From positions 7,298,501-7,362,500 of the forward strand of contig NZ_CP100604.1 in the NCBI RefSeq assembly GCF_031202265.1: 64,000 bases of DNA, read 5' to 3'. Position 1 is the stretch's first letter. The number at the start of each line of letters is the position of its first letter. Under the pieces are notes generated by a model. It worked only from the letters and a program-made list of their open reading frames with translations, made no database searches and had not been told where the DNA came from. Positions 1 to 64,000 of the stretch are shown here, piece by piece. The DNA comes from Bradyrhizobium sp. Ash2021. Lineage in GTDB: Bacteria; Pseudomonadota; Alphaproteobacteria; Rhizobiales; Xanthobacteraceae. The translations under genes were made by a program, and so were the position numbers.

Positions 1-323
1 TCGATCGAACCATGTCTCGCGCCGGGAATGCGCGCGGCAATCGCCAGCGCGGCGTCGAGATCCTTGGCCTCAACCAGATAGTAACCACCGAGTTGCTCGC
101 GGGTTTCCGCGAATGGACCATCTGTCGTCAGCGTCTTGCCGTCGCGGACCCGCACGGTTGTCGCCGTGTGCGTGTCCTGCAGCCGGTCGCCGGCCTTGAA
201 ACTGCCGCTCTGGATGATGGATTGGGTGAACGCGCCGTATTCCTCCATCATTTTCTTGCCGGTCGCCGCGTCCATTTTTCCGTACTCGGCTTCGTTCTGA
301 TAGATCATCAGCAGGTACTGCAT
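1..323 (-). CDS. YCII-related (DGPF-domain) protein, partial
   Basis: The reading frame begins MQYLLMIYQNEAEYGKM and carries the motif TLTTDGPFAETREQLGGYY, the DGPF/YCII signature. The gene runs off the left edge of the window, so the C-terminus is missing. The start at 323 is preceded at a good distance by AAGAGGAG, a strong ribosome binding site. YCII-like proteins are small ferredoxin-like-fold proteins, often encoded near ECF sigma factors; their biochemical role is mostly unknown. No neighbour is visible upstream except the divergent rnpB. The family is clear; the function is not. Confidence 0.85.
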   Translation of the reverse strand, partial: MQYLLMIYQNEAEYGKMDAATGKKMMEEYGAFTQSIIQSGSFKAGDRLQDTHTATTVRVRDGKTLTTDGPFAETREQLGGYYLVEAKDLDAALAIAARIPGARHGSI

Positions 324-425
324 TTCGATTACTCCTCTTGATCGGCTGGATCGCCGACACCCAGTCGAACGGGGGGCGCGCGAGACGACATCTTCAGGAT
401 AGTTTATTTTGGCTGGTTTCGCGGC

Positions 426-458
426 TTGACGCCACGCCCCCCAGCCCCCATGCCTTAG
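426..458 (+). promoter_or_regulatory. possible rnpB promoter
   Basis: TTGACG at 426-431 lies about 35 bases before the expected 5' end of rnpB (about 464). The -10 region is not a good match to TATAAT, as is common in this group, so only the -35 hexamer supports the call. Confidence 0.35.
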
Positions 459-463
459 GGCGT

Positions 464-888
464 CAGTCGGCCGGACGGCCGCTCCCGCTACGGTCGAAAG
501 GCTGCGGGGGAGGAAAGTCCGGGCTCCATCGACATGCGGTGCCGGATAACATCCGGCGGGGGCAACCCCAGGGACAGTGCCACAGAGAACGAACCGCTCC
601 CCCGCCCGAAAGGGAGGGGGCAGTAAGGGTGAAAAGGTGCGGTAAGAGCGCACCGCGGGTCCGGCAACGGAAACGGCATGGCAAACCACACCGGGAGCAA
701 AACCGAATAGGGACGGCAACGCGGGCTGTTCGCGCAAGCGATAACACCGCAGGGCGATGTCAGGCTCGCTGTCCGGGTAGGTTGCTCGAGGCCATGTGCA
801 AGCATGGTCCCAGAGGAATGGCCGTCACGTATCATTCGCGAAAGCGAGTGGTGCCTTACAGAACCCGGCTTACAGGCCGGCTGATGCT
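464..888 (+). ncRNA. rnpB: RNase P RNA (class A, alphaproteobacterial)
   Basis: This is the catalytic RNA of ribonuclease P, which matures the 5' ends of tRNAs. The diagnostic blocks are present in order: GAGGAAAGTCCGGGCTCC near 510, the ACAGAGAACGAACCGC and GAAAAGGTGCGGTAAGAGCG blocks near 580-650, GGCAACGCGGGC near 714, and the 3' AGAACCCGGCTTACAGGCC near 860-878. The exact ends are judged from family knowledge and may be off by a few bases. Several ORFs cross this region on both strands but they are shadows of the RNA gene. Confidence 0.97.
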
Positions 889-896
889 CTAAAAAT

Positions 897-927
897 GAAG
901 GGTTCGGCGTGACGCGCCGGACCCTTC
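897..927 (+). terminator. rnpB terminator hairpin
   Basis: AAGGGTTCGGCG pairs with CGCCGGACCCTT around a TGACG loop directly after rnpB. The U-tract is weak (CGCCATTT follows), so efficiency is uncertain. Confidence 0.7.
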
Positions 928-942
928 GCCATTTAGGAAATC

Positions 943-1045
943 GTCATTCCGGGCTGGTGCGCGAGCACCAGACCTCAGATGCGCAATTGCGCATCGGGGA
1001 ATCTCGAGATTCCGGGTTCGATGCTTCGCATCGCCCCGGAATGAC
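943..1045. repeat. dispersed palindromic repeat, family R1, copy a
   Basis: The outer arms GTCATTCCGGG and CCCCGGAATGAC flank inner palindromes including GAATCTCGAGATTC. Related copies lie at 1850-1889, 3672-3747 and 21593-21670. The copy ends four bases from the stop codon of the hydrolase at 1049. Confidence 0.85.
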
Positions 1046-1048
1046 ACG

Positions 1049-1765
1049 TCAAGCGACGATCCTCTCCAGCAACGTCATCAGCGCCTCCGGCGCGGTGACG
1101 TTCGGCGAATGGCTGGCGTCGATCGCGTAGAAGCGCCAGCCCGCTTCGCCTTGGGCGCGCTTGGCAAATGGGCCGAACGTATCGGCGGGCGTGATCCGCG
1201 TCGCGTAGATGTAGCTGCGCGGCAAGGTCGGCTCGCCGTTTTGCAGCTTGAGCTTGGTTTCAAAACATTTAACCGGCATGTGCACGCGGCGCGCCGACAG
1301 CCATTCGACGTCGGCGGGCGATGTATCCGGAGGCGTCTGCAGCGGCGGCACGCGCCAGCCGTCGCCGCTCTTGGCGGCGTCCTGCAAATGTTGCCGCCCG
1401 GATTCGTTGAGATCGAACAGCGACTGCCCGTCGCGCGGCACGAAGGCGTCGAGATAGATCAACTGCGCGACGCGGTCGCGGGCGCGGTCGGCGACGCCGG
1501 TTGCGACCATGCCGCCATAGCTGTGGCCGAGCAGCACGATGTCGCGCAGATCCTCGTATGTGATGACGTTGAGAACGTCCTCGATATGGGTCTCGAGATC
1601 GATCGACGGATTGGCCAGATGCGCCCGCTCGCCGAGCCCGGTGTAGGACGGCGTGACCAGACGATGTCCGGCGGCCTGCATCAGCGGGTGCATCTTCTTC
1701 CACGCCCATCCCGCCGACCAGGCGCCGTGGCAGACCAGAACGGTTTTGGCGGAGCTTGAATTCAT
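1049..1765 (-). CDS. alpha/beta-fold hydrolase (esterase-like)
   Basis: A 238-residue protein. An N-terminal VLVCHGAWSAGWAW holds the HG oxyanion-hole motif. GHSYGGM near residue 85 is the nucleophile elbow (Ser), and DASHSPNV near the C-terminus supplies the likely catalytic His. The length and layout match the small salicylate-esterase/EstC-like hydrolases, but the substrate cannot be read from the sequence. The reading frame is open further upstream. I chose ATG at 1765 because it follows GGGGGAAA and because the upstream part is not protein-like. The gene stands alone, flanked by R1 repeats on both sides. Confidence 0.9.
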   Translation of the reverse strand: MNSSSAKTVLVCHGAWSAGWAWKKMHPLMQAAGHRLVTPSYTGLGERAHLANPSIDLETHIEDVLNVITYEDLRDIVLLGHSYGGMVATGVADRARDRVAQLIYLDAFVPRDGQSLFDLNESGRQHLQDAAKSGDGWRVPPLQTPPDTSPADVEWLSARRVHMPVKCFETKLKLQNGEPTLPRSYIYATRITPADTFGPFAKRAQGEAGWRFYAIDASHSPNVTAPEALMTLLERIVA

Positions 1766-1849
1766 TGGGCCGTTTCCCCCTGGGGTTATCGTTGATTGCG
1801 ATAGTACCTGCGGGCTGCCTCGTGTAAACGTTCGCCCCCCAACACATCC

Positions 1850-1889
1850 GTCATTCCGGGGCGCATCGAAGATGCGAACCCGGAATGAC
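1850..1889. repeat. dispersed palindromic repeat, family R1, copy b (short form)
   Basis: GTCATTCCGGGGCGCATCGA pairs with the following half ending CCCGGAATGAC, giving a nearly perfect 40-base palindrome. It sits directly before the ribosome binding site AAGGAG of the TauE/SafE gene. Confidence 0.85.
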
Positions 1890-1906
1890 GAAGGAGAAAA
1901 GTCAGA

Positions 1907-2647
1907 TTGAGCGCGACCGCCTACGCACTCCTCTTCCTCGGCGCGCTCGCCGGCGGTTTCGTGTCCGGCCTTGCCGGCTTCGGCACTGCGCTGATGGCGC
2001 TGGGGATCTGGCTCTATGTGCTGCCGCCTTCGATGGCCGTGCCGCTGGTCCTGATCTGTTCGGTCATCGCGCAAACCTCGACGCTGCCGGGCATCTGGCG
2101 CAGCATCGACTTCGGTCTGGTCTGGCCTTTTATCGTCGGCGGCCTCGCCGGCGTGCCGCTGGGTATCCTGATGATCGCCCATGCCGATCCCAAGGTCTTC
2201 AAACTGACCATCGGCGTGCTGCTGCTGGTGTTTCCGACCGCGCTGTTTTTTCAGCGCACGCCGATGGCTTTCCGCTTCGGCGGCAAATGGGCCGACACCG
2301 CCATCGGCTTCGCCGGCGGCATTCTTGGCGGTCTCGCCGGACTCTCGGGTCCGATTCCCATCCTGTGGGCCAGCGTACGCGGCTGGGGCAAGAAGGAGCA
2401 GCGCGGCATTTTCCAGACTTTCAACTGGACGATCCTCGCAACCGCGCTCTGCGTGCAGATCGCAACCGGCCTCGTCAAACCTGAAATCATCTGGCTGGTG
2501 CTATGCGCTTTCCCAGGAACGCTCGTCGGCGCGTGGCTCGGCACACGGACCTATCATGCGCTCAGCGATCGAAACTTCGGCGACGTCGTGCTCGGGCTTT
2601 TGATTCTGTCCGGGATCGGACTGCTGTGGAGCAGCGTCGGCCACTAG
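1907..2647 (+). CDS. TauE/SafE family sulfite exporter-like membrane protein
   Basis: A 246-residue integral membrane protein with about eight hydrophobic segments. Glycine-rich repeats (LGALAGGFVSGLAGFG near the N-terminus and GGILGGLAGLSGPIP at mid-protein) mark the two-fold TauE/SafE repeat. Family members export sulfite or organosulfonates, or act as general anion carriers; the substrate here is unknown. I use the TTG at 1907, which follows AAGGAG by seven bases; no in-frame ATG fits. The 5' leader is almost entirely an R1 repeat (1850-1889), which would form a hairpin just before the ribosome binding site. Confidence 0.88.
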   Translation: MSATAYALLFLGALAGGFVSGLAGFGTALMALGIWLYVLPPSMAVPLVLICSVIAQTSTLPGIWRSIDFGLVWPFIVGGLAGVPLGILMIAHADPKVFKLTIGVLLLVFPTALFFQRTPMAFRFGGKWADTAIGFAGGILGGLAGLSGPIPILWASVRGWGKKEQRGIFQTFNWTILATALCVQIATGLVKPEIIWLVLCAFPGTLVGAWLGTRTYHALSDRNFGDVVLGLLILSGIGLLWSSVGH

Positions 2648-2658
2648 CAGCAGTGCGG

Positions 2659-2692
2659 ATTGATCCGATTGCACTGACAAAATTGCGCACCG
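2659..2692. repeat. 34-bp partial duplication of the downstream transporter gene
   Basis: ATTGATCCGATTGCACTGAC and the next 14 bases match 30 of 34 positions of 2883-2916 inside the DMT transporter gene. Both stretches translate as IDPIALT-LRT. The copy lies in the 115-base gap before that gene and may be a relic of a duplicated paralogue. Confidence 0.7.
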
Positions 2693-2762
2693 TCGCATGG
2701 CCGCCATGCGGTGCGCGCAAAAAACTATACGCGTGTAAGCAAACGAGCTAACCACTCGCGTC

Positions 2763-3746
2763 ATGTCTTCTCCGGTCATGTCCTCCACGGTGTCGCGCGA
2801 ACGTCTTGGTCTGTTGCTCGGCTTTATCGGCGTGGCGATTTTCGGCGGCACGCTGCCGGCGACGCGCATCGCGGTATCTGAAATTGATCCGATTGCGCTG
2901 ACATCGTTGCGCACCGCGATCGCCGGACTGTGTTCGCTGGCGCTGTTGCTGGTACTGCGCCGGCCGCTGCCGCCGCGCGCGCTGTGGCTTCAGCTCGTGA
3001 TCACGATGCTGTGCGTCAGCATCCTGTTTCCACTGCTGATGTCGCTCGGGATGCAGCGCGTCGACGCCTCGCATGGCGGCGTGGTGCTCGGCATTCTCCC
3101 CATTGCCACCGCGCTGGTTGCCGTCGCCATCACTCACGAACGGCCGCGCCCCCTGTTCTGGATCACATCCGTCGGCGGCGCGGCATTGGTGGTCGCGTTT
3201 GCGCTGCGGCAAGGCGGCGGCACGCTATCCGCCGGCGATTTGCTTTTGTTCGCCGCCGTCGCGGTCGCCGCGATCGGCTACGCGTTCTCGGGACGGCTCA
3301 CTTCGCAGATGCCCGGCTGGGAAGTCATCAGCTGGGTGCTGGTGATCGCGCTGCCGGTCTCGATCCCCGCCGCCACGCTCACCATGCCGGCCGACATCAG
3401 CCACATCGCCTTGAAGCCCTGGCTCGGCCTGCTCTACGTCGCGATCTTTTCCCAATGGGTCGGGTTCTTCGCCTGGAACGCCGGCATGGCGATGGGCGGC
3501 ATCGCGCGGGTCTCGCAGATCCAATTGTTGCAGCCCTTCATCACCTTCGTGCTCGCGGCCTGCTTCAACGGCGAGACCATCACGCCGCAGATCGTGCTGT
3601 TCGCCTCCGCCGTGGTGGCGACGGTGGCGATCTCGACGCGCACGCGCGGACGGGCGGCGCCGACCGACACCGTCATTCCGGGTTCGGCTCGGAGCCTGTC
3701 ATCGGGCCGCGCTCTGCGCGGACCCGTTGGCGCCGCCCCCGAATGA
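2763..3746 (+). CDS. EamA/DMT family transporter with a repeat-encoded C-terminus
   Basis: A 327-residue protein with ten hydrophobic segments and the two EamA halves. The first starts LGLLLGFIGVAIFGGTLPATR and the second follows about residue 160. DMT carriers export metabolites or drugs; no substrate can be assigned. Translation starts at ATG 2763; an in-frame ATG six codons later is an alternative. The transmembrane part ends near VVATVAISTRTRGRA. The last roughly 27 residues (TDTVIPGSARSLSSGRALRG onward) are encoded by an R1 repeat carrying the nested hairpin module. The natural tail was probably shorter. The gene converges on the ABC transporter at 3757. Confidence 0.9.
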   Translation: MSSPVMSSTVSRERLGLLLGFIGVAIFGGTLPATRIAVSEIDPIALTSLRTAIAGLCSLALLLVLRRPLPPRALWLQLVITMLCVSILFPLLMSLGMQRVDASHGGVVLGILPIATALVAVAITHERPRPLFWITSVGGAALVVAFALRQGGGTLSAGDLLLFAAVAVAAIGYAFSGRLTSQMPGWEVISWVLVIALPVSIPAATLTMPADISHIALKPWLGLLYVAIFSQWVGFFAWNAGMAMGGIARVSQIQLLQPFITFVLAACFNGETITPQIVLFASAVVATVAISTRTRGRAAPTDTVIPGSARSLSSGRALRGPVGAAPE

Positions 3747-3747
3747 C
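3672..3747. repeat. dispersed repeat R1, copy c, with nested hairpin module (copy M1)
   Basis: The R1 arms CGTCATTCCGGG and CCCCGAATGACC enclose module M1 (3690-3731), which begins GGAGCCTGTCATCGGGCC and ends GGACCCGTTGGC. The module core folds as GGG-CCGCGC/GCGCGG-A-CCC with a bulged A. This copy provides the last codons of the DMT gene. Confidence 0.85.
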
Positions 3748-3756
3748 CTGACGTTC

Positions 3757-5559
3757 TCACTCCGCCGCCGCGACCTCGCTGAACTCGGTCGCCTGCCGTT
3801 CGAACAGCCCGCGATAGATGCCGCCGGCCCGCGCGGTGAGCGTGGCGTGGGTGCCCTGCTCGACGATCTCGCCGCGATCGAACACCAGGATGCGATCGAG
3901 GCTGCGCACCGTCGACAGCCGGTGCGCGATCACGATCGAGGTACGGCCCTTCATCAGCCGCTCCATCGCCTGCTGGATCAGGCCTTCCGACTCCGAATCG
4001 AGGCTGGACGTCGCCTCGTCCAGGATCAGCACCGGCGCATCGGCGAGGAACGCGCGCGCCAGCGCCACGCGCTGCCGCTCGCCGCCCGACAGTTTGACGC
4101 CGCGTTCACCGACCAGCGTGCCGTAACCTTTCGGCAGCCGCAGGATGAACTCGTGCGCGTTGGCAAGCCGCGCCGCCTGCTCAATCGCAGCCATGCTGGC
4201 GCCGGGCCTGCCATAGGCGATGTTCTCCGCCAGCGAACGGTGAAACAGGATCGGATCCTGTTGCACGATCGCGATCTGGCTGCGCAGCGAATGCTGGGTC
4301 GCGTGAGCGATATCCTGACCGTCGATCAGGATCCTGCCGCCAGAGACGTCGTAGAGCCGCTGCACCAGCTTGACGAACGTGGTCTTGCCCGATCCGGAAC
4401 GGCCGACCAGGCCGACGCGCTCGCCGGCGCGGATATCAACCGACAGGCCGTCATAGAGCGGCGCGCGATGGCCGCCGTAGAGGAAGGTCACGGCGTCGAA
4501 CACGATGCGGCCGCCCTGGATGTCGATCGGCGCAGCGCCCGGCGCATCGGCAATGCCGATCGGCTCGCCATGGATCGCGACCAGTTCCTCCATATCGTTG
4601 ACCGAGCGCTGCAGATTGTTGATGTGCATGCCGACATCGCGCAGGTAAGCGTGGATGATGTAATAGCTGGTGAGCACGTAGGTGACGTCACCCGGCGAGG
4701 CGCGTCCTGCGATCCACAGCAGGATCGCGCCGCCGATCACGGAGGCGCGGAAGCACAGCAGCACCATAAGCTGCGCCGTCGAGGTGTAGTTGTAGCGCAG
4801 CCAGGTCCGCCGCACCCGCGTGCGCCAGCGGCCGATGACGCCGGCCAGCCGCGCGTCCTCGCGCGCTTCCGCGCCGAACGACTTCACCACCGCGTTGCAG
4901 GTCAAGGCGTCCGCGAGCGTCCCGCCGACCTTGGTGTCCCAGGCGTTGGAGATTCGCGCGGCGGGTGCGATGTAGTTGACCGAGAACGCGATCGTCATCA
5001 ACACATAGATTACGGTGCCCACGGCGATCACGAGGCCGAGCGACGGCCAGTGCAGCCCGAGCAGGATCATCGAGCCCAACAGCACCGTCAGCGACGGCGC
5101 CAGCGCCATCAAAATGGTGTCGTTGAGCAGATCGAGCGCCCACATGCCGCGGGTGATCTTGCGCACGGTCGAGCCGGCAAACGAGTTGGCGTGCCAGTCG
5201 GTCGAAAACCGCTGCACGCGCATGAAGGCGTCGCGCGCCACATCCGACATGATCTTCAGCGTGAACGGCACGATCGCCTGCAAGCCGGTCAGGCGCAGGA
5301 TCATCGACAGCAGGCCGAGCGCCACGATGCCGCCAAACGCGGCCAGCGCCGCACGGCGCGCGGCAGGATCGGATGCGCCTGATGTCAGCGCATCGATCAG
5401 ATGGCCCGAGAACACCGGCATGAACAGGTCGGCCGCGGTCGCGCCCAGCAGGCCGCCGGCGACGAGCGAGGCGCACACGGGCTGTTCCAGCCAGTGGCGA
5501 AACACGAACGGGATCACCACGCGGATCGCGGCGGGACGCTTGTTGGCTTGAGCGGTCAT
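3757..5559 (-). CDS. ABC exporter, fused permease and ATPase
   Basis: A 600-residue half-transporter of the MsbA/lipid-multidrug exporter type. The six-helix membrane domain occupies about residues 20-320. The nucleotide-binding domain follows, with Walker A GRSGSGKTT, a Q-loop in IAIVQQDPILF, the signature LSGGERQR, Walker B VLILDEATS and the H-loop IAHRLST. Two copies would form the working transporter in the inner membrane, moving lipids, drugs or other amphipathic substrates outward. The substrate cannot be told. It is a single gene, convergent with the DMT gene; ATG 5559 has a weak GAGG ribosome binding site. Confidence 0.93.
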   Translation of the reverse strand: MTAQANKRPAAIRVVIPFVFRHWLEQPVCASLVAGGLLGATAADLFMPVFSGHLIDALTSGASDPAARRAALAAFGGIVALGLLSMILRLTGLQAIVPFTLKIMSDVARDAFMRVQRFSTDWHANSFAGSTVRKITRGMWALDLLNDTILMALAPSLTVLLGSMILLGLHWPSLGLVIAVGTVIYVLMTIAFSVNYIAPAARISNAWDTKVGGTLADALTCNAVVKSFGAEAREDARLAGVIGRWRTRVRRTWLRYNYTSTAQLMVLLCFRASVIGGAILLWIAGRASPGDVTYVLTSYYIIHAYLRDVGMHINNLQRSVNDMEELVAIHGEPIGIADAPGAAPIDIQGGRIVFDAVTFLYGGHRAPLYDGLSVDIRAGERVGLVGRSGSGKTTFVKLVQRLYDVSGGRILIDGQDIAHATQHSLRSQIAIVQQDPILFHRSLAENIAYGRPGASMAAIEQAARLANAHEFILRLPKGYGTLVGERGVKLSGGERQRVALARAFLADAPVLILDEATSSLDSESEGLIQQAMERLMKGRTSIVIAHRLSTVRSLDRILVFDRGEIVEQGTHATLTARAGGIYRGLFERQATEFSEVAAAE

Positions 5560-5925
5560 GGCCTCATCCGGCTACGCGGTTCGCGCGCACGCCGGCTCCA
5601 TCTGGATGGACGCGCGGCGGCACAAAACGTGATCCGGGCGTCGTGAAAAATATCTGTAAGTCGCTGGGAAGCCTGGAGATCGGGACGTCAGGCCCGATCA
5701 AAGCAGGCGGTGGGCGCGGTCAGCAGTGCGACCGAAAATCCAGCACAGACATCGGACGCGGGCGCGCGATCTGCGAATACATCGAAATCATGCAAATCCT
5801 CCCCGGTTCGAGTGACGATGCGCTGCTTATAAATGCATCACGGGTGAATGGCAATATGACAACCGCGTGAGCGGGCCGTTCAACGCAACAGTGTGACCTT
5901 CAAGCCGCGCCGGCGGCGCACGCAA
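5560..5925. other. intergenic region, no gene recognised
   Basis: About 366 bases between the ABC exporter start and the EmrB-like stop. Only short ORFs without good start signals or recognisable protein content occur. It probably holds the ABC exporter promoter near 5600-5650, but I could not pick out a convincing pair of hexamers. Confidence 0.5.
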
Positions 5926-7515
5926 TTAGTGCCCCGGCTCTCCCGACGGCAATGCGGCGGGCTTTTTCAGCAGCGTGACCAGAAGGCTGAGGCTGATGTA
6001 GAACACGGTCAGGATGAAGAAGGCGTCGCCATAGCCCATCACCGCCGCCTGGCGGTGAACGATCTGCGACAATTGTTTCATCGCCATCAATGCGGCATCG
6101 CCCACGCCCTGCAGGCGCTGGGTGAACATGTTGAGCGTCTCCACCGCGGTGGCGTTGCCCCAGTTGACGCGCTCCTGCAGCCGCACGATGTGCAGATCGG
6201 TGCGCTCGTTCAGCACCTGGTTGATGACGGCCAATCCGACCGCGCCGCCGAGATTGCGCGTCAGGTTGAACAAACCCGAAGCGTTCTTTACCCGTTCGGG
6301 AGGCAAGGTCCCCAGCGCGATCGTATTGGTCGGCACCATCGCGAACATCATGCCGATGCCGCGCAGGATCTGCGGGATCAGCAATTCATAGAAATCGTAA
6401 TCGCGCGTGATCCAGGTCATCTGGTAGGAGCCCATCGCGAAGGTGATCAGGCCGATCGCGATGATCAGGCGCATGTCGATCTTGGTCATCAGCCGTCCGA
6501 CGATCGGCGCGGTGAGGAACATGGTGATCCCCGAGACGAACATGGTCTCGCCGATCATCAGCGCGCTGTAGCCGCGCACTTCGGCGAGGTAGCGCGGATA
6601 AACATAGGTCAGGCCGTAGAGGCCGATGCCGACGCAGAACGAGATCAGGCAGCCGATCGCGAAATTGCGGTCGGTGAAGGTGCGGATATCGACGATCGGC
6701 TCCCGCGCCGTCAGCACCCGCCAGAAGAAGGCAACCGCGGAAAACAGGCAAACCGCGGCGCAGACCGCCACCGAGGTGTCCTGCAGCCATTCATATTGCG
6801 GGCCTTCCTCCAGCACGTATTCGAGCGAGCCCAGAAAGCCGCCCATCGCGAACAGGCCGAACCAGTCAAAGTGCTCCAGCAGCTTGAAGTTCGGCTGATC
6901 GAAATCGACCAGGATCAGCACGCCGATGGTGATGCCGATGCCGGGAACGACGTTGATGAAGAACAGCCAGTGCCACGACATCCAATCGGTGATGATGCCG
7001 CCGACGGTCGGGCCGATGGTCGGCGCCAACGTCGCCACCAGACCGATGATCGGGCCGACGATGTAGAATTTCGAGCGCGGAAACACCGTGTAGGCGGACG
7101 CGAATACGGTCGGGATCATGCCGGCGCCCAGAAAGCCCTGGATCGCGCGCCACAGGATCATCTGCTCGATCGAGGAACAGAAGCCGCACAGGAAGCTCGC
7201 GATGGTGAAGCCGGAGGCGGAAATCGCAAACAGCAAGCGCGTGCCGAACGCGCGCGACAAAAATCCGGATAAGGGAATCGCGATCACTTCCGCGATCAGA
7301 TACGCGGTCTGGACCCACGACACTTCGCTGGAACTGGCCGAGAGCCCGGCCTGGATTTCCGACAACGACGCCGACACGATCTGGATATCCAGGATCGACA
7401 TGAACATCCCGAACACCATGATCAGGAACGCGAACAGCCGTCGCGGCGCGATGCGCTCGGACGGCGGCGCCGCTGTGTTCATCATCGAGGGCGGAGCGGT
7501 GGTGGCGTCAGCCAT
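5926..7515 (-). CDS. MFS multidrug efflux permease, DHA2 family (EmrB-like)
   Basis: A 529-residue permease with about 14 hydrophobic segments, the DHA2/EmrB topology. Motif C-like ATLAPTIGPTVGGIITD and the early LDIQIVSASLSEIQ region are typical of EmrB, MdtD and QacA proteins. It would use the proton gradient to expel amphipathic drugs, and with the adjacent EmrA-like adaptor plus an outer-membrane channel it would cross both membranes. It lies 46 bases downstream of the adaptor gene, so the two form one operon read leftward from the operator at 8950. The actual substrates are unknown. Confidence 0.93.
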   Translation of the reverse strand: MADATTAPPSMMNTAAPPSERIAPRRLFAFLIMVFGMFMSILDIQIVSASLSEIQAGLSASSSEVSWVQTAYLIAEVIAIPLSGFLSRAFGTRLLFAISASGFTIASFLCGFCSSIEQMILWRAIQGFLGAGMIPTVFASAYTVFPRSKFYIVGPIIGLVATLAPTIGPTVGGIITDWMSWHWLFFINVVPGIGITIGVLILVDFDQPNFKLLEHFDWFGLFAMGGFLGSLEYVLEEGPQYEWLQDTSVAVCAAVCLFSAVAFFWRVLTAREPIVDIRTFTDRNFAIGCLISFCVGIGLYGLTYVYPRYLAEVRGYSALMIGETMFVSGITMFLTAPIVGRLMTKIDMRLIIAIGLITFAMGSYQMTWITRDYDFYELLIPQILRGIGMMFAMVPTNTIALGTLPPERVKNASGLFNLTRNLGGAVGLAVINQVLNERTDLHIVRLQERVNWGNATAVETLNMFTQRLQGVGDAALMAMKQLSQIVHRQAAVMGYGDAFFILTVFYISLSLLVTLLKKPAALPSGEPGH

Positions 7516-7561
7516 GATTTGCCCAGATCACGCGCCCGGGCTTCGCCCGAGGCGCAAGGAA

Positions 7562-8869
7562 TTACTGCGGATGAATCATCAACGGCGAATCGAGGTCGAC
7601 CTCGCTGTCCGCATCGGCTGCGCCCTCGCGGGTGTCGACGGTGGTGTAAACCGACATGCCCGCACGCAGCAGATTTTGCGTCGCGACGCCCTTCGGCACC
7701 CGGATCCGGACCGGCAGCCGCTGCACGATCTTGGTGAAATTGCCGGTGGCGTTGTCCGGCGGCAGCAGCGTGAACACCGAGCCTGCCGCGGGCGAAATGC
7801 TGTCGACGGTGCCTTCGAATTTGCGAAGGCCGTAGGCATCGACCTTGATCGTCACCGGCTGGCCGGGGCGGATGCGCTTGAGCTGGGTTTCCTTGTAGTT
7901 AGCATCGATGAAGACGTCGTTGAGCGGCACCACGTTGCCGAGCCGCTGGCCGGCCGTGATGAAGTCGCCGGTGTTGACGAGGCGGTTGGAGAAGGTGCCG
8001 TCGACCGGTGCACGCACCGAGGTGAAGTCGAGGTCGCGTTCGGCCTTGGCGAGCTGTGTCTGCAATTCCGCAAGCTGGGCGCGGGCCTCGTTCTGCTGTG
8101 CCTTGGTCACTTCGACGCTGTCGCGCGCGGCGTCAAACGCCGCCTGCGCCGATTTCACCGCGGCAACGCCCTGGTCGCGGCCGGCTTCGGACACTTCGAA
8201 GGTGGCGCGCGAGGCAAATCCCTTGGTGCTCAGCGCCTGCTGGCGGTCGAAGTCGAGACCGGCGCGCTTCAGCCCGGCTTCCGCGGAGACGAGCTGCGCC
8301 TTGGCCTGTTCGACCGCGCTTTCCATCGCCGTAACCTGGCGGCCGATGCGATCGATGGTGGCCTGCTGGGTCGCGATCCTGGTGCGCGCGGCATCCACGG
8401 CGATGCGATAATCGCCGTCATCGATCTTGAAGATCACGTCGCCGGTGTGAACGACCGCATTGTCGCCGGGAAAGATCGTCGCGACATGGCCGGACACCCG
8501 TGCGCCCAACGTGGTGTTGTTGGCGCGGACATAGGCGTCGTCGGTCGAGACATAGAAGCGCCCGACGAGAAGGTAGTAGGTGCCGTAGCTCGCGGCGGCC
8601 AGCGCCAGCAAGGCGACGACGCCCATCATCACGAATTTGCGCTTTCCCGATTTCGGCGCGGCCTGAGCGGCGGCATTGGCAGGCGGCGCGGCCGGCTTTT
8701 CGGTCGCGGGGCTGGCGGGCGGCTCCGCGGGAAGCCGCCTGGTTTCTTCCGCGACGTGAGTCCGGAGCTGCTCCGCCAGATGGGCGGAATTATCGCGCGC
8801 AGCCTCACCCTCTGCCGTCTCCGGCCCGGTGCGAACGATGCGTGCGGCCTGGTCTCTCGCTGCGGCCAT
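7562..8869 (-). CDS. HlyD/EmrA-type membrane-fusion protein of the efflux operon
   Basis: A periplasmic adaptor of 435 residues. After a long cytoplasmic, Pro/Ala-rich N-terminus, one membrane segment (FVMMGVVALLALAAASYG) leads to the biotinyl-lipoyl half-motif TDDAYVRANNTTLGARVSGH. A coiled-coil hairpin of about 130 residues follows, then the second half-motif DFTSVRAPVDGTFSNRLV. I choose ATG 8869, not 8884, because GGGGAGG lies six bases before 8869. The N-terminal cytoplasmic extension is longer than in E. coli EmrA. It is the first gene of the operon and is divergent from the TetR gene. Confidence 0.92.
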   Translation of the reverse strand: MAAARDQAARIVRTGPETAEGEAARDNSAHLAEQLRTHVAEETRRLPAEPPASPATEKPAAPPANAAAQAAPKSGKRKFVMMGVVALLALAAASYGTYYLLVGRFYVSTDDAYVRANNTTLGARVSGHVATIFPGDNAVVHTGDVIFKIDDGDYRIAVDAARTRIATQQATIDRIGRQVTAMESAVEQAKAQLVSAEAGLKRAGLDFDRQQALSTKGFASRATFEVSEAGRDQGVAAVKSAQAAFDAARDSVEVTKAQQNEARAQLAELQTQLAKAERDLDFTSVRAPVDGTFSNRLVNTGDFITAGQRLGNVVPLNDVFIDANYKETQLKRIRPGQPVTIKVDAYGLRKFEGTVDSISPAAGSVFTLLPPDNATGNFTKIVQRLPVRIRVPKGVATQNLLRAGMSVYTTVDTREGAADADSEVDLDSPLMIHPQ

Positions 8870-8942
8870 CACCGGCCTCCCCATTACAATGTCGCGATGC
8901 CAAGGCGGCCGAAATCAGCCCAATAGCATCGTTGAATTTCAA

Positions 8943-8978
8943 ATTATCATTGACCGAACGGTTCGGTCAAGCTATATT
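8943..8978. promoter_or_regulatory. divergent promoters sharing one TetR operator
   Basis: A perfect palindrome at 8950-8970 has arms TTGACCGAAC and GTTCGGTCAA around a single G. Its left end is a -35 box (TTGACC, 8950-8955) for the rightward tetR promoter, with -10 TATATT at 8973-8978 after 17 bases. Its right end read on the minus strand is TTGACC (8970-8965) for the efflux operon, with -10 GATAAT at 8948-8943 after 16 bases. Repressor binding would block both promoters at once. Confidence 0.8.
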
Positions 8979-9054
8979 CGCGCGGCTCGATCATAGGGTC
9001 AAAATTGCTACCTGTGCGTATCCTGAGTTGAAAAGTTCGCGGAACAGCTAACCA

Positions 9055-9696
9055 ATGGTTGCAGCCACCCCCAACCCGCTTCATCTGGTCGGCGATGAGG
9101 ATTCCTCGAAGCGCCGGCAGATCCTCGATGGCGCCCGCAAGGTGTTCATGGATCTCGGGTTTGACGGCGCCAGCATGAACGAGATCGCGCGTTCCGCCGG
9201 GGTTTCCAAGGGCACGCTCTACGTCTACTTCGCCGACAAGAACCGATTGTTCGAAGCCATCGTCGAGGGCGAAGCGCTCGAGCACGGCCAGGTCGAATTC
9301 AATTTCGACCCGGCGCGCGATGTCGCGACCACGCTGCGGGAATTCGGCAAGGACTATATCGAACTGTTGTGCCGGCCGGGCGGCGGCTCCGCGATCCGCA
9401 CCGTGATGGCGATCGCCGAGCGGATGCCGGACGTCGGCCGCCGCTACTACGAGCGCGTGCTGGAGAAAACCATCAACCGCCTCGCCGAATATCTGCAGGC
9501 GCATGTTGCGCCGGGCGACCTCGCGATCGAGGACTGCCAGCTCGCGGCGTCGCAGTTCATGGAAGTATGCAAGGCGTCGCTGTTCCTGCCGTTCGTGTTT
9601 CAGGCCGCCCCCGCACCCTCGGCCGAGCGCATGCACGAGGTCGTCGAAAGCGCGACGCGGATGTTTTTGGCGGCGTATCGGGCGAAGGCGAGCTGA
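9055..9696 (+). CDS. TetR/AcrR family repressor of the divergent efflux operon
   Basis: A 213-residue protein. The N-terminal helix-turn-helix (about residues 20-66) reads RRQILDGARKVFMDLGF then MNEIARSAGVSKGTLYVYF, the classic TetR pattern. The C-terminal half is a variable ligand-binding domain. The gene is transcribed away from the EmrA/EmrB-like operon, and the shared 21-bp palindrome at 8950-8970 is the likely operator. It would repress both the efflux genes and itself until a transported compound binds. The start at 9055 lacks a strong ribosome binding site, but the domain begins at the expected distance. Confidence 0.92.
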   Translation: MVAATPNPLHLVGDEDSSKRRQILDGARKVFMDLGFDGASMNEIARSAGVSKGTLYVYFADKNRLFEAIVEGEALEHGQVEFNFDPARDVATTLREFGKDYIELLCRPGGGSAIRTVMAIAERMPDVGRRYYERVLEKTINRLAEYLQAHVAPGDLAIEDCQLAASQFMEVCKASLFLPFVFQAAPAPSAERMHEVVESATRMFLAAYRAKAS

Positions 9697-9768
9697 GCGG
9701 AAGGCGGCGACTTCACTAAAGGTCGTCGTACCCCGCGGCTTCTCGGTTCAATCACTGGCGCCTACGAC

Positions 9769-9852
9769 CGTCATTGCGAGCGCAGCGAAGCAATCCATCG
9801 CGCCACGGAAAGAAAGAAAAGAATGGATTGCTTCGCTGCGCTCGCAATGACG
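9769..9852. repeat. dispersed palindromic repeat, family R2, copy a
   Basis: The arms CGTCATTGCGAGCG-AAGCAATCCAT and ATGGATTGCTTCG-CTCGCAATGACG face each other around a short centre. Related copies are at 48920-49007 and 54363-54482. Confidence 0.88.
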
Positions 9853-9880
9853 GGTGTCCAAATATGAGTCCACGATCCCG

Positions 9881-10243
9881 CGGCGCGCTGCGCCCGAGTC
9901 CTGCCTGAAGTTTTCGCCCCAAGAAATCAGAGGGCGCAGGGAACGCCGGGTGCTTGCTGCACCCGCGGTCTCGTGTGCAAAAAAACAATAGCAAGCGCAC
10001 ACGAGCATACAGGTACAGTCGGAGCATCCCGGCATTCCCTGCACAATGGTTTTACGGCTTATGCCGTGCTCTTGTGTCCGCAAAATCCGCCTCCCACCCC
10101 AACGTTCGTGACGATGGCCAACGTCCCTCTTGAGGGATGAGACGGCGACGTTTCCAGACCTGATTTGGGTTGACTGGAAATAGGAATATTTTCGTTTGAG
10201 GGGATTGACAGGAAATGACTGATTTTGCCCGTCGGGCAATCGC
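9881..10243. repeat. composite repeat R4, copy A
   Basis: The core (9881-10072) matches the reverse complement of 54111-54308: shared blocks include GCAGAGGGCGCAGGGAA-like, CTGCACCCGCGGTCTCGTG and AATGGTTTTACGGCTTA. A second block near 10160-10240, with AATATTTT, GACAGG and TTGCCCG-T-CGGGCAA, matches the reverse complement of 53810-53905. Both copies have the same block order. Several strong hairpins are visible. The spurious ORFs here are not counted as genes. Nothing else is seen in the 690-base gap up to 10389. Confidence 0.8.
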
Positions 10244-10388
10244 CGCAGCGGTGACGCGCTGGATTGCCTATCGGTACGGTCGGGGTACTGTCCGCATCTG
10301 CAGCAGGAAACGCGTCAAAACAGGAATCCGGGGCTTCGGTTCTGCTTCAACCAGAACCGATCATGCTCCGGACAACCCGGGGGGAGCA

Positions 10389-11702
10389 ATGATCGCAACC
10401 TTTGCTCACAGGAAATTCGGCCGCGGCACGGCGTCGGGTGCCGCCCGGATCATGCTGGCGGCCGCATCGATCGTGATTGGCATCAAAGCGGCCGAGCCAG
10501 GCCGAGCGGCCGGCGCTCAACTTCCTTCGGAGGATGGACTTCAGCGTATCACCGAATTTTTTGACAATGAGATCGCCGCCGGGAAATTGCCGGGCGCCGT
10601 CGTCCTGATCCAGCAGCACGGCAAGCCGATCTATCTCAAATGTTTCGGCGTCCGTGACGTCGCGACCCATCTTCCGATGACGCCCGATACGATCTTTGCA
10701 CTCCACTCGATGACAAAGCCCATCACCAGCGTCGCGGCGATGATGCTGATCGATGCCGGCAAACTATCGCTGTCGGATCCCGCCTCCAAATACATTCCGG
10801 GATTTGCCGACGTGCAGGTCGGCGTCAGTTCCGTCGCGGCGGACGGAACACACTATCTGAAGCTTGTGCCGCTGGACCGGCCGGTGACCATTGAGGATCT
10901 GCTGCGGCATACCTCGGGTATCACCTACGACTATATCGGCGGCAAGCTGATCGACAGGGCTTATTCGGAATCGGGCCTTTTCGACGGGCAGTTCGACAAC
11001 AAGGTGTTTGCCGAGCGCATCGCCAGATTGCCGTTGGCGCGACAGCCCGGCACACTCTGGCGGTACGGTCATTCAACCGATGTCGTCGGCCGCATCATCG
11101 AGATCGTATCCGGGCAGAGCCTCTATCAATTCGAAAAGCAGCTCATCTTCGATCCGCTCGGCATGACCAGCACCAAATTCGTGCTCGGCAGCGCCGACGA
11201 ACGCGCCCGGATGGCGGAGCCCCTGCCCGGTGACACGATCCTGAAAAGCGCAGAGGCTGACCGTCGCGCGCATCCGGAATGGGAGTCCGGAGGCGGCGGA
11301 TTGGTGTCGTCGCTGACCGACTATGCGCGTTTTGCGCAGATGATCCTCAACGGCGGGCAATATGACGGCAAACGCCATCTCAGCACGCGCGCTTTCGAGT
11401 CGATGACGACGGACCATATCGGGCCCGACTCGGGGATAGCGCGCGACTATTTCTATTTTCCGGGCGACGGCTTTGGCTACGGCTACGGATTTGCGGTGCG
11501 CACCGACCCGGGCAACGCCAAACCGCCGCCGCCAGGGTCGATCGGCGAACTCAAATGGGACAGCGGCAGCGGGACCTATTTCGGCGTCGATCCGAAACTG
11601 GACATGGTCTACATCCTGCTGGAGCAGACCCAGAATGAACGCGAGCGCATTACACCTGCGTTCAAGAAACTGGTTTATGACGCATTCGGCGCGGTGAATT
11701 GA
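10389..11702 (+). CDS. serine hydrolase, beta-lactamase/EstB family
   Basis: A 437-residue protein with a hydrophobic N-terminus (about residues 18-35), likely an export signal. The S-x-x-K motif SMTK is at residues 107-110, giving the acyl-enzyme serine. YGHSTDV near residue 225 stands where Y-x-N/S lies in class C enzymes. The length and motifs fit the esterase/penicillin-binding-like group (EstB, class C-like), which hydrolyses esters or peptides. A true beta-lactamase role is not implied. ATG 10389 is preceded by GGGGAG and begins the protein-like part; an upstream extension to 10215 overlaps the R4 repeat and is unlikely. Confidence 0.88.
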   Translation: MIATFAHRKFGRGTASGAARIMLAAASIVIGIKAAEPGRAAGAQLPSEDGLQRITEFFDNEIAAGKLPGAVVLIQQHGKPIYLKCFGVRDVATHLPMTPDTIFALHSMTKPITSVAAMMLIDAGKLSLSDPASKYIPGFADVQVGVSSVAADGTHYLKLVPLDRPVTIEDLLRHTSGITYDYIGGKLIDRAYSESGLFDGQFDNKVFAERIARLPLARQPGTLWRYGHSTDVVGRIIEIVSGQSLYQFEKQLIFDPLGMTSTKFVLGSADERARMAEPLPGDTILKSAEADRRAHPEWESGGGGLVSSLTDYARFAQMILNGGQYDGKRHLSTRAFESMTTDHIGPDSGIARDYFYFPGDGFGYGYGFAVRTDPGNAKPPPPGSIGELKWDSGSGTYFGVDPKLDMVYILLEQTQNERERITPAFKKLVYDAFGAVN

Positions 11703-11807
11703 TCAGTTCTCAGAACCCTTCGGACGGGTTAGCTGTCAATTCATCTTGCGTGAATGGTAGAATATTCATGTAGCATTCCTAAGCCCTCGTTTCCTGAGAC
11801 GCACGCC

Positions 11808-11888
11808 ATGCATCTGCACATCAAGAACGATGAAGCTCATCAACTTGCGACCGAACTCGCACGGCTCACTGGCAGGAAAAGGAAATGA
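11808..11888 (+). pseudogene. VapB-like antitoxin stub
   Basis: A 26-codon ORF that reads MHLHIKNDEAHQLATELARL then TGRKRK and stops. This is the N-terminal ribbon-helix-helix start of Rv0623-type VapB antitoxins, which normally run to about 70-90 residues and are followed by a PIN-domain VapC toxin. No vapC follows. The stop (TGA, 11886-11888) lies one base before the next ATG. I read it as a truncated remnant; the family assignment comes from recalled sequence pattern. Confidence 0.65.
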
Positions 11889-11889
11889 C

Positions 11890-12183
11890 ATGGAGCGGTC
11901 AAATGTTTCTGTGGTTGCTCTCGCTTGGTTCTGACCCGAGGAGTGGAACGAACTCAAACGCATCTGCCCTGATCTCCATGATACCTACGAGGAATGGCTG
12001 GCTGACGCTCAAGCAGGCATCGAAGCCTTGGGCAGCCCGCTGAAGGATCAAGTTGTAAAGGTCATCCTGACGGTCGACGAACTCCGCAAGTGGAAGCGTG
12101 CCACCGGGCGCGAAATCGATGGCAAGGTGCGAGCCCGCCTCGCCGTCAAGGGTGCGAACCAGACTAACAGCACACGTCATTGA
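11890..12183 (+). pseudogene. small hypothetical gene with an in-frame TGA
   Basis: The frame from ATG 11890 reads MERSNVSVVALAWF, then TGA (11932-11934), then continues in the same frame as PEEWNELKRICPDLHDTYEE through 83 residues to a stop at 12181-12183. The part after the stop looks like real protein: charged, helix-forming, ending near KWKRATGREIDGKVRARLAV. No start codon lies between the TGA and the conserved-looking block. The simplest reading is a nonsense-mutated gene. I recall small proteins with a similar AWF-x-PEEW start, but know no function. Confidence 0.6.
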
Positions 12184-12325
12184 TAGGATTCTATCCGCGA
12201 GTAGGAGATCCTACGGGCTTAAATCAAGGTCAGTCTGCGAGAAGGCTCCTGCGGCCGATTAGCCCAGAGGATCCGCGCACAAAAGCGCCGTCCTTCCCTC
12301 CCCTTCCCATTCACGCCCTCGTCAT

Positions 12326-12360
12326 TTGACACTTCGTCTATTTTTGTCAAAATCGTCAAA
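12326..12360 (+). promoter_or_regulatory. candidate promoter and operator of the TetR-oxidoreductase operon
   Basis: TTTGACA at 12325-12331 and TGTCAAA at 12345-12351 form an inverted repeat with 13 bases between. TTGACA (12326-12331) is a perfect -35; CAAAAT (12348-12353) is a possible -10 at 16 bases. Transcription would then begin at or next to the ATG at 12360, which has no ribosome binding site. Confidence 0.5.
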
Positions 12361-13022
12361 TGAGCCCCCGTGACCGCATTCTTGACGCCGCGATGGTGGT
12401 GTTTCGCCACCATGGTTTTCGGCGGTCGTCGATCGAGCAGGCGGCGGAGGCCGCGGGGCTGACGCGGCAGGCGCTCTACCATCATTTCAAGTCCAAGGAA
12501 GCGCTGTTCCGCGCCGTGATCGAACGGCTGCATCAGAGCGCGCTCGCCGCCGAGATCGCCGCCGCCAACGCCGCGGAAAAGGCCGGCCTCGGCCTCGCCG
12601 ATATTCTCACCGCGGAGGTCAGCGGACGGCTCGGGCAGTTGATCGCTTCGCTCGAGGGCTCGCCCCATATCGAGGAGCTGTTCTCCGAGCATCTGGTTCA
12701 CGCCCGCGACCTCTACCAGAAATATGCCGTGCTCTATGCCGCGCAGCTTGCCGCGACGATCGAACGGGTCTGCGCCAGGCAACGGCTGCGTCCCCGTGAC
12801 GGCATGACGCCGCAGGGACTGGCGCGATGCGTCGAGATGGCCGTCAACGGGGCCAAATCGATGCATCCGGCGATGCAGCCGCGTGACGCGTTCCTCGCCG
12901 ATCTCGCTATCATGCTGCGAACGCTGGTCGCCGGCGCCGTCGTCCCATTGCCGAAGCCGCGTTCCGCAAACCCAACACCTGCGAAAAAATCCGCCCGCCG
13001 CAAACCTGGAGATCGCAAATGA
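12360..13022 (+). CDS. TetR family regulator of the aldehyde oxidoreductase operon
   Basis: A 220-residue protein. The N-terminal helix-turn-helix is RDRILDAAMVVFRHHGFRR with QAAEAAGLTRQALYHHF. The C-terminal part is unrelated to the other TetR protein in the window and ends in a basic Lys/Arg tail. Its last codon overlaps the start of the next gene (ATGA at 13019-13022), so it is translationally coupled to the molybdenum enzyme and probably regulates it. An inverted repeat TTTGACA/TGTCAAA just upstream suggests autoregulation. Confidence 0.9.
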   Translation: MSPRDRILDAAMVVFRHHGFRRSSIEQAAEAAGLTRQALYHHFKSKEALFRAVIERLHQSALAAEIAAANAAEKAGLGLADILTAEVSGRLGQLIASLEGSPHIEELFSEHLVHARDLYQKYAVLYAAQLAATIERVCARQRLRPRDGMTPQGLARCVEMAVNGAKSMHPAMQPRDAFLADLAIMLRTLVAGAVVPLPKPRSANPTPAKKSARRKPGDRK

Positions 13023-15709
13023 GCACCATGACGATCAACGGCCGCACAGCCCCCCTCCCCGACGACCCCGACGCGCTGCTGATCGATGTCGTGCGCGACG
13101 CGCAGGGTCTGACGGGCACCAAGCTCGTGTGCGCCGCCGGCGTGTGCGGCGCCTGCACCGTGCTGGTGGACGGCGAACCGGTCGTGAGCTGCCTGATGCC
13201 CGCGCGCCATGCCGCGGACAAGTCCATCACGACGATCGAAGGCATCGGCGCGGAAAAACTGCACCCGGTGCAGAAGGCCTTCGTGGCGCACGACGCGCTG
13301 CAATGCGGATTCTGCACGCCGGGTTTCGTCGTCGAGGCGGTGGCATTTCACGACCGCTGGCGCGCCACAAAGGGAACGGCGGTGCCGTCGCGCGAGGAAA
13401 TCGGCGCGGCATTATCAGGACATCTGTGCCGCTGCGGCGCCTATGACGGCATTTTTCGCGCGGTGGCCGCGGCCTGCTCGGGCCAGTTCGACGGCGATGA
13501 TTTTGCCTCGCCGCGCGTCGAGGCGCGCGCCAAGGTGACAGGCGCCGCAAAATACACCGTCGACATCCAGCATGACGGCCAGCTCGAAGGCGTGATCCTG
13601 CGCTCGCCATGGGCGCATGCGCGGATCGCCGAGATCGATCTGGCACCGGCGCGCGCGATGGCGGATGTGGGTGCTGCGATCTCGCTGCTCGGCGACGACC
13701 GCATGGTGCGCTTTGTCGGCCAGCCGATCGCGGCCGTTGCGGCAAAGGACCGCAAGACCGCGCTGGCCGCGATTGCCGCCATCACGATCAAAAGCGAACG
13801 CCTGCCGTCGGTGATCGGGCTGGATGCGGCGCGCAAGCCCGGCGCGCCGGTCGTGTTCGACAAGGCCAACCGCAAGCAGGCCGGCAACGTTTCCGAGGGC
13901 GCCGGCGGACCGGCGGCCTGGAACGGCAATATCCGCGGTCCCTCGGCGGCGTTTTCGCAAAAGCCGAAGAAGGTCCACAGTTGGGTCAGTGAAGCCCGCG
14001 CGGCCAACAATCCGCTTCTGGTCGAGGAAATTTTTCGCACCGGCACGCAATCGCATGCCTGCCTCGAGCCGCACGCCACGGTCGCGCGTTTCGATGGCGA
14101 CGGGCTGACCGTGCACGCCTCCACCCAGAACGTGTTTCACGTGATGGAGCTGCTGGCCAAACGCTACAAGCTCGCGCACGACAAGATCCGCGTGATCGCC
14201 GATCATGTCGGCGGCGGCTTCGGCTCCAAGGGCGCGCTCGGAATCGAGACCACGGCGGCAATCGATCTCGCGCGCGAGGCCAGGGCGCCGGTCCGGATCG
14301 CCTACGACCGGCACGAAGAGCTTGCCGTCAGCGGCTACCGGCCCGCGGCCGAGATCAAGATCGCGCTGTTGCCTTCCGCGCAGGGCAGTCTCAGGGCGCT
14401 GTCGCTCACCGCGCATGCCGACACTGGTGCTGCCACCAATTCGACGCTGGCCGCATTGGCCCGGCTGATCTATCCGGCAGAAGCCAAGGAACTCGTCGAC
14501 TTCGATGTCATCAGCAATCTGCCGCCCGGCGCGCCGTTCCGCGGCCCGGGCGGACCGCCGATGGCGTTCGCGCTGGAGCAGGCGATCGACGAGGCCGCGC
14601 TTAGGATGAAGGTCGATCCGATCGATCTGCGCAAGCGCTGGGATCCCAATCCCAATCGCCAGCGGCTGTACGATTGGGCCGCCTCGCTCGATGTCTGGCG
14701 CAACATGAAAACCCCGGCATCGCAGACCGGCCGTTATCGGCGCGGCGTCGGCGTCGCCACCGGCTACTGGCTCTATCTCTGGCAGCCCGGCTCCAAGGTC
14801 GATCTCGCAGTCGTTGGCGGACGCCTGGTCGCGAGCTGCGCGACGCAGGACATCGGCCAGGGCAGCCGAACCGTGATCGCCAACACCGTGGCGCGCGAAT
14901 TCGGGCTCGAGCCGCACGAGATCGACGTGCGGATCGGCGCGTCCGATCTGCCGGAAGGACCGGGCGCCGGCGGCAGCCGCTCGACCGCCTCGATGATTCC
15001 ACCGGCGCTGCTCGCGGTGCAAAAGCTGAAATCCGCGATCGAGCAAAGCGCGAAGCGGAAGCCGGTCAAAGGCTCCAACGCACCGTGGCGCGAATTGCTC
15101 GCCGCCTCGCCGGATCTGCGCGTCTCCGCGGTGCGGCCCGAGGACGACAAGCCAACGTCGCCCGGCGTGCGCTCGCCGCTGAAGGAAGCGGGATTCATGG
15201 GCGTGATCTTCGGCTGGATGCTGCGCCGCTTCTCCAACCTCGCGGTCGGCGCCGGCGTGCCGAGCTCGGTGCAGGTAATCGAGGTCGAGGTCGACACCTG
15301 GCTCGGCCATGTCCGCGTGCTCAAGGTTCACACCGGCATCGCGGTCGGCAAGATCGCCGCACCCGCGCTGGCGCACAGCCAGGCGGCGGGATCGGTCATT
15401 CAGGGCCTCGGCTATGCGCTCTACGAGGCGCGCGAAACCGATCCGCGCACCGGCGATATCCTCACCGCCAGCATGGAGGATTACCGGATCCCCGGCATTG
15501 CCGACATTCCCGAAATCGATGTGCATTTCGACGAAGGCGGTTTTGACCACGTGCTCGGCGGCAGTGTTGGTATCGGCGAGGTCGCGACCGTGCCGACCTC
15601 GCCCGCGCTCGCCAACGCGATCCGCAATGCCGCCGGCATCCGGCTGACCGAGATTCCGATCCGGCCCGATCGCCTGATTGCCGCCCTGAAAGGGAGGACC
15701 GCCGCATGA
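13019..15709 (+). CDS. fused [2Fe-2S] and molybdopterin subunits of a xanthine-oxidase-family aldehyde oxidoreductase
   Basis: An 896-residue fusion. Residues 1-150 are the iron-sulfur part: C38, C43, C46, C58 ligate the plant-type [2Fe-2S] cluster, and C96, C99, C137, C139 the second cluster. From about residue 165 the molybdenum-cofactor domain follows, with GGGFGSKG, FRGPGGPP and the C-terminal GIGEVATVPTSP that carries the catalytic Glu. In E. coli PaoABC and Cox-type enzymes these are separate polypeptides (small and large). The FAD subunit is the next gene, overlapping by four bases. The substrate is likely an aldehyde or N-heterocycle; it is not determined here. Confidence 0.9.
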   Translation: MSTMTINGRTAPLPDDPDALLIDVVRDAQGLTGTKLVCAAGVCGACTVLVDGEPVVSCLMPARHAADKSITTIEGIGAEKLHPVQKAFVAHDALQCGFCTPGFVVEAVAFHDRWRATKGTAVPSREEIGAALSGHLCRCGAYDGIFRAVAAACSGQFDGDDFASPRVEARAKVTGAAKYTVDIQHDGQLEGVILRSPWAHARIAEIDLAPARAMADVGAAISLLGDDRMVRFVGQPIAAVAAKDRKTALAAIAAITIKSERLPSVIGLDAARKPGAPVVFDKANRKQAGNVSEGAGGPAAWNGNIRGPSAAFSQKPKKVHSWVSEARAANNPLLVEEIFRTGTQSHACLEPHATVARFDGDGLTVHASTQNVFHVMELLAKRYKLAHDKIRVIADHVGGGFGSKGALGIETTAAIDLAREARAPVRIAYDRHEELAVSGYRPAAEIKIALLPSAQGSLRALSLTAHADTGAATNSTLAALARLIYPAEAKELVDFDVISNLPPGAPFRGPGGPPMAFALEQAIDEAALRMKVDPIDLRKRWDPNPNRQRLYDWAASLDVWRNMKTPASQTGRYRRGVGVATGYWLYLWQPGSKVDLAVVGGRLVASCATQDIGQGSRTVIANTVAREFGLEPHEIDVRIGASDLPEGPGAGGSRSTASMIPPALLAVQKLKSAIEQSAKRKPVKGSNAPWRELLAASPDLRVSAVRPEDDKPTSPGVRSPLKEAGFMGVIFGWMLRRFSNLAVGAGVPSSVQVIEVEVDTWLGHVRVLKVHTGIAVGKIAAPALAHSQAAGSVIQGLGYALYEARETDPRTGDILTASMEDYRIPGIADIPEIDVHFDEGGFDHVLGGSVGIGEVATVPTSPALANAIRNAAGIRLTEIPIRPDRLIAALKGRTAA

Positions 15710-16623
15710 CATCCGCAGCCATCCATGTCGCCGAATTCCGGGCCGCCGGCACCGACCTTTCCGAACGGCGCCGCAGCGGCGTCTCGACGGGGCCGCTGAT
15801 CGATATCGCCGCGGCGTCAGATCTGACCAGCATGCATTGGGGAGCGGATGGGACGTTGCGCATCGGCGCCTTCACCACCATCGCCGCCATTGCCGCCGAT
15901 ACCGCCATCGCGGCCGCCTATCCCGGCGTTGCGGCCGCAGCGCTTGGTCTGGCGACGCCGCAGGTCCGTCATCTCGCCACGCTCGGCGGCAACCTCGCGC
16001 AGCGCTCGCGCTGCTGGTATTTCCGCAATCCGCACATTGCCTGCCTGAAGAAGGGCGGCACGGATTGCCCGGCAAGATCGGGCAATCATCTCTACGGCGT
16101 CGCGTTCGATCTCGGCCCCTGCGTGGCGCCGCATCCCTCGACCATGGCCGCGGCGCTGTTGGCCTATGACGCCACGATCATCACCGACCAAAGGGACCGG
16201 CTGACGATCGCCGACGCCTTCGGCGACGGCTCCAACGGGGCGGCCGACAACGCGCTAAAGCCGGGCGAGATGATCAGGGGTGTCGAGCTTCCCTTAGCGC
16301 TGCCAAACGAGCGCGCGCGCTACAAGCGCGCGATCAGCCGCAGCTACGCCGAGTGGCCGCTGGTCGAGGTGTGCGCGCGCGCCGTCATCAAGGACGGCGC
16401 CTTCCAGTTCATCCGGCTCAGCGCCGGCGGCGTCGCGCCGGTGCCGCTGCGGCTATCCGCGTCCGAGGCCGCGCTGCAGGGCAAGCCCGCGAGTGCCGCG
16501 ATCATTGCGACCGCCGCAAGAGAAGCGACGGCGGGAGCCAAGCCACTGCCGATGACCGGCTACAAGCTCGATCTGCTGGAAGGCGTGGTGCGGGATGTTC
16601 TGGAGCAGCTGGCGGCTTCGTAA
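15706..16623 (+). CDS. FAD-binding subunit of the aldehyde oxidoreductase, with extra iron-sulfur cysteines (PaoB/YagS-like)
   Basis: A 305-residue subunit that passes electrons from the molybdenum subunit to FAD. AAGTDLSERR near residue 13 and ATLGGNLAQR (91-100) are the FAD pyrophosphate-binding motifs. Directly after, C103, C113, C121 and C139 match the cysteine-rich insert of PaoB (YagS), which holds a [4Fe-4S] cluster absent from CoxM-type subunits. The start overlaps the previous stop (ATGA, 15706-15709). With the fused partner this makes a two-polypeptide enzyme. No maturation factor of the PaoD/XdhC type is seen nearby. Confidence 0.88.
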   Translation: MTSAAIHVAEFRAAGTDLSERRRSGVSTGPLIDIAAASDLTSMHWGADGTLRIGAFTTIAAIAADTAIAAAYPGVAAAALGLATPQVRHLATLGGNLAQRSRCWYFRNPHIACLKKGGTDCPARSGNHLYGVAFDLGPCVAPHPSTMAAALLAYDATIITDQRDRLTIADAFGDGSNGAADNALKPGEMIRGVELPLALPNERARYKRAISRSYAEWPLVEVCARAVIKDGAFQFIRLSAGGVAPVPLRLSASEAALQGKPASAAIIATAAREATAGAKPLPMTGYKLDLLEGVVRDVLEQLAAS

Positions 16624-16804
16624 GGCGCGGCCCGCGCCACCGCTGTTGCGGCACTGTTCATTTCCGTCCCGACCAACTTCGCCGGCGTCATGGCGACATT
16701 AACCCACGGCAACCCACGGCGCTTCCGCCGCCACGGACGCTGGACACGACGGCGTCCCGGGGTGACAATCCCGGCAAGGCGAACCGTCATTGCAGGGGGT
16801 GCCC

Positions 16805-17128
16805 ATGAGAAACGCCATGAGAAACGCCAAGAGAAACACACTGGCTCCGATCATCGCCGCGGCGCTGGCCGCGATCGCGGCGTCCTTGCCCGAACCGGCG
16901 CAAGCGCGCGTGCTTTTGCCCGATGTCCCCTACGAGATCGGCGTTCGCCGGATCGGCAGTGTCGGCGAGGTTCCCTTCCGCTGCAGCGACGGGCCCGCTT
17001 ACAATTATTATCACGGCGCCTTTTACGACGTGCCGCCGGCGCTCTATCGCGGCTACGCCTACCGGCCGCATTATCGCTACACCGCCTATCGCGTGATTCC
17101 GCGACAATATTTCTGCACCGAATGGTAG
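16805..17128 (+). CDS. small secreted Tyr-rich protein, unknown
   Basis: A 107-residue protein. The N-terminus MRNAMRNAKRNTLAPIIAAA is a typical signal peptide, with cleavage expected after PEPAQA near residue 37. The mature part is rich in Tyr and Arg (YNYYHGAFYDVPPALYRGYA) and contains two Cys. It resembles no family I can name; many alphaproteobacteria have similar short Tyr-rich exported proteins. ATG 16805 is chosen because AGGGGG lies seven bases before it. It stands between the oxidoreductase operon and the acetyltransferase gene. Confidence 0.7.
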   Translation: MRNAMRNAKRNTLAPIIAAALAAIAASLPEPAQARVLLPDVPYEIGVRRIGSVGEVPFRCSDGPAYNYYHGAFYDVPPALYRGYAYRPHYRYTAYRVIPRQYFCTEW

Positions 17129-17165
17129 CGCCCGTCGCAGCAACCGCTGCAACCAGGTTGGCCTG

Positions 17166-17615
17166 ATGCCCGCCGCCCGACTTGCCGGTGCCGCCGATCT
17201 CGACGCGCTGCTGGCGCTGTTTGCGGTCTCCGACGTCAGCCGTGCGGTAGCGCCGCGCGCGAGGGCCGAACAGATCTGGCAGGAGACGCTGGCGCGCGAC
17301 GGCGTTGCGATTTTTGTTTCCGAAGCGGACGCAACGATCGTCTCGACCTGCATGCTCATTACCGTTCCCAACCTGCTGCGCGGCGGCCGTCAGCATGGGA
17401 TTATCGAAAACGTCGTCACCCATCCGAATTATTGGGGGCGCGGCCATGGCCGCGCGGTGATCGCGGCGGCCCTGACTGAAGCGTGGAAGCGGGATTGCCA
17501 TCACGTGCTGCTGCAAAGCGGCCGGCCCGATCCGCGCGTCCACCGGTTCTACGAAGGATGCGGCTTTGTCCCGGGGCTGCGTACCGCCTACGCCGCGCGT
17601 CGTCCGGTCGATTAG
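17166..17615 (+). CDS. GNAT family N-acetyltransferase
   Basis: A 149-residue protein of GNAT size. The acetyl-CoA-binding motif A appears as IIENVVTHPNYWGRGHGRAV (Q/R-x-x-G-x-G/A pattern RGHGRAV). The C-terminal HRFYEGCGFVPG is the common motif B ending. It would move an acetyl group from acetyl-CoA to an amine; the acceptor is unknown. It starts 37 bases after the small secreted protein and has no clear operon partner. Confidence 0.9.
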   Translation: MPAARLAGAADLDALLALFAVSDVSRAVAPRARAEQIWQETLARDGVAIFVSEADATIVSTCMLITVPNLLRGGRQHGIIENVVTHPNYWGRGHGRAVIAAALTEAWKRDCHHVLLQSGRPDPRVHRFYEGCGFVPGLRTAYAARRPVD

Positions 17616-17704
17616 GCCGCCGGGGCGCGGCGAACCCGATCCAACTCAAGACAAATGCCACCAGCTGGCGTAAAAAGGCTCCACGGCAGGCAGGACGCCA
17701 TTCG

Positions 17705-17944
17705 ATGGTGACCCCGATGAAAAAGCCAGTTCTCTCAATCGACGAGCCGGAGCCGAAGAAAGCGCCACGGGCCGATCGGCCGCCCACAGAAGGGTTCGTG
17801 GTGGTTGTTGACGGCCACTTCAAATCCGAATTTGCCACGGTCGAGGCTGCGGAGGCATCGGCCCGGAAATTGAAATCGGCCTATCCGATGCTTCAGATCG
17901 AAATCTATAACGCTGCCACGATGGTCCGCACTTTGCTGAGCTAG
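17705..17944 (+). CDS. small hypothetical protein
   Basis: A 79-residue protein with a charged, proline-rich first third (SIDEPEPKKAPRADRPP) and a compact C-terminal part (FVVVVDGHFKSEFATVEAAE) of beta-strand then helix. The latter resembles short single-domain proteins that alphaproteobacteria carry in several copies, but I do not know its function. ATG 17717 is a possible alternative start. It has no signal peptide. Confidence 0.6.
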   Translation: MVTPMKKPVLSIDEPEPKKAPRADRPPTEGFVVVVDGHFKSEFATVEAAEASARKLKSAYPMLQIEIYNAATMVRTLLS

Positions 17945-17994
17945 CAAAGTTGAGCTAAGCAAAATTTCGCCATCGTCATCATCGGGAGCGGAGC

Positions 17995-18279
17995 ATGGCT
18001 CTCCTCAAGCGGGAATTGCATCGTCAGGTCCAAGGGCCGGAAACCACCCATGCCGACCGCTGTACCCTGGTGTTCGATACCGACAGCAAGAGACTGTATG
18101 TCGAGCGCGAGGTCGCGCATCTGGAGGCAAGTCCCGGCGGCACGATCGAGCTCCAGACGGTCACGATGGATATTGCGGATTACCTGACCCAGGGCGGGCA
18201 AACCGCCGGCCACCGCGAATTGTGGCGCCTGCTGAGAACGCTGTTCGATCAGCGCGGCGATCCCGCGTCGGAGGATTGA
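17995..18279 (+). CDS. small hypothetical protein
   Basis: A 94-residue cytoplasmic-looking protein. A clear GGGAGCGG ribosome binding site precedes ATG 17995. The sequence contains CTLVFDTDSKRLYVERE followed by GGTIELQTVTMDIADYL, a beta-rich core, and a helical end RELWRLLRTLF. It shares orientation with the small gene upstream (51-base gap). Family unknown to me; coding is likely from the ribosome binding site and residue pattern. Confidence 0.7.
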   Translation: MALLKRELHRQVQGPETTHADRCTLVFDTDSKRLYVEREVAHLEASPGGTIELQTVTMDIADYLTQGGQTAGHRELWRLLRTLFDQRGDPASED

Positions 18280-18288
18280 GCTTACGCT

Positions 18289-19476
18289 TTATTCGTCCTC
18301 GAATTCGTCTTCTTCGTTGATGCCAGCCTTGCGCCGATGCGGCACTTTGCGGCCGCCGAGCGATCCCGTCACATAGGGGTCGCGCGAGGCGTAGGGGTTG
18401 CGAGCGCCAACCCGCGCCGCGACTTCCTCGCCCGACACCGCCGCCGGCTCGCAGATGATGCGGCGGCTGGAGCGGCGCATCAGGTCGACGTGGATGTGGT
18501 CGTAGTGATAGCGGTTGGAGCCCGGCGCCAGCACGGTGTTGAACTGCTGGCAGGCGGCCGCCTGCACGTCGCGCAGAAAGCCCTGCTCTTCCGGCAGGCC
18601 CTTCCAGCCGTCCTTGACCGAGATGCGCCGGCCGTCGGCGAGCGTGAAGGCCGCGATGTCGAGCGCGTTGCCAAAAGCGTGTTCGGAAATATGCGCGTTC
18701 GGATTGCCGTTCATGCCGCGGCAGGAATAGGCGGAGATCTGCTTGATCTCGACCACGCGCGCGCCGAACCAGCGCTGCGCCGCCGGCTGCACGGAATCGG
18801 CGAGCCAGCGGTCCAGCACCGAGACGATCGGACAGGCCAGCGTCGCCGTCGGCTTGACCGCCACTAGACCGACCGCATTGACGGGATCGCCGCGCGACGG
18901 CCCGAGCCGCGGCAAAGGCGCTGCGGCGGCTGGCTGCTGCGGATAGGGCGCCGCTGCGGAGTATGGCGCGGCCCGCGGCGGATAGGCCGGCGCGTTCATG
19001 TAACGGCCAACCTGGTCGGGCGTACCCTCGACCGGCAAGTCGATTTCGTCTTCCTCGGGAGCTACGCCCGGCGCCGACAGCGAAATCGGTCCATTGGCGG
19101 GTGCAGCGTAATTCGGCTGGCGCAGCGCATTGTCCGAATAGGGCGCGGGCGCGGGTGCCGGTGCGATCGGCCAGCGCGGCTGATTGCCGATGTTGCCGGG
19201 CGGCCGCAATTCGTCGCTGTAGCCAAAGCTGCCGCTGCCCTCGCCCAGCGCCGCGACCTTGAGCGGGAATTCCGCGCCGCAGACGCCGGGGCCGGAAATT
19301 GGATCAATCCGGACCAGTTCCGGGGTCTCCTTGACCGCTCCGGATTTCAGGCATGCGACCTCGGCCTCGGCCCGCCACGGTTCGCGCTCCGCGGACTGGA
19401 AGAATCCGCGGCCGCAGCCCGCTAGCGAAACAAGGACGAAGGAGCCGACCAGATACAAACGAACTCCGCGCGTCAT
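18289..19476 (-). CDS. extensin-like lipoprotein, predicted D-Ala-type peptidase fold
   Basis: A 395-residue protein. The N-terminus MTRGVRLYLVGSFVLVSLAG followed by Cys21 is a lipoprotein signal with lipobox LAGC. A long Pro/Ala-rich linker (about residues 90-200) leads to the extensin-like C-terminal domain. HISEHAFGNALDIAAF and YHYDHIHVDL supply the His/Asp/His set seen in M15-like zinc peptidases, so a cell-wall role is plausible. The tail is very acidic (INEEDEFEDE). ATG 19476 is chosen over an upstream TTG because the signal peptide begins there. Confidence 0.85.
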   Translation of the reverse strand: MTRGVRLYLVGSFVLVSLAGCGRGFFQSAEREPWRAEAEVACLKSGAVKETPELVRIDPISGPGVCGAEFPLKVAALGEGSGSFGYSDELRPPGNIGNQPRWPIAPAPAPAPYSDNALRQPNYAAPANGPISLSAPGVAPEEDEIDLPVEGTPDQVGRYMNAPAYPPRAAPYSAAAPYPQQPAAAAPLPRLGPSRGDPVNAVGLVAVKPTATLACPIVSVLDRWLADSVQPAAQRWFGARVVEIKQISAYSCRGMNGNPNAHISEHAFGNALDIAAFTLADGRRISVKDGWKGLPEEQGFLRDVQAAACQQFNTVLAPGSNRYHYDHIHVDLMRRSSRRIICEPAAVSGEEVAARVGARNPYASRDPYVTGSLGGRKVPHRRKAGINEEDEFEDE

Positions 19477-19620
19477 CCCCGCAGGTTCGACCAATTTATT
19501 TAAGGACTCTTCAACGTGTTGATTTTACTAATTTTTAACCACGTTGCCGGGGGCCGGGGGCGGTGGAGAGGCCGGAACCGACAGCAACGCTGACTTTTTA
19601 CGCCGGGAACGCATTGCTAG

Positions 19621-19647
19621 CCTCGTGCGTTATGCGCGGGCACGAGG
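19621..19647 (+). promoter_or_regulatory. 5' leader hairpin of the microprotein gene
   Basis: CCTCGTGC (19621-19628) pairs perfectly with GCACGAGG (19640-19647), leaving an 11-base loop, and ends six bases before the ribosome binding site AAGGGAG. It could control access to that site. Confidence 0.45.
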
Positions 19648-19667
19648 TGAACCAAGGGAGCTTTCCC

Positions 19668-19751
19668 ATGCCACTCGTCAGCAAACTGAGCATTGTAACC
19701 GCGTATATCGCATTCGCCTTCGTCGGCGCCATCGTGCTCGGCGTGTTCTAG
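19668..19751 (+). CDS. 27-residue membrane microprotein
   Basis: The ORF reads MPLVSKLSIVTAYIAFAFVG followed by AIVLGVF. It has one short positive stretch and then a hydrophobic helix of about 20 residues reaching the C-terminus, so it should sit in the inner membrane. Support for its being a real gene: ribosome binding site AAGGGAG eight bases before ATG, a hairpin in the leader, and a strong Rho-independent terminator 26 bases after the stop, together forming a complete tiny transcription unit. Function unknown. It is too short for default gene finders. Confidence 0.75.
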   Translation: MPLVSKLSIVTAYIAFAFVGAIVLGVF

Positions 19752-19777
19752 GCTTTCCGTGCAGCACTGGACGTTGG

Positions 19778-19806
19778 CGCCCGGTGGTTCCTCCACCGGG
19801 CGTTTT
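19778..19806 (+). terminator. Rho-independent terminator of the microprotein gene
   Basis: CGCCCGGTGG pairs perfectly with CCACCGGGCG around TTCCT and is followed by TTTT. Confidence 0.9.
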
Positions 19807-19867
19807 CATGTGCATCGGCCGTCGCGGCGCCGTGCACTGTAGCGAGAGAAAGTTCCGTTCAATCCCG

Positions 19868-20212
19868 CTAATCAAAATTCGAGCAGCTCGATCCGGTGAC
19901 GCCGCCAATCGTAAAATCCCTGCACATCATTCCGGGATTGTCGGGATCGGGATAGCGATCGTCGCGTTTCGCGCGCTCGCGGATCGTATGGCTGAAGCGC
20001 CAGCCATGCGCGCGCATGCAGCTCCTGTAGGCCCGCGATGTCGGCACGCCGTTGCGGGGTGCGCCGAATTGGGCATCGCATATCGCCGTGTCGGCGTGCA
20101 GGGCATCGTCGCCGCGCGGCTGTTTCAGCGCATTGTTATAGACGTCGTTGTCGGCATGGGCGTTGATCGCGCTGCCCAGCAACAACATGGCAATCAGGCT
20201 CAGGCGTTTCAT
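19868..20212 (-). CDS. small secreted hypothetical protein
   Basis: A 114-residue protein with a clear signal peptide ([20 protein letters not shown], cleavage after AHA). The mature part has four Cys ([30 protein letters not shown]) that may form two disulfides, and a conserved-looking [15 protein letters not shown] core. The strong ribosome binding site GAGAGGAG precedes the start. The family is unknown to me, although similar short exported proteins occur in Bradyrhizobium. It is convergent with the microprotein gene. Confidence 0.75.
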
Positions 20213-20331
20213 GATCGGTCTCCTCTCGGGCGAATAGCATTTCAGCTATCGGTCGCATCCGATGGAGGGAGCGGTTCGAACCGGATCGATTACAAATTGG
20301 AAACGTCGGCGGCTGCGCAGCGACACGCTTG

Positions 20332-21171
20332 CTACGACCGTGGCTCCGGCAATGTCTGCCGCGACGACATCATCGGCTCGTTCCTGGCTGTGATCCGGGT
20401 CCAGTTGTTGCCCGAGCAGTAGAACCGGCCGAGCGCGCAGGCTTCGACGCGGAGCGTGTTTCGTCCCTTGATGTCCATCGTGCCGTAGTAAGTATCGCCG
20501 CTGTCGTGGCTGTAGACGCTGCCGGTCCATCGCGTATCCGTCTTCGGCTTCATGTTGACCAGCACCGCCTCGCCCTTGTCGTCCGACGAGGTGTTGAGCA
20601 CATAGCCGCACAGCGCGCGGCCGCATTTGACGATGCGAACCGTTCCCTTGGCCTCGGTCAGCCAGTCGCCGACCGGCGTGTGGGCCGGCTCATCCTCCTG
20701 GTCCTGCACGTGATGCGAAACCTCCAGGACCGGCATCCCGGCGGCGGGCGCGGGCCGCACGGCTTCGGCCGGCTTCTCGACCCGCGGCACAGCGGGCGGC
20801 GGTGGCGGCGCGGCGACGATCTGCGTCGCGGATGCCGCCGGTTTGAACACCGCGGGCGGAGGCGCGGCGACGGCGGGTCGAACGGCGGGATTGTTGGCGG
20901 GTGCGGCCGCTATAATCGGCGGAGCGGTTTGCGTCGGCGCCGTGGGCGCCTTCACCGGATCGACCGTATCGCGATTGTCGTCATCATAAAGGTCACGATC
21001 GCGGCGCGATTGGTAGATGCCGGAGATCGATACCGAAGCGCAGGACGTCGAACGGCAATACCTCGACGATTCGATGTGGATCCGATGTCCGCCGATCGAG
21101 AAAGAGAACGAACCCGCATAAGCCGGCCGACTGAGCACCATCAGCAGCGCGAGAAACCAGAATCGTCGCAT
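20332..21171 (-). CDS. secreted DUF2147-domain protein with Pro/Ala linker
   Basis: A 279-residue exported protein. The signal peptide MRRFWFLALLMVLSRPAYAG is followed by a short beta-rich, Cys-containing segment (RYCRSTSCAS). A Pro/Ala linker runs from about residue 70 to 150, and the C-terminal DUF2147 domain starts VGDWLTEAKGTVRIVKCG and ends ACALGRFYCSGNNWTRI. DUF2147 proteins are lipocalin-like periplasmic proteins of unknown role. A truncated second DUF2147 copy lies head-to-head at 21229, so the locus has duplicated and decayed. Confidence 0.8.
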   Translation of the reverse strand: MRRFWFLALLMVLSRPAYAGSFSFSIGGHRIHIESSRYCRSTSCASVSISGIYQSRRDRDLYDDDNRDTVDPVKAPTAPTQTAPPIIAAAPANNPAVRPAVAAPPPAVFKPAASATQIVAAPPPPPAVPRVEKPAEAVRPAPAAGMPVLEVSHHVQDQEDEPAHTPVGDWLTEAKGTVRIVKCGRALCGYVLNTSSDDKGEAVLVNMKPKTDTRWTGSVYSHDSGDTYYGTMDIKGRNTLRVEACALGRFYCSGNNWTRITARNEPMMSSRQTLPEPRS

Positions 21172-21228
21172 CGCAACCTCCCCGGTAGCACGGAGAAACT
21201 AGGCCGATCGAGACCGCCCTGGATGTGA

Positions 21229-21567
21229 TTTGGGTCACCCGCGCCGCAGCCGGCCCCGGTCGCCGCCGCACCTGCTGCCGCGCCGACCACGCCGCTCGGC
21301 GTCTGGGCGACCGAAGAGAATAAAGGCAATGTTCGCATCGAAGAGTGCGGCGGCAATCTCTGCGGCTATGCCGAGAAGTCCGGCGAGAAGATCCTGATCA
21401 ACATGCAACCGGAAGGCTCGAAATGGAGCCGCCGGATTCACGATCCGGACAGCGGCCGCAACTACGACTCGACGATCGCCTTGAAGGGCACCAATTCCCT
21501 CAAGGTTCAGGGTTGCGCCTTCGGCGGCATGTTCTGCGGCGGCCAGACCTGGAAACGCGTCGGCTGA
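21229..21567 (+). pseudogene. DUF2147 domain relic lacking a start
   Basis: The frame ending at TGA 21565-21567 reads APQPAPVAAAPAAAPTTPLG then VWATEENKGNVRIEECGGNL, and closes GGMFCGGQTWKRVG. This is a complete DUF2147 domain with the same Ala/Pro linker type as the gene at 20332-21171. Upstream the frame hits TGA at 21226-21228 with no usable start between. The signal peptide has therefore been lost, probably by deletion at about 21230, next to the divergent gene's promoter region. Confidence 0.75.
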
Positions 21568-21592
21568 ACGCAAGCGTCATTTTGCGCCCCTC

Positions 21593-21670
21593 GTCATTCC
21601 GGGGCGCACGAAGTGCGAACCCGGAATCTCGAGATTCCGGGTTCGATGCTTCGCATCGCCCCGGAATGAC
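21593..21670. repeat. dispersed palindromic repeat, family R1, copy d
   Basis: Two R1 half-palindromes back to back, GTCATTCCGGGGCGCA...CCCGGAATC and GATTCCGGGTTC...CCCCGGAATGAC, meeting at CTCGAG. The right half is almost identical to 999-1045. Confidence 0.9.
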
Positions 21671-21809
21671 CCCTGTGCGGGATGTGGCGCTTCATCGTTT
21701 TGGCCGGCCGTGACAACAAAACGGCCACGTTCATCCTGCATTCAGCCCGGCAAGGCTGATATCCCCCTCCGCTCTTCGTCCAATCCCTCGTTGTCCAGAA
21801 TCTGTCGTG

Positions 21810-23207
21810 ATGCGGCGCTGGTTTTCATTCGCGCTCCTGCTCGTCGTCTGCTGCGTCGGCGCGACGGATGTTTTCGCCGCATCTGATGACATCATGCAAC
21901 TGGCGCAGGCGCAGCCCGCACCGGCGCAACCCGCGGCGCCTGCCGCACCGGCGCCCGTTGCACCCAATCCCGCCGCACCGGCCGCCGATGCCCAGCCCGC
22001 CGTCGAGGAGCCGATCGGCAATGTCGCAACCCTGACCGGCAGCGCCAGCGTCACCCGCAGCAACGAGACTACGCCGCTCAAGGTGAAGGACGACATTTAT
22101 CTCAACGATTTGGTGCAGACCGCGGCGAGTTCGACGCTCGGCGTCACCTTCAACGACGCCACCACCTTCAACCTGAAGGCCAGTTCGCAGATCACGATCG
22201 ACAACTACGTCTACGAGGACGGCGGCAAGAACAACTCGGCGATATTCGACGTCGCCAAGGGCACCGTGGCCTTCGTGGCCGCGTCGGTTGCAAAGACCGG
22301 CGACATGAAAATCACCACGCCGACCGCATCGCTCGGCATTCGCGGCACCACCGGCCTGGTCGAAGTGCCGCAAGGTGCGGCCGCCAACAATCCGAACAAT
22401 GTCGCGATCAAGCTCTATCCCGACGCCGACGGCAGGGTCGGGCGAATCGAGGTCAACGACCGCGCCGGCGCGCGGCTCGGCTTCCTCACCCAGGGCGCCA
22501 GCGGCTTCACCATCCGGCCGGGCGTCGGAGGCGCGCGCGTCGCCGCGGTGCCGCTGACGCTTTCACCGCAACAGATCGCGCGCGATCAGGGCTTTGTGCG
22601 CCAGGTTCACACCGCGCAGACCGTCGGCTGGCAGGTCGTCGACGAGCAGCGCGCGTTCCGCCGCGCCAATCCCGGCGTGATCCGTGGCAACCCGCCGCGC
22701 CGATCCGGCCCGCAACAGCCGGGTCAACAGAATCGTCCCGGACAACCGCCGCAGCCCGGTCAGCCAAATCGTCCCGGTCAGCCGCCACAACCGGGCGCGC
22801 CGAATCGGCAGGGATCGACTCAGCCGCAGCCGGGACAAGCAACAGTGCCGCCGCGATCAGGCCAGGCGTTGCCCGGTCAACCCGGCGGCACGCCGCTGCC
22901 GCGCTCGCAGGCGCCAAACGGTGCGCAGCCAGGTGTTCAGCAGCAAGGCGGTCAGCAACCCGGCATTCAACAGCCAAACGTTCAGCGGCCGGGCGTGCAG
23001 CAACCAAGCGTGCGGCAACCCGGCGCTCGTCCGCCGGGCGTGCCGCAGCCGGCCGCGCCGCAACAAGCCCAGCCGCATTCGCCCGGCATTGCACCAGCCG
23101 TGCCCGGCCTGCAGCGGCCCGGATTGCAAAACCGGCCGGCGCTGCCGCCGCGTCGATTGCCGCCTCCGCCCAGGGGCGGCAAGCCGCCGAAGGAAAAGCG
23201 TCGCTGA
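21810..23207 (+). CDS. FecR-domain protein with Pro/Gln-rich C-terminus
   Basis: A 465-residue exported protein. The signal peptide MRRWFSFALLLVVCCVGATD is followed by a Pro/Ala linker and a FecR domain (about residues 65-210). TLTGSASVTRSNETTPLKVK, FNDATTFNLKASSQITID and the hallmark TPTASLGIRGTTG show this. The last 180 residues are low complexity with imperfect tandem units such as GQPPQPGQPNRP and QQPGVQQ, ending basic (KPPKEKRR). FecR domains in such proteins serve as periplasmic or surface modules rather than sigma regulators. No TonB receptor or sigma gene is adjacent, so a signalling role is not supported. Confidence 0.85.
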   Translation: MRRWFSFALLLVVCCVGATDVFAASDDIMQLAQAQPAPAQPAAPAAPAPVAPNPAAPAADAQPAVEEPIGNVATLTGSASVTRSNETTPLKVKDDIYLNDLVQTAASSTLGVTFNDATTFNLKASSQITIDNYVYEDGGKNNSAIFDVAKGTVAFVAASVAKTGDMKITTPTASLGIRGTTGLVEVPQGAAANNPNNVAIKLYPDADGRVGRIEVNDRAGARLGFLTQGASGFTIRPGVGGARVAAVPLTLSPQQIARDQGFVRQVHTAQTVGWQVVDEQRAFRRANPGVIRGNPPRRSGPQQPGQQNRPGQPPQPGQPNRPGQPPQPGAPNRQGSTQPQPGQATVPPRSGQALPGQPGGTPLPRSQAPNGAQPGVQQQGGQQPGIQQPNVQRPGVQQPSVRQPGARPPGVPQPAAPQQAQPHSPGIAPAVPGLQRPGLQNRPALPPRRLPPPPRGGKPPKEKRR

Positions 23208-23229
23208 CGATGGCGCGTGGCCGCAGGAC

Positions 23230-23775
23230 TCAGGCCGCGCGCCGCAGCCAGTCCCTGACTCGTTGCGCGAGGCTTCTGCGCGGGCCTGGAACGTCGTCGC
23301 CCACCGCAACGATCTCGCGCGGTTCGAACCCAACCCCGGCCGAACCGTCGGCTTCGGCGGCACTGCCGGCGGCCTGCAGCGCGATCGGCCCGACATTTTC
23401 GAGAAACGCGCGCTCATAGCCGCGCGAGAGCCGCTCGACGGCGTCCGGAAGCGGCAACCAGTCCACCGCCTTCACGTCGTGCATCAGCTCATGAACGGGC
23501 TCGCCGCCGGCTTCCATGCGCCAGTAATGCACGACCTTGGAGCGTCCGCCGGACTCATAGACCAGCGTGCCCAGAAATTCGTGCACGGAAACGTTGTGCC
23601 CGGTTTCCTCGTTGACCTCGCGCTCGGCAGCGGCACGCGGCGTCTCGCCGTCATCGAGCTTGCCCTTCGGCAACACCCATTCATTCCGTTTGCGCAGGCG
23701 CACTACTGCGATCAGCGGCGTGTCCTCGAGCCGCAGCACAATGCCTCCCGCCGCCAGAACAGGCGTCCGCGCCAT
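23230..23775 (-). CDS. NUDIX hydrolase
   Basis: A 181-residue protein. The NUDIX box GKLDDGETPRAAAEREVNEE then TG fits G-x5-E-x7-R-E-U-x-E-E-x-G-U. Early strands (VLAAGGIVLRLEDTPLIAVV) complete the fold. Such enzymes hydrolyse nucleoside diphosphate derivatives such as diadenosine polyphosphates or oxidised nucleotides; the substrate is unknown. A basic C-terminal tail (RVRDWLRRAA) follows a low-similarity region. ATG 23775 follows GGGAAG; a TTG four codons upstream is less likely. Confidence 0.9.
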   Translation of the reverse strand: MARTPVLAAGGIVLRLEDTPLIAVVRLRKRNEWVLPKGKLDDGETPRAAAEREVNEETGHNVSVHEFLGTLVYESGGRSKVVHYWRMEAGGEPVHELMHDVKAVDWLPLPDAVERLSRGYERAFLENVGPIALQAAGSAAEADGSAGVGFEPREIVAVGDDVPGPRRSLAQRVRDWLRRAA

Positions 23776-23850
23776 CTTGCTTCCCAAATTTGCGATTTCG
23801 AATCTTGCTGTGATCGCGACTATATACGGAAGCGCGCGGCGGAATCGAGA

Positions 23851-24756
23851 TTACGCCGACGGTTTTCTCAGCAGCGGCTCGCCGGCGCGGATGCGCGCGC
23901 CTTCCATGACGTTGTCGCAAAATTCGAAATGATCCGGCGTGAGCACGATGATGGTGGATCCGTGTTCGAACCATCCGAGTTCGTCGCCCTTGCGGACTTC
24001 AGCATCGCACGGGAACACGACCGGCCCCTTGCTTTGCGCATTGAGCGTGACATCGAGGAAATGCAGCCGGATGCTGGCGACCAGGATCGCGGCGACCGGC
24101 ACCAGCGTCAGCGCCTCGCCTGACGCAAGACGGGTTTGCAGCACCGCGCGCTCGTTCTTGCAGAACAGCCGCTCGACCCGCTTCAGCGCGATCGGGTTGA
24201 CGTTCCAGACATCGCCATGGATGAACGTGACCTTCTCGATCTTGCAGTCATACGGCGCGTGAAAGCGGTGATACATGCTCGACGTCAGCCGCAAGGTGAC
24301 GAAGCGCCCGTTGCGATGTTGCTCCACCAAGGCGGGGTCGCCGAGCAGATCGAGCAGCGCGTAGGGCGCGCCCTTGATCTGAAACAGCTTTGTATCCTCG
24401 ATCCTTCCGAACGCGCCGATGATTCCGTCGCTCGGGCTGGCGACAACGGCGGGATCGGGGTCGGCCGGCCGCAGGCCGGGGCGAAGCTCGCGGGTAAAAC
24501 AATCGTGCAGGCTCTTGAACTCGGTCTTTTTCGCTTCCGACAGATCGAGATCGGAAAACAGCCGCCAACAGGCGATCGAGGCGTCGCGCACCAGCGGATT
24601 TTCGATTTTGGCGAACCAGCCCATGAACCGCGTCAGCGCCGCCCGCGGGATGCGGTTGGTCAAGAGGAAGTTCAGGTCCTCCTGCTGGGTCAAGGCTGCG
24701 ATCAGGCCCCGGATTGTCATTATTCTGTTAGCTGGATTAGCTAGCGCTGGTGGCAT
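23851..24756 (-). CDS. psd: phosphatidylserine decarboxylase proenzyme
   Basis: A 301-residue protein that would convert phosphatidylserine to phosphatidylethanolamine at the inner membrane. PSDGIIGAFG, SSMYHRFHAPYDCKIE and the C-terminal GWFEHGSTIIVL mark the family. The GST serine is where the proenzyme cleaves itself to make the pyruvoyl group; the usual LGST reads HGST here. ATG 24756 follows AAAGGGG by seven bases. That ribosome binding site lies inside the opposite-strand aminotransferase gene. ATG 24720 is the alternative start. PmtA, which uses the product, is encoded about 3 kb away. Confidence 0.9.
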   Translation of the reverse strand: MPPALANPANRIMTIRGLIAALTQQEDLNFLLTNRIPRAALTRFMGWFAKIENPLVRDASIACWRLFSDLDLSEAKKTEFKSLHDCFTRELRPGLRPADPDPAVVASPSDGIIGAFGRIEDTKLFQIKGAPYALLDLLGDPALVEQHRNGRFVTLRLTSSMYHRFHAPYDCKIEKVTFIHGDVWNVNPIALKRVERLFCKNERAVLQTRLASGEALTLVPVAAILVASIRLHFLDVTLNAQSKGPVVFPCDAEVRKGDELGWFEHGSTIIVLTPDHFEFCDNVMEGARIRAGEPLLRKPSA

Positions 24757-26440
24757 GGATTCGCCCCTTTCGATTCTGTCGCTGTCCGCCGCCGCGCTTG
24801 CCGGCGCCGCGGTGACCTTCCCCAAATTGCAGGCGCGGCTGGCGCTGTCGCGGGCCAAGCACCGCTCGCTGACCGGACATTCCAAGATGTCCAGGATGGT
24901 CGCGCGCCTGGTGCCGCATTACGAATTCGATATCGACGATTTCTTCCGCTCCGACGGCGCGCCGCCCGCGGTGGCGATGCAGCGCCAGGACGGCTTCTTC
25001 CGCCTCGCCGGTTGCTACGGCGAACGCTACGCCAAGGGCCGGCAGATGACGGCGGAGGCGGCCAGCCGGATCTCCGATCTGCAATTCACCGAAGCCTACC
25101 GGGTGCCGTTTCAGTACAGCCGCCTGGTGCGCGAGCATCTTTCGACCAGCACCTTCGTGCAGTCCTCGGCCGGCGTCACCGTCACCGATGTCGACGGCAA
25201 TGTGTCCTACGACCTGACCGGCTCCTACGGCGTCAACATCTTTGGCAACGACTTCTACAAGGAGTGCATCGCCAAGGCCGAGGAGCGCGCGCATGCGCTG
25301 GGCCCGGTGCTCGGACCCTATCACCCCGTGATAACCGACAATGTGCGGCGGCTGTGCGAGATATCCGGCCTCGACGAAGTCTCGTTCCACATGTCCGGCA
25401 CCGAGGCCGTGATGCAGGCGGTGCGGCTCGCGCGCTATCATACCCGCCGCTCGCATCTGGTGCGTTTCGCCGGCGCCTATCACGGCTGGTGGGGCGACGT
25501 GCAGCCCGGCGTCGGCAATCCCGTTTCGCCGCATGAGACCTACACGCTGGCCGAGATGTCGGAGCGGACGCTGCATGTCCTGAAGACGCGCCGCGACATC
25601 GCCTGCGTGCTGGTCAATCCGCTGCAGGCGCTGCATCCCAACGCCAACGCGCCCGGCGATTCCGCGCTGGTCGACAGTTCGCGCGGCGGCAATTTCGATC
25701 GCGCCGCCTATGGCGACTGGCTGCACAAGCTGCGCGAGATCTGCACCGAGCGCGGCATCGTGCTGATCTTCGACGAGGTCTTTGTCGGCTTCCGCCTCGC
25801 GCACCGAGGCGCGCAGGAATATTTCGGCATCCGCGCCGATATGGTGACCTATGGCAAGAGTCTCGCGGGCGGCCTGCCGGTCGGCGTGGTCTGCGGCCGC
25901 AAGGATCTGATGCGCCGGTTCCGCGACGACCGGCCCGCCGACGTCTGCTTTGCCCGCGGCACCTTCAATTCGCATCCCTACGTCATGACGGCGATGGACG
26001 AATTCCTCGGCCGGCTCGCCAGTCCCAATTTCCGTTCGGTCTATATCGGACTCGAAGAGACCTGGAACGGGCGCGCCAAGGCGTTGAACGACAGGCTGGC
26101 CGCACAGGATCTCCCGGTGCGGGTCAGCAATCTGTCGTCGATCTGGATGGTGCATTATACCGAGCCGTCCCGTTACAACTGGATGCTTCAATATTACCTG
26201 CGCGCCGAAGGGCTCGCGCTGAGCTGGGTCGGAAGCGGCCGCCTGATCTTCAGCCTGAACTATACGGATGCCGACTTTGCCGCGGTCGCCGACCGCTTCG
26301 TCGCAGCCTGCGAGAAGATGAAGCGCGACGGCTGGTGGTGGCACGACGCTGCCCTCACCAACAAGGGCATCAAGCGGCAGATCCTGAAAGAGATGCTGAC
26401 GAGCGCCTTTTCCGGCAAACGCATGGTCGCTTCGAACTGA
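24755..26440 (+). CDS. class III aminotransferase / glutamate-1-semialdehyde aminomutase-like enzyme
   Basis: A 561-residue PLP enzyme. A hydrophobic N-terminal stretch (LSLSAAALAGAAVTF) and about 100 extra residues precede the aminotransferase fold. The fold shows MSGTEAVMQAVRLAR, AGAYHGWWGD, FDEVFVGFRL, and the lysine motif MVTYGKSLAGGLPVG where PLP binds. Family members move amino groups or isomerise glutamate-1-semialdehyde. This one is longer than HemL, and its place in a lipid locus suggests a lipid or polyketide-like substrate, which is only inference. Its ATG overlaps the psd start on the opposite strand, so the true start may lie downstream (for example 24887). Confidence 0.82.
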   Translation: MDSPLSILSLSAAALAGAAVTFPKLQARLALSRAKHRSLTGHSKMSRMVARLVPHYEFDIDDFFRSDGAPPAVAMQRQDGFFRLAGCYGERYAKGRQMTAEAASRISDLQFTEAYRVPFQYSRLVREHLSTSTFVQSSAGVTVTDVDGNVSYDLTGSYGVNIFGNDFYKECIAKAEERAHALGPVLGPYHPVITDNVRRLCEISGLDEVSFHMSGTEAVMQAVRLARYHTRRSHLVRFAGAYHGWWGDVQPGVGNPVSPHETYTLAEMSERTLHVLKTRRDIACVLVNPLQALHPNANAPGDSALVDSSRGGNFDRAAYGDWLHKLREICTERGIVLIFDEVFVGFRLAHRGAQEYFGIRADMVTYGKSLAGGLPVGVVCGRKDLMRRFRDDRPADVCFARGTFNSHPYVMTAMDEFLGRLASPNFRSVYIGLEETWNGRAKALNDRLAAQDLPVRVSNLSSIWMVHYTEPSRYNWMLQYYLRAEGLALSWVGSGRLIFSLNYTDADFAAVADRFVAACEKMKRDGWWWHDAALTNKGIKRQILKEMLTSAFSGKRMVASN

Positions 26441-26462
26441 ACCGGCGCCGATGCCCGGGTCA

Positions 26463-26588
26463 CCTCGCCCCGCTTGCGGGGAGAGGTCGGATTGCGAAGC
26501 AATCCGGGTGAGGGGGACTCTCCGCACACTGAGCTCGCGGAGAGTCCCCCTCACCCCGACCCTCTCCCCGCAAGCGGGGCGAGGGAGA
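26463..26588. repeat. dispersed palindromic repeat, family R3, copy a
   Basis: CTCGCCCCGCTTGCGGGGAG and GTGAGGGGGACTCTCCGC on the left pair with GCGGAGAGTCCCCCTCAC and CTCTCCCCGCAAGCGGGGCG on the right. Copies: 40194-40384 and 47362-47494. It separates the convergent aminotransferase and Mpo1-like genes and may act as a terminator. Confidence 0.9.
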
Positions 26589-26624
26589 AGTGAACCTGCG
26601 GCCGTTCTCTGATCCAGCACTCGC

Positions 26625-27242
26625 TCAGGCGTGCTTGACGTGCTTCTCGAGGCCGGGATCGATCAGTTCGCCCTTCAAAAGGAACAGCGGCGCCTTGTGA
26701 TAGAGTTTGAAATCGTTGAAGGGGTCGGTGAGGATCTTCGTCATCCAGACCAGGCCGGTCTCGATATCGCGGATGAAGAACAGATGGATGGTGCGGAACA
26801 AGAGGCCGCCGATACCCACCGCGAGCCAGACCTTCGCCACCTGACGGGTGAAGTCGGCGAATGAGACCCATGGCTTGAACAGGCCGAACAGGGTCGGATC
26901 GAAGTACAGCACCAGCGGCGACAGCGCCCAGATTGCCATCAACACGACCTTGCGCTGCAAATTATAGCCGACCTTGATCTCTTCCTTGTGCTCATGGGTC
27001 GCGTGGTTGACGTGGTCGTAACCCCTGGGCTCGAAGAAGAAGTGGCCGGCCTGGCGCGACGTCATCGAGACCAGCCAGCCGAGCAGCGCCGACACCATCG
27101 GATCCACAAACAGCATCACATAGGCGACCAGGAAGCTTACCGAACTGACGAAGTGCAGCGACTGGTTGATGCGGCTGTGATGATAGTAGCGATGGTCGTC
27201 CCAGCGCTGGGTTCGCAGTTCCTGCAGGAAGTTCTTGATCAT
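26625..27242 (-). CDS. Mpo1-like (DUF962-type) membrane protein
   Basis: A 205-residue protein with four hydrophobic segments (around residues 30-60, 105-125 and 145-165). YYHHSRINQSLHF near residue 20 and SRQAGHFFFEPRGYDHVNH near residue 62 recall the His/Asn and Q-x-GH-x-x-x-E motifs of Mpo1/DUF962 proteins. Those act as iron-dependent dioxygenases on 2-hydroxy fatty acids or as membrane proteins of unknown role. I assign it from these motifs only. It follows pmtA in the same direction (118-base gap) and has the strong ribosome binding site GGGGGAG. A role in lipid turnover is inferred. Confidence 0.65.
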   Translation of the reverse strand: MIKNFLQELRTQRWDDHRYYHHSRINQSLHFVSSVSFLVAYVMLFVDPMVSALLGWLVSMTSRQAGHFFFEPRGYDHVNHATHEHKEEIKVGYNLQRKVVLMAIWALSPLVLYFDPTLFGLFKPWVSFADFTRQVAKVWLAVGIGGLLFRTIHLFFIRDIETGLVWMTKILTDPFNDFKLYHKAPLFLLKGELIDPGLEKHVKHA

Positions 27243-27360
27243 TGTCTCCCCCAAAATTCTTTCGGGATCATGGTTACAGGGATTCGATGTCCGGCGTGTG
27301 ACATCATGATGTTGACATATGAAGGGGTGCAGCGACGGCGAAACCGCCGCGCGCACGGAC

Positions 27361-28032
27361 TCACGCGGCTTTGGCGACGTCGATCTTGCGGAAGCGCACC
27401 AGCGAGAAGTGGCCGAGCGGCGGCACCAGACGGCGCTCCGCCAATTCCATGCCGCGCGCGCCGGCCAGCCATTGCGCATAGCGCGACCATGCGAATTCGG
27501 CGGTCCGGAAACCGAGCGGACGCACCACCGGCTGCAGCCGCTGCTCTATGAAGCGGCGCACGCCGGCATCGGCGCTGACCCGGGTCAGGATGATCAGCTC
27601 GCCGCCCGGCCGCAGCACGCGGGCGAACTCGTCGAGCGCCACTTCCGGGTTCGGCACCGCGGTCACGACATATTGCGCCATCACCACGTCGAAGGAATTG
27701 TCGGGGAATTCGAGTTTCTCGGCGTCCATCACCGCGAGACCCTCGACGTTCTTGAGGCCGAGCTCGGTAACGCGCTTCTTGGCCTTTTGCAGCATCGCCT
27801 CGGAAATGTCGGTGCCGAAGATCCTGACGTGCGGCGCGTATTGCGGCAACGAGATGCCGGTACCGACGCCAACCTCGAGCACGCGGCCGCCGATCCTGTT
27901 GGTCGCCTGGATCGCCGCCTTGCGACCCTTGCTGAAGACGCCGCCAAATACGAGATCGTAGATCGGCGCCCAACGATCGTAGGCGGTCTCGACCATTGCA
28001 CGGTCGAAGTCGAGCTTGATGATTTCTGCCAT
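27361..28032 (-). CDS. pmtA: phosphatidylethanolamine N-methyltransferase
   Basis: A 223-residue SAM-dependent methyltransferase. Motif I LEVGVGTGISLPQY near residue 50 binds SAM, and FDVVMAQYVVTAVPNPE is motif post-II/III. The opening AYDRWAPIYDLVFGGVFSKG and the closing PLGHFSLVRFRK pattern match rhizobial PmtA, which methylates phosphatidylethanolamine three times to phosphatidylcholine, a lipid needed for symbiosis in Bradyrhizobium. It sits 38 bases downstream of a glycosyltransferase and upstream of the Mpo1-like gene, forming a leftward operon near psd. Confidence 0.88.
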   Translation of the reverse strand: MAEIIKLDFDRAMVETAYDRWAPIYDLVFGGVFSKGRKAAIQATNRIGGRVLEVGVGTGISLPQYAPHVRIFGTDISEAMLQKAKKRVTELGLKNVEGLAVMDAEKLEFPDNSFDVVMAQYVVTAVPNPEVALDEFARVLRPGGELIILTRVSADAGVRRFIEQRLQPVVRPLGFRTAEFAWSRYAQWLAGARGMELAERRLVPPLGHFSLVRFRKIDVAKAA

Positions 28033-28070
28033 GATTGTGTTCTCGTCTCTTTCGTTCGATGAATTCTCGA

Positions 28071-29126
28071 TTACCCTTGCACTGCGCTGGTGCCGGCGAC
28101 GCGGCGGGCGGGCCGCAGCGAACGGCTCGGCTGCAACGCCGTCAGATTGCCGATGAACTGGCGCGCGCTGTTCTCCCAGGAACGCGCCAGCGCAAAATTC
28201 CGGCACGCCTCGCGCGACATGCCGAGCGCGCGGACGCAGGCGCTGCGCAGATCCCAATCCAGCGCGCCGATCGGATGATCGGCGATCACGTCGAGCGGGC
28301 CGGTGACCGGAAACGCCGCAACCGGCGTGCCGCACGCCAGCGCCTCGAGTTGCACGACGCCGAAGGTGTCGGTGAGGCTCGGGAATACGAAGACATCGGC
28401 GGCGGCGAGATGCGCGGTCAGATCCTGACCCTTTTTCTCGCCGAGGAATTTCGCCTTCGGATATTTTAGCGCAAGCGCCGCCTTCTGCGGCCCGTCGCCG
28501 ATCACGACCTTGGTTCCCGGCAGATCCAGCGCCAGGAACGCTTCGAGATTCTTTTCGACGGCAACGCGGCCCATGGTCATGAAGATCGGCCGCGGCAGAT
28601 CGAGTTCCGCCGGCTGCTCCGGCCTGAACAGGTCGGTGTCGACGCCACGGGTCCAGAAGCCGAGCTTGCGAAAGCCGCGTGCGCTCAATTCCTGCCGCAG
28701 CGAGTCGGTCGCCACCATGATCATGCTCGAGGCCGCGTGAAAATGCCGTAGCACCGCATAGCCGACGCTGGCCGGGATCATGGTGCGGACCGCGACATAT
28801 TCCGGGAAGCGCGTCGTGTAGGAGGTGGTGAAGGCGAGTTTGCGGCGGCGGCAATAGGCGCGCACCGCCCAGCCGACCGGCCCCTCGGTCGCGATGTGAA
28901 CGGCGTCGGGTGCGGCGGCCTCGATCCGGCGTGCGATCTCGCGCCGGTTCGGCAGCGCGACGCGCAAGCCCGGATAGGTCGGGACTCCGACGGATGGAAA
29001 GCCCTCGGGAGTGAGAAAGTTAATTTCGGCGTCGAGCGCCGAGGCGCTGCGGGCCAGCGAGGTCAGCGTCCGCACGACGCCATTCACCTGCGGGTGCCAA
29101 GCGTCGGTCGCGATCAATATCCGCAT
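28071..29126 (-). CDS. glycosyltransferase (GT4-type, lipid-locus)
   Basis: A 351-residue GT-B fold glycosyltransferase. MRILIATDAWHPQVNGVVRT starts the acceptor domain. The donor domain has FMTMGRVAVEKNLEAFL, VIGDGPQK, VFVFPSLTDTFGVVQLEALA with the conserved E-x7-E pair, and GTPVAAFPVTGPLDVI. This pattern is shared with alphaproteobacterial glycolipid glycosyltransferases that add a sugar to diacylglycerol or phosphatidylinositol. It precedes pmtA by 38 bases in the same direction. The sugar and acceptor are not determined. ATG 29126 begins the fold directly. Confidence 0.87.
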   Translation of the reverse strand: MRILIATDAWHPQVNGVVRTLTSLARSASALDAEINFLTPEGFPSVGVPTYPGLRVALPNRREIARRIEAAAPDAVHIATEGPVGWAVRAYCRRRKLAFTTSYTTRFPEYVAVRTMIPASVGYAVLRHFHAASSMIMVATDSLRQELSARGFRKLGFWTRGVDTDLFRPEQPAELDLPRPIFMTMGRVAVEKNLEAFLALDLPGTKVVIGDGPQKAALALKYPKAKFLGEKKGQDLTAHLAAADVFVFPSLTDTFGVVQLEALACGTPVAAFPVTGPLDVIADHPIGALDWDLRSACVRALGMSREACRNFALARSWENSARQFIGNLTALQPSRSLRPARRVAGTSAVQG

Positions 29127-29262
29127 CGTGGGAACCCGAGATTCGATGATTCTCAATTTCCTGACGTTAAGGACATGGATATTTCAGGCGTATGACGTCA
29201 TCGATCTGTAAGGTTGTTTTTTAAGGCCGCTTCCACGTTTTTTCGTGTAACGTGACAGTACG

Positions 29263-30660
29263 ATGTCAAACCCCGACGAAAACATTGCTGCACGCCGCCC
29301 GCGACGGAAGCGAAAGAACTATTCGCTGCTGATCCTCGCCGTCGGCATTTTCCTGTTCGGCGTCGCCGCGGGCACGGTCTATTTCGTGTTGCGGCCGGTC
29401 ACCTTGCGGATCGCGGTCGGACCACCCGGCAGCGACGACCAGAAGCTGGTCCAGTTACTGGCGCAGACCTTTGCCAATGAGCGAAGCCCGATTCGGCTGG
29501 CGCCGATCACGACCGCAGGAGCGACCGAGAGCATCGCGCTGTTCTCCACCGGCAAGACCGACCTTGCGATTGCGCGCGGCGATCTGAACCTGCCGGCCTA
29601 CGCCGAATCCGTCGCCATCCTGCGCAAGAACGTCGTGGTGCTGTGGGCACCGTCGGGTCTCGCGCCGAAAGGCTCGAAGAAAACGCCGACGCCGAAGATC
29701 AAGGGCATCGACGAACTTCCCGGACATCGCATCGGCGTCATCGGCCGGAGCGAGGCCAATGTCACGCTGCTGCGCGTAATCCTGACCGAGTCGGGCGTCA
29801 ATCCCGACAAGGTCGCGGTGACGCAGTTCGCCACCAGTCAGATCGCCGAGTTGGCGCGCGACCAGACCCTTGATGCGTTCATGGCGGTCGGCCCGCTCGA
29901 CAGCAAGATCACCGCCGACGCCATCGCCGCGACGGCCACCGCGCGAGGCGAGCCGAAATTCCTCCCGATCGATGTCTCGGAAACCATCGCCAAGAAACAT
30001 CCGCTCTATGAGGCCGAGGAAATTCCCGGCAGCATTTTCGCCTCATCGCCGGCCCGGCCGGAAGACAAGATCGATACCGTCAGCGTCAACCACCTGATCA
30101 TCGCGCCGAAGTCGTTGTCCGACGCCGCGGTCGGCGCGTTCGCCCGTCAGTTGTTCACGGTGCGCCACGAACTCGCCAGGGAATTGCCGACTGCGGCCAA
30201 GATCGAAAAGCCGGACACCGACAAGGACGCGGCGCTGCCGGCACACCAGGGCGCGGCGGCCTATATCGACGGCACCGAGCGCACCTTCCTCGAAAAATAT
30301 AGCGACTATATCTGGGGCGTCATTCTGCTGCTCTCGGGCCTGGGATCGGGGGGCGCCTGGCTGCAGCATTACTGGAGGCGGGACGAACGCGAGCAATACG
30401 TCGCGCATCGCGAAAATCTGCTCGACCTGCTTGCGCGGGCGCGCAAGGCCGAAACGCCGGAAGAACTGACGGAGATGCAGGGCGAGGCGGACGCCGTCCT
30501 GCGCGAGGCGCTCGATTGCTACGAAGATGGCGCGATCCAGGAAGATGACCTGTCCGTGCTCGGGCTGGCGCTCGAGCAATTCCATCACGCCATCACCGAC
30601 CGCCGCCTCACGCTTGGGACCTCCCCGGCCGCCGGCGCAGCCCGTGTGCGCGTCGGCTAG
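29263..30660 (+). CDS. TAXI family TRAP-type solute-binding protein with membrane anchor
   Basis: A 465-residue protein. A basic N-terminus (RRPRRKRKNY) and a membrane segment (SLLILAVGIFLFGVAAGTVY) anchor it. The TAXI periplasmic domain follows, with LRIAVGPPGSDDQKLVQLLA and a GHRIGVIGRSEANVTLLRVI core. A second membrane segment (YIWGVILLLSGLGSGGAWL, about residue 350) leads to a charged cytoplasmic C-terminal tail of about 100 residues. Most TAXI proteins end before such a tail. No TRAP permease genes are adjacent, so it may be a sensor-like or orphan binding protein. Confidence 0.82.
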   Translation: MSNPDENIAARRPRRKRKNYSLLILAVGIFLFGVAAGTVYFVLRPVTLRIAVGPPGSDDQKLVQLLAQTFANERSPIRLAPITTAGATESIALFSTGKTDLAIARGDLNLPAYAESVAILRKNVVVLWAPSGLAPKGSKKTPTPKIKGIDELPGHRIGVIGRSEANVTLLRVILTESGVNPDKVAVTQFATSQIAELARDQTLDAFMAVGPLDSKITADAIAATATARGEPKFLPIDVSETIAKKHPLYEAEEIPGSIFASSPARPEDKIDTVSVNHLIIAPKSLSDAAVGAFARQLFTVRHELARELPTAAKIEKPDTDKDAALPAHQGAAAYIDGTERTFLEKYSDYIWGVILLLSGLGSGGAWLQHYWRRDEREQYVAHRENLLDLLARARKAETPEELTEMQGEADAVLREALDCYEDGAIQEDDLSVLGLALEQFHHAITDRRLTLGTSPAAGAARVRVG

Positions 30661-30871
30661 ATTTGCCCCGCCGCGCGTCCCCGCGGACGGCAAGATCGCT
30701 GCGGTGAGGCGGCGTTAACCAGCGCCGCCGCGAAACCGTCCAGAAACAATTCCTTACCGCGATGAAACCATTTTGGCGGTTTCGTGCAAACGTCCCGAAA
30801 CGCCTGCCCTGTAATGATCTGCCCAACGACGCGCCGAACTGGCGCGCAGGGCGCCAAAACAGGGGACGACA

Positions 30872-31558
30872 ATGTTCAACTCAATCAGGCTGAATACCCG
30901 CCTCGCTGCGGCCGCTTTGGGCGCGCTGGCCATCGGCACCGTCGCTTTTTCCACTTCCGCCGCAGCCGCTCCGCTGCCGCTGTTTCCCTTCCTGCTGATT
31001 CCGCAGACCGAAGCGGCGCCGCCGCCGGTTCAGGCCGCCCCGTCCCAGGATGAAGGCAGCGTGGTCGAGATGCCGGCGCGGCTGAAGCGCCAGGTCGTCA
31101 ACTATGCCACCCGCGAGGCGCCGGGCACGATCATCATCGATACCCCCAACACCTATCTCTATTATGTGCTGGGAGGCGGCCAGGCGATCCGTTACGGCAT
31201 CGGCGTCGGCCGCGAGGGCTTTACCTGGTCCGGCACCCAGACCATCACCAGGAAGGCGGAATGGCCGGATTGGACCCCGCCCCCGGAAATGATCGCCCGC
31301 CAACCCTATCTGCCGCGCCACATGGCCGGCGGCCCCGGCAACCCGCTCGGCGCCCGCGCCATGTATCTCGGCGGCTCGGTCTATCGCATCCACGGCACCA
31401 ACGCGCCGGAGACCATCGGCACTCGGGTTTCGTCAGGCTGCCTGCGCCTCACCAATGCAGACGTCGCTGACCTCTATTCGCGGGTCAATGTCGGCACCAA
31501 GGTGATCGTGCTGCCGATGACGGACCGCCGCGCCGATCTCGGCACCGCCATCCGCTAA
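30872..31558 (+). CDS. L,D-transpeptidase (YkuD domain)
   Basis: A 228-residue exported enzyme. The signal peptide ends near TSAAAA. The YkuD domain starts about residue 85 (PGTIIIDTPNTYLYYVLGGG) and carries the catalytic set IHGTN (His) and SSGCLRLTN with nucleophile Cys190. It would cross-link peptidoglycan stems (3-3 bonds) or attach proteins to them in the periplasm. GGGGA precedes ATG 30872, and a Rho-independent terminator follows at 31587. It is a single-gene unit. Confidence 0.93.
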   Translation: MFNSIRLNTRLAAAALGALAIGTVAFSTSAAAAPLPLFPFLLIPQTEAAPPPVQAAPSQDEGSVVEMPARLKRQVVNYATREAPGTIIIDTPNTYLYYVLGGGQAIRYGIGVGREGFTWSGTQTITRKAEWPDWTPPPEMIARQPYLPRHMAGGPGNPLGARAMYLGGSVYRIHGTNAPETIGTRVSSGCLRLTNADVADLYSRVNVGTKVIVLPMTDRRADLGTAIR

Positions 31559-31586
31559 GCCGACCGGAATTCGAACCTCGGAAAAG

Positions 31587-31614
31587 CGGCTCCGGCATTC
31601 GCCGGGGCCGTTTT
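31587..31614 (+). terminator. Rho-independent terminator after the L,D-transpeptidase gene
   Basis: CGGCTCCGGC pairs with GCCGGGGCCG (one G-U pair) around ATTC and is followed by TTTTC. Confidence 0.88.
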
Positions 31615-31678
31615 CGCTTTGGCCGTGATCGCTTGGAGCGCTTTCCGGTTGGTCGAACATTGCCGCTCCTCCCGGGGG

Positions 31679-31777
31679 CCTCATGGTTCGAGACGCGCGA
31701 AGACGCGCTCCTCACTATGAGGGTCTGAGACCTCATCCTGAAGGAGCATTGCGAAGCGATGCGTCTCGAAGAATGAA
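31679..31777. repeat. dispersed palindromic repeat, family R5
   Basis: TTCGAGACGC (31687-31696) pairs with GCGTCTCGAA (31761-31770), and CTCACTATGAGG and CCTCATCCTGAAGGAG lie between. It is the only copy in the window; I recall the pattern as common in Bradyrhizobium genomes. It lies in the 350-base gap before the DUF4403 gene. Confidence 0.75.
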
Positions 31778-31912
31778 GCCCGTGAGGTGGAAATCGCCCA
31801 AATGTGTCTGCCGGGCAATACCGGCCGCAAGGTGGACATCAATTTGCCCTCACTGGCGCACCTTTCCCCTTCCCTGTAGAACCCGTTTGGGCTCAATCGG
31901 TTCGGGGGGACG

Positions 31913-33478
31913 ATGCGTCTGCCGATGCATCTGAAAACAATTCTGGTCGGGGGCGCGATCGTCGCGGTTTCGTTCTTGATCAGCCTGAAGGCAATGGACT
32001 GGCTGGCGCCGCGCGCCACAGTCAGCGGTCCCGTGCTGGTCGAATTGCCGCCGCTGCCGCCGGCGCCGCGCAGCTCCATCGTGATGGTACCGGTCGCGGT
32101 TGCGCTGTCGGCGATCCGCGACGCCGCCGATCGCGGCGCGCCAAAAACCTTCAACGGCAAGGCCGAGAATCCGATCTCGCAGATCCTGCAGAACGCCGAT
32201 ATCGGCTGGACCGCCCAGCGCGGGCCGATCGCGGCGACCGGCGCGCAGGATGTGCTGTCGCTGGCAACGCCGCTGACCGGAACCCTCAACGTCACCGGCT
32301 CGCTGTCGGCGAAGGCGACGGGCGCGGTCGGCGATGCGCTCGGCAGCCTGCTCGGCGGCAATGTCGCCAAGCAGATCGGCAGCGTGAACATCAAGAACCT
32401 CAATGCCAGCGCCGAGATCAAGGGCAATGTCGTCATCACCGCGCGGCCGAAAATCGCCGCCGCCTGGCGCATCGAGCCGAACCTCGCGGCGCAGGTGAAC
32501 CTCGGCGACACCAGCCTTTCGGTGGCGGGCGCGCGGGTCGACGTTCCGGCGCAGGTCAAGCCGCTGATCGACAAGACGGTCGCCGATCAGCTCGCCACGG
32601 TGCAGGCACGGATGCGCAACGATACCGCGTTCGAGCAGAGCGCACGGGCGCAATGGGCCAAGGCCTGCCGCTCGATCCCGCTGCAAGGCACCGGCGCCAC
32701 CTCCGTGCCGCCGCTGTGGCTGGAGTTGCGGCCGACCCGCGCGATCGCAGCACAGCCGCGCGTCGACGCGTCGGCGGTCACGCTGACGCTCGGCATCGAG
32801 GCCGAAACCCGCGTCACGGAGCTTGAGACCAAGCCCAATTGTCCGTTCCCGGCGACGATCGACATCGTGCCGCCGACGCCGGGCCGCGTCTCGATCGGCT
32901 TGCCGGTCGATATGTCGTTCGTCGCGCTGAGCCAGCTGGTGGAAGCCCAGCTGGTCGGCAAGACGTTTCCCGAGGACGGCTCGGGGGCGGTCGACGTCAC
33001 CGTCAAACATGCCAGCGTCGCGGCATCCGGCGACCGCTTGCTGATTTCGCTGCTGGTCAAGGCCAAGGAGAAGAAGAGTTTCCTTGGCCTCGGCGGCGAG
33101 GCCACCGTGCATGTCTGGGGCCGGCCCGTGCTCGATCAGGCGCAGCAGACGCTGCGGCTGACCGATGTCGAATTGGCGGTCGAATCCGAGGCCGCGTTCG
33201 GCCTCCTGGGCGCCGCGGCGCGCGCGGCGATGCCTCATTTGCAAAAAGCGCTGGCGGACAAGCTGATCGTCGACCTCAAGCCCTTCGCCGGCAATGCGCA
33301 AAGGAAGATCGCCGCCGTCATCGCCGACTTCCAGAAGAACGAGGACGGCGTGCGGGTGGATGCCGAGATCAACAGCCTGCGGCTGGCCGGCATCGCCTTC
33401 GACTCCAAGACGCTGCGCGTGATCGTGGAGACCGAAGGCGTCATCAACGCCGCCGTCAGCGCGTTGCCGGCGCTATGA
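31913..33478 (+). CDS. DUF4403 family protein
   Basis: A 521-residue protein with one N-terminal membrane segment (ILVGGAIVAVSFLISLKAMD), facing the periplasm. Short amphipathic strands predominate (LNVTGSLSAKATGAVGDALG, VELAVESEAAFGLLGAAARA), in the DUF4403 pattern, which has two repeated lipid-binding-like halves. The function of the family is unknown; the fold suggests carriage of hydrophobic ligands. GGGGGGA precedes ATG 31913. No operon partner is evident. Confidence 0.78.
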   Translation: MRLPMHLKTILVGGAIVAVSFLISLKAMDWLAPRATVSGPVLVELPPLPPAPRSSIVMVPVAVALSAIRDAADRGAPKTFNGKAENPISQILQNADIGWTAQRGPIAATGAQDVLSLATPLTGTLNVTGSLSAKATGAVGDALGSLLGGNVAKQIGSVNIKNLNASAEIKGNVVITARPKIAAAWRIEPNLAAQVNLGDTSLSVAGARVDVPAQVKPLIDKTVADQLATVQARMRNDTAFEQSARAQWAKACRSIPLQGTGATSVPPLWLELRPTRAIAAQPRVDASAVTLTLGIEAETRVTELETKPNCPFPATIDIVPPTPGRVSIGLPVDMSFVALSQLVEAQLVGKTFPEDGSGAVDVTVKHASVAASGDRLLISLLVKAKEKKSFLGLGGEATVHVWGRPVLDQAQQTLRLTDVELAVESEAAFGLLGAAARAAMPHLQKALADKLIVDLKPFAGNAQRKIAAVIADFQKNEDGVRVDAEINSLRLAGIAFDSKTLRVIVETEGVINAAVSALPAL

Positions 33479-34005
33479 ATCGGCCTGCGAGGAGCATTCG
33501 GACGGGACTCGTTGCCCGCTCAACACCAGCGTCTTGATGGGCTGCAGCAGGGCCTGGATCCGCAACAGCATCGCGTGCACGACACCGGTGGCGTCGACGG
33601 CATGCAACACAAAATGCTGAATGCGCCGGTCTCCTTTGCGGCAAAGCTGGAACTTGGCAAGCTCTGCTTGCCGCGCGCATCTCATGCAACGCATCAAAAC
33701 CGGTCAAAATTACATAGTAACGACGACAATTGAGCTCTAGACTGGCGCCGTAAGCGGACAATTTCAGAAGACGGGAAAGCCAGTCGTTTCCAAGCATCGT
33801 ATCGCGCTAGTGCGGATCGTGCTCGCTATGGCCCTTAGCTCTGCTGCGTCCGCTGAGACTTGGCGGCACGATGACGATCGTATTGCTCCGCCAAGATGCC
33901 TACGTTGCAACAACAGGGGAAATGGCGCTCCAAGAGCTGCACTCCAAAATCAAGCGGACAATAGCGTCTGCGGTCAGACGGGCGCGGCAACAAAGGGAGG
34001 ACGTT
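33479..34005. other. intergenic region upstream of the glutamate dehydrogenase gene
   Basis: A 527-base region. A 74-codon ORF on the minus strand (33473-33697) has no clear ribosome binding site or recognised family, and I do not call it. The dehydrogenase frame is open back to 33871, but AGGGAGG before 34006 marks the better start. No repeat or convincing promoter pair was identified. Confidence 0.5.
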
Positions 34006-37000
34006 ATGGCGTGGCGTGATGACAAAGCTCGCGCGACCCTGATCCGCGAGGCAGCGGCAAGCATGCAGCCGGGCAAGACGCCCCGGGCCTTTGCCGAGCT
34101 TCTGTTCGACCACACCAATATCGAGGACCTCGCCAACTACGATGCGGCTTCCCTGGCCCTCCTCGCAGAACAGGCCTGGGAACATGTGCAGCGATGCACG
34201 GCGGGCAGTGCCGATATCCGCGTTATCAATCCGATGCTGCCGGACGGGCGCGAGATTTCCGTGCTCGAAGTTCTCAACGACAACATGCCCTTCCTGTTCG
34301 ATTCCACCATGGCGGAGCTCGCCGAGCAGGGCATCGAAGTCACGCTGGTCGCCCACCCGATCATCGCCGTCGAGCGCGATGAGCAAGGCAAACTCCTGCG
34401 TTTCTACGGCGAGGCGCTGCCAGATGGGGCAAGAGGCGAGCGCGAAAGCCTGATCCATTTCCACATCGCGCGTCTGGACGCCGATGCCGACCGCCAGAAG
34501 CTGATCGAAGGCCTCACCAAAACGTTTAGCGACGTGCGCGCCTGCGTCACCGACTGGCGAGCCATGCGCGCCCGTGTCGAACAGGCTATCAAGACCTTCA
34601 GCTCCAGTCCCCCGCCGCTGCCGATCGACGAGGTCGCCGAAGCCAGCCAGTTCCTGCAATGGCTCTGCGCCGACAATTTCACCTTCCTGGGCCTGCGCGA
34701 ATATCGCTTTTCGCCCGACACTGTTGCGCCGGACGACATCTCTACCGGCGAAGGCCTCGGCATCTTGCGCGATCCGGATGTGAAGGTCCTGCGCCGCGGC
34801 ACCGAAATGGTGGTGATGACGCCGGAAATCCGCGAATTCATGCGCGAGCCGACCGTTCTCATGGTGGTCAAGGCGAACGTAAGCAGCCGCGTTCATCGCC
34901 GTGTCCGCATGGATTATGTCGGCATCAAGCTTTATACGCCCGACGGCCGACTCGAAGGCGAATTGCGCGTCGTCGGCCTGTTCACCTCGGGCGCCTATAC
35001 CCGCTCGGCGCGGCAGATCCCCTATGTCCGCCACAAGGTGGCGCAGGTGCTCGAGCGCGCCGGCTTCGATGCGGACAGCCACTCAGGCAAGGCCGTCCAG
35101 CATATCCTCGAAGAATATCCGCGCGACGAACTCTTCCAGGTCGATGCCGAGACGCTCTACAATTTCGTCATGGAAATCCTGGTGCTCTATGAGCGACCCC
35201 GCGTGCGGGCGCTGACACGGACCGACAAATTCGACCGCTTCGTCTCCGTCCTCGTCTTCATTCCGCGCGAGAAATATGACACCGATGTGCGTACGCGCAT
35301 AGCGGCCTTCCTGGCGCAAGTCTATGAGGGGCGCCTTGCAGCCTCCTACGTCTCTTTCCCCGAAGGATCGCTTGTCCGGGTCCACTACATCATCGGGCGC
35401 TACGAGGGCGATACGCCTGTCATCGCGCGCGCGACGCTGGAAGCCGAGATCAGCGCCATCGCCGCGACCTGGGGCGACAAGCTGAAAGCCGCGCTCGCCA
35501 CCTCCACTGACGGCATGCGGGCCCGCATGCTCGCCAATCGTTATGCCCGTGCCTTCACCGGGGGCTATACAGAAGCCTTTGGCACCTCGCAGGCGACTGC
35601 CGATATCGCGACCATCGAAAAGCTCACCTCGGCTCGTCCGGTGGCGATTTCGGTCTACCGCATCGAGGGCGAGGACGATCCGACGCGCTTCGGCCTCAAG
35701 GTCTTCTCGCGCGGCGCGCCCATGTCGCTGTCCTACCGGGTGCCGGTGATCGAAAATCATGGCCTGCGCGTCGTCAACGAACGCACCTATCAGATAGTGC
35801 CCAGCGCGACGCCGGCACCCGCCCCGGTTTGGCTGCACGATATGACGATCGAGGCCAACGACGGCAAGCCGATCGTTATCAACACGGAATTCAACCATCG
35901 CCTGGAAGCCTCGATCATGGCGGTGGCAGGTGATCGCACCGAATCCGACGGTTACAACGCCCTCATTCTGCGGACCGCCCTGAGCTGGCGCGAAATTTCG
36001 GCCATCCGGGCCCTCTCCCGCTACCTGCGCCAGATCCGCGCGCCGTTCAGCCAGGACTATATGTGGGAGACTTTGCGTAAGAACAGCGCGATCACCACCA
36101 GCATTGTCGCTCTGTTCCAGGCCCGCCTCGACCCGCGCTTCGTCGCCACCGATGCCGAGCGGTCCGCACGCCAGACGGCCATCCTCGCCGAAATCGAGGA
36201 GCAGCTCAAATCGGTCGCCTCGCTCGACGAAGACCGCATCCTGCGCCTTTTCACCAATCTGGTGCAGGCCACCATCCGCACCAATCTGTGGCAGATCGGC
36301 CAGGACGGGCATCCGCGTCCGGTGATCTCCTTCAAATTCGAAGCCCGCAAGATCGAGGACCTGCCGGCGCCGCGGCCGCTTTACGAGATTTTCGTCTATT
36401 CGCCGCGTGTCGAAGGAATCCATCTGCGCTTCGGCAAGGTGGCGCGCGGCGGCTTGCGCTGGTCCGACCGGCCGCAGGATTTCCGCACCGAGATCCTCGG
36501 CCTGGTCAAGGCACAGCAGGTCAAGAATGCCGTCATCGTGCCGGTCGGCGCCAAAGGCGGCTTCGTGCCCAAACGCCTGCCGCCACCCTCCGATCGCGAT
36601 GCCTTTATGGCCGAAGGCACCGAAGCCTATCGCATCTTCGTGCGCTCGCTGCTCGAACTCACCGATAATCTCGATGGCGATACCATCGTGCCGCCCGACA
36701 ATACCGTGCGTCACGATGGCGATGACCCCTATCTCGTCGTCGCCGCCGACAAGGGCACCGCCACCTTTTCCGACATCGCCAATGCAATCTCGACCGAGAA
36801 GAGCCATTGGCTTGGCGATGCTTTCGCCTCCGGCGGCAGCCAGGGCTATGACCACAAGAAGATGGGCATCACCGCGCGCGGTGCGTGGGAAGCCGTCAAG
36901 CGCCATTTCCGCGAGCTCGGCGCCGATATCCAGACCGTGCCCTTCATCGCGGCCGGTGTGGGCGACATGTCCGGCGACGTCTTCGGCAACGGCATGCTGC

Positions 37001-38826
37001 TGTCGCCGGCGACCAGGCTGGTCGCGGCTTTCGATCACCGCGACATCTTCATCGATCCCTCGCCCGACCCGGCTATCAGCCATGCCGAGCGCCTGCGCAT
37101 GTTCAACCTGCCCCGGTCGAGCTGGCAGGACTACGACAAGTCGCTGATCTCGCAGGGCGGCGGTGTGTTCTCGCGTTCGCTCAAGGCAATTCCGCTCGCA
37201 CTGGAAGTGCGGGCGTTGCTCGATCTCGATAGGCCGCAAGCCACACCCTTCGAGGTGATGAGGGCAATCCTCAAGGCACGCGTCGACCTGCTCTGGTTTG
37301 GCGGCATCGGCACCTATATCCGCGCTTCGGGGGAAAGCGACGATCAGGTCGGCGATCGCACCAATGATCCGATCCGTGTCACCGGCGCGGATGTCCGCGC
37401 CCGGGTGGTCGGCGAAGGCGCCAATCTCGGCGCGACCCAGCGCGGCCGCATCGAAGCGGCACAGAAAGGCATCAAGCTCAACACCGACGCCATCGACAAT
37501 TCGGCCGGGGTCAACACCTCCGACGTCGAGGTCAATCTCAAGATCGCGTTGGCGCGCCCCGAACGCGATGGACGCCTCAGTCCGAACGACCGCAACAGCC
37601 TGCTTGCCGCCATGACCGACGAGGTCGGCCGACTCGTGCTACGCAACAATTATCTGCAGACGCTGGCGCTTTCGCTGGCCGAACGCAAGGGTGCGGCCGA
37701 GAACGGCTTCCTGGCCCGCCTGATGCAATCACTGGAGCAGCGCGGCCTCCTTGACCGCGCTGTGGAGTTCCTGCCCGACGATGTTGCAATCACCGAGCGC
37801 AGCCGGCGCGGTCAGCCCTTTACGCGGCCGGAACTTGCCGTGCTGCTCGCTTACGCCAAGCTGACGCTCTACGACGATCTGCTCGCCAGCGGCGTGCCCA
37901 ACGATCCCTATCTCGCCCGCGAATTGTCCCAATACTTCCCACGCGAGGTTCGGGACAAATTCCCCGACTCGGTGGAATTCCATCGCCTTCGGCGGGAGAT
38001 CATCTCCACTAATCTCGCCAATGCCGTGATCAATCGCGGCGGACCGGCTTGCGTGGTGCGCCTGATCGACGAGACCGATGCCGACGTGCCCACCATCGCC
38101 ATGGCCTTCGTGGCGGTGGATGAATCCTACGGTCTCAATCGGCTGAACGACGCGATTGATGCGCTCGACAACAGGATCGACGGTCAATTGCAGCTTGGCC
38201 TCTACGCCGCGGTTCAGGATCTGCTGCACTCCCGCGTGGTCTGGTATGTGCGCAATGTTGATTTCAGCGCCGGTCTGGAAGCCGTGATCTCGCGCTTCGG
38301 CCCCAGCATCCGTGAGATCGCCGCCGGGCTCGACAATGCCCTGCCGCAGGATATCCAGGCCGCGCGCAGCAAGCGCCGGCAAGACTTGACCGATGGCGGC
38401 GTCCCGGCGGAACTTGCCGGCGAACTTGCCGATCTCGACACCCTGGTCTCCGCACCCGATATCGTAACGGTCGCAGAGCGCACCAACCGCGTCATCGGCG
38501 ATACCGCCACGACCTTCTTCGCCGCCGAGGCCTATTTCGGTCTCGACCGCATCATCGCCGCCGCACGCGGCGTGACGGCGAACGATTTTTTCGAACGTCT
38601 CGCCATCGACCGCGCCGTTGACCAGATCGCCGCCGCCGAAAGAAGACTGGTCGCCGATATGCTTGCAAACGGCAAATCCGGCAACCAGGCCGCAGAGAAC
38701 TGGCTCGCGGCCCATCCCAAAGCTACGCGCATCCGCCGTTCGGTCGAGGAGATCGCTACCAGCGGCCTGACGCTCGCCAAGCTGACGGTGGGGGCGAATT
38801 TGCTGGGGGATTTGGTGAAGGGCTGA
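34006..38826 (+). CDS. gdhB: NAD-specific glutamate dehydrogenase, large (about 180 kDa) type
   Basis: A 1606-residue enzyme that oxidatively deaminates glutamate to 2-oxoglutarate and ammonium, linking nitrogen and carbon catabolism. The length matches the large bacterial NAD-GDH class. The catalytic domain lies in the middle: RWSDRPQDFRTEILGLVKAQ, VPVGAKGGFVPK with the active-site lysine, and AAGVGDMSGDVFGNGMLLSP. The N-terminal 700 residues hold ACT-like and regulatory segments. I use ATG 34006 because AGGGAGG precedes it by seven bases; ATG 33871 and 33922 are in frame upstream. It stands alone in its transcription unit. Confidence 0.93.
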   Translation: MAWRDDKARATLIREAAASMQPGKTPRAFAELLFDHTNIEDLANYDAASLALLAEQAWEHVQRCTAGSADIRVINPMLPDGREISVLEVLNDNMPFLFDSTMAELAEQGIEVTLVAHPIIAVERDEQGKLLRFYGEALPDGARGERESLIHFHIARLDADADRQKLIEGLTKTFSDVRACVTDWRAMRARVEQAIKTFSSSPPPLPIDEVAEASQFLQWLCADNFTFLGLREYRFSPDTVAPDDISTGEGLGILRDPDVKVLRRGTEMVVMTPEIREFMREPTVLMVVKANVSSRVHRRVRMDYVGIKLYTPDGRLEGELRVVGLFTSGAYTRSARQIPYVRHKVAQVLERAGFDADSHSGKAVQHILEEYPRDELFQVDAETLYNFVMEILVLYERPRVRALTRTDKFDRFVSVLVFIPREKYDTDVRTRIAAFLAQVYEGRLAASYVSFPEGSLVRVHYIIGRYEGDTPVIARATLEAEISAIAATWGDKLKAALATSTDGMRARMLANRYARAFTGGYTEAFGTSQATADIATIEKLTSARPVAISVYRIEGEDDPTRFGLKVFSRGAPMSLSYRVPVIENHGLRVVNERTYQIVPSATPAPAPVWLHDMTIEANDGKPIVINTEFNHRLEASIMAVAGDRTESDGYNALILRTALSWREISAIRALSRYLRQIRAPFSQDYMWETLRKNSAITTSIVALFQARLDPRFVATDAERSARQTAILAEIEEQLKSVASLDEDRILRLFTNLVQATIRTNLWQIGQDGHPRPVISFKFEARKIEDLPAPRPLYEIFVYSPRVEGIHLRFGKVARGGLRWSDRPQDFRTEILGLVKAQQVKNAVIVPVGAKGGFVPKRLPPPSDRDAFMAEGTEAYRIFVRSLLELTDNLDGDTIVPPDNTVRHDGDDPYLVVAADKGTATFSDIANAISTEKSHWLGDAFASGGSQGYDHKKMGITARGAWEAVKRHFRELGADIQTVPFIAAGVGDMSGDVFGNGMLLSPATRLVAAFDHRDIFIDPSPDPAISHAERLRMFNLPRSSWQDYDKSLISQGGGVFSRSLKAIPLALEVRALLDLDRPQATPFEVMRAILKARVDLLWFGGIGTYIRASGESDDQVGDRTNDPIRVTGADVRARVVGEGANLGATQRGRIEAAQKGIKLNTDAIDNSAGVNTSDVEVNLKIALARPERDGRLSPNDRNSLLAAMTDEVGRLVLRNNYLQTLALSLAERKGAAENGFLARLMQSLEQRGLLDRAVEFLPDDVAITERSRRGQPFTRPELAVLLAYAKLTLYDDLLASGVPNDPYLARELSQYFPREVRDKFPDSVEFHRLRREIISTNLANAVINRGGPACVVRLIDETDADVPTIAMAFVAVDESYGLNRLNDAIDALDNRIDGQLQLGLYAAVQDLLHSRVVWYVRNVDFSAGLEAVISRFGPSIREIAAGLDNALPQDIQAARSKRRQDLTDGGVPAELAGELADLDTLVSAPDIVTVAERTNRVIGDTATTFFAAEAYFGLDRIIAAARGVTANDFFERLAIDRAVDQIAAAERRLVADMLANGKSGNQAAENWLAAHPKATRIRRSVEEIATSGLTLAKLTVGANLLGDLVKG

Positions 38827-38971
38827 GAGCGGCTGACGGGACAAGGTGCCTGATGACAGTCTCTATTGGTTGTGGGACCCTGCCGTCGGGCCATACCCAA
38901 AAGTTGGCTTGGCGGGCGCTCGCAAAGCCGGATAGAAGAGGCCCTCAACAAGAAGCCTGGGAGAAAAAACC

Positions 38972-40183
38972 ATGAAATCACTCGCAGCCGCGGTCGCGGC
39001 CGGCCTTGCACTCGCCGTATCCGGCGGCACAGCGAGCGCGCAAATTTCCGATGACGTCGTCAAGATCGGCGTGCTGACCGACATGTCCAGCCTCTATGCC
39101 GATGCGACCGGCAAGGGTTCGCTGGCCGCGGTGCAGATGGCGGTCGCCGACTATGGCGGCAAGGTGAAAGGCAAGCCGGTCGAGGTGGTCGCCGCCGACC
39201 ATCAGAACAAACCGGACGTCGGCGTCAGCATCGCCCGCAACTGGTACGACAACGACAAGGTGGACGCGATCTTCGACGTGCCGACCTCCTCGGTCGCGCT
39301 GCCGGTCTCCGCGCTGACGCGCGAAAAGAACAAGATCAACATCAATTCCGGCGGCGGCTCTTCTGATATCACCGGCGTCGCCTGTTCACCCAATACCGTG
39401 CACTGGACCTACGACACCTATGCGCTGTCCAACGTCGCCGGCAAGGCGATGGTCAAGCGCGGCGAAGACACCTGGTTCTTCGTCACCGCCGACTACGCCT
39501 TCGGCATGGCGCTGGAGCGCGACGCCGCCAATGTCGTCAAGGAGAGCGGCGGCAAGGTGCTCGGCGACGTGCGCCATCCCCTCAACTCGTCCGACTTCTC
39601 CTCCTTCCTGCTGCAGGCGCAGGCTTCGAAGGCCAAGGTGATCGGACTTGCCAATGCCGGCGGCGACACCACCAATGCGCTGAAGCAGGCGGCGGAATTC
39701 GGCATCATCCAGGGCGGCCAGAAGATGATCGCGCTGCTGATGGAGATCACCGACACCCACTCGCTCGGCGCCAAGGCGACCCAGGGCCTGATCGTCACCG
39801 ACGCGTTCTACTGGGACATGAACGATGAGACCCGCGCGTTCTCGAAACGCTTCAACGAGAAGGTCGGCCACATGCCGACCATGATCCAGGCCGGGCTTTA
39901 TTCGGCGACCATGCATTATCTGAAGGCGATCGAGGCGATCGGATCGGATGAGGCACCGAAGGTGATGGCGCAGATGCGCGCGACCCCGGTCAACGACTTC
40001 TTCGCCAAGAACGGCAAGATCCGCATCGACGGCCGCATGGTTCACGACATGTATCTGTTCGAGGTGAAGAAGCCGTCGGAATCGAAGGGCGAATGGGATC
40101 TCTACAAGCTGATCGCCACCGTGCCCGGCGACGAGGCATTCCGCCCGCTCGACAAGGGCGGCTGCCCGCTCGTGACGCATTGA
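38972..40183 (+). CDS. ABC transporter substrate-binding protein, LivK/branched-chain amino acid type
   Basis: A 403-residue periplasmic binding protein. The signal peptide (MKSLAAAVAAGLALAVSGGT, cleavage near ASA) is followed by VVKIGVLTDMSSLYADATGK, the peripla-BP-6 start, and ADYAFGMALERDAANVVKES. Bradyrhizobium genomes hold very many of these, serving amino acids, amides and aromatic acids, so the ligand cannot be named. No permease or ATPase genes are adjacent, so it is an orphan that must share a transporter. GGGAGAAAA precedes ATG 38972. Confidence 0.92.
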   Translation: MKSLAAAVAAGLALAVSGGTASAQISDDVVKIGVLTDMSSLYADATGKGSLAAVQMAVADYGGKVKGKPVEVVAADHQNKPDVGVSIARNWYDNDKVDAIFDVPTSSVALPVSALTREKNKININSGGGSSDITGVACSPNTVHWTYDTYALSNVAGKAMVKRGEDTWFFVTADYAFGMALERDAANVVKESGGKVLGDVRHPLNSSDFSSFLLQAQASKAKVIGLANAGGDTTNALKQAAEFGIIQGGQKMIALLMEITDTHSLGAKATQGLIVTDAFYWDMNDETRAFSKRFNEKVGHMPTMIQAGLYSATMHYLKAIEAIGSDEAPKVMAQMRATPVNDFFAKNGKIRIDGRMVHDMYLFEVKKPSESKGEWDLYKLIATVPGDEAFRPLDKGGCPLVTH

Positions 40184-40193
40184 TATCTTTCGT

Positions 40194-40384
40194 CTCCCTC
40201 TCCCCGCTCTTCGCGGGGAGAGGGCGTAGGCGGCCTACGGCCGCCGTTCTTGATAGAAGAACGCCGATGCTTCGCATCGGCTATGGTGAGGGGCTCTTTC
40301 CACACACCCGGACTCGCGGAGAGTCCCCCTCACCCGAAATTCGCTAGCGCGAATTTCGGCCTCTCCCCGCAAGCGGGCGAGGCA
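40194..40384. repeat. dispersed palindromic repeat, family R3, copy b (expanded)
   Basis: CCCTCTCCCCGCTCTTCGCG opens, and GGCCTCTCCCCGCAAGCGGG closes. Inside are extra small palindromes: GTAGGCGGCCTACGGCCGCC, GTTCTTGATAGAAGAAC, CGATGCTTCGCATCG and CGAAATTCGCTAGCGCGAATTTCG in parts. This makes it longer than copies a and c and suggests stepwise insertion of small hairpins. Confidence 0.85.
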
Positions 40385-40417
40385 AGCAAGCCTCGGCGCT
40401 CACGGACTTCCCAACTC

Positions 40418-40633
40418 TTACGAACCCTCGAACTTGAACGAGACTTTCAACTTGGCGCGATAGGCTTCGATCTTGCCCTTGGCGTCCAATTGCAGATCGA
40501 GCTGGACCACCTCGGCGACACGAAGATCGCGCAAGGATTTTCCGGCCCGGTTGACGGCCACCGCGGCCGCCTTTTCCCAGGAATCCTTGCTGGTACCGAT
40601 CAGCTCAATGACCTTGTAGACGCTATCCGCCAT
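40418..40633 (-). CDS. dodecin family protein
   Basis: A 71-residue protein that begins MADSVYKVIELIGTSKDSWE and contains AGKSLRDLRVAEVVQLDLQL. This is the full length and pattern of bacterial dodecins: twelve-subunit hollow spheres that store and protect flavins (FMN/riboflavin) in the cytoplasm. The usual flavin-stacking Trp region is represented by SWEKAAAVAVNRA. It is a single gene, read leftward towards the R3 repeat. Confidence 0.93.
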   Translation of the reverse strand: MADSVYKVIELIGTSKDSWEKAAAVAVNRAGKSLRDLRVAEVVQLDLQLDAKGKIEAYRAKLKVSFKFEGS

Positions 40634-40752
40634 GTCGTCCTCCCGTTGTTGTCAGGCAGGACGCAGGTGCTCCTGCCGCGAGCAGAGCCTAACATCGGGA
40701 CATCGGCGCTGATAGGATGCGGTGCAGCATTCGGATGACCGCAAATTGATCG

Positions 40753-40803
40753 CGTCATGCCCGGCCATTGCCGTCCGAAAGACGGCTGTGCCCGGCCATG
40801 ACG
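40753..40803. repeat. dispersed palindromic repeat, family R6, copy a
   Basis: CGTCATGCCCGGCCATTGCC with CCGTCCGAAAGACGGC in the centre and GCCCGGCCATGACG at the end. Related copies lie at 45913-45963 and 53104-53227. Confidence 0.75.
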
Positions 40804-40822
40804 ATGTGGAGAGATACCGAAC

Positions 40823-40850
40823 AAAAAACGCGCCCGGTCGCCGGGCGCGT
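40823..40850 (-). terminator. Rho-independent terminator of the PRC-barrel gene
   Basis: On the minus strand, ACGCGCCCGG pairs with CCGGGCGCGT around CGA and is followed by six T. Confidence 0.88.
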
Positions 40851-40889
40851 TTCCATGAGTCATTCAAATTCTCGCAACTTCTCGCGGAC

Positions 40890-41435
40890 TTACTCCGTCG
40901 AATATTTGAACTCGGGCATTGCCTTCAACTCATCCTTGGTCGCGTTGTACACGGCATGATCGGGATACCAGGGATTTGGCTTCGCCGTGATGGCCGCGCC
41001 GGGCGCGGTATTGGTGGTCGCCGCCCCCGTGGTCGTAGTCGTGGACGGCCTGGCTCCGCCTGTATTCGGCAGGTTGGCTGCGCCGGTGTAGACGATCGGC
41101 TCGTTGACGAACTTGACCTTGTCGAACGATATCGCGACCAGATGTTCGCCGACGCCGAGGAAGCCGCCGACGCCGATCACGACGGCCTTGATATTTCCGC
41201 TCTTGTCGGTCAGGAGGTCGTTGATCGAGCCGACGCTTTCATTCTTGTCGTTGTAGACGCTGAGCCCGACCACCTTCGACGCACGCCAGTTGCCCCGGAA
41301 CGACAACGAGGTATCGGATGCGGCGGCCGGCGCCATGTTGCTGCGGTCGGTGGTCGCGGTCGGCGTCTGCGCGAACGCGACACTTGCCAGCAACGCAGAA
41401 CCGGCCAAGCCGGCGATGGTATATTTGGCTAACAT
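40890..41435 (-). CDS. exported PRC-barrel domain protein
   Basis: A 181-residue protein. The signal peptide MLAKYTIAGLAGSALLASVA is cut after AFA or nearby. The PRC barrel (about residues 50-110) reads ASKVVGLSVYNDKNESVGSI and VIGVGGFLGVGEHLVAISFD. A Thr-rich linker and the ending DELKAMPEFKYSTE follow. PRC-barrel proteins bind partners or RNA; exported alphaproteobacterial ones are abundant and mostly unassigned. A second PRC-barrel gene lies 75 bases upstream in the same direction, and a clear terminator lies downstream. Confidence 0.87.
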   Translation of the reverse strand: MLAKYTIAGLAGSALLASVAFAQTPTATTDRSNMAPAAASDTSLSFRGNWRASKVVGLSVYNDKNESVGSINDLLTDKSGNIKAVVIGVGGFLGVGEHLVAISFDKVKFVNEPIVYTGAANLPNTGGARPSTTTTTGAATTNTAPGAAITAKPNPWYPDHAVYNATKDELKAMPEFKYSTE

Positions 41436-41510
41436 ATCGGTTCTCCTCAGTTCGAAAGATGATACTGAGAAAACCCGTCATCTCGACAACGGTTCCAAGG
41501 GAAGACGCGC

Positions 41511-41888
41511 TCAGAAACCGGCCCAATACGGCGGTATGCCGTAATAGCGATGCAGTTCCGCTTCCTGCGAACGATCGCCCCAGTCGAAATCCTTGTCGGC
41601 GCGGAACGACGGCGCGCGCTTCAACTCGTCATCATCGATGTCGAGTTCATAGGCTTCGACCCTGACATTGTAGCGCAGCCGGCCCCAGGGCAACGGAAGC
41701 AGATTGGTTCCCATGCCGAGAAACCCGCCGAAGCTCAGGATTGCGTAAGAAACCTTGCCGGAGACCTTGTCGATCATCAGCCGTTCGATGTGGCCGATCA
41801 TATCGCCGTTCGGCCGTCGCACCGAAGTGCCCTCGACGCGATCGCTCGCGATCAACTGATGCGGCTTGGTCATGACGTCAGATGCCAT
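41511..41888 (-). CDS. PRC-barrel domain protein, cytoplasmic
   Basis: A 125-residue protein without a signal peptide. VEGTSVRRPNGDMIGHIERL and VSYAILSFGGFLGMGTNLLP give the PRC barrel. The C-terminal DWGDRSQEAELHRYYGIPPY matches the photosynthetic-reaction-centre-H-like stress proteins common in Rhizobiales. GGAGGG precedes ATG 41888 at ideal spacing; an ATG four codons upstream is rejected for that reason. It may be co-transcribed with the exported PRC-barrel gene downstream. Confidence 0.88.
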   Translation of the reverse strand: MASDVMTKPHQLIASDRVEGTSVRRPNGDMIGHIERLMIDKVSGKVSYAILSFGGFLGMGTNLLPLPWGRLRYNVRVEAYELDIDDDELKRAPSFRADKDFDWGDRSQEAELHRYYGIPPYWAGF

Positions 41889-42022
41889 CGGACCCTCCAC
41901 AGATCAATAAATGGCTCAACGTCGCAATCGGCGGCCGGTTCCCGCACTGCGAAATATGCGACAGCCATCCTTCCCCTTCCGGAAAGGATGGCTGCGACGC
42001 GCGTCGGCGCGTCGGCAAGGTG

Positions 42023-42646
42023 TCAGGTCTGGTAGTCGATCAGGAGCGCGGAAAAGGACGAGCTGGTATTGCTCGACGCGCTCGATGTGCCGGTTGCGCT
42101 GTAAGTGCTCGATGACGAGGCCGAGAGCGAGTCCTGCAGCGACTGCAGGAACTGCTTCAGGATGTCGTCGGCAGAAGTGGTGCTCGACGAGCTGCTGCTA
42201 CTGTCGGTCGAAGACGAATCATCGGCCGGCGGCGGGCCGCCGTGGCCGCCATGATGGCCGTGGGTGCCATGAGCGCCGCCTGCGCCATCCGCACCACCGG
42301 GACCACCTGCACCGTCCGTTCCGCCGGGGCCGTTGGCGAACGCGGCCTTGAACACGCCCTGCAATTCGGTGGCCTGGTCGCTGGTCAGCTTGCCGCTGGA
42401 GACTTCGCCATTGATGAGGTCGTCGATCTTGGATTTGAGATCGCCGGACGAAGGCCTGGTGCCGCTCGTCTGGTCGCTGGCCCGGCTGCTCTGCAGCGAG
42501 GTATCGATATCAGTCAGCGCCGACGACAGCGCGTCCTGATCGGACGAGCTGATGGCGCCCGAAGTGACTTCCGACTGCAGCTCAGCCTGCAGCTTCTGAA
42601 GAGGCGACTGGTAGGTGCTGGCGGAGGCCGCCGAGATCGAGGTCAT
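42023..42646 (-). CDS. Ser- and Gly/His-rich low-complexity protein, probably secreted
   Basis: A 207-residue protein. It begins MTSISAASASTYQSPLQKLQ with no classic signal peptide and continues with helical segments (ALSSALTDIDTSL, KIDDLINGEVSSGKLTSDQA). A Gly/His stretch then follows (AGGAHGTHGHHGGHGGPPP), a Ser run, and a helical end ADDILKQFLQSLQDSL before a Ser/Thr-rich tail. The Gly/His block could bind metal ions. The EF-hand-like look of SGKLTSDQATEL is weak. TTGGAG precedes ATG 42646. Family unknown to me. Confidence 0.7.
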   Translation of the reverse strand: MTSISAASASTYQSPLQKLQAELQSEVTSGAISSSDQDALSSALTDIDTSLQSSRASDQTSGTRPSSGDLKSKIDDLINGEVSSGKLTSDQATELQGVFKAAFANGPGGTDGAGGPGGADGAGGAHGTHGHHGGHGGPPPADDSSSTDSSSSSSSTTSADDILKQFLQSLQDSLSASSSSTYSATGTSSASSNTSSSFSALLIDYQT

Positions 42647-42837
42647 GATAGCTCCAAGGTTCTTGGGGAGTTCGCAGAGAGTTCGTGCAAGACGCGCTGA
42701 CGGTGGGGTTAATAATCTTAACGAGGCCTTCTCGCCGCCCACTTGGCCTGTTACCCCCTGTTGCAAGGATCGCGCTGGAAACATTGCGAAACAAAAATCC
42801 TTCGACGAATGCCCCGAATCACGGACAAAAGGTCGGT

Positions 42838-43590
42838 ATGGCCCAGGCAGCACCCAATATCCTAGTCGTCGAGGACGACCGCGAGACGCGGACACTGATC
42901 GCGAAATATCTGCGCACCAACGCCTGCAACGTGACGACGGCAAGCGATGGCCGCGAAATGGTTCGCGCCATGACCGACCACCGCGTCGATCTTTTGATCC
43001 TCGACGTCATGCTGCCGGGCGAGGACGGCTTGAGCCTGTGCCGCAAGGTGCGCGCCGAGTCGCAGACGCCGATCATCATGCTCACCGCGCGCGGCGAGGA
43101 TGTCGACCGCATTCTCGGCCTCGAGATGGGCGCCGACGATTATCTGGCCAAGCCGTTCAACCCACGCGAATTGCTGGCCCGCATCAACGCGGTGCTGCGC
43201 CGGCAGGCCGCGGCCCGCACCGCGAGCGCCACCGAGGGCGCGACCGCGCTGGCATTTCTGGGTTGGCGGATCGATCTGCGGCTGCGGGAGCTGCGCAATC
43301 CCGCCGGCGCGCGGGTGGCCATGACCAGCGCCGAATTCGACCTGCTGCGAACCTTCTGCGAGCGGCCCGGGCGCGTGCTGTCGCGCGACAGCCTGCTCGA
43401 CCTCACCCAGGGCCGCGACGCCGGCTCGTTCGAGCGCAGCATCGACGTGCTGGTCAGCCGGATCCGGCGCAAGATCGAAGCCGATCCGCTAGAACCCACC
43501 ATGATCAAGACGGTGCGTTCGGGTGGCTACATGTTCACCCCGAGGGTTGAACCCATAAGAGTCGAAGCGGTGTCCGCCGCCAGCAACTGA
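42838..43590 (+). CDS. OmpR-family response regulator
   Basis: A 250-residue regulator. The receiver domain has NILVVEDDRETRTLIAKYL with acidic pair near 13-14, phospho-acceptor Asp56 in DLLILDVMLPGEDG, Thr in IIMLTARGED and Lys in DDYLAKPFNP. A winged-helix DNA-binding domain follows (EFDLLRTFCERPGRVLSRDS, RSIDVLVSRIRRKIE, IKTVRSGGYMF). The sensor kinase gene starts two bases after the stop, so the two are one operon. Closest in layout to the OmpR/PhoB type; the target genes are unknown. ATG 42838 is the start of the receiver fold. Confidence 0.93.
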   Translation: MAQAAPNILVVEDDRETRTLIAKYLRTNACNVTTASDGREMVRAMTDHRVDLLILDVMLPGEDGLSLCRKVRAESQTPIIMLTARGEDVDRILGLEMGADDYLAKPFNPRELLARINAVLRRQAAARTASATEGATALAFLGWRIDLRLRELRNPAGARVAMTSAEFDLLRTFCERPGRVLSRDSLLDLTQGRDAGSFERSIDVLVSRIRRKIEADPLEPTMIKTVRSGGYMFTPRVEPIRVEAVSAASN

Positions 43591-43592
43591 TC

Positions 43593-44930
43593 ATGAAGCT
43601 GACAGGCTTTCTGAATCTGAAGCGCATCAGCGGACAGATCGCGGCGCTGGTGGTTGCCTCGATCGTGGCGCTGCATCTGATCATCACCGCAAGCTTCCTG
43701 ATCCACCGGCCGGACCAGCCGGATCCGTCCATTGACCGCGGCCACGCGCAGCTCGCGGCGGCGGCCCATTTGCTCGGCGCAGCCCCCGCGTCGGAACGGC
43801 CGCGGCTGTCGGCGGATATTGCGCGCGCATTTCCGCAACTCGGCATCGAACAACTTAGCCCGGGTGCTGCGCCCGCAGCCGACGAACCCGGAGCGCCCGG
43901 CCTGCGCGGCCTGCATCGCCGCCTCGGCAACGGCTATCGCATTTTCGCGCTGGCGCCCGACGTCAGCACCAACCGGATCGGCATCGCGTTGCCGGACGGC
44001 GCGATGATTGCCGCGAACCTGATGCCGGACCAGCGGCCGCGGCCGCCGTTCTGGGCCGGGCCGTGGATGATGACACTGCTGTTTGCCGTCATCAGCGTCA
44101 CGCTGCTGGGCCTGTGGGCGGCGCGCGCCCTGACCGCGCCGCTGTCGTCATTCGCAAAAGCCGCCGAAGATTTCAGCCTCAACGGCGCCGCGGCGCCGCT
44201 GCCGGAACGCGGCCCCGAGGAAATCCGCTCGGTGGCGAAGGCGCTGAACCGGATGCGGGAGCGGATCACCGGCCTGATCGACGACCGCACCAAAATGCTC
44301 GCCGCGATCAGCCACGATCTGCGGACGCCGATCACGCGGATGCGGCTGCGCACCGAATTCATCGAGGACGAAACCCATCGCAGCCGCATGCTCGGCGATC
44401 TCGACCAGATGCGCTCGATGCTGGAATCGGTGCTGTCGTTCCTGCGCAACGACCGCCGGCTGGAATCGATGACGCTGGTCGATATCGCGAGCACGCTGCA
44501 GCTCATCACCGATCAATTCGCCGACATGGGACGCAAGGTCGCCTATGTCGGCCCCGGCCATGCGATGGCGACGGTGCGGCCGGACGACCTGCATCGCAGC
44601 GTCACCAATCTGGTGGAGAATGCCGTGAGGTTCGGCGCCGAAGCCGTGATCCGCCTCAGCGTATCGGCGGACCAAGTGACCATCGATGTCGAGGACGATG
44701 GTCCCGGCATTTCCGATGCGCAGAAGATCAACATGCTGGAGCCGTTCGTGCGCGGCGACGATGCCCGCAACATGGATGAGACGACGGGCTTCGGCCTCGG
44801 CCTTTCCATCGCCAACGCCATTGTGCTCGCGCACGGCGGAACGCTGTCACTGCACGACCGGCAGCCGCACGGACTGGTGGCGCGGATTCAATTGCCCGCG
44901 CAGCAGCAGACGCAGAAGTCGGCGGCGTGA
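43593..44930 (+). CDS. sensor histidine kinase (EnvZ-like), partner of the upstream regulator
   Basis: A 445-residue membrane kinase. TM1 (IAALVVASIVALHLIITASF) and TM2 (MMTLLFAVISVTLLGLWAAR) enclose a periplasmic region of about 110 residues. HAMP (LTAPLSSFAKAAEDFSLNG) leads to the HisKA helix with phospho-acceptor His241 in AAISHDLRTPITRM. The catalytic domain shows N box NLVENAVRFG, G1 DDGPGI and G2 GFGLGLSIANAIV. It would autophosphorylate and pass phosphate to Asp56 of the regulator. The stimulus is unknown. Confidence 0.94.
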   Translation: MKLTGFLNLKRISGQIAALVVASIVALHLIITASFLIHRPDQPDPSIDRGHAQLAAAAHLLGAAPASERPRLSADIARAFPQLGIEQLSPGAAPAADEPGAPGLRGLHRRLGNGYRIFALAPDVSTNRIGIALPDGAMIAANLMPDQRPRPPFWAGPWMMTLLFAVISVTLLGLWAARALTAPLSSFAKAAEDFSLNGAAAPLPERGPEEIRSVAKALNRMRERITGLIDDRTKMLAAISHDLRTPITRMRLRTEFIEDETHRSRMLGDLDQMRSMLESVLSFLRNDRRLESMTLVDIASTLQLITDQFADMGRKVAYVGPGHAMATVRPDDLHRSVTNLVENAVRFGAEAVIRLSVSADQVTIDVEDDGPGISDAQKINMLEPFVRGDDARNMDETTGFGLGLSIANAIVLAHGGTLSLHDRQPHGLVARIQLPAQQQTQKSAA

Positions 44931-44970
44931 AGACTTCTTGAAGACCTGCTTCTTGAAGACCTAAAGCGCG

Positions 44971-45162
44971 TCAGGCCGCGAGTGGCTGATGTTCGGATTG
45001 GTTTTCGTCGTAGATCGCGATGGCCTCGAAGCGATAGTTGCAGGCGCGGCAGGTCCAGAGATAGGACGTGCGGCCCGGCGCGCTTTCGATCCAGTCCGGC
45101 TTCGCAATCGGCTTGCCGCATTGAGCGCAGGGATTTCCACGAGGCAAATCGGATCGGGCCAT
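44971..45162 (-). CDS. small zinc-ribbon protein
   Basis: A 63-residue protein with CAQCGKPIAKPDW and, 22 residues on, WTCRACNYRFEA: two C-x-x-C pairs that would bind one zinc. GGGAG precedes ATG 45162 at a good distance. It may bind nucleic acid or protein; family function is unknown. It is convergent with the histidine kinase gene. Confidence 0.75.
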   Translation of the reverse strand: MARSDLPRGNPCAQCGKPIAKPDWIESAPGRTSYLWTCRACNYRFEAIAIYDENQSEHQPLAA

Positions 45163-45414
45163 GGCGCATCTCCCATGTAGCAATTTTTTTGGATGAGACA
45201 GGTCTGCTGCCTGTCACGCCAAATCCTAGACCTCTATTGAATCATTTGCACGACAATCCGTCGCTGCGATGCGTGCGGCAAACCGTCGTTAAGAATTTAA
45301 CGATTCAGTTCAACTCCGATGCCGGAATTTCGCCACATCACCGCCCGCTGGCCGCAACAATTGGGGTGTGAAAAGCGGAACTCGGAAAATACCGGGTGTT
45401 CGAGACCATTTCAG

Positions 45415-45912
45415 ATGAAACGAATGCTGGCTTCCGCCTGGCTCGCCGCCATCGCCGCGCTGTCATGCGGCGCGGATGCGCAGGCGCAGCAACGTGCGCA
45501 ATATGAAACGCTGGTCGCCACCCATGCCCAGGCGAACGGCGTGCCGGAGGCTTTGGTGCATCGCGTGATCGTGCGCGAGAGCAGATACCAGCCGGCGCTG
45601 GTCGGCCGCGGCGGCACCATCGGGCTGATGCAGATCAAGCTCGCGACCGCCCGCAGCCTTGGCTACACGGGCACGGCTGAAGGCCTGCGCGATCCCGAGA
45701 CCAATCTTGTCTACGGCATCAAGTATCTCGCCGGCGCCTATCACGCCGCCGGTAGCGACCATAACCGCGCTATGCATTATTATGCGAGCGGCTATTACTA
45801 CGCCGCAAAGCACCAGCGGCACGAACGCGCACGACATTCCGAACCGGTGCTCGCGGGTGAACCGCGGAATGGCCCCGTCGATGCCAACGCTCAGCAGGTT
45901 CCAACCCAATAA
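45415..45912 (+). CDS. lytic transglycosylase (SLT domain)
   Basis: A 165-residue exported enzyme. The signal peptide MKRMLASAWLAAIAALSCGA is cut near DAQA. The SLT fold holds catalytic Glu55 in RVIVRESRYQP, then GRGGTIGLMQIKLATARSLG and NLVYGIKYLAGAYHAAG. It cleaves peptidoglycan glycan strands to anhydro-muropeptides. The domain is short, and the C-terminal tail after YYYAAK is charged and disordered-looking. ATG 45415 starts the signal peptide. Confidence 0.9.
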   Translation: MKRMLASAWLAAIAALSCGADAQAQQRAQYETLVATHAQANGVPEALVHRVIVRESRYQPALVGRGGTIGLMQIKLATARSLGYTGTAEGLRDPETNLVYGIKYLAGAYHAAGSDHNRAMHYYASGYYYAAKHQRHERARHSEPVLAGEPRNGPVDANAQQVPTQ

Positions 45913-45963
45913 CCGTCATAGGCGGGGCACGCCGTCCTTCGGGCGGCGATACCCGGGCATGAC
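45913..45963. repeat. dispersed palindromic repeat, family R6, copy b
   Basis: CCGTCATAGGCGGGGCACGC, CCGTCCTTCGGGCGGC and CCCGGGCATGACG in order. It lies 14 bases before the promoter of the thiamine operon. Confidence 0.7.
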
Positions 45964-45976
45964 GAGACGGTGTCCG

Positions 45977-46004
45977 TTGACACCCCCGCCGATCGGCCTA
46001 CATT
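45977..46004 (+). promoter_or_regulatory. promoter of the thiamine operon
   Basis: A consensus -35 TTGACA (45977-45982), a 16-base spacer and -10 TACATT (45999-46004). Predicted start near 46011, exactly where the TPP riboswitch begins. Confidence 0.8.
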
Positions 46005-46011
46005 AGCCCCG

Positions 46012-46122
46012 TTCCGAGGGGAGCTCCGATGAGGAGCTGAGATACCGCAAGCTTTGGGCCGGTTTGGCCTTGAGACCGCGGTGACCCTTTGAACCTGATC
46101 CGGGTCATGCCGGCGAAGGGAC
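46012..46122 (+). promoter_or_regulatory. TPP riboswitch (THI element)
   Basis: The conserved core CTGAGATACCGC and the thi-box segment GACCCTTTGAACCTGATCCG with GGGTCATGCCGGCGAAGGGA are both present, in the family's order. The aptamer starts next to the predicted transcription start and ends about five bases before the ATG of thiO. No terminator is visible between, so it most likely hides the ribosome binding site (AGGGACAGGG region) when thiamine pyrophosphate binds. Confidence 0.96.
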
Positions 46123-46126
46123 AGGG

Positions 46127-47140
46127 ATGTACCAGAGTTCGAAGCCGGGGGGGGATTCCCCCGTATCCATCATCGGCGCAGGCATTGCCGGCGCATGGCA
46201 AGCCCTGCTGTTCGCGCAGGCCAGCCATGCCGTGACCTTGCACGAGCGCAGTGACGCCGGAATGACGGAATCCACCAGCCACTGGGCCGGCGGCATGCTG
46301 GCGCCCTGGTGCGAGGCCGAAACCTCGGAACCCCTGATCACGCGGCTCGGCGTCCGCTCGCTCACCCTCTGGCGCGAGCAGTTTCCCCAGACCCCCTTCA
46401 ACGGCTCGCTGGTGGTGGCGCATGCGCGCGACCGCGCCGATTTCGAGCGCTTTGCAAAGCTCACCACCGGTCACAAGCGGCTCGACGCGCGCGGTTTGAG
46501 CGAACTCGAACCGTCGCTGGAAGGCCGCTTTCGCGACGGGCTGTTTTATGCCGGTGAAGGCCATGTCGAGCCGCGGCTTGTGTTGCCGGAATTGCACGCG
46601 CGCATCGCGGCCGCCGGCGGCCGGATCGAATTCAACAGCGATGCGGATGCCAAGGACCTCGACGGCATCGTGATCGATTGCCGCGGGCTCGCGGCGCGCG
46701 ACACCCAGCCCGAATTGCGCGGCGTCAAGGGCGAGATGATCATCGTCGAGACGTCAGAGGTCGAACTGTCGCGTCCGGTGCGGCTGATCCATCCGCGCTG
46801 GCCGCTCTATGTAATCCCGCGCGGCGACGGCCGCTTCATGCTGGGCGCGACCTCGATCGAGGCCGAGGATTCCGGCGTCAGCGTGCGCTCGGCGCTGGAG
46901 CTGCTGGGCGCGGCCTATGCGGTGCATCCGGCGTTTGCCGAGGCGCGGATCGTCGAATTCGGCTCCGGCTTGCGGCCGGCGTTTCCCGACCATCTGCCGC
47001 GGATTGCGATCGACAATGACAGGATCGCGGTGAACGGCCTCTATCGCCACGGGTTTTTGCTGGCGCCGGCGCTGGCGGAGCTGACGCTGGGTTATGTCGC
47101 GCGCGGCGTGATCGACAATGAGGTGATGCAATGCGCGTGA
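46127..47140 (+). CDS. thiO: glycine oxidase-like FAD enzyme of thiamine synthesis
   Basis: A 337-residue FAD protein. The Rossmann motif VSIIGAGIAGAWQALL starts at residue 13, and DAO-family features follow: HWAGGMLAPWCE, MLGATSIEAEDSG and the C-terminal GLYRHGFLLAPALAELTLGY. ThiO oxidises glycine to iminoglycine, which ThiG uses to build the thiazole ring. It is first in the operon and directly controlled by the TPP riboswitch. Its stop overlaps the thiS start by ten bases. Confidence 0.93.
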   Translation: MYQSSKPGGDSPVSIIGAGIAGAWQALLFAQASHAVTLHERSDAGMTESTSHWAGGMLAPWCEAETSEPLITRLGVRSLTLWREQFPQTPFNGSLVVAHARDRADFERFAKLTTGHKRLDARGLSELEPSLEGRFRDGLFYAGEGHVEPRLVLPELHARIAAAGGRIEFNSDADAKDLDGIVIDCRGLAARDTQPELRGVKGEMIIVETSEVELSRPVRLIHPRWPLYVIPRGDGRFMLGATSIEAEDSGVSVRSALELLGAAYAVHPAFAEARIVEFGSGLRPAFPDHLPRIAIDNDRIAVNGLYRHGFLLAPALAELTLGYVARGVIDNEVMQCA

Positions 47141-47328
47141 TCGTCAATGGCGAGGCGCGGGAGATCAACGCGTCGCGGGTCGACGCGCTGCTCTCAGAGC
47201 TCGAATACGAAGGCACGCATTTCGCGATCGCCGTGAATTACGACGTGCTGCCGAAGAGCCGCTGGGCCGAGACGGCATTGAAGGCCGGCGACGAGATCGA
47301 GATCATCACGCCAAGGCAGGGAGGGTGA
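47131..47328 (+). CDS. thiS: sulfur carrier protein ThiS
   Basis: A 65-residue ubiquitin-like protein (MRVIVNGEAREINASRVDAL) ending DEIEIITPRQGG. The terminal Gly-Gly is adenylated and loaded with sulfur as thiocarboxylate, which ThiG uses. It overlaps the end of thiO. The activating enzyme ThiF is not encoded here and must lie elsewhere. Confidence 0.95.
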   Translation: MRVIVNGEAREINASRVDALLSELEYEGTHFAIAVNYDVLPKSRWAETALKAGDEIEIITPRQGG

Positions 47329-47361
47329 TGTGAGTACATTGACGAGCGGCGCTCTTGCTTA

Positions 47362-47494
47362 CCTCGCCCCGCTTGCGGGGAGAGGTCGGATTTTACGCGC
47401 AGCGAAAAATCCGGGTGAGGGGGACTCTCCGCAAGACCTGCTGTGCCGAGAGTCCCCCTCACCCCAACCCTCTCCCCGCAAGCGGGGCGAGGGA
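47362..47494. repeat. dispersed palindromic repeat, family R3, copy c (inside the thi operon)
   Basis: CTCGCCCCGCTTGCGGGGAG on the left pairs with CTCTCCCCGCAAGCGGGGCG on the right; the centre has GAGGGGGACTCTCCGC and GAGAGTCCCCCTCACC. It fills the gap between thiS and thiG. Confidence 0.92.
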
Positions 47495-47520
47495 GCGCAC
47501 CGGAATCGCGGAGAGGCATA

Positions 47521-48303
47521 GTGGTCAACTTCTACGGCAAAACCTTCACCTCCCGCCTGCTGATCGGCAGCGCGCTGTATCCGTCGCCCGCGATCATGCA
47601 AGGCGCCATTCGCGCCTCCGGCGCCAACATCGTCACGGTATCGCTGCGGCGGGAAGCCGCCGGCGGCAAGACCGGCGACGCGTTCTGGTCGCTGATCCGC
47701 GAGCTCGATGTCGCGGTGCTGCCGAACACCGCCGGCTGCCGCAGCGTGCGCGAGGCGGTGACCACGGCAAAACTGGCGCGCGAATTGTTCGGCACCTCCT
47801 GGATCAAGCTCGAGGTGATCGCCGACAACGACACGCTGCAGCCGGACGTGGTCGGCCTGGTCGAGGCGGCGGCCGTCCTGATCAAGGATGGTTTTGAGGT
47901 GTTCCCCTATTGCACGGAAGACCTTTCCGTCGCGATGCGGCTGGTCGATGCCGGCTGCAAGGTGGTGATGCCCTGGGCGGCGCCGATCGGCAGCGCCAGG
48001 GGCGTCATCAACCCCGACGCGCTGAAACTGATGCGCGACCGCCTGCCCGACGTGACGCTGGTGGTCGACGCCGGCCTCGGCGCGCCCTCGCATGCGGCGC
48101 GCGCGCTGGAGCTCGGCTACGACGCCGTGCTGCTCAACACGGCCATCGCCAAAGCCGCCGACCCCGTCGCCATGGCGAATGCATTCCGGCTCGGCGTCGA
48201 GGCCGGCCGCACCGCCTATGAAGCCGGGCTGATGGAAGCCCGCGATTTCGCCTCCCCTTCAACCCCTGTCATCGGGACACCCTTCTGGCATGCCGTATCC
48301 TGA
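47521..48303 (+). CDS. thiG: thiazole synthase ThiG
   Basis: A 260-residue TIM-barrel enzyme that joins deoxyxylulose phosphate, iminoglycine and ThiS-bound sulfur into the thiazole phosphate. [20 protein letters not shown] starts the fold, [17 protein letters not shown] carries the Schiff-base Lys, and [14 protein letters not shown] plus [20 protein letters not shown] are typical. The start is GTG 47521, preceded by GGAGAGG. The frame remains open upstream through the repeat but is not protein-like there. It overlaps thiE by 14 bases. Confidence 0.94.
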
Positions 48304-48898
48304 TAAATTCTACCCCGTCGTCGACAGCGTGGCGTGGGTCGAACGCCTGACGCGGCTCGGCGTCGGCACCATTCAACTGCGCGCCAAGGAACTTGATGAC
48401 GGACAAGCGCTGCAGATCGTCAGCGATGCGCTCGATTTTACCAGGGGCACGCCGACAAAACTCGTGGTCAATGATTACTGGCGCGCGGCGATCGTCGCCG
48501 GCGCGCAGCATCTGCATCTCGGCCAGGAAGATCTGGTCGGCGCCGACCTCGGCGAGATCAGGAAAGCCGGGCTGACGCTCGGCATCTCCACCCATGACGA
48601 CGAGGAACTGGCCACGGCCTTGCGCGCCAACCCCGACTACATCGCGCTCGGGCCGATCTTCCCGACCACGCTGAAATCGATGCGCTTTGCGCCGCAGGGT
48701 ATTCCCAAACTCACCGAGTGGAAGAAGCGCATCGGCAACATCCCGCTGGTCGCGATCGGCGGCATCAAGCTCGAACAGGCCGCGGACATCTTTGCCGCCG
48801 GCGCCGACTCGATCGCCGTCGTCAGCGACGTCACCCAGAATGCCGACCCCGATGCGCGCGTGCGCGCCTGGCTCGGCCAGAACGCGGAGGCCGCGTGA
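48290..48898 (+). CDS. thiE: thiamine phosphate synthase
   Basis: A 202-residue TIM-barrel protein. Motifs: [54 protein letters not shown] and [20 protein letters not shown]. ThiE couples the thiazole phosphate with hydroxymethylpyrimidine diphosphate to give thiamine phosphate. It overlaps thiG, indicating translational coupling. The kinase ThiD that makes its pyrimidine substrate is not in this operon. Confidence 0.93.
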
Positions 48899-48919
48899 GA
48901 TGACCACGAAACTATCAAC

Positions 48920-49007
48920 CGTCATTGCGAGCGAAGCGAAGCAATCCATCGGCACCGCGCATTCGGTGACAATGGATTGCTTCGTCGCTTCGCTCCTCGC
49001 AATGACG
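48920..49007. repeat. dispersed palindromic repeat, family R2, copy b (inside the thi operon)
   Basis: CGTCATTGCGAGCGAAGCGA with AGCAATCCAT on the left and ATGGATTGCTTCG ending CTCCTCGCAATGACG on the right. It lies between thiE and thiC, 36 bases before thiC. Confidence 0.92.
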
Positions 49008-49027
49008 AAAACAATCGACAGAATTGA

Positions 49028-50941
<1,914 letters not shown>

Positions 50942-50969
50942 GGCTTCTCCTACGCATCCATTTGGAAAT

Positions 50970-50996
50970 AAGGGCCGGGCTCACGCCCGGCCCTTT
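50970..50996. terminator. terminator after thiC, usable in both directions
   Basis: AAGGGCCGGGC pairs perfectly with GCCCGGCCCTT around TCAC, with T-rich flank on the plus side. It separates thiC from the convergent DUF262 gene. Confidence 0.88.
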
Positions 50997-51029
50997 GATT
51001 CCGTATTAGCACTGGACTGCCCACGGCAG

Positions 51030-52571
51030 TTACTGGAGAATACGACGCCCCGGCAGCATCTTGCGCAAGAACCCATTAAATGCCTCGGCGAGAAGATCGC
51101 GCCGGGCTGCCCAGAAATCCTCGGCTCGATCGACCCCCCATAGAGATCGATCTAGAGGAATGCACTGACTTTCAAGCGTCTCGCGCTTCAGCTTACCCAA
51201 ATAGACGTCCGGCGACGCAGCGCCAATCGATCTATTCACCTCTCCTGTAATGAAGGCAATGTTTGCGACGGCGTCAGCTTTCGCCCGTTTCGATTCTTCA
51301 AATTGGGCTCGCGGTAAAATATGATGTCTATCCACGTTTGCCTGCAAGAGTATTTGAGAATTAGAGAATAGGTCGCTGAGTCCTTGGTGTCTGCACGCGA
51401 TGTAGGCTGCAAATAATGCACCCTTGTCGTTCAATGCACCTTTGAAATCGTTAGCGACGGCCCCAAATGCTCCTGCGTCTCGCCGAACATTTGTTAACAA
51501 TTTGCCAATCGGATCATCCGAGCGGCACGCCCGCAGATCCTGATCCAAAGCGGTCTCCGCGGATTTGCTGTAACGATGCAACAGAGCTGCCATCGCGAGC
51601 CACCCTGCTACACCCCTTGGATCACGATCTCGCGGACCACGAGAAGCACACAGTGCAATTACTGGGACGAGAAGCGCACCACTCCATAAAATGTCCATAT
51701 TTACCAGACCGAACTCGTTTCGGATAAGGGCCATAGCCTCCTTCGTTGCTCTTTTGGTGTCGGACCAAGCCTTCGCGACCTCGGCGCGGCTAAGTTCGTG
51801 AAGTGGGGTACGACTCCTTCCATCCGGCAGAGCCACAAAGGCGCAGGCTCGAAACAAATGCATAACATTCAGACGAGAAAATCCCTACCCCTTGAGTTCG
51901 GTAACAAACGGGGCCACATCGTCAGCAATGAACCCTGTATGCTTCGCGGCAACGCGTGCACTCGCAATGTCTTCGGTCTTCAGTTTGACTCCTAATGTAT
52001 TAATCCGCGTAAATGCCTCCACAGCTTGATCAAACGAAAAATCTCTCATGTGAACAGCTGGAATCTCGTATTGTAGTATTTTGCGCACGTTCTCGAATTT
52101 GGCTTCGCGCCTTTCGCCTTTCAATCCGTCGGGCAATGACTTTCTCAACTGTCGATATAGCTCATCGTCCAATATCTCACTTACAGAAACCCAGCTGCTG
52201 TCTTTCTTCGTTGCCGCATTGGCCAAGCGAAAGCTGTCTTCATCGGGATTGAAAACTACTTCGATACCCTCATCGCCGCTTAGTATTCTAGATAACGTGA
52301 TTACTCTTTGCTGACCATCGATGAGCCAAGAGACGGATCGACCACGAACGGGACGAGGGTCACGACGGCGAGCCCGAACATCGGATTCGCTCGACCACAG
52401 TAACAATGCGGAAATTGGAAAGGATCTGTAAATTGAATCTAGCAGATACGGCGCTCTGCTCTTCTTCCAAACATACTCTCGCTGGAATTCGGGAATTACT
52501 AAGCGGCCACTTCGGTAGTCTTCAATAATGTCTCGGACTTTAAGCGTTTGAATATCAAGACTATGCGGCAC
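51030..52571 (-). pseudogene. DUF262/HNH (GmrSD-like) restriction-type gene interrupted by an amber codon
   Basis: Read as one frame this gives 513 codons with a single stop, TAG at 51887-51885. The first part (52571-51885) is DUF262: LVIPEFQREYVWKKSRAPYL, SWLIDGQQRVITLSR and AFTRINTLGVKLKTEDIASA. After the stop the same frame continues GFSRLNVMHLFRACAFVALP and ends with an HNH-like segment NVDRHHILPRAQFEE and NIAFITGEVNRSIG, as in DUF1524. This is the domain order of GmrSD-type type IV restriction proteins. The region is AT-rich (25 or 26 G/C of 60 on sampled lines), unlike its neighbours, so it was probably acquired. ATG 51863 lacks a ribosome binding site. Confidence 0.8.
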
Positions 52572-52711
52572 GTTTCCCCCATCGAACTATTTTTGAGTAC
52601 CTATGAATCTTATAGTAGACTTTAATAAAGACAATCCTTGATTGTGCCACATCCAACTAGTCACCATCGCTCTATTTTTTGGGTTTCCAAGCAGCCCCAG
52701 GAAAATGATCC

Positions 52712-53098
52712 ATGCCCCCCATCCAACACTTCCCTCCCCCGCCCGGCGTCAAGGCCCCGCCGCTGTCCTTCGCCGCCCGCGTCGGCGACCTGCTGTTCAT
52801 CTCCGGCATCCCCGGCTTTGACGAAAATCGCGCCCTTCCCGATACCTTCGAGGCCCAGTTCGCCAACGTCGTCATCAACATCAAGCGCGTGCTCCACGAG
52901 GCCGGCGCGACCGTCCATGATCTGGTCAAGGTCAACGTGCTGCTGACGCGCGCCTCCGACGTCGCCGGGATGAATGCGCTGTATGCCGGCGCGTTCGGAC
53001 CCGCACCCTATCCGGCCCGCACCACCTGCGTGGTGCAGGCGCTGCCCGATCCGAAGATGCTGATCGAGATCGAGGGCGTGGCGTCGCTGAAGGCGTAG
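52712..53098 (+). CDS. RidA family protein (Rid/YjgF)
   Basis: A 128-residue protein. Typical features: SFAARVGDLLFISGIPGFDE, VVINIKRVLHEAGATVHDLV, YPARTTCVVQALPDPKMLIE ending IEGVASLKA. The Arg in the last-but-one motif is the one that binds carboxylate intermediates in RidA deaminases. Such proteins remove reactive enamines/imines; this one may belong to a Rid subfamily with other tasks. It is a single gene after the DUF262 relic. Confidence 0.88.
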   Translation: MPPIQHFPPPPGVKAPPLSFAARVGDLLFISGIPGFDENRALPDTFEAQFANVVINIKRVLHEAGATVHDLVKVNVLLTRASDVAGMNALYAGAFGPAPYPARTTCVVQALPDPKMLIEIEGVASLKA

Positions 53099-53103
53099 GA
53101 AAG

Positions 53104-53227
53104 CCGTCGTTGCCGGACATAGCCGCCCGAAGGACGGCGTCGCTTCCGCTCGCCTATGCCCGGCAATCCATCGCGCGAAGCGCATCTTCGTGTTTGATGG
53201 ATGCGCGGGTCAAGCCCGCGCATGACG
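53104..53227. repeat. dispersed palindromic repeat, family R6, copy c (expanded)
   Basis: CCGTCGTTGCCGGACATAGC, CGCCCGAAGGACGGCG, ATGCCCGGCAATCCATCGCG, and the closing GGGTCAAGCCCGCGCATGACG. It is longer than the other R6 copies and has an inner inverted pair CCATCGCGCGA/TTGATGGATGCGCG. Confidence 0.65.
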
Positions 53228-53269
53228 AGTTGAGTGCGGGCGAGAAAAATGGTGAGTTTCGCTGAGTTT

Positions 53270-53322
53270 ATCATCGGGCGCGCATTCGCGCGACCCGTTG
53301 GCTCTACCCACCCTACGAATCC
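53270..53322. repeat. hairpin module copy M2 with the end of an R7 repeat
   Basis: ATCATCGGGCGCGCATTCGC then GCGACCCGTTGGCT is the right part of the module; CTACCCACCCTACGAA that follows is the right arm of family R7 (compare 53752-53766). The left arm is missing, so this is a truncated copy. Confidence 0.75.
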
Positions 53323-53332
53323 GCCGACTGCC

Positions 53333-53557
53333 TCACTTCTCGAACATCGTCTCGAATAATTCCTTCGCGCGTTCCAGCCCCTCTGGCGTGAAGACCACCG
53401 ATTTCACTTTGCCCACGGGATCGTGGATCATGCCCTTGTCGTGCAGGCGGCCGAGCACGCCCCAATCAAATCCCTTCCAGGCCCTGTAGCCGTCGTGCAG
53501 GGTCAAATAGAGCAACGCCAGCGCCGCGTCGTCGATCTTGTCGGTGTTGAGGGACAT
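53333..53557 (-). CDS. DUF6429 family protein
   Basis: A 74-residue protein: MSLNTDKIDDAALALLYLTL, then HDGYRAWKGFDWGVLGRLHD, KGMIHDPVGKVKSVVFTPEG and LERAKELFETMFEK. This is the full pattern of DUF6429, short winged-helix-like proteins of unknown role widespread in Proteobacteria, often near toxin or mobile genes. ATG 53557 is chosen because GAGG lies six bases before it; ATG 53569 is possible. It is set between repeat clusters. Confidence 0.8.
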   Translation of the reverse strand: MSLNTDKIDDAALALLYLTLHDGYRAWKGFDWGVLGRLHDKGMIHDPVGKVKSVVFTPEGLERAKELFETMFEK

Positions 53558-53642
53558 CGCGAACCTCATGCCGTTAGTCTGCCTCATGCCATCCTATTCA
53601 GGATCGCGCGATGCGCAATCGGTTCGAGCAAGCCCGAGTCAG

Positions 53643-53766
53643 TAGGGTGGGCAAAGGCGCGCTTGCGCCGTGCCCACCATGTTTTCCTCCGCTTGCAATG
53701 GTGGGCACGCGGAGCCTGTCATCGGGCGCGCATTCGCGCGACCCGTTGGCTTTTCCCACCCTACGA
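53643..53766. repeat. dispersed repeat, family R7, with nested hairpin module (copy M3)
   Basis: GTAGGGTGGGCAAAGGCGCG opens and TTTCCCACCCTACGAA closes, with GTGCCCACCATG/CAATGGTGGGCAC inside. Module M3 (53709-53751, GGAGCCTGTCATCGGGCGCG onward) sits between the inner arm and the closing arm. Confidence 0.85.
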
Positions 53767-53804
53767 AGCTGCTTCGCTTCACGCGCAAGGAAAAAATGGA
53801 GCTG

Positions 53805-54308
53805 TGGCTGCGACAAATCAACACGACGGGCAAATCACCCAAAACCTGTCTAGCCCTTCCGCAAAAAATATTTCGCTTTCGCCGTCGGGCAAATCAGTGG
53901 TTTGACTCCGCGCGTCTCATCCGAATGAGGGGCGGGTCGCGATCGTCACGAACGTTGCGGTGAGATGCGGTGGACGCGAAGGCCACGACTGACGAGCGTG
54001 GCCGATGCGGACGGCGAAGTCGTGTGGTCCTGGCGCCCCGATGCTGGCGTCAAGTTCTTGGGAAGCGAGATTCTCAGGGATGACGGTGGCAAACAAGCCG
54101 GTCACCGGGGAGAGCGCGAAGTAAGCCGTAAAACCATTGCGCGGGGAAGGCCGGAGTGTTTCCGCTGAACCTGTATGCTCGTGTGCGTTTTCTTTTGTGC
54201 ATGTTGCACACGAGACCGCGGGTGCAGCGCGCACCCGGTCTTCCCTGCGCCCTCTGCGCTTTACGAGGGTGGAACGTGACGCAAAGCTCGGGCGGATCGC
54301 GCCGCGAG
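53805..54308. repeat. composite repeat R4, copy B
   Basis: Same blocks as copy A (9881-10243) in reverse orientation. 53810-53905 holds CGGGCAAATCA motifs and AAATATTT; 54111-54308 holds AAGCCGTAAAACCATTGCGC, CACACGAGACCGCGGGTGCA and CCTGCGCCCTCTG. The intervening 200 bases (from about 53960) have no match in copy A but look like sequence I recall next to this repeat in other Bradyrhizobium genomes. ORFs here are not called as genes. Confidence 0.78.
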
Positions 54309-54362
54309 AAGGCGGGCGCGTATCCTCATCGCTGTTTGACACGTGAATCGGTAGTCTCACCC

Positions 54363-54482
54363 CGTCATTGCGAGGAGCGACAGCGACGAAGCAATCCATC
54401 TATCCCCACGTTGAGGCATGGATTGCTTCGCGGAGCCTGTCATCGGGCGCGCGTTCGCGCGACCCGGTGGCTCGCAATGACG
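54363..54482. repeat. dispersed repeat, family R2, copy c, with nested hairpin module (copy M4)
   Basis: Left arm CGTCATTGCGAGGAGCGACA then GAAGCAATCCAT; right side ATGGATTGCTTCG, then module M4 (54430-54472), then CTCGCAATGACGC. In copy a the same junction is only ATTGCTTCG-CTGCG-CTCGCAATGAC, so the module replaces or splits five bases. Confidence 0.9.
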
Positions 54483-54533
54483 CGGAGAGAGGGGCGCCCT
54501 CAAATCCATCTTCAGGACACCGCCCACCCCCGC

Positions 54534-54968
54534 CTACTTCATCGTGATCGCGAGGCCGCTCAGATCCGCGTTGGCCATCAGGCCGACCTGCTGGCCGGTC
54601 AGTTCCAGCACCGCGCCCTTCTGGTTGGTCAGCACGATCGCGCGCGCGCCGCGGCCGACCGCAAGGCCCGCGCCCGCCGCGCCGTAGACACCGGCGACAT
54701 CCGACGGCCTGACGATGTTGCTGACCCGGCCGCGCAGCACGGTCCTGGAGCCGCCGAACACCAGGCCGTAGTCCAGGCCGCCGGCGGACAGCCCGTAGCT
54801 CCGGCCATGGAAGTTCAGCACGCCGCCGCCGCCGGAGCCGCCGATGATCCATCCGGCCTTGTAGATCGTCAGCGACACGAAGCCGTCGTCGGCGTCGGCG
54901 GCGGAGGACAGGCCGGCGAAAGCCGTCAGCGCGACCAGCGCGGCACCAATGGCGGATGATATCTTCAT
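54534..54968 (-). CDS. secreted glycine-rich hypothetical protein
   Basis: A 144-residue exported protein. The signal peptide MKISSAIGAALVALTAFAGL is cut near SSAADA. The mature part is beta-rich with many Gly (AGWIIGGSGGGGVLNFHGRS, LDYGLVFGGSRTVLRGRVSN) and a later VYGAAGAGLAVGRGARAIVL segment. The layout recalls DUF1134/EipA-type envelope proteins, but I am not sure of homology. It is a single gene read leftward into the repeat cluster. Confidence 0.75.
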   Translation of the reverse strand: MKISSAIGAALVALTAFAGLSSAADADDGFVSLTIYKAGWIIGGSGGGGVLNFHGRSYGLSAGGLDYGLVFGGSRTVLRGRVSNIVRPSDVAGVYGAAGAGLAVGRGARAIVLTNQKGAVLELTGQQVGLMANADLSGLAITMK

Positions 54969-55452
54969 GGCTCAGGTCTCCCGGGATTGTTGTGCGCATG
55001 GATCGCGAATCAGATTCGGCTGCGCGTAGCCCGAGTCTAGCAAGCGCGGCCGGCATGAGCCAATGGGCCGATGCGAAGCGCGCCCCGTTGATTCCGCAGC
55101 GCGGGCTGCGGATTGCCCGGCCCATGATCCCGCTACGCGCGCTTTGCCCGCTCCGCCGGCCGGATCAGCAAAGCTGCCGGGCGGTTCGGCGGCATGTGAA
55201 CGCGATCGTGCACAAGCGCCGCTTTCATGGGGGTGGCAAGCGGCGTGGATCTGGATGCAGAGCAGGAGGGCAATCGGGTGTCGTGGGTCGTGCTACGCAC
55301 CATCACGGCGCAAGCGATTCCGCCAGGCCTTTGGTGATCAGCGCGGGGGATCGGTTTCAACCCTGGATGGTCCAACAGCGATCGGGAGACTTGCGGTCGC
55401 CCTACAGCGGGTTTAGTCTAACTGCCCTCTCGGGTTGCAGCGGAGAACAATC
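54969..55452. other. intergenic region with a thiC-tail relic
   Basis: A 484-base region. At 55247-55310 it reads in one frame VDLDAEQEGNRV, matching the ThiC C-terminus [15 protein letters not shown] with a two-codon deletion. The similarity continues past the stop (CTACGCA-CCA versus CTACGCATCCA). Nothing else is recognised; the promoters of the two flanking genes must lie here. Confidence 0.55.
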
Positions 55453-57054
55453 GTGCCGCTTCGAGATTTCCTCACCCCAGACGAACCGCTCGGGCCAATC
55501 CGTCATGAACGCATTTTGCGTCGACGCGCTTATGATCAGCAAGACGAAGACCCGGTTAATCTGCTCATCTACCAGGCCGAACCCTTCGACCTGGCCCTGC
55601 ACGATCTGCATCCAATAATTCTGGGCCGGAGGGGATCCGGCAAAACAGCGATCGTCGCAGCCATGCTCGCCGGTTCCGGCCGCAAACATTATTTCTATGG
55701 CCGCAATGACGCAATCAACGACAATCACGACATCTATGTATTCATTCAATCCTGGGATCACCTCGACGAGATCGTGAACCTCGTCGGAATCGATTGCTAC
55801 CACTCCCTCGGTTCGCAGCCGATGTGGGATGATCTATTGCCGGAGACCGCAGCCCGTTTCTGGGCGCGTCATCTGTGGCAAGCAATATTCAACCAGATCT
55901 TTCGGGACGCGTCTTCGGAATCGAACTCGATAGACTACCGATCAAAGCTTCCACTGGTGTTTAAATTCATTGAAGGCCGCGACATCATAGACCCTCGCGA
56001 ATCCATAACGAGCGAGACGTTGCAGAAGGCGTTTGAACTGACCCGAGACAGCGTACTGAAATATCTCAGCGCCACCAAACGACGCTGCTTCGTCATCATC
56101 GACTCTCTCGACCTGTATCCAATAACGTCTCCGCGCTTCTCCCGCATCCTTGCCGGGCTGCTCCGATGCATCACCAACTTCAGCGACTCATACGATCGGG
56201 TTAAAATCTATTGCTGCGTGCCCGAAGAGGTCGAACCGCATTTATTTACACATGTAGCCAACGAAACCCGCGATCTGTCTCCGGCTACGAGCTATTCGCG
56301 ACTTCACTGGAAGCCGGTCGACCTCCTGAAAATAGTCGCGGAGCGGTTTCGCGAATTCCTGAAAATTCATCTGGCCGAGGATCAGACCTTCATTGCGGAC
56401 ATCTCCAAACTGAATTTTTCTCACCGCGATAACTTGATGACCTTCTATGGCGCCGTGATGCCGAAATACGTCACGAACAAGTATGGCCAAAAGGAAGATT
56501 CCGTTGCGTATCTGGTCCGTCATTCGCAATTATTGCCCAGAGAACTGATCCTGTTGTTCAGCCGGGCCATCAGCATTTCTCACCAGGAAACCGCGAGTTG
56601 GCGAACGATAACGTCGTCGGCAATCGTAAAGGCCGTCGACGAAAGCGAGTCGGCGCTGGCACGGCAAATTCTCAGACCTTATATGCCGGTCTATAAGGAG
56701 CTTATCATCGCCTGCGAACACGTTCTCTCGGAACTGCCGACGATATGCACCCTTAGCGAGCTGCATTCCGTTGGAAAACGAATGCGCAAGAGCGTTTCCA
56801 TGGAAACCGACGATCCCTGGAGAACACTTTATGAAATAGGGGTTTTGGGATTTATCGATCCGGACGAGTCAAATCGAAACACGCAATACTACGAATATGG
56901 ATTGTTTCACTTCAACTCGCACAACAAGATCAGGTTTGCCAATCACCTGAGGTATTGCGTCCATCCGCTCTTCAGCGGCACCTGGCATCTAAAGCGAGCT
57001 CCTGGAATGAAATTCATATACCCGTCCAAAATCGAGGAATCTTATTGGGATTAA
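55453..57054 (+). CDS. P-loop ATPase, possibly Sll1717 family
   Basis: A 533-residue cytoplasmic protein. The Walker A is HPIILGRRGSGKTAIVAAML at about residues 55-74, and RRCFVIIDSLDLYPI near residue 215 fits Walker B. The rest is helical, with a C-terminal winged-helix-like part (LYEIGVLGFIDPDESNRNTQ, YYEYGLFHF). The opening RHERILRRR and G-x-K/R-GSGKTA pattern resemble the Sll1717 ATPases, a recalled family without known function. I choose GTG 55453, seven bases after GGAG, over TTG 55435. It is AT-rich for this genome (25 and 27 G/C of 60 on two sampled lines). A small membrane protein gene follows after 19 bases. Confidence 0.75.
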   Translation: MPLRDFLTPDEPLGPIRHERILRRRAYDQQDEDPVNLLIYQAEPFDLALHDLHPIILGRRGSGKTAIVAAMLAGSGRKHYFYGRNDAINDNHDIYVFIQSWDHLDEIVNLVGIDCYHSLGSQPMWDDLLPETAARFWARHLWQAIFNQIFRDASSESNSIDYRSKLPLVFKFIEGRDIIDPRESITSETLQKAFELTRDSVLKYLSATKRRCFVIIDSLDLYPITSPRFSRILAGLLRCITNFSDSYDRVKIYCCVPEEVEPHLFTHVANETRDLSPATSYSRLHWKPVDLLKIVAERFREFLKIHLAEDQTFIADISKLNFSHRDNLMTFYGAVMPKYVTNKYGQKEDSVAYLVRHSQLLPRELILLFSRAISISHQETASWRTITSSAIVKAVDESESALARQILRPYMPVYKELIIACEHVLSELPTICTLSELHSVGKRMRKSVSMETDDPWRTLYEIGVLGFIDPDESNRNTQYYEYGLFHFNSHNKIRFANHLRYCVHPLFSGTWHLKRAPGMKFIYPSKIEESYWD

Positions 57055-57073
57055 AAAAATAGAGAGTCGTGAG

Positions 57074-57472
57074 ATGACAAAGATCTCCACGGTATCGCTT
57101 ATTTTACTGCTCGTTTTATACGTGATCCTGTCTTTCGGTTTGAGCTATTACTACGACGACCCACATTTGGCCAACAGGATGGGGGCAAGCCTTTCCGCGA
57201 TCGGCGCCTTGATGATCATTCTTCAAGTACAGCGCGAAGTTCGTTTCGAAGCGTTCAACAAGGGGGACGAAGCTGCCGCCCAACGGGGGCAGTTTGCCTC
57301 TTCGGATCGATCGCTAATCGAGAATACCCGGATTCGGCGGGCGACAGAACGGCATCATCAAAGGATGCGAATTATTGTATTTATCGCAATCATGGTATTC
57401 GTCGGCGAAATCCTGCACGGATGGGCCGATTTTATATTCGTCAAAATAGTTGGTGGCGGTCATCAGCTGTAG
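57074..57472 (+). CDS. small membrane protein, operon partner of the ATPase
   Basis: A 132-residue protein with three hydrophobic segments: VSLILLLVLYVILSFGLSYY (about 7-26), MGASLSAIGALMIILQVQ (about 36-53) and MRIIVFIAIMVFVGEILHG (about 97-115). A charged loop of 45 residues (about 54-96) lies between the second and third. GAGAGTCGTGAG precedes the start, and only 19 bases separate it from the ATPase stop, so the pair is an operon. Not recognised. The pairing of a STAND/AAA-like ATPase with a small membrane protein suggests a sensor-effector unit, which is inference. Confidence 0.7.
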   Translation: MTKISTVSLILLLVLYVILSFGLSYYYDDPHLANRMGASLSAIGALMIILQVQREVRFEAFNKGDEAAAQRGQFASSDRSLIENTRIRRATERHHQRMRIIVFIAIMVFVGEILHGWADFIFVKIVGGGHQL

Positions 57473-57821
57473 GACGAACGGCAAACCGCACGGCGAGACA
57501 AATCAGCGCACCCTCGTTCGCCACATTTGCGTCCGCGCGCTGCGGCCCGGCGCGCTCCACGAAAATGTCGGACAAAAACCCCGCCGTCGCCCGGCAATTT
57601 TCCATCTCAGGCGCGATTTACACGCGATCTACCTGTAATTGAACGTCGGATATCGCGAATGATCGGATAATTGCACGTATCTCTTGATAAGATTCGCGAT
57701 ACGACAACGTTGTTGACGTGACAAGCCATGGCGTCGCGCGCTGTGAGGCAGTTCACTCGCTTTGAGATTGTGTTGTGCTAGCATCCCCTCCGATCATTTG
57801 CTCTGACAAAGGGAGGCGTGC
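57473..57821. other. intergenic region with a perfect inverted repeat
   Basis: TATCGCGAAT (57651-57660) and ATTCGCGATA (57692-57701) are perfect reverse complements 31 bases apart, about 120 bases before the propeller-protease gene; they may be an operator pair. The ribosome binding site AGGGAGG precedes the next ATG. No gene is seen. Confidence 0.55.
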
Positions 57822-59354
57822 ATGAGCTGGCATTCATGGTTCAACGTATCCGGCGGCGCAGCGGCATTGAGATCGCCGGTTTCGGCGATCGCGCGCAATC
57901 CCAACCATCTCGACCTGTTCGTCACCGGCACCGACGGCCGCATCTATTCGACCTGGTGGGATGCGGCGAGCGGCTGGGCCAACTGGTTCAACGTCTCCGG
58001 CGGCGCCGCCGCGCTGGGCTCGCCGATCACCGTGGTCGCGCGCAATCCCAATCACCTCGACCTGTTCGTCACCGGCACCGACGGCCGCATCTACTCCACG
58101 TGGTGGGATGCGAGCAGCGGCTGGGCCAACTGGTTCAACGTCTCCGGCGGCGCCGCAGCCCTGGGTTCGAAGATCACCGCGGTGGCGCGCAACCCGAACC
58201 ATCTCGATCTGTTCGTCACCGGCACCGATGGCCGCATCTACTCCACCTGGTGGGATGCCAGCAGCGGCTGGGCCAACTGGTTCAACGTCTCCGGCGGTGC
58301 CGCAGCGCTCGGCTCGCCGATCACGGCAATTGCGCGCAATCCCAATCACCTCGATCTGTTCGTCACCGGCACCGACGGCCGGATCTATTCGACCTGGTGG
58401 GATGCGGCGAGCGGCTGGGCCAACTGGTTCAACGTCTCCGGCGGCGCCGCGGCGCTGCGCTCGCCGATCACGGCGGTCGCTCGCAATCCCAACCATCTCG
58501 ATCTGTTCGTCACCGGCACCGATGGCCGCATCTATTCCACCTGGTGGGACCAGAGCGTCGGCTGGGTCAACTGGTTCAACGTCTCCGGCGGCGCTGCGGC
58601 GCTCGGTTCGGAGATCACCGCGATCGCCCGCAATCCCAATCATCTCGACCTGTTCGTCACCGGCACCGACAGCCGCATCTATTCGACCTGGTGGGACCAG
58701 AGCAGCGGCTGGGCCAACTGGTTCAACGTCTCCGGCGGTGCTGCGGCGCTGACCTCGCCGATCACCCCGATCGCGCGCAATCCCGACCATCTCGATCTGT
58801 TCGTCACCGGCACCGACGGCCGCATCTATTCGACCTGGTGGGATCAGTCCGAGGCGGTTCGCGTTCACGTCAAGGTGCTGAGCGAACCCACCACGATCTC
58901 GCGCGCGCAGATGATGCAGTCGATGCGCGACGTCTATGCCGGCGTCGGCATCGACGTCGTGATCGCCAGCGAGGAAACGCTGAACCTGCCGCTGCTCAAC
59001 GACCTCGACGTCGGCACCTGCGTGGTGGGGTCGACCACGGCAGAGCAGAACGACCTGTTCGGCCACCGCAACAATGCCGGCGCCAACGACATCTGCGTCT
59101 ACTTCCTCCGCTCCACGGTGCCGCCGCTGAACGGGTGCGCAGCCCATCCGGACGGCAGGCCGGCCGCGGTGATCACCTCGGTGGCCTCGCCCTGGACCAT
59201 GGGTCACGAATGCGGCCATGTGCTCGGCCTCGTCCACGTCAACGATAACGATCGGCTGATGACCGGAAACGGCACCTGGAACATCACCAACCCGCCGCCC
59301 GATCTGATCCAGTCCGAGATCAACACCATGATCGCAAGCCCGCTGACCTCATAG
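57822..59354 (+). CDS. seven-repeat beta-propeller fused to a metzincin metalloprotease
   Basis: A 510-residue protein. Residues 1-345 are seven near-identical 48-residue units of the form WFNVSGGAAAL-S-I, ARNPNHLDLFVTGTDGRIYS, TWWD. The unit resembles DUF346/PLL-like lectin blades, and seven would close a propeller. After a linker, residues about 350-510 form a protease: H462-E463-x2-H466-x5-H472 (GHECGHVLGLVH) binds zinc, and M480 in DRLMTGN is the Met-turn of metzincins. There is no N-terminal signal peptide (MSWHSWFNVS), so export would need a non-classical route. AGGGAGG precedes the start. A HEAT-repeat gene follows after nine bases. Confidence 0.85.
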   Translation: MSWHSWFNVSGGAAALRSPVSAIARNPNHLDLFVTGTDGRIYSTWWDAASGWANWFNVSGGAAALGSPITVVARNPNHLDLFVTGTDGRIYSTWWDASSGWANWFNVSGGAAALGSKITAVARNPNHLDLFVTGTDGRIYSTWWDASSGWANWFNVSGGAAALGSPITAIARNPNHLDLFVTGTDGRIYSTWWDAASGWANWFNVSGGAAALRSPITAVARNPNHLDLFVTGTDGRIYSTWWDQSVGWVNWFNVSGGAAALGSEITAIARNPNHLDLFVTGTDSRIYSTWWDQSSGWANWFNVSGGAAALTSPITPIARNPDHLDLFVTGTDGRIYSTWWDQSEAVRVHVKVLSEPTTISRAQMMQSMRDVYAGVGIDVVIASEETLNLPLLNDLDVGTCVVGSTTAEQNDLFGHRNNAGANDICVYFLRSTVPPLNGCAAHPDGRPAAVITSVASPWTMGHECGHVLGLVHVNDNDRLMTGNGTWNITNPPPDLIQSEINTMIASPLTS

Positions 59355-59363
59355 GAGGCGTCA

Positions 59364-59822
59364 ATGGCCACTTTGGATGAAGTCCGCAAAGAGATCGACA
59401 AGGACGAGCTGGATTATCCGGAACTGGCGCTGGCGCTCGGCCCGGGCGCCCTGCCGCAGCTGCAGGCGCTGGTCGCCGAGGACGAACCGCGGATCGCCTC
59501 GAAGGCCGCCTATCTGGCCGGCCTGATCTCGGAGGGCAATGCGCACGACATCGTCGCGATGGCGGCGCGCAGCCGTCACGACGTCGTGCGGGTGGCGGCG
59601 GCCGCAGCCGCGGTCAAGCTTCCGACCCAGCATGCGGTGAGCGTCACCTCGCAATTGCTGAATGACTCGGAGGCCGGCGTTCGGATCAGGGCAATGAAAT
59701 CGGCCGCTGCTATCGACGAGCCGGCGCTTGCGGCGCGGATGAAGACCATGTCCGAACAGGACAAGGATCCCCACGTGCGAAGCTACGCCACGGGCGCTTA
59801 TCAGAAGATGCGGCAACAGTAA
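59364..59822 (+). CDS. HEAT-repeat protein, operon partner of the propeller-protease
   Basis: A 152-residue all-helical protein. Repeating units such as LPQLQALVAEDEPRIASKAA, DIVAMAARSRHDVVRVAAAA and VTSQLLNDSEAGVRIRAMKS have the HEAT pattern, about four in all. It has no signal peptide. HEAT proteins bind partner proteins. The nine-base gap to the protease gene and the shared terminator downstream suggest that it binds, protects against or delivers the protease, which is inference. Confidence 0.82.
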   Translation: MATLDEVRKEIDKDELDYPELALALGPGALPQLQALVAEDEPRIASKAAYLAGLISEGNAHDIVAMAARSRHDVVRVAAAAAAVKLPTQHAVSVTSQLLNDSEAGVRIRAMKSAAAIDEPALAARMKTMSEQDKDPHVRSYATGAYQKMRQQ

Positions 59823-59867
59823 GCGCGTAGTCTCCCCGCGAAGACTTCGATCAAACGCTGGATCGGG

Positions 59868-59900
59868 GCCGATGAGATCAGTCTCATCGGCCTATTTTTC
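59868..59900 (+). terminator. Rho-independent terminator of the protease-HEAT operon
   Basis: GGCCGATGAG pairs perfectly with CTCATCGGCC around ATCAGT and is followed by TATTTTT. Confidence 0.92.
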
Positions 59901-59957
59901 TCGTCCAGTTGTGCGATGGTGTGGGCGCTGTTCCCACTCCACGAATCGGCATCCCGA

Positions 59958-60647
59958 ATGCTCACACTCTACTCCTACCCCACGCTGTTCGGCGTCGCCG
60001 ACAATAACGGCTACGGCCTGAAGGTATTCGCCTTCCTGCGGCTTGCCGGCGTGCCGTTCCGGCACGAGCACATCTTCGACGCGTCGAAGGCGCCGCGCGG
60101 CCAGCTGCCCTATATCGTCGACGGCGACGATACGATCGGCGACAGCGAGACCATCCTTGGCTACGTGACCGCAAAATACCGGCCGCCGATCGATGCCGCA
60201 CTCACGACCGCGCAGCGAACCACCAACCTCCTGATCACGCGCATGCTCGACGACCTCTATTGGGTGATGTCGTACTCGCGCTGGAAGGACAAGCGCTACT
60301 GGCACGCGTTCCGCGATGCGCTGCTGCGCGAACATCCCGGCCTCACCGAAGAAGGCCTCGCCAAGGCGCAGGCCGTCAATGCCCAGCGCTATTACTACCA
60401 GGGCATCGGCCGTTACGATCCCGATGCCGCGATGGCGCGCGGGCTCGCCGATCTCGGCGCGATTGCCGCGCTGATTCCGCCGCAGGGCTATGTCCATGGC
60501 GAGACGCCGACCAGCATCGACGCCGGCATCTACGGCTTCATCGCCAACATCTATTTCTACGACATCGATACCCCGCTCAAGCAATTCGTGACCGCGCACG
60601 GCAACATCGTGCGGCACTGCCGTGCGATTCATGAGGCGGTCAGCTAG
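59958..60647 (+). CDS. glutathione S-transferase family protein
   Basis: A 229-residue protein with a thioredoxin-like N-terminus (MLTLYSYPTLFGVADNNGYG, GVPFRHEHIFDASKAPRGQL, PYIVDGDDTIGDSETILGYV). The cis-Pro and DSE/SETI motif are the glutathione-binding signs. The C-terminal helical domain ends ANIYFYDIDTPLKQFVTAHG, a Tom37/metaxin-like GST subgroup. The first residues YSYPTLFGVAD lack the usual catalytic Ser/Cys at the standard position, so it may bind rather than conjugate. ATG 59958 starts the fold; 59916 is in frame upstream. Confidence 0.85.
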   Translation: MLTLYSYPTLFGVADNNGYGLKVFAFLRLAGVPFRHEHIFDASKAPRGQLPYIVDGDDTIGDSETILGYVTAKYRPPIDAALTTAQRTTNLLITRMLDDLYWVMSYSRWKDKRYWHAFRDALLREHPGLTEEGLAKAQAVNAQRYYYQGIGRYDPDAAMARGLADLGAIAALIPPQGYVHGETPTSIDAGIYGFIANIYFYDIDTPLKQFVTAHGNIVRHCRAIHEAVS

Positions 60648-60665
60648 CGCAAGCGGCGCAAGGCG

Positions 60666-61148
60666 CTAGGGGTCCTGGCGCGGCTTCATCAGCGCATCCC
60701 GCGCCGCGGACAGCTCGCGAAACTCCCGCTCGTTGCCGCCGCCATCCGGATGCATGGTCTTGGCCGCGCGCTTGTAGGCCTGATGGATCTCGGTTGCCGC
60801 CAGCCGGACGCCGAACGGCAATCCGAGCATCTGGCGGTAATGCTCTTCCGGCGTCAGCGTTTTTGGCGCCAAGCCGCGCTTGCCGAACCGCGGCGCGGTC
60901 AGCGTGTGCAGGACATCCCTGACGAGGCTGAGTCGCCGCCGCGCGACTTCCCTGGCGCGGTGATCCGCCGAGGTGAGCGACGCGTTGCGCAGGCTCGGCA
61001 GCGCCTGGGCTGCCGCCTGCCGCAGCGTCTCGTCCGCACTGCCTGCCGCGATCTCGGCGGCCAGTCGCGCCACTTCGCGATAGTCGGGCGTCGCGGCCGA
61101 CCAGAACCGCTCGATGGCCGATTTCCATGCCTTGAGCTGCTGATCCAT
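60666..61148 (-). CDS. J-domain protein with C-terminal DnaJ-like motif
   Basis: A 160-residue protein. The last part, ATEIHQAYKRAAKTMHPDGG then GNEREFRELSAARDAL, is helix II-HPD-helix III of a J domain, which stimulates the ATPase of DnaK. The N-terminal 90 residues are helical and unassigned. J domains usually stand at the N-terminus; C-terminal placement occurs in DjlA-like and some plain J proteins. I choose ATG 61148; the frame extends upstream only through the 15-bp tandem repeats. Confidence 0.8.
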   Translation of the reverse strand: MDQQLKAWKSAIERFWSAATPDYREVARLAAEIAAGSADETLRQAAAQALPSLRNASLTSADHRAREVARRRLSLVRDVLHTLTAPRFGKRGLAPKTLTPEEHYRQMLGLPFGVRLAATEIHQAYKRAAKTMHPDGGGNEREFRELSAARDALMKPRQDP

Positions 61149-61150
61149 GA

Positions 61151-61195
61151 CATCACCAAAATTGGCATCACCAAAAATGGCATCACCGAAAATGG
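61151..61195. repeat. three tandem 15-bp repeats
   Basis: CATCACCAAAATTGG, CATCACCAAAAATGG and CATCACCGAAAATGG stand in a row directly upstream of the J-domain gene start (minus strand). They differ by one or two bases each. Confidence 0.85.
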
Positions 61196-61294
61196 ATGAT
61201 AGCAACGCGCCAGCATGGCTTGGCGTTTCAGTTTCCTCAGGTTTGAATTAGCTTGTCTGGAACGTTCAAAAAAACCAAAACAGAGGAAACTCCC

Positions 61295-62062
61295 ATGCCC
61301 CTTCTCCAGAACCACATCGCGGTCGTCACCGGCGCGGGCTCCGGCATCGGGCGCGCGATCGCGAAAGGTTATGCCGGCGAGGGCGCGCGGGTCGTGCTGC
61401 TCGACATGAACGACAAGGCGGCGGCCGACGTGGTCAGCGAGATCCGCGACGCCGGCGGCAAGGCCGAGAGCTTCGCCCTCGATGTCACCAAACGCGACGA
61501 CTGCGTCGCGATGGCCACGCAGGTCGCCGACAAGGTCGGAAAAGTCTCGATTCTGGTCAACAATGCCGGGATCGCCCGCCGCAACGGCATGCTCGGCGCG
61601 GCCGAGGCCGTGATCAACGACTGGGAAGACATCATCGCCATCAACCTGACCGGCGTCTTCAATGTCACGCATGCGTTTCTCGAGCCGTTGCGCGCCGCCA
61701 AGGGACGCATCGTCAATATCGGCTCGATCCAGTCGTTCGTGCATCTGCGCACGCCAAGTTCCCCGGCCTATACCGCCTCGAAGCACGGCGTGCTCGGCTT
61801 CACCAAGGCGCTCGCCGCCGAACTCGGCAAGGACGGCGTGCGCGTCAACGCGATCGGCCCCGGTTTCATCGAAACGCCGCTGAACGAGAAAATGCGCGCC
61901 GCCAATCCGGCGCTGGTGCAGGTCTTCATGGACCACACCCCGCTCGGCCGCCCCGGCAAGCCGGAGGACATCGTTGGTCCCGCGATCTTCCTCGCCTCGG
62001 ATCTCTCCGCCTATGTCAGCGGCACGATCGTGATGGTGGATGGCGGCTACCGGACGATCTGA
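61295..62062 (+). CDS. short-chain dehydrogenase/reductase
   Basis: A 255-residue classical SDR. The cofactor motif TGAGSGIG is at residues 12-19, NNAG at about 89-92, Ser near 144 (NIGSIQS), and the catalytic pair Tyr159 and Lys163 in YTASK. The ending ASDLSAYVSGTIVMVDGGYR is the usual C-terminus. It oxidises or reduces an alcohol/ketone using NAD(P); Asp37 after the second strand (VVLLDMN) suggests NAD. The substrate is unknown. AGAGGAAA precedes ATG 61295. Confidence 0.93.
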   Translation: MPLLQNHIAVVTGAGSGIGRAIAKGYAGEGARVVLLDMNDKAAADVVSEIRDAGGKAESFALDVTKRDDCVAMATQVADKVGKVSILVNNAGIARRNGMLGAAEAVINDWEDIIAINLTGVFNVTHAFLEPLRAAKGRIVNIGSIQSFVHLRTPSSPAYTASKHGVLGFTKALAAELGKDGVRVNAIGPGFIETPLNEKMRAANPALVQVFMDHTPLGRPGKPEDIVGPAIFLASDLSAYVSGTIVMVDGGYRTI

Positions 62063-62239
62063 GGTTGCGTGGCGAGCGGCAATCGTGGCGAATTCTGGGT
62101 ATTCCTCGGGCCTTATGGGCCCCTCAGCCCTGCGTTAAGAACTTGTTAACCGACTCCGCCCACGGTCGCACTTGCTTGGGGTAGTTGGTTCCGATGTTTC
62201 CGCTTAAGCGCAGAAGCGGGCGTTGATCGGGAGGTGTTA

Positions 62240-62491
62240 ATGTCACATGCGTCCACGCTGGTCGCGCCGGAAACTCCGGCGCCTTCGCTGGCCCTCAATG
62301 AGGTCGTCCCAATGCTGATCGGCTCGACCGTCGAAGAGATTGAGCGCGAACTCGTGCTGCAAACGCTGGCGCGTTGCGACGGAAACCGGACGCGCGCCGC
62401 GCGCGTGCTCGGGTTTTCGGTGCGCACGCTCCGCAACAAGATCAGACTGTATTCGGCCGACGGAATCGACGTGCCCGCCCATTGTGATTAG
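62240..62491 (+). CDS. small Fis-type helix-turn-helix protein
   Basis: An 83-residue protein. The C-terminal half, EIERELVLQTLARCDGNRTR then AARVLGFSVRTLRNKIRLY, is the Fis/NtrC-type DNA-binding domain normally found at the end of sigma-54 activators. Here it stands alone, without receiver or AAA+ domains. GGGAGG precedes ATG 62240 at five bases; the GTG six bases upstream is less likely. It may act as a small nucleoid-type or flagellar-type regulator; the target is unknown. Confidence 0.85.
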   Translation: MSHASTLVAPETPAPSLALNEVVPMLIGSTVEEIERELVLQTLARCDGNRTRAARVLGFSVRTLRNKIRLYSADGIDVPAHCD

Positions 62492-62547
62492 GGTGGCGCC
62501 AGCCGGGCGGGAAGTCCCGGATGGGGCGAATCCCCAGGGGCAGTCGC

Positions 62548-63723
62548 ATGTCTAACGCGCCGCATTACGAGATCGACGTCCAGAAGTTCTGGGCCGATCC
62601 CTATCCGGATCTGGCCAGGATGCGGAAACAGGCGCCGATCGCGTTCGTGCCGCAGCTCGGTTCCACCGTCTTCACGCGGCGCGACGATATCTTCAGCCAG
62701 GAGAAGCGCATCGACGTGTTCTCCTCGCATCAGCCGGCGGGCCTGATGAATGTGCTGATGGGCCACAACATGATGCGCAAGGACGGCGACGCGCATATGT
62801 CGGAACGGGCGGCGATGTTTCCCGCAGTGTCGCCGCGCACCGTGCGCGATACCTGGATCCGGCAGTTCAAAGCCCACGCCGACCGTATCCTCGACGAACT
62901 GGCGCCGGCCGGAAGCGCCGATCTCTGCAAGGCGTTCGCGCTGCCGCTGTCGGCCGAATGCCTCAAGGACGTCACCGGGCTGACCAACATGCGCTTTGAG
63001 GACATGGACGCATGGTCGCAGGCGATGATCGACGGCATCGCCAATTACACCGGCGACAGCCAGGTCGAGGCGCGCTGCCATGCTGCCACCGCCGGAATCG
63101 ATGCGGCGATCGACGACATGATTCCGGTGGTGACGAAGCACCCGAACACCTCGATCCTCAGCGTGCTCCTGGCCGCGGGCCAGCCGATGCAAAGCATTCG
63201 CGCCAACATCAAGCTCGCGATTTCGGGCGGGCAGAACGAACCGCGCGACGCCATTTCCGGCACGGTCTGGGCACTGCTGACGCATCCGGACCAGCTCGCG
63301 CTGGCGCGCGAGGGCCGCGCGACATGGCTCGACGTGTTCGAGGAATATGCGCGCTGGATCGCGCCGATCGGGATGTCACCGCGCCGGGTCGCCAAGCCCT
63401 GGTCCTATGGCGGCGTCGATTTCGAACCTGAGGATCGCGTGTTCTTCATGTTCGGCTCGGCCAATCGCGACGAAGCCTGCTTTGGGGATCCCGACCGTTT
63501 CGATATCACGCGCGATACCGCCAAGAGCATCGCCTTCGGCGCCGGCCCGCATTACTGCGCCGGCGCCTTTGCCTCCCGCGCCATGGTCGCGGACGTCGCC
63601 CTGCCCGGCATTTTCGCGCGGCTGAAGGGCTTGCGGCTCGACCCCGGCGAGCCAGTGCGGATCGGCGGCTGGGCGTTTCGCGGGCTGCTGAATCTGCCGG
63701 TGAAATGGGACGTGGACTGTTGA
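62548..63723 (+). CDS. cytochrome P450
   Basis: A 391-residue soluble bacterial P450. The haem ligand is Cys at about residue 337 in AFGAGPHYCAGAFASRAM. The K-helix E-x-x-R appears as EEYAR, and the meander/aromatic stretch is FMFGSANRDEACFGDPDRFD. The I-helix reads AISGGQNEPRDAISG, lacking the common acid-Thr (D/E-T) pair. It would hydroxylate a small hydrophobic molecule with electrons from a ferredoxin not encoded nearby. AGGGG precedes ATG 62548 by nine bases. Confidence 0.93.
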   Translation: MSNAPHYEIDVQKFWADPYPDLARMRKQAPIAFVPQLGSTVFTRRDDIFSQEKRIDVFSSHQPAGLMNVLMGHNMMRKDGDAHMSERAAMFPAVSPRTVRDTWIRQFKAHADRILDELAPAGSADLCKAFALPLSAECLKDVTGLTNMRFEDMDAWSQAMIDGIANYTGDSQVEARCHAATAGIDAAIDDMIPVVTKHPNTSILSVLLAAGQPMQSIRANIKLAISGGQNEPRDAISGTVWALLTHPDQLALAREGRATWLDVFEEYARWIAPIGMSPRRVAKPWSYGGVDFEPEDRVFFMFGSANRDEACFGDPDRFDITRDTAKSIAFGAGPHYCAGAFASRAMVADVALPGIFARLKGLRLDPGEPVRIGGWAFRGLLNLPVKWDVDC

Positions 63724-63799
63724 TCCCGTGCAAAAGCGCCTGCCGCGCAATTGATGCCGCCATCCAACGTCTGGTAAAAACGGCTTCAATTCGCGGAGC

Positions 63800-64000
63800 A
63801 TGCCATTGGCCGACGACACATCACCCCGGCAGGGACGAGCGGGACCGCAAGGCCCGCGCGGCCGTGCGGGCGAACCGGGACGTCCGGGACCCCAGGGTCA
63901 TCCTGGAAAACGCGGCCCTGATGGCGCGCGCGGCAAACCGGGGCCGCAGGGCAAGGCGGGTCCACAGGGCAGGCCCGGCCCGCAAGGAAAACCCGGCCCG
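63800..64000 (+). CDS. collagen-like Gly-X-Y repeat protein, partial at window end
   Basis: The open frame from ATG 63800 reads [11 protein letters not shown] and then 18 consecutive Gly-X-Y triplets ([27 protein letters not shown] and so on) plus GP up to the window edge, with no stop. Pro and Lys/Arg are frequent in X and Y, as in stable bacterial collagens. No signal peptide is seen before the repeats. GGAG lies only two bases before ATG, so the real start may differ. The rest of the gene is outside the window. Confidence 0.8.

Follow-up and report, generated by a model that had tools for sequence, protein, structure and literature searches.

The 64,000-nt stretch of the Bradyrhizobium sp. 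Ash2021 genome analyzed here (the window) carries three palindromic repeats, R1, R7 and R2, that share one small internal hairpin, and this raises the question of what this hairpin is and how it came to lie inside repeats that are otherwise unrelated. An initial sequence-only reading had located it close to the right arm of each repeat and had proposed that it is mobile or targeted, that it prefers palindromes and that it is kept for its structure. We report here that, in Bradyrhizobium and its relatives, this small DNA hairpin exactly occupies the tip loop of short palindromic repeats that belong to several unrelated families.

A 38-39 nt hairpin forms the tip of REPs in the window and genome-wide

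The shared hairpin, hereafter the module, is 38-39 nt long and has the form GGAGCCTGTCATCGGG-stem-A-CCCG(T/G)TG. Exact matches to GGAGCCTGTCATCGGG start at 3691, 53711 and 54432 of the window, and eight matches were found when up to three mismatches were allowed, while shuffled windows gave a mean of 0.99 and reached eight in none of 100 shuffles. The module does lie inside R1, R7 and R2, and its exact limits could be set for each (Table 1). It is inside its host rather than simply close to a right arm, since it forms the apex of one REP hairpin. In R1 this REP stands by itself; in R7 and R2 it is the right-hand member of a head-to-head pair. What had been taken for a partial copy at 53270-53302 is indeed the module, but a full-length variant of it, in a GTAG-type REP with its right arm at 53301-53316 and a degenerate left arm. 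The R2 pair stands at the right end of a segment (53824-54482) that is part of a high-copy interspersed repeat, to which the related genome B. erythrophlei GAS478 has about 30 matches longer than 300 bp (74-86% identity) besides the ortholog. The window also holds an RNase P RNA (463-888) and a TPP riboswitch (46007-46139).

Table 1. REPs and modules in the window
Feature	Position	Strand	Details
R1, CGTC-ATTCCGGG REP (Br-REP2 type) with the module as tip	3670..3747	+	arms CCGTCATTCCGGGTTCGGCTC / GCGCCGCCCCCGAATGAC
Module in R1, apex stem CCGCGC/GCGCGG, 39 nt	3691..3729	+	exact match; DNA fold of whole REP
Module variant with GAGTTTA 5' end, in GTAG-type REP	53263..53300	+	also at the orthologous GAS478 site
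R7 left member, empty GTAG-GGTGGGC REP	53642..53678	+	one base differs in GAS478
R7 right-hand GTAG-GGTGGGC REP with module	53700..53764	+	GTAG tag read on the minus strand
Module in R7, stem CGCGC/GCGCG, 38 nt	53711..53748	+	GAS478 loop here is TTTC
R2 left member, empty long-type CGTC-ATTGCGA REP	54363..54398	+	loop and spacer differ in GAS478
R2 right-hand short-type CGTC-ATTGCGA REP with module	54420..54482	+	sequence and GAS478 comparison
Module in R2, stem CGCGC/GCGCG, 38 nt	54432..54469	+	GAS478 loop here is TTC

The whole Ash2021 genome (9.70 Mb, two contigs) gave 174 matches to GAGCCTGTCATCGGGC with up to two mismatches, against 7 for a reversed-pattern control, and 140 exact-core copies (pattern TCATCGGGC-N8-16-GACCCGKTGGC), against none for the control. 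A slightly shorter pattern found 144 copies in GAS478. From fetched stretches of the Ash2021 genome we obtained 113 left-anchored matches, 106 of which were parsed as modules with a pattern that fixes part of the right half; the seven others include three damaged modules (L010, L036, L058). An earlier filter had removed 12 of 114 raw matches, four of them true copies (L003, L008, L037, L063).

The module carries no GTAG motif at its own foot, where most copies read GGAGCCTGTCAT or GGAGTTTATCAT, and it shows neither the target-site duplication nor the terminal inverted repeats of a MITE or insertion sequence. Compared with GAS478, the loop is replaced without duplication at R7, R2, L035, L043b, L051 and L075.

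The module replaces the loop of hosts of at least eight arm types

The sequence-only reading was right that the hosts are unrelated, but their arm types number at least eight rather than three. Arm patterns, followed by reassignment of two copies by eye (L071 to ATTGCGA and L083 to ATCGYCC), placed 101 of the 106 parsed Ash2021 modules in eight arm types: 86 in CGTC-ATTGCGA and 15 in seven others, which are GTAG-GGTGGGC (4), CGTC-ATTCCGGG (3), CGTC-ATCGYCC (3), GTAG-GGCGGATT (2), and CGTC-ATGCCC, CGTC-GTCCCGGG and a CTCATCCTGAGG repeat (1 each). The five remaining copies, which fell outside the arm patterns and were read by eye, occupy interrupted or odd repeats: two ATTGCGA hosts with an interrupted left arm (L021, L068), a AAATTCAAG/CTTGAATTT palindrome (L078), an imperfect palindrome (L004) and the GTAG-type repeat around the copy at 53263. 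The module is therefore found mostly within palindromic repeats, as had been supposed. These hosts have the features of REPs, namely a CGTC or GTAG tag, palindromic arms, a high copy number and an arrangement in head-to-head pairs, with no clear tag at the CTCATCCTGAGG host (L007) and at the L078 and L004 palindromes.

The replacement follows a regular rule, in which a host ..GC/3-4 nt/GC.. becomes ..GC/GGAGCC..CCCGKTG/GC.. (slashes mark the junctions), so that the module takes the tip of the REP and leaves the closing GC and GC in place. The junction GC/GG..TG/GC was seen in at least 90 of 103 Ash2021 copies, in 37 of 41 GAS478 copies and in 100 of 142 copies from other species. A generic score of flank complementarity gave no nesting signal among the 106 modules (four above the random 99% level), because the arms of the dominant host are short and bulged.

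That host, the ATTGCGA repeat, has 362 short-apex matches in the Ash2021 genome, and 121 further matches have 35-64 nt between the same anchors; among the 100 of these 121 that were listed and read by eye, 95 hold the module, two another cassette, and three are composite or spurious. Anchoring on the host arms only gave 79 filled and 103 empty Ash2021 copies, numbers that do not represent a frequency because the regions were picked for modules. Even so anchored, the filled copies have an exact TCATCGGG in 76/79 cases and ACCCG in 75/79 (26/30 and 30/30 in GAS478). The empty copies fit GC/3-4 nt/GC in 98 of 103 cases with 13 different loops (TTC 50, TGC 16, TATC 8, TAC 6), and this variation marks the apex as a hotspot of change.

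Orientation, self-nesting and a second cassette

All 109 filled ATTGCGA hosts (79 in Ash2021, 30 in GAS478) hold the module in a single orientation; a reversed module would have been counted as "other", and the sole "other" is a different cassette. By eye, the remaining host types show the same orientation relative to the tag, where a tag exists. A crude regular expression placed the tag 3' of the module in 98/103 Ash2021, 39/41 GAS478 and 107/142 other copies (with tags on both sides in 20, 7 and 27), only 5' of it in 1, 1 and 9, and on neither side in 4, 1 and 26. When the 11 cases with a 5' tag only were read by eye, seven were artefacts of the expression, two lie in tagless hosts (L255, L271), one is ambiguous (L226) and one is a nested copy (L259). 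The constant orientation may reflect the polarity of the loop, TTC being this way round.

In the nested copy L259, the apex of a CGGCGC-type module is occupied by one of the CGCGC type, the whole lying in an ATTGCGA repeat. At L078, the module's 3' half together with the host arm recurs, inverted, on the other side of the module as a perfect 26-nt copy, which fits template switching, as such a switch could make a repeat of this kind.

A second hairpin cassette (..CGCTCGTTGAGCTACGGCGGACAAG..) gave 11 pattern matches. By eye, it occupies the tips of ATTGCGA (L039, L041, L327), CCCGG-type (L058), ATTCCGGG (L242) and GGCGGATT (L021) repeats, and it also lies in the arms of ATTGCGA repeats (L021, L068, L070, L083, L344). 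Its positions in the Ash2021 genome include C1:3060616 and C1:3174816.

The tip is polymorphic at orthologous sites of two close relatives

GAS478 was found via a scan of genome contigs; in the stretches that were mapped, its identity to the Ash2021 genome is mostly 93-97%. Its ortholog of the window region 52.7-55.1 kb is colinear (89% identity counting gaps). At R7, GAS478 matches the arms, the spacer and the left partner, with a single-base difference in each repeat of the pair, and has its short loop where the module would be. At R2 the arms agree, while the spacer and the loop of the left partner differ. The R1 ortholog has a TGC loop, with two bases beside the tip also changed.

Mapping 23 of 107 Ash2021 copies and 22 of 40 GAS478 copies yielded 33 sites, two pairings (L049 to L320 and L052 to L295) being left out as paralogous. 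The module is present in both genomes at 15 of the 33 sites, 13 are polymorphic, in both directions, and at five the REP is replaced or missing. Ash2021 is filled at eight of the polymorphic sites (R1, R7, R2, L033, L035, L043b, L051, L075) and GAS478 at five (L285, L294, L296, L299, L300, the last with both members of the pair filled). For all the Ash2021-filled sites save L033, GAS478 has a bare loop of 3-4 nt at the same point. The direction of change cannot be fixed site by site: each polymorphic site may reflect a gain or a loss. At two sites filled in both genomes, L034/L310 and L334/L288, the tips are of different types in flanks that are 92-98% identical. The proposal of a hairpin targeted to palindromes is thus borne out in a more specific form, its targets being their loops, where it is present in one close relative and absent from the other at orthologous sites.

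One may ask whether the module has any mobility of its own, or is just one loop allele carried along when whole REP pairs undergo ordinary ectopic gene conversion, are inverted or are replaced. The second possibility draws on the fact that 86 of 106 copies sit in one abundant host, on the link between host and stem type described below, and on the seven polymorphic sites of 13 at which, read side by side, more than the tip differs. At six of these the pair changed together with the tip: the spacer at R2 and L051, the length type of the partner at L285 and of the REP itself at L033, the spacer and both members at L300, and the pair at L294, whose spacer is inverted relative to its Ash2021 counterpart L336, so that the whole pair seems flipped. 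The seventh, L299, has small spacer changes. REP pairs of another family occupy the same intergenic spot in the second genome at L029, L080, L281 and L303; with L291, where the REP is missing, these make up the five sites with a replaced or missing REP. However, the difference is essentially restricted to the tip, by eye, at the six other polymorphic sites (R7, L035, L043b, L075, R1 and L296, the last with one arm base also changed), and at R7, L035, L043b and L075 the arms and 60 nt leftward agree within one base while the tip differs. Moreover, the module is common to at least eight arm types and also lies inside another module. We therefore regard the replacement of whole pairs as an unlikely explanation for the module as such. 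Since the same spots so often lack the hairpin in the related strain, the repeats look like mosaics with swappable tips.

Beyond GAS478, a search of 195 genomes of the genus found the R1 locus in 30; the module was in none of the 13 relatives' gaps that were read, most of which have no REP. Only three (L123, L127, L128) have a clear CGTC-like repeat at this site, which makes this comparison weak.

A conserved bulge and a covarying stem

The sequence-only reading had noticed that all copies keep the same bulged A while the stem bases vary as pairs, and both observations hold on a larger scale. The bulge is an A in 104 of the 106 parsed Ash2021 modules (G in two), and in all the fully parsed host-anchored copies (72 of 79 in Ash2021 and 26 of 30 in GAS478 could be so parsed). 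The module has the irregular hairpin with a conserved bulge that is typical of RAYT REPs.

Covariation was assessed on 142 copies from other species, a few of them probably chance matches, and excludes the CGGG/A/CCCG frame and mostly the first apex pair, which the search patterns fix. Among the 68 copies with a 15-nt apex, the stems were CCGCGC/GCGCGG (28), CGGCGC/GCGCCG (20), CCGGCC/GGCCGG (9), CTCGCC/GGCGAG (4) and rarer ones, and pairs 2-5 were Watson-Crick in 98.5% of cases, against 64.4% (maximum 74.3%) when the 3' halves were shuffled among sequences. The 26 distinct stems of this class gave 96.2% against 59.4% (maximum 73.1%), and the 47 copies with a 14-nt apex 98.9% against 92.1% (maximum 95.7%), while pairing was not above that of shuffles for apices of 13 nt (12 copies) and 18 nt (9 copies). 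In the Ash2021 genome the stem type is linked to the host: of the six copies assigned to ATTCCGGG or GGCGGATT hosts, five have CCGCGC, and the sixth (L071) has an ATTGCGA host by eye, against 0 of 86 in ATTGCGA hosts (Fisher p = 1.2e-7).

The module on its own is predicted to fold as DNA into a hairpin with the bulged A (z -2.72). With the module in place, whole REPs gave z -3.29 (R1), -1.39 (R7) and -0.94 (R2), the predicted fold of R2 not pairing the host arms as drawn, and the R7 REP as it stands in GAS478, with no module, gives a good fold on its own (z -4.50).

Structure kept across species with such strong covariation could point to a functional RNA or DNA hairpin (a binding site, mRNA stabilizer or terminator) that was recruited to REP tips and is kept by selection, and REPs do lie within some Bradyrhizobium 3'-UTR transcripts, according to the part of that report considered here (PMC5082802). 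Against this, the presence of the module differs between two strains as close as Ash2021 and GAS478, the whole R7 and R2 REPs fold unremarkably, and Rfam 15 at its gathering threshold has no match to the module in the window, where it detects only the RNase P RNA and the TPP riboswitch. Hairpin-templated correction can also yield covariation. We thus hold a selected function of this kind to be very improbable. The module may be kept for its structure, as had been proposed: that the bulged A is retained speaks for recognition of some kind, short of proof, but the paired changes can also come from hairpin-templated correction. Recognition of the folded module by some protein or copying step is suggested by its conserved bulge together with its asymmetric inner loop.

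The module is largely confined to one family and is abundant in a genome with no Y1 match

In a sample of the family with 198 genomes from 47 genera, the exact core was found in 94 genomes and 30 genera. In a sample of the order, 17 of 397 genomes had it; 19 of the 397 belong to the same family as Ash2021, and the 378 others gave two single matches, which are probably due to chance because their apices do not form a stem. The matches listed in a scan of named genomes come mostly from Bradyrhizobium, and also from Rhodopseudomonas, Afipia, Tardiphaga, Rhodoplanes, Pseudorhodoplanes and MAGs named at higher ranks only; three of the matches, 28 nt long and from distant taxa (L164, L166, L194), are likely to be chance ones.

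The sequence-only reading had envisaged a linked transposase of the TnpA-REP type. A profile search for Y1_Tnp (PF01797), positive on its E. coli control, gave no match in the Ash2021 genome and 23 in GAS478, although the two genomes hold similar numbers of modules, so that this expectation found no support. A local RAYT is thus unnecessary for holding many copies, though one may be needed for making new ones; an enzyme may have been lost since, or be of a type not covered by the profile. Across the family sample, PF01797 matches occur in 46 of 198 genomes (37 over the cut-off), and the module is present in 33 of these 46 against 61 of the 152 others, a hand tally uncorrected for kinship, genome size and assembly quality. 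On contig C4 of GAS478 (G385), profile positions 2-80 are covered by eight near-identical Y1 transposase matches, for which the end of the profile matches separately at a distance of 0.1-2.8 kb, which looks like an interruption.

These data bear on the idea that a dedicated single-strand DNA enzyme, of the HUH/Y1 type or other, acts in trans and puts the module into loops. The conserved bulged base resembles the irregular hairpins recognized by TnpA-REP and IS200/IS605 enzymes, and the E. coli TnpA-REP enzyme needs the palindrome bulge and recognizes its substrate in a strand-specific manner, as described in the part of PMC8266576 considered here. The single orientation in all 109 filled ATTGCGA hosts, the clean tip-only differences at several sites, the Y1 matches of GAS478 and the greater frequency of the module in Y1-positive genomes all agree with a loop-targeted mobile hairpin. 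Yet the genome with 140 copies has no Y1_Tnp match and is the filled one at eight mapped sites that are empty in GAS478 (the direction of these changes not being fixed), a second, unrelated cassette occupies the same tips, no gene travels with the module, and the association with Y1 enzymes is the uncorrected one given above. We consider enzymatic insertion doubtful on balance. Its boldest form should be put just as tentatively: a minimal mobile hairpin, confined to the loops of other hairpins, that would recognize folded single-stranded DNA, replace GC-closed loops in one orientation, be able to nest in itself and be moved in trans by an enzyme.

Discussion

With moderate confidence, we propose that REP hairpins have exchangeable tips, of which the module is one, and that it spreads, probably by break or template-switch repair at loops, mostly within and rarely between repeat families. 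Judging from the end products described above, REP arms would extrude as hairpins on single-stranded DNA, such as the lagging strand; the loop would then be opened, or the nascent strand would quit its template at the loop, and repair would copy the tip of another REP. The donor would mostly belong to the same REP family, whose arms supply homology, and rarely to an unrelated family with only GC..GC and the loop in common, and it is by such rare copying that the module may have crossed families. As DNA, d(GCGAAGC) folds into a mini-hairpin of very high stability, and SbcCD cleaves hairpins close to the loop, so that the GC-GAA-GC apex would be a natural break point.

Copying at loops does not account for everything. 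Pure template switching offers no reason why the bulged A and TCATCGGG..CCCG should be constant, and a bulge would tend to be lost under hairpin-templated correction. Nor is the constant orientation readily explained, unless it is set by the polarity of the loop (TTC versus GAA). At seven of the 13 polymorphic sites the difference extends beyond the tip. What the template-switch view chiefly leaves over is the retention of the bulge and the inner loop.

These observations bear on the origin and spread of REPs that have no RAYT, the CGTC class in particular. Where one relative has a tip and the other only a bare loop, a strain-level event can be counted; such events make REP hairpins mosaics whose tips can change apart from their arms, and point to the hairpin loop as the place where DNA breaks and rejoins. 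They also carry a warning that covariation in bacterial palindromes need not imply an RNA function.

REPs are the preferred landing sites of the insertion sequence IS621. The same is described, in the portions of the reports considered here, for IS1397 (PMC1525189) and ISPpu9 (PMC8450116). Such REP-targeting insertion sequences carry transposase genes, whereas the module is a 38-39 nt non-coding element that replaces loops. RAYT/TnpA-REP systems with their BIMEs likewise comprise palindromes and REP pairs with different loops, in the text excerpts considered (PMC8266576, PMC2817692); there, REPs are whole units with a GTAG tag, while here the tip alone is exchanged and no Y1 gene was found in the Ash2021 genome. 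The consensus of Br-REP2, as far as given in the parts of PMC5082802 considered, looks like an empty form of R1 with similar arms, but no nested module is described there for Br-REP1 or Br-REP2, unlike R1. The texts on REP loops and nested REPs that we searched, figures and supplements aside, contained no description of the module, and the core sequence led to just two papers, whose titles point to other subjects. Closest to the main hosts are the CGTC and GTAG REPs of Di Nocera et al. 2013 (PMC3733652), which are likewise tagged, arranged in head-to-head pairs and variable in their loops, and whose CGTC class is said in the text considered to "apparently lack a dedicated transposase". That text mentions no 38-39 nt structured tip common to the CGTC and GTAG families, although its figures may show the module as a loop, nor any tip polymorphism at orthologous sites or module within a module, both of which we found here.
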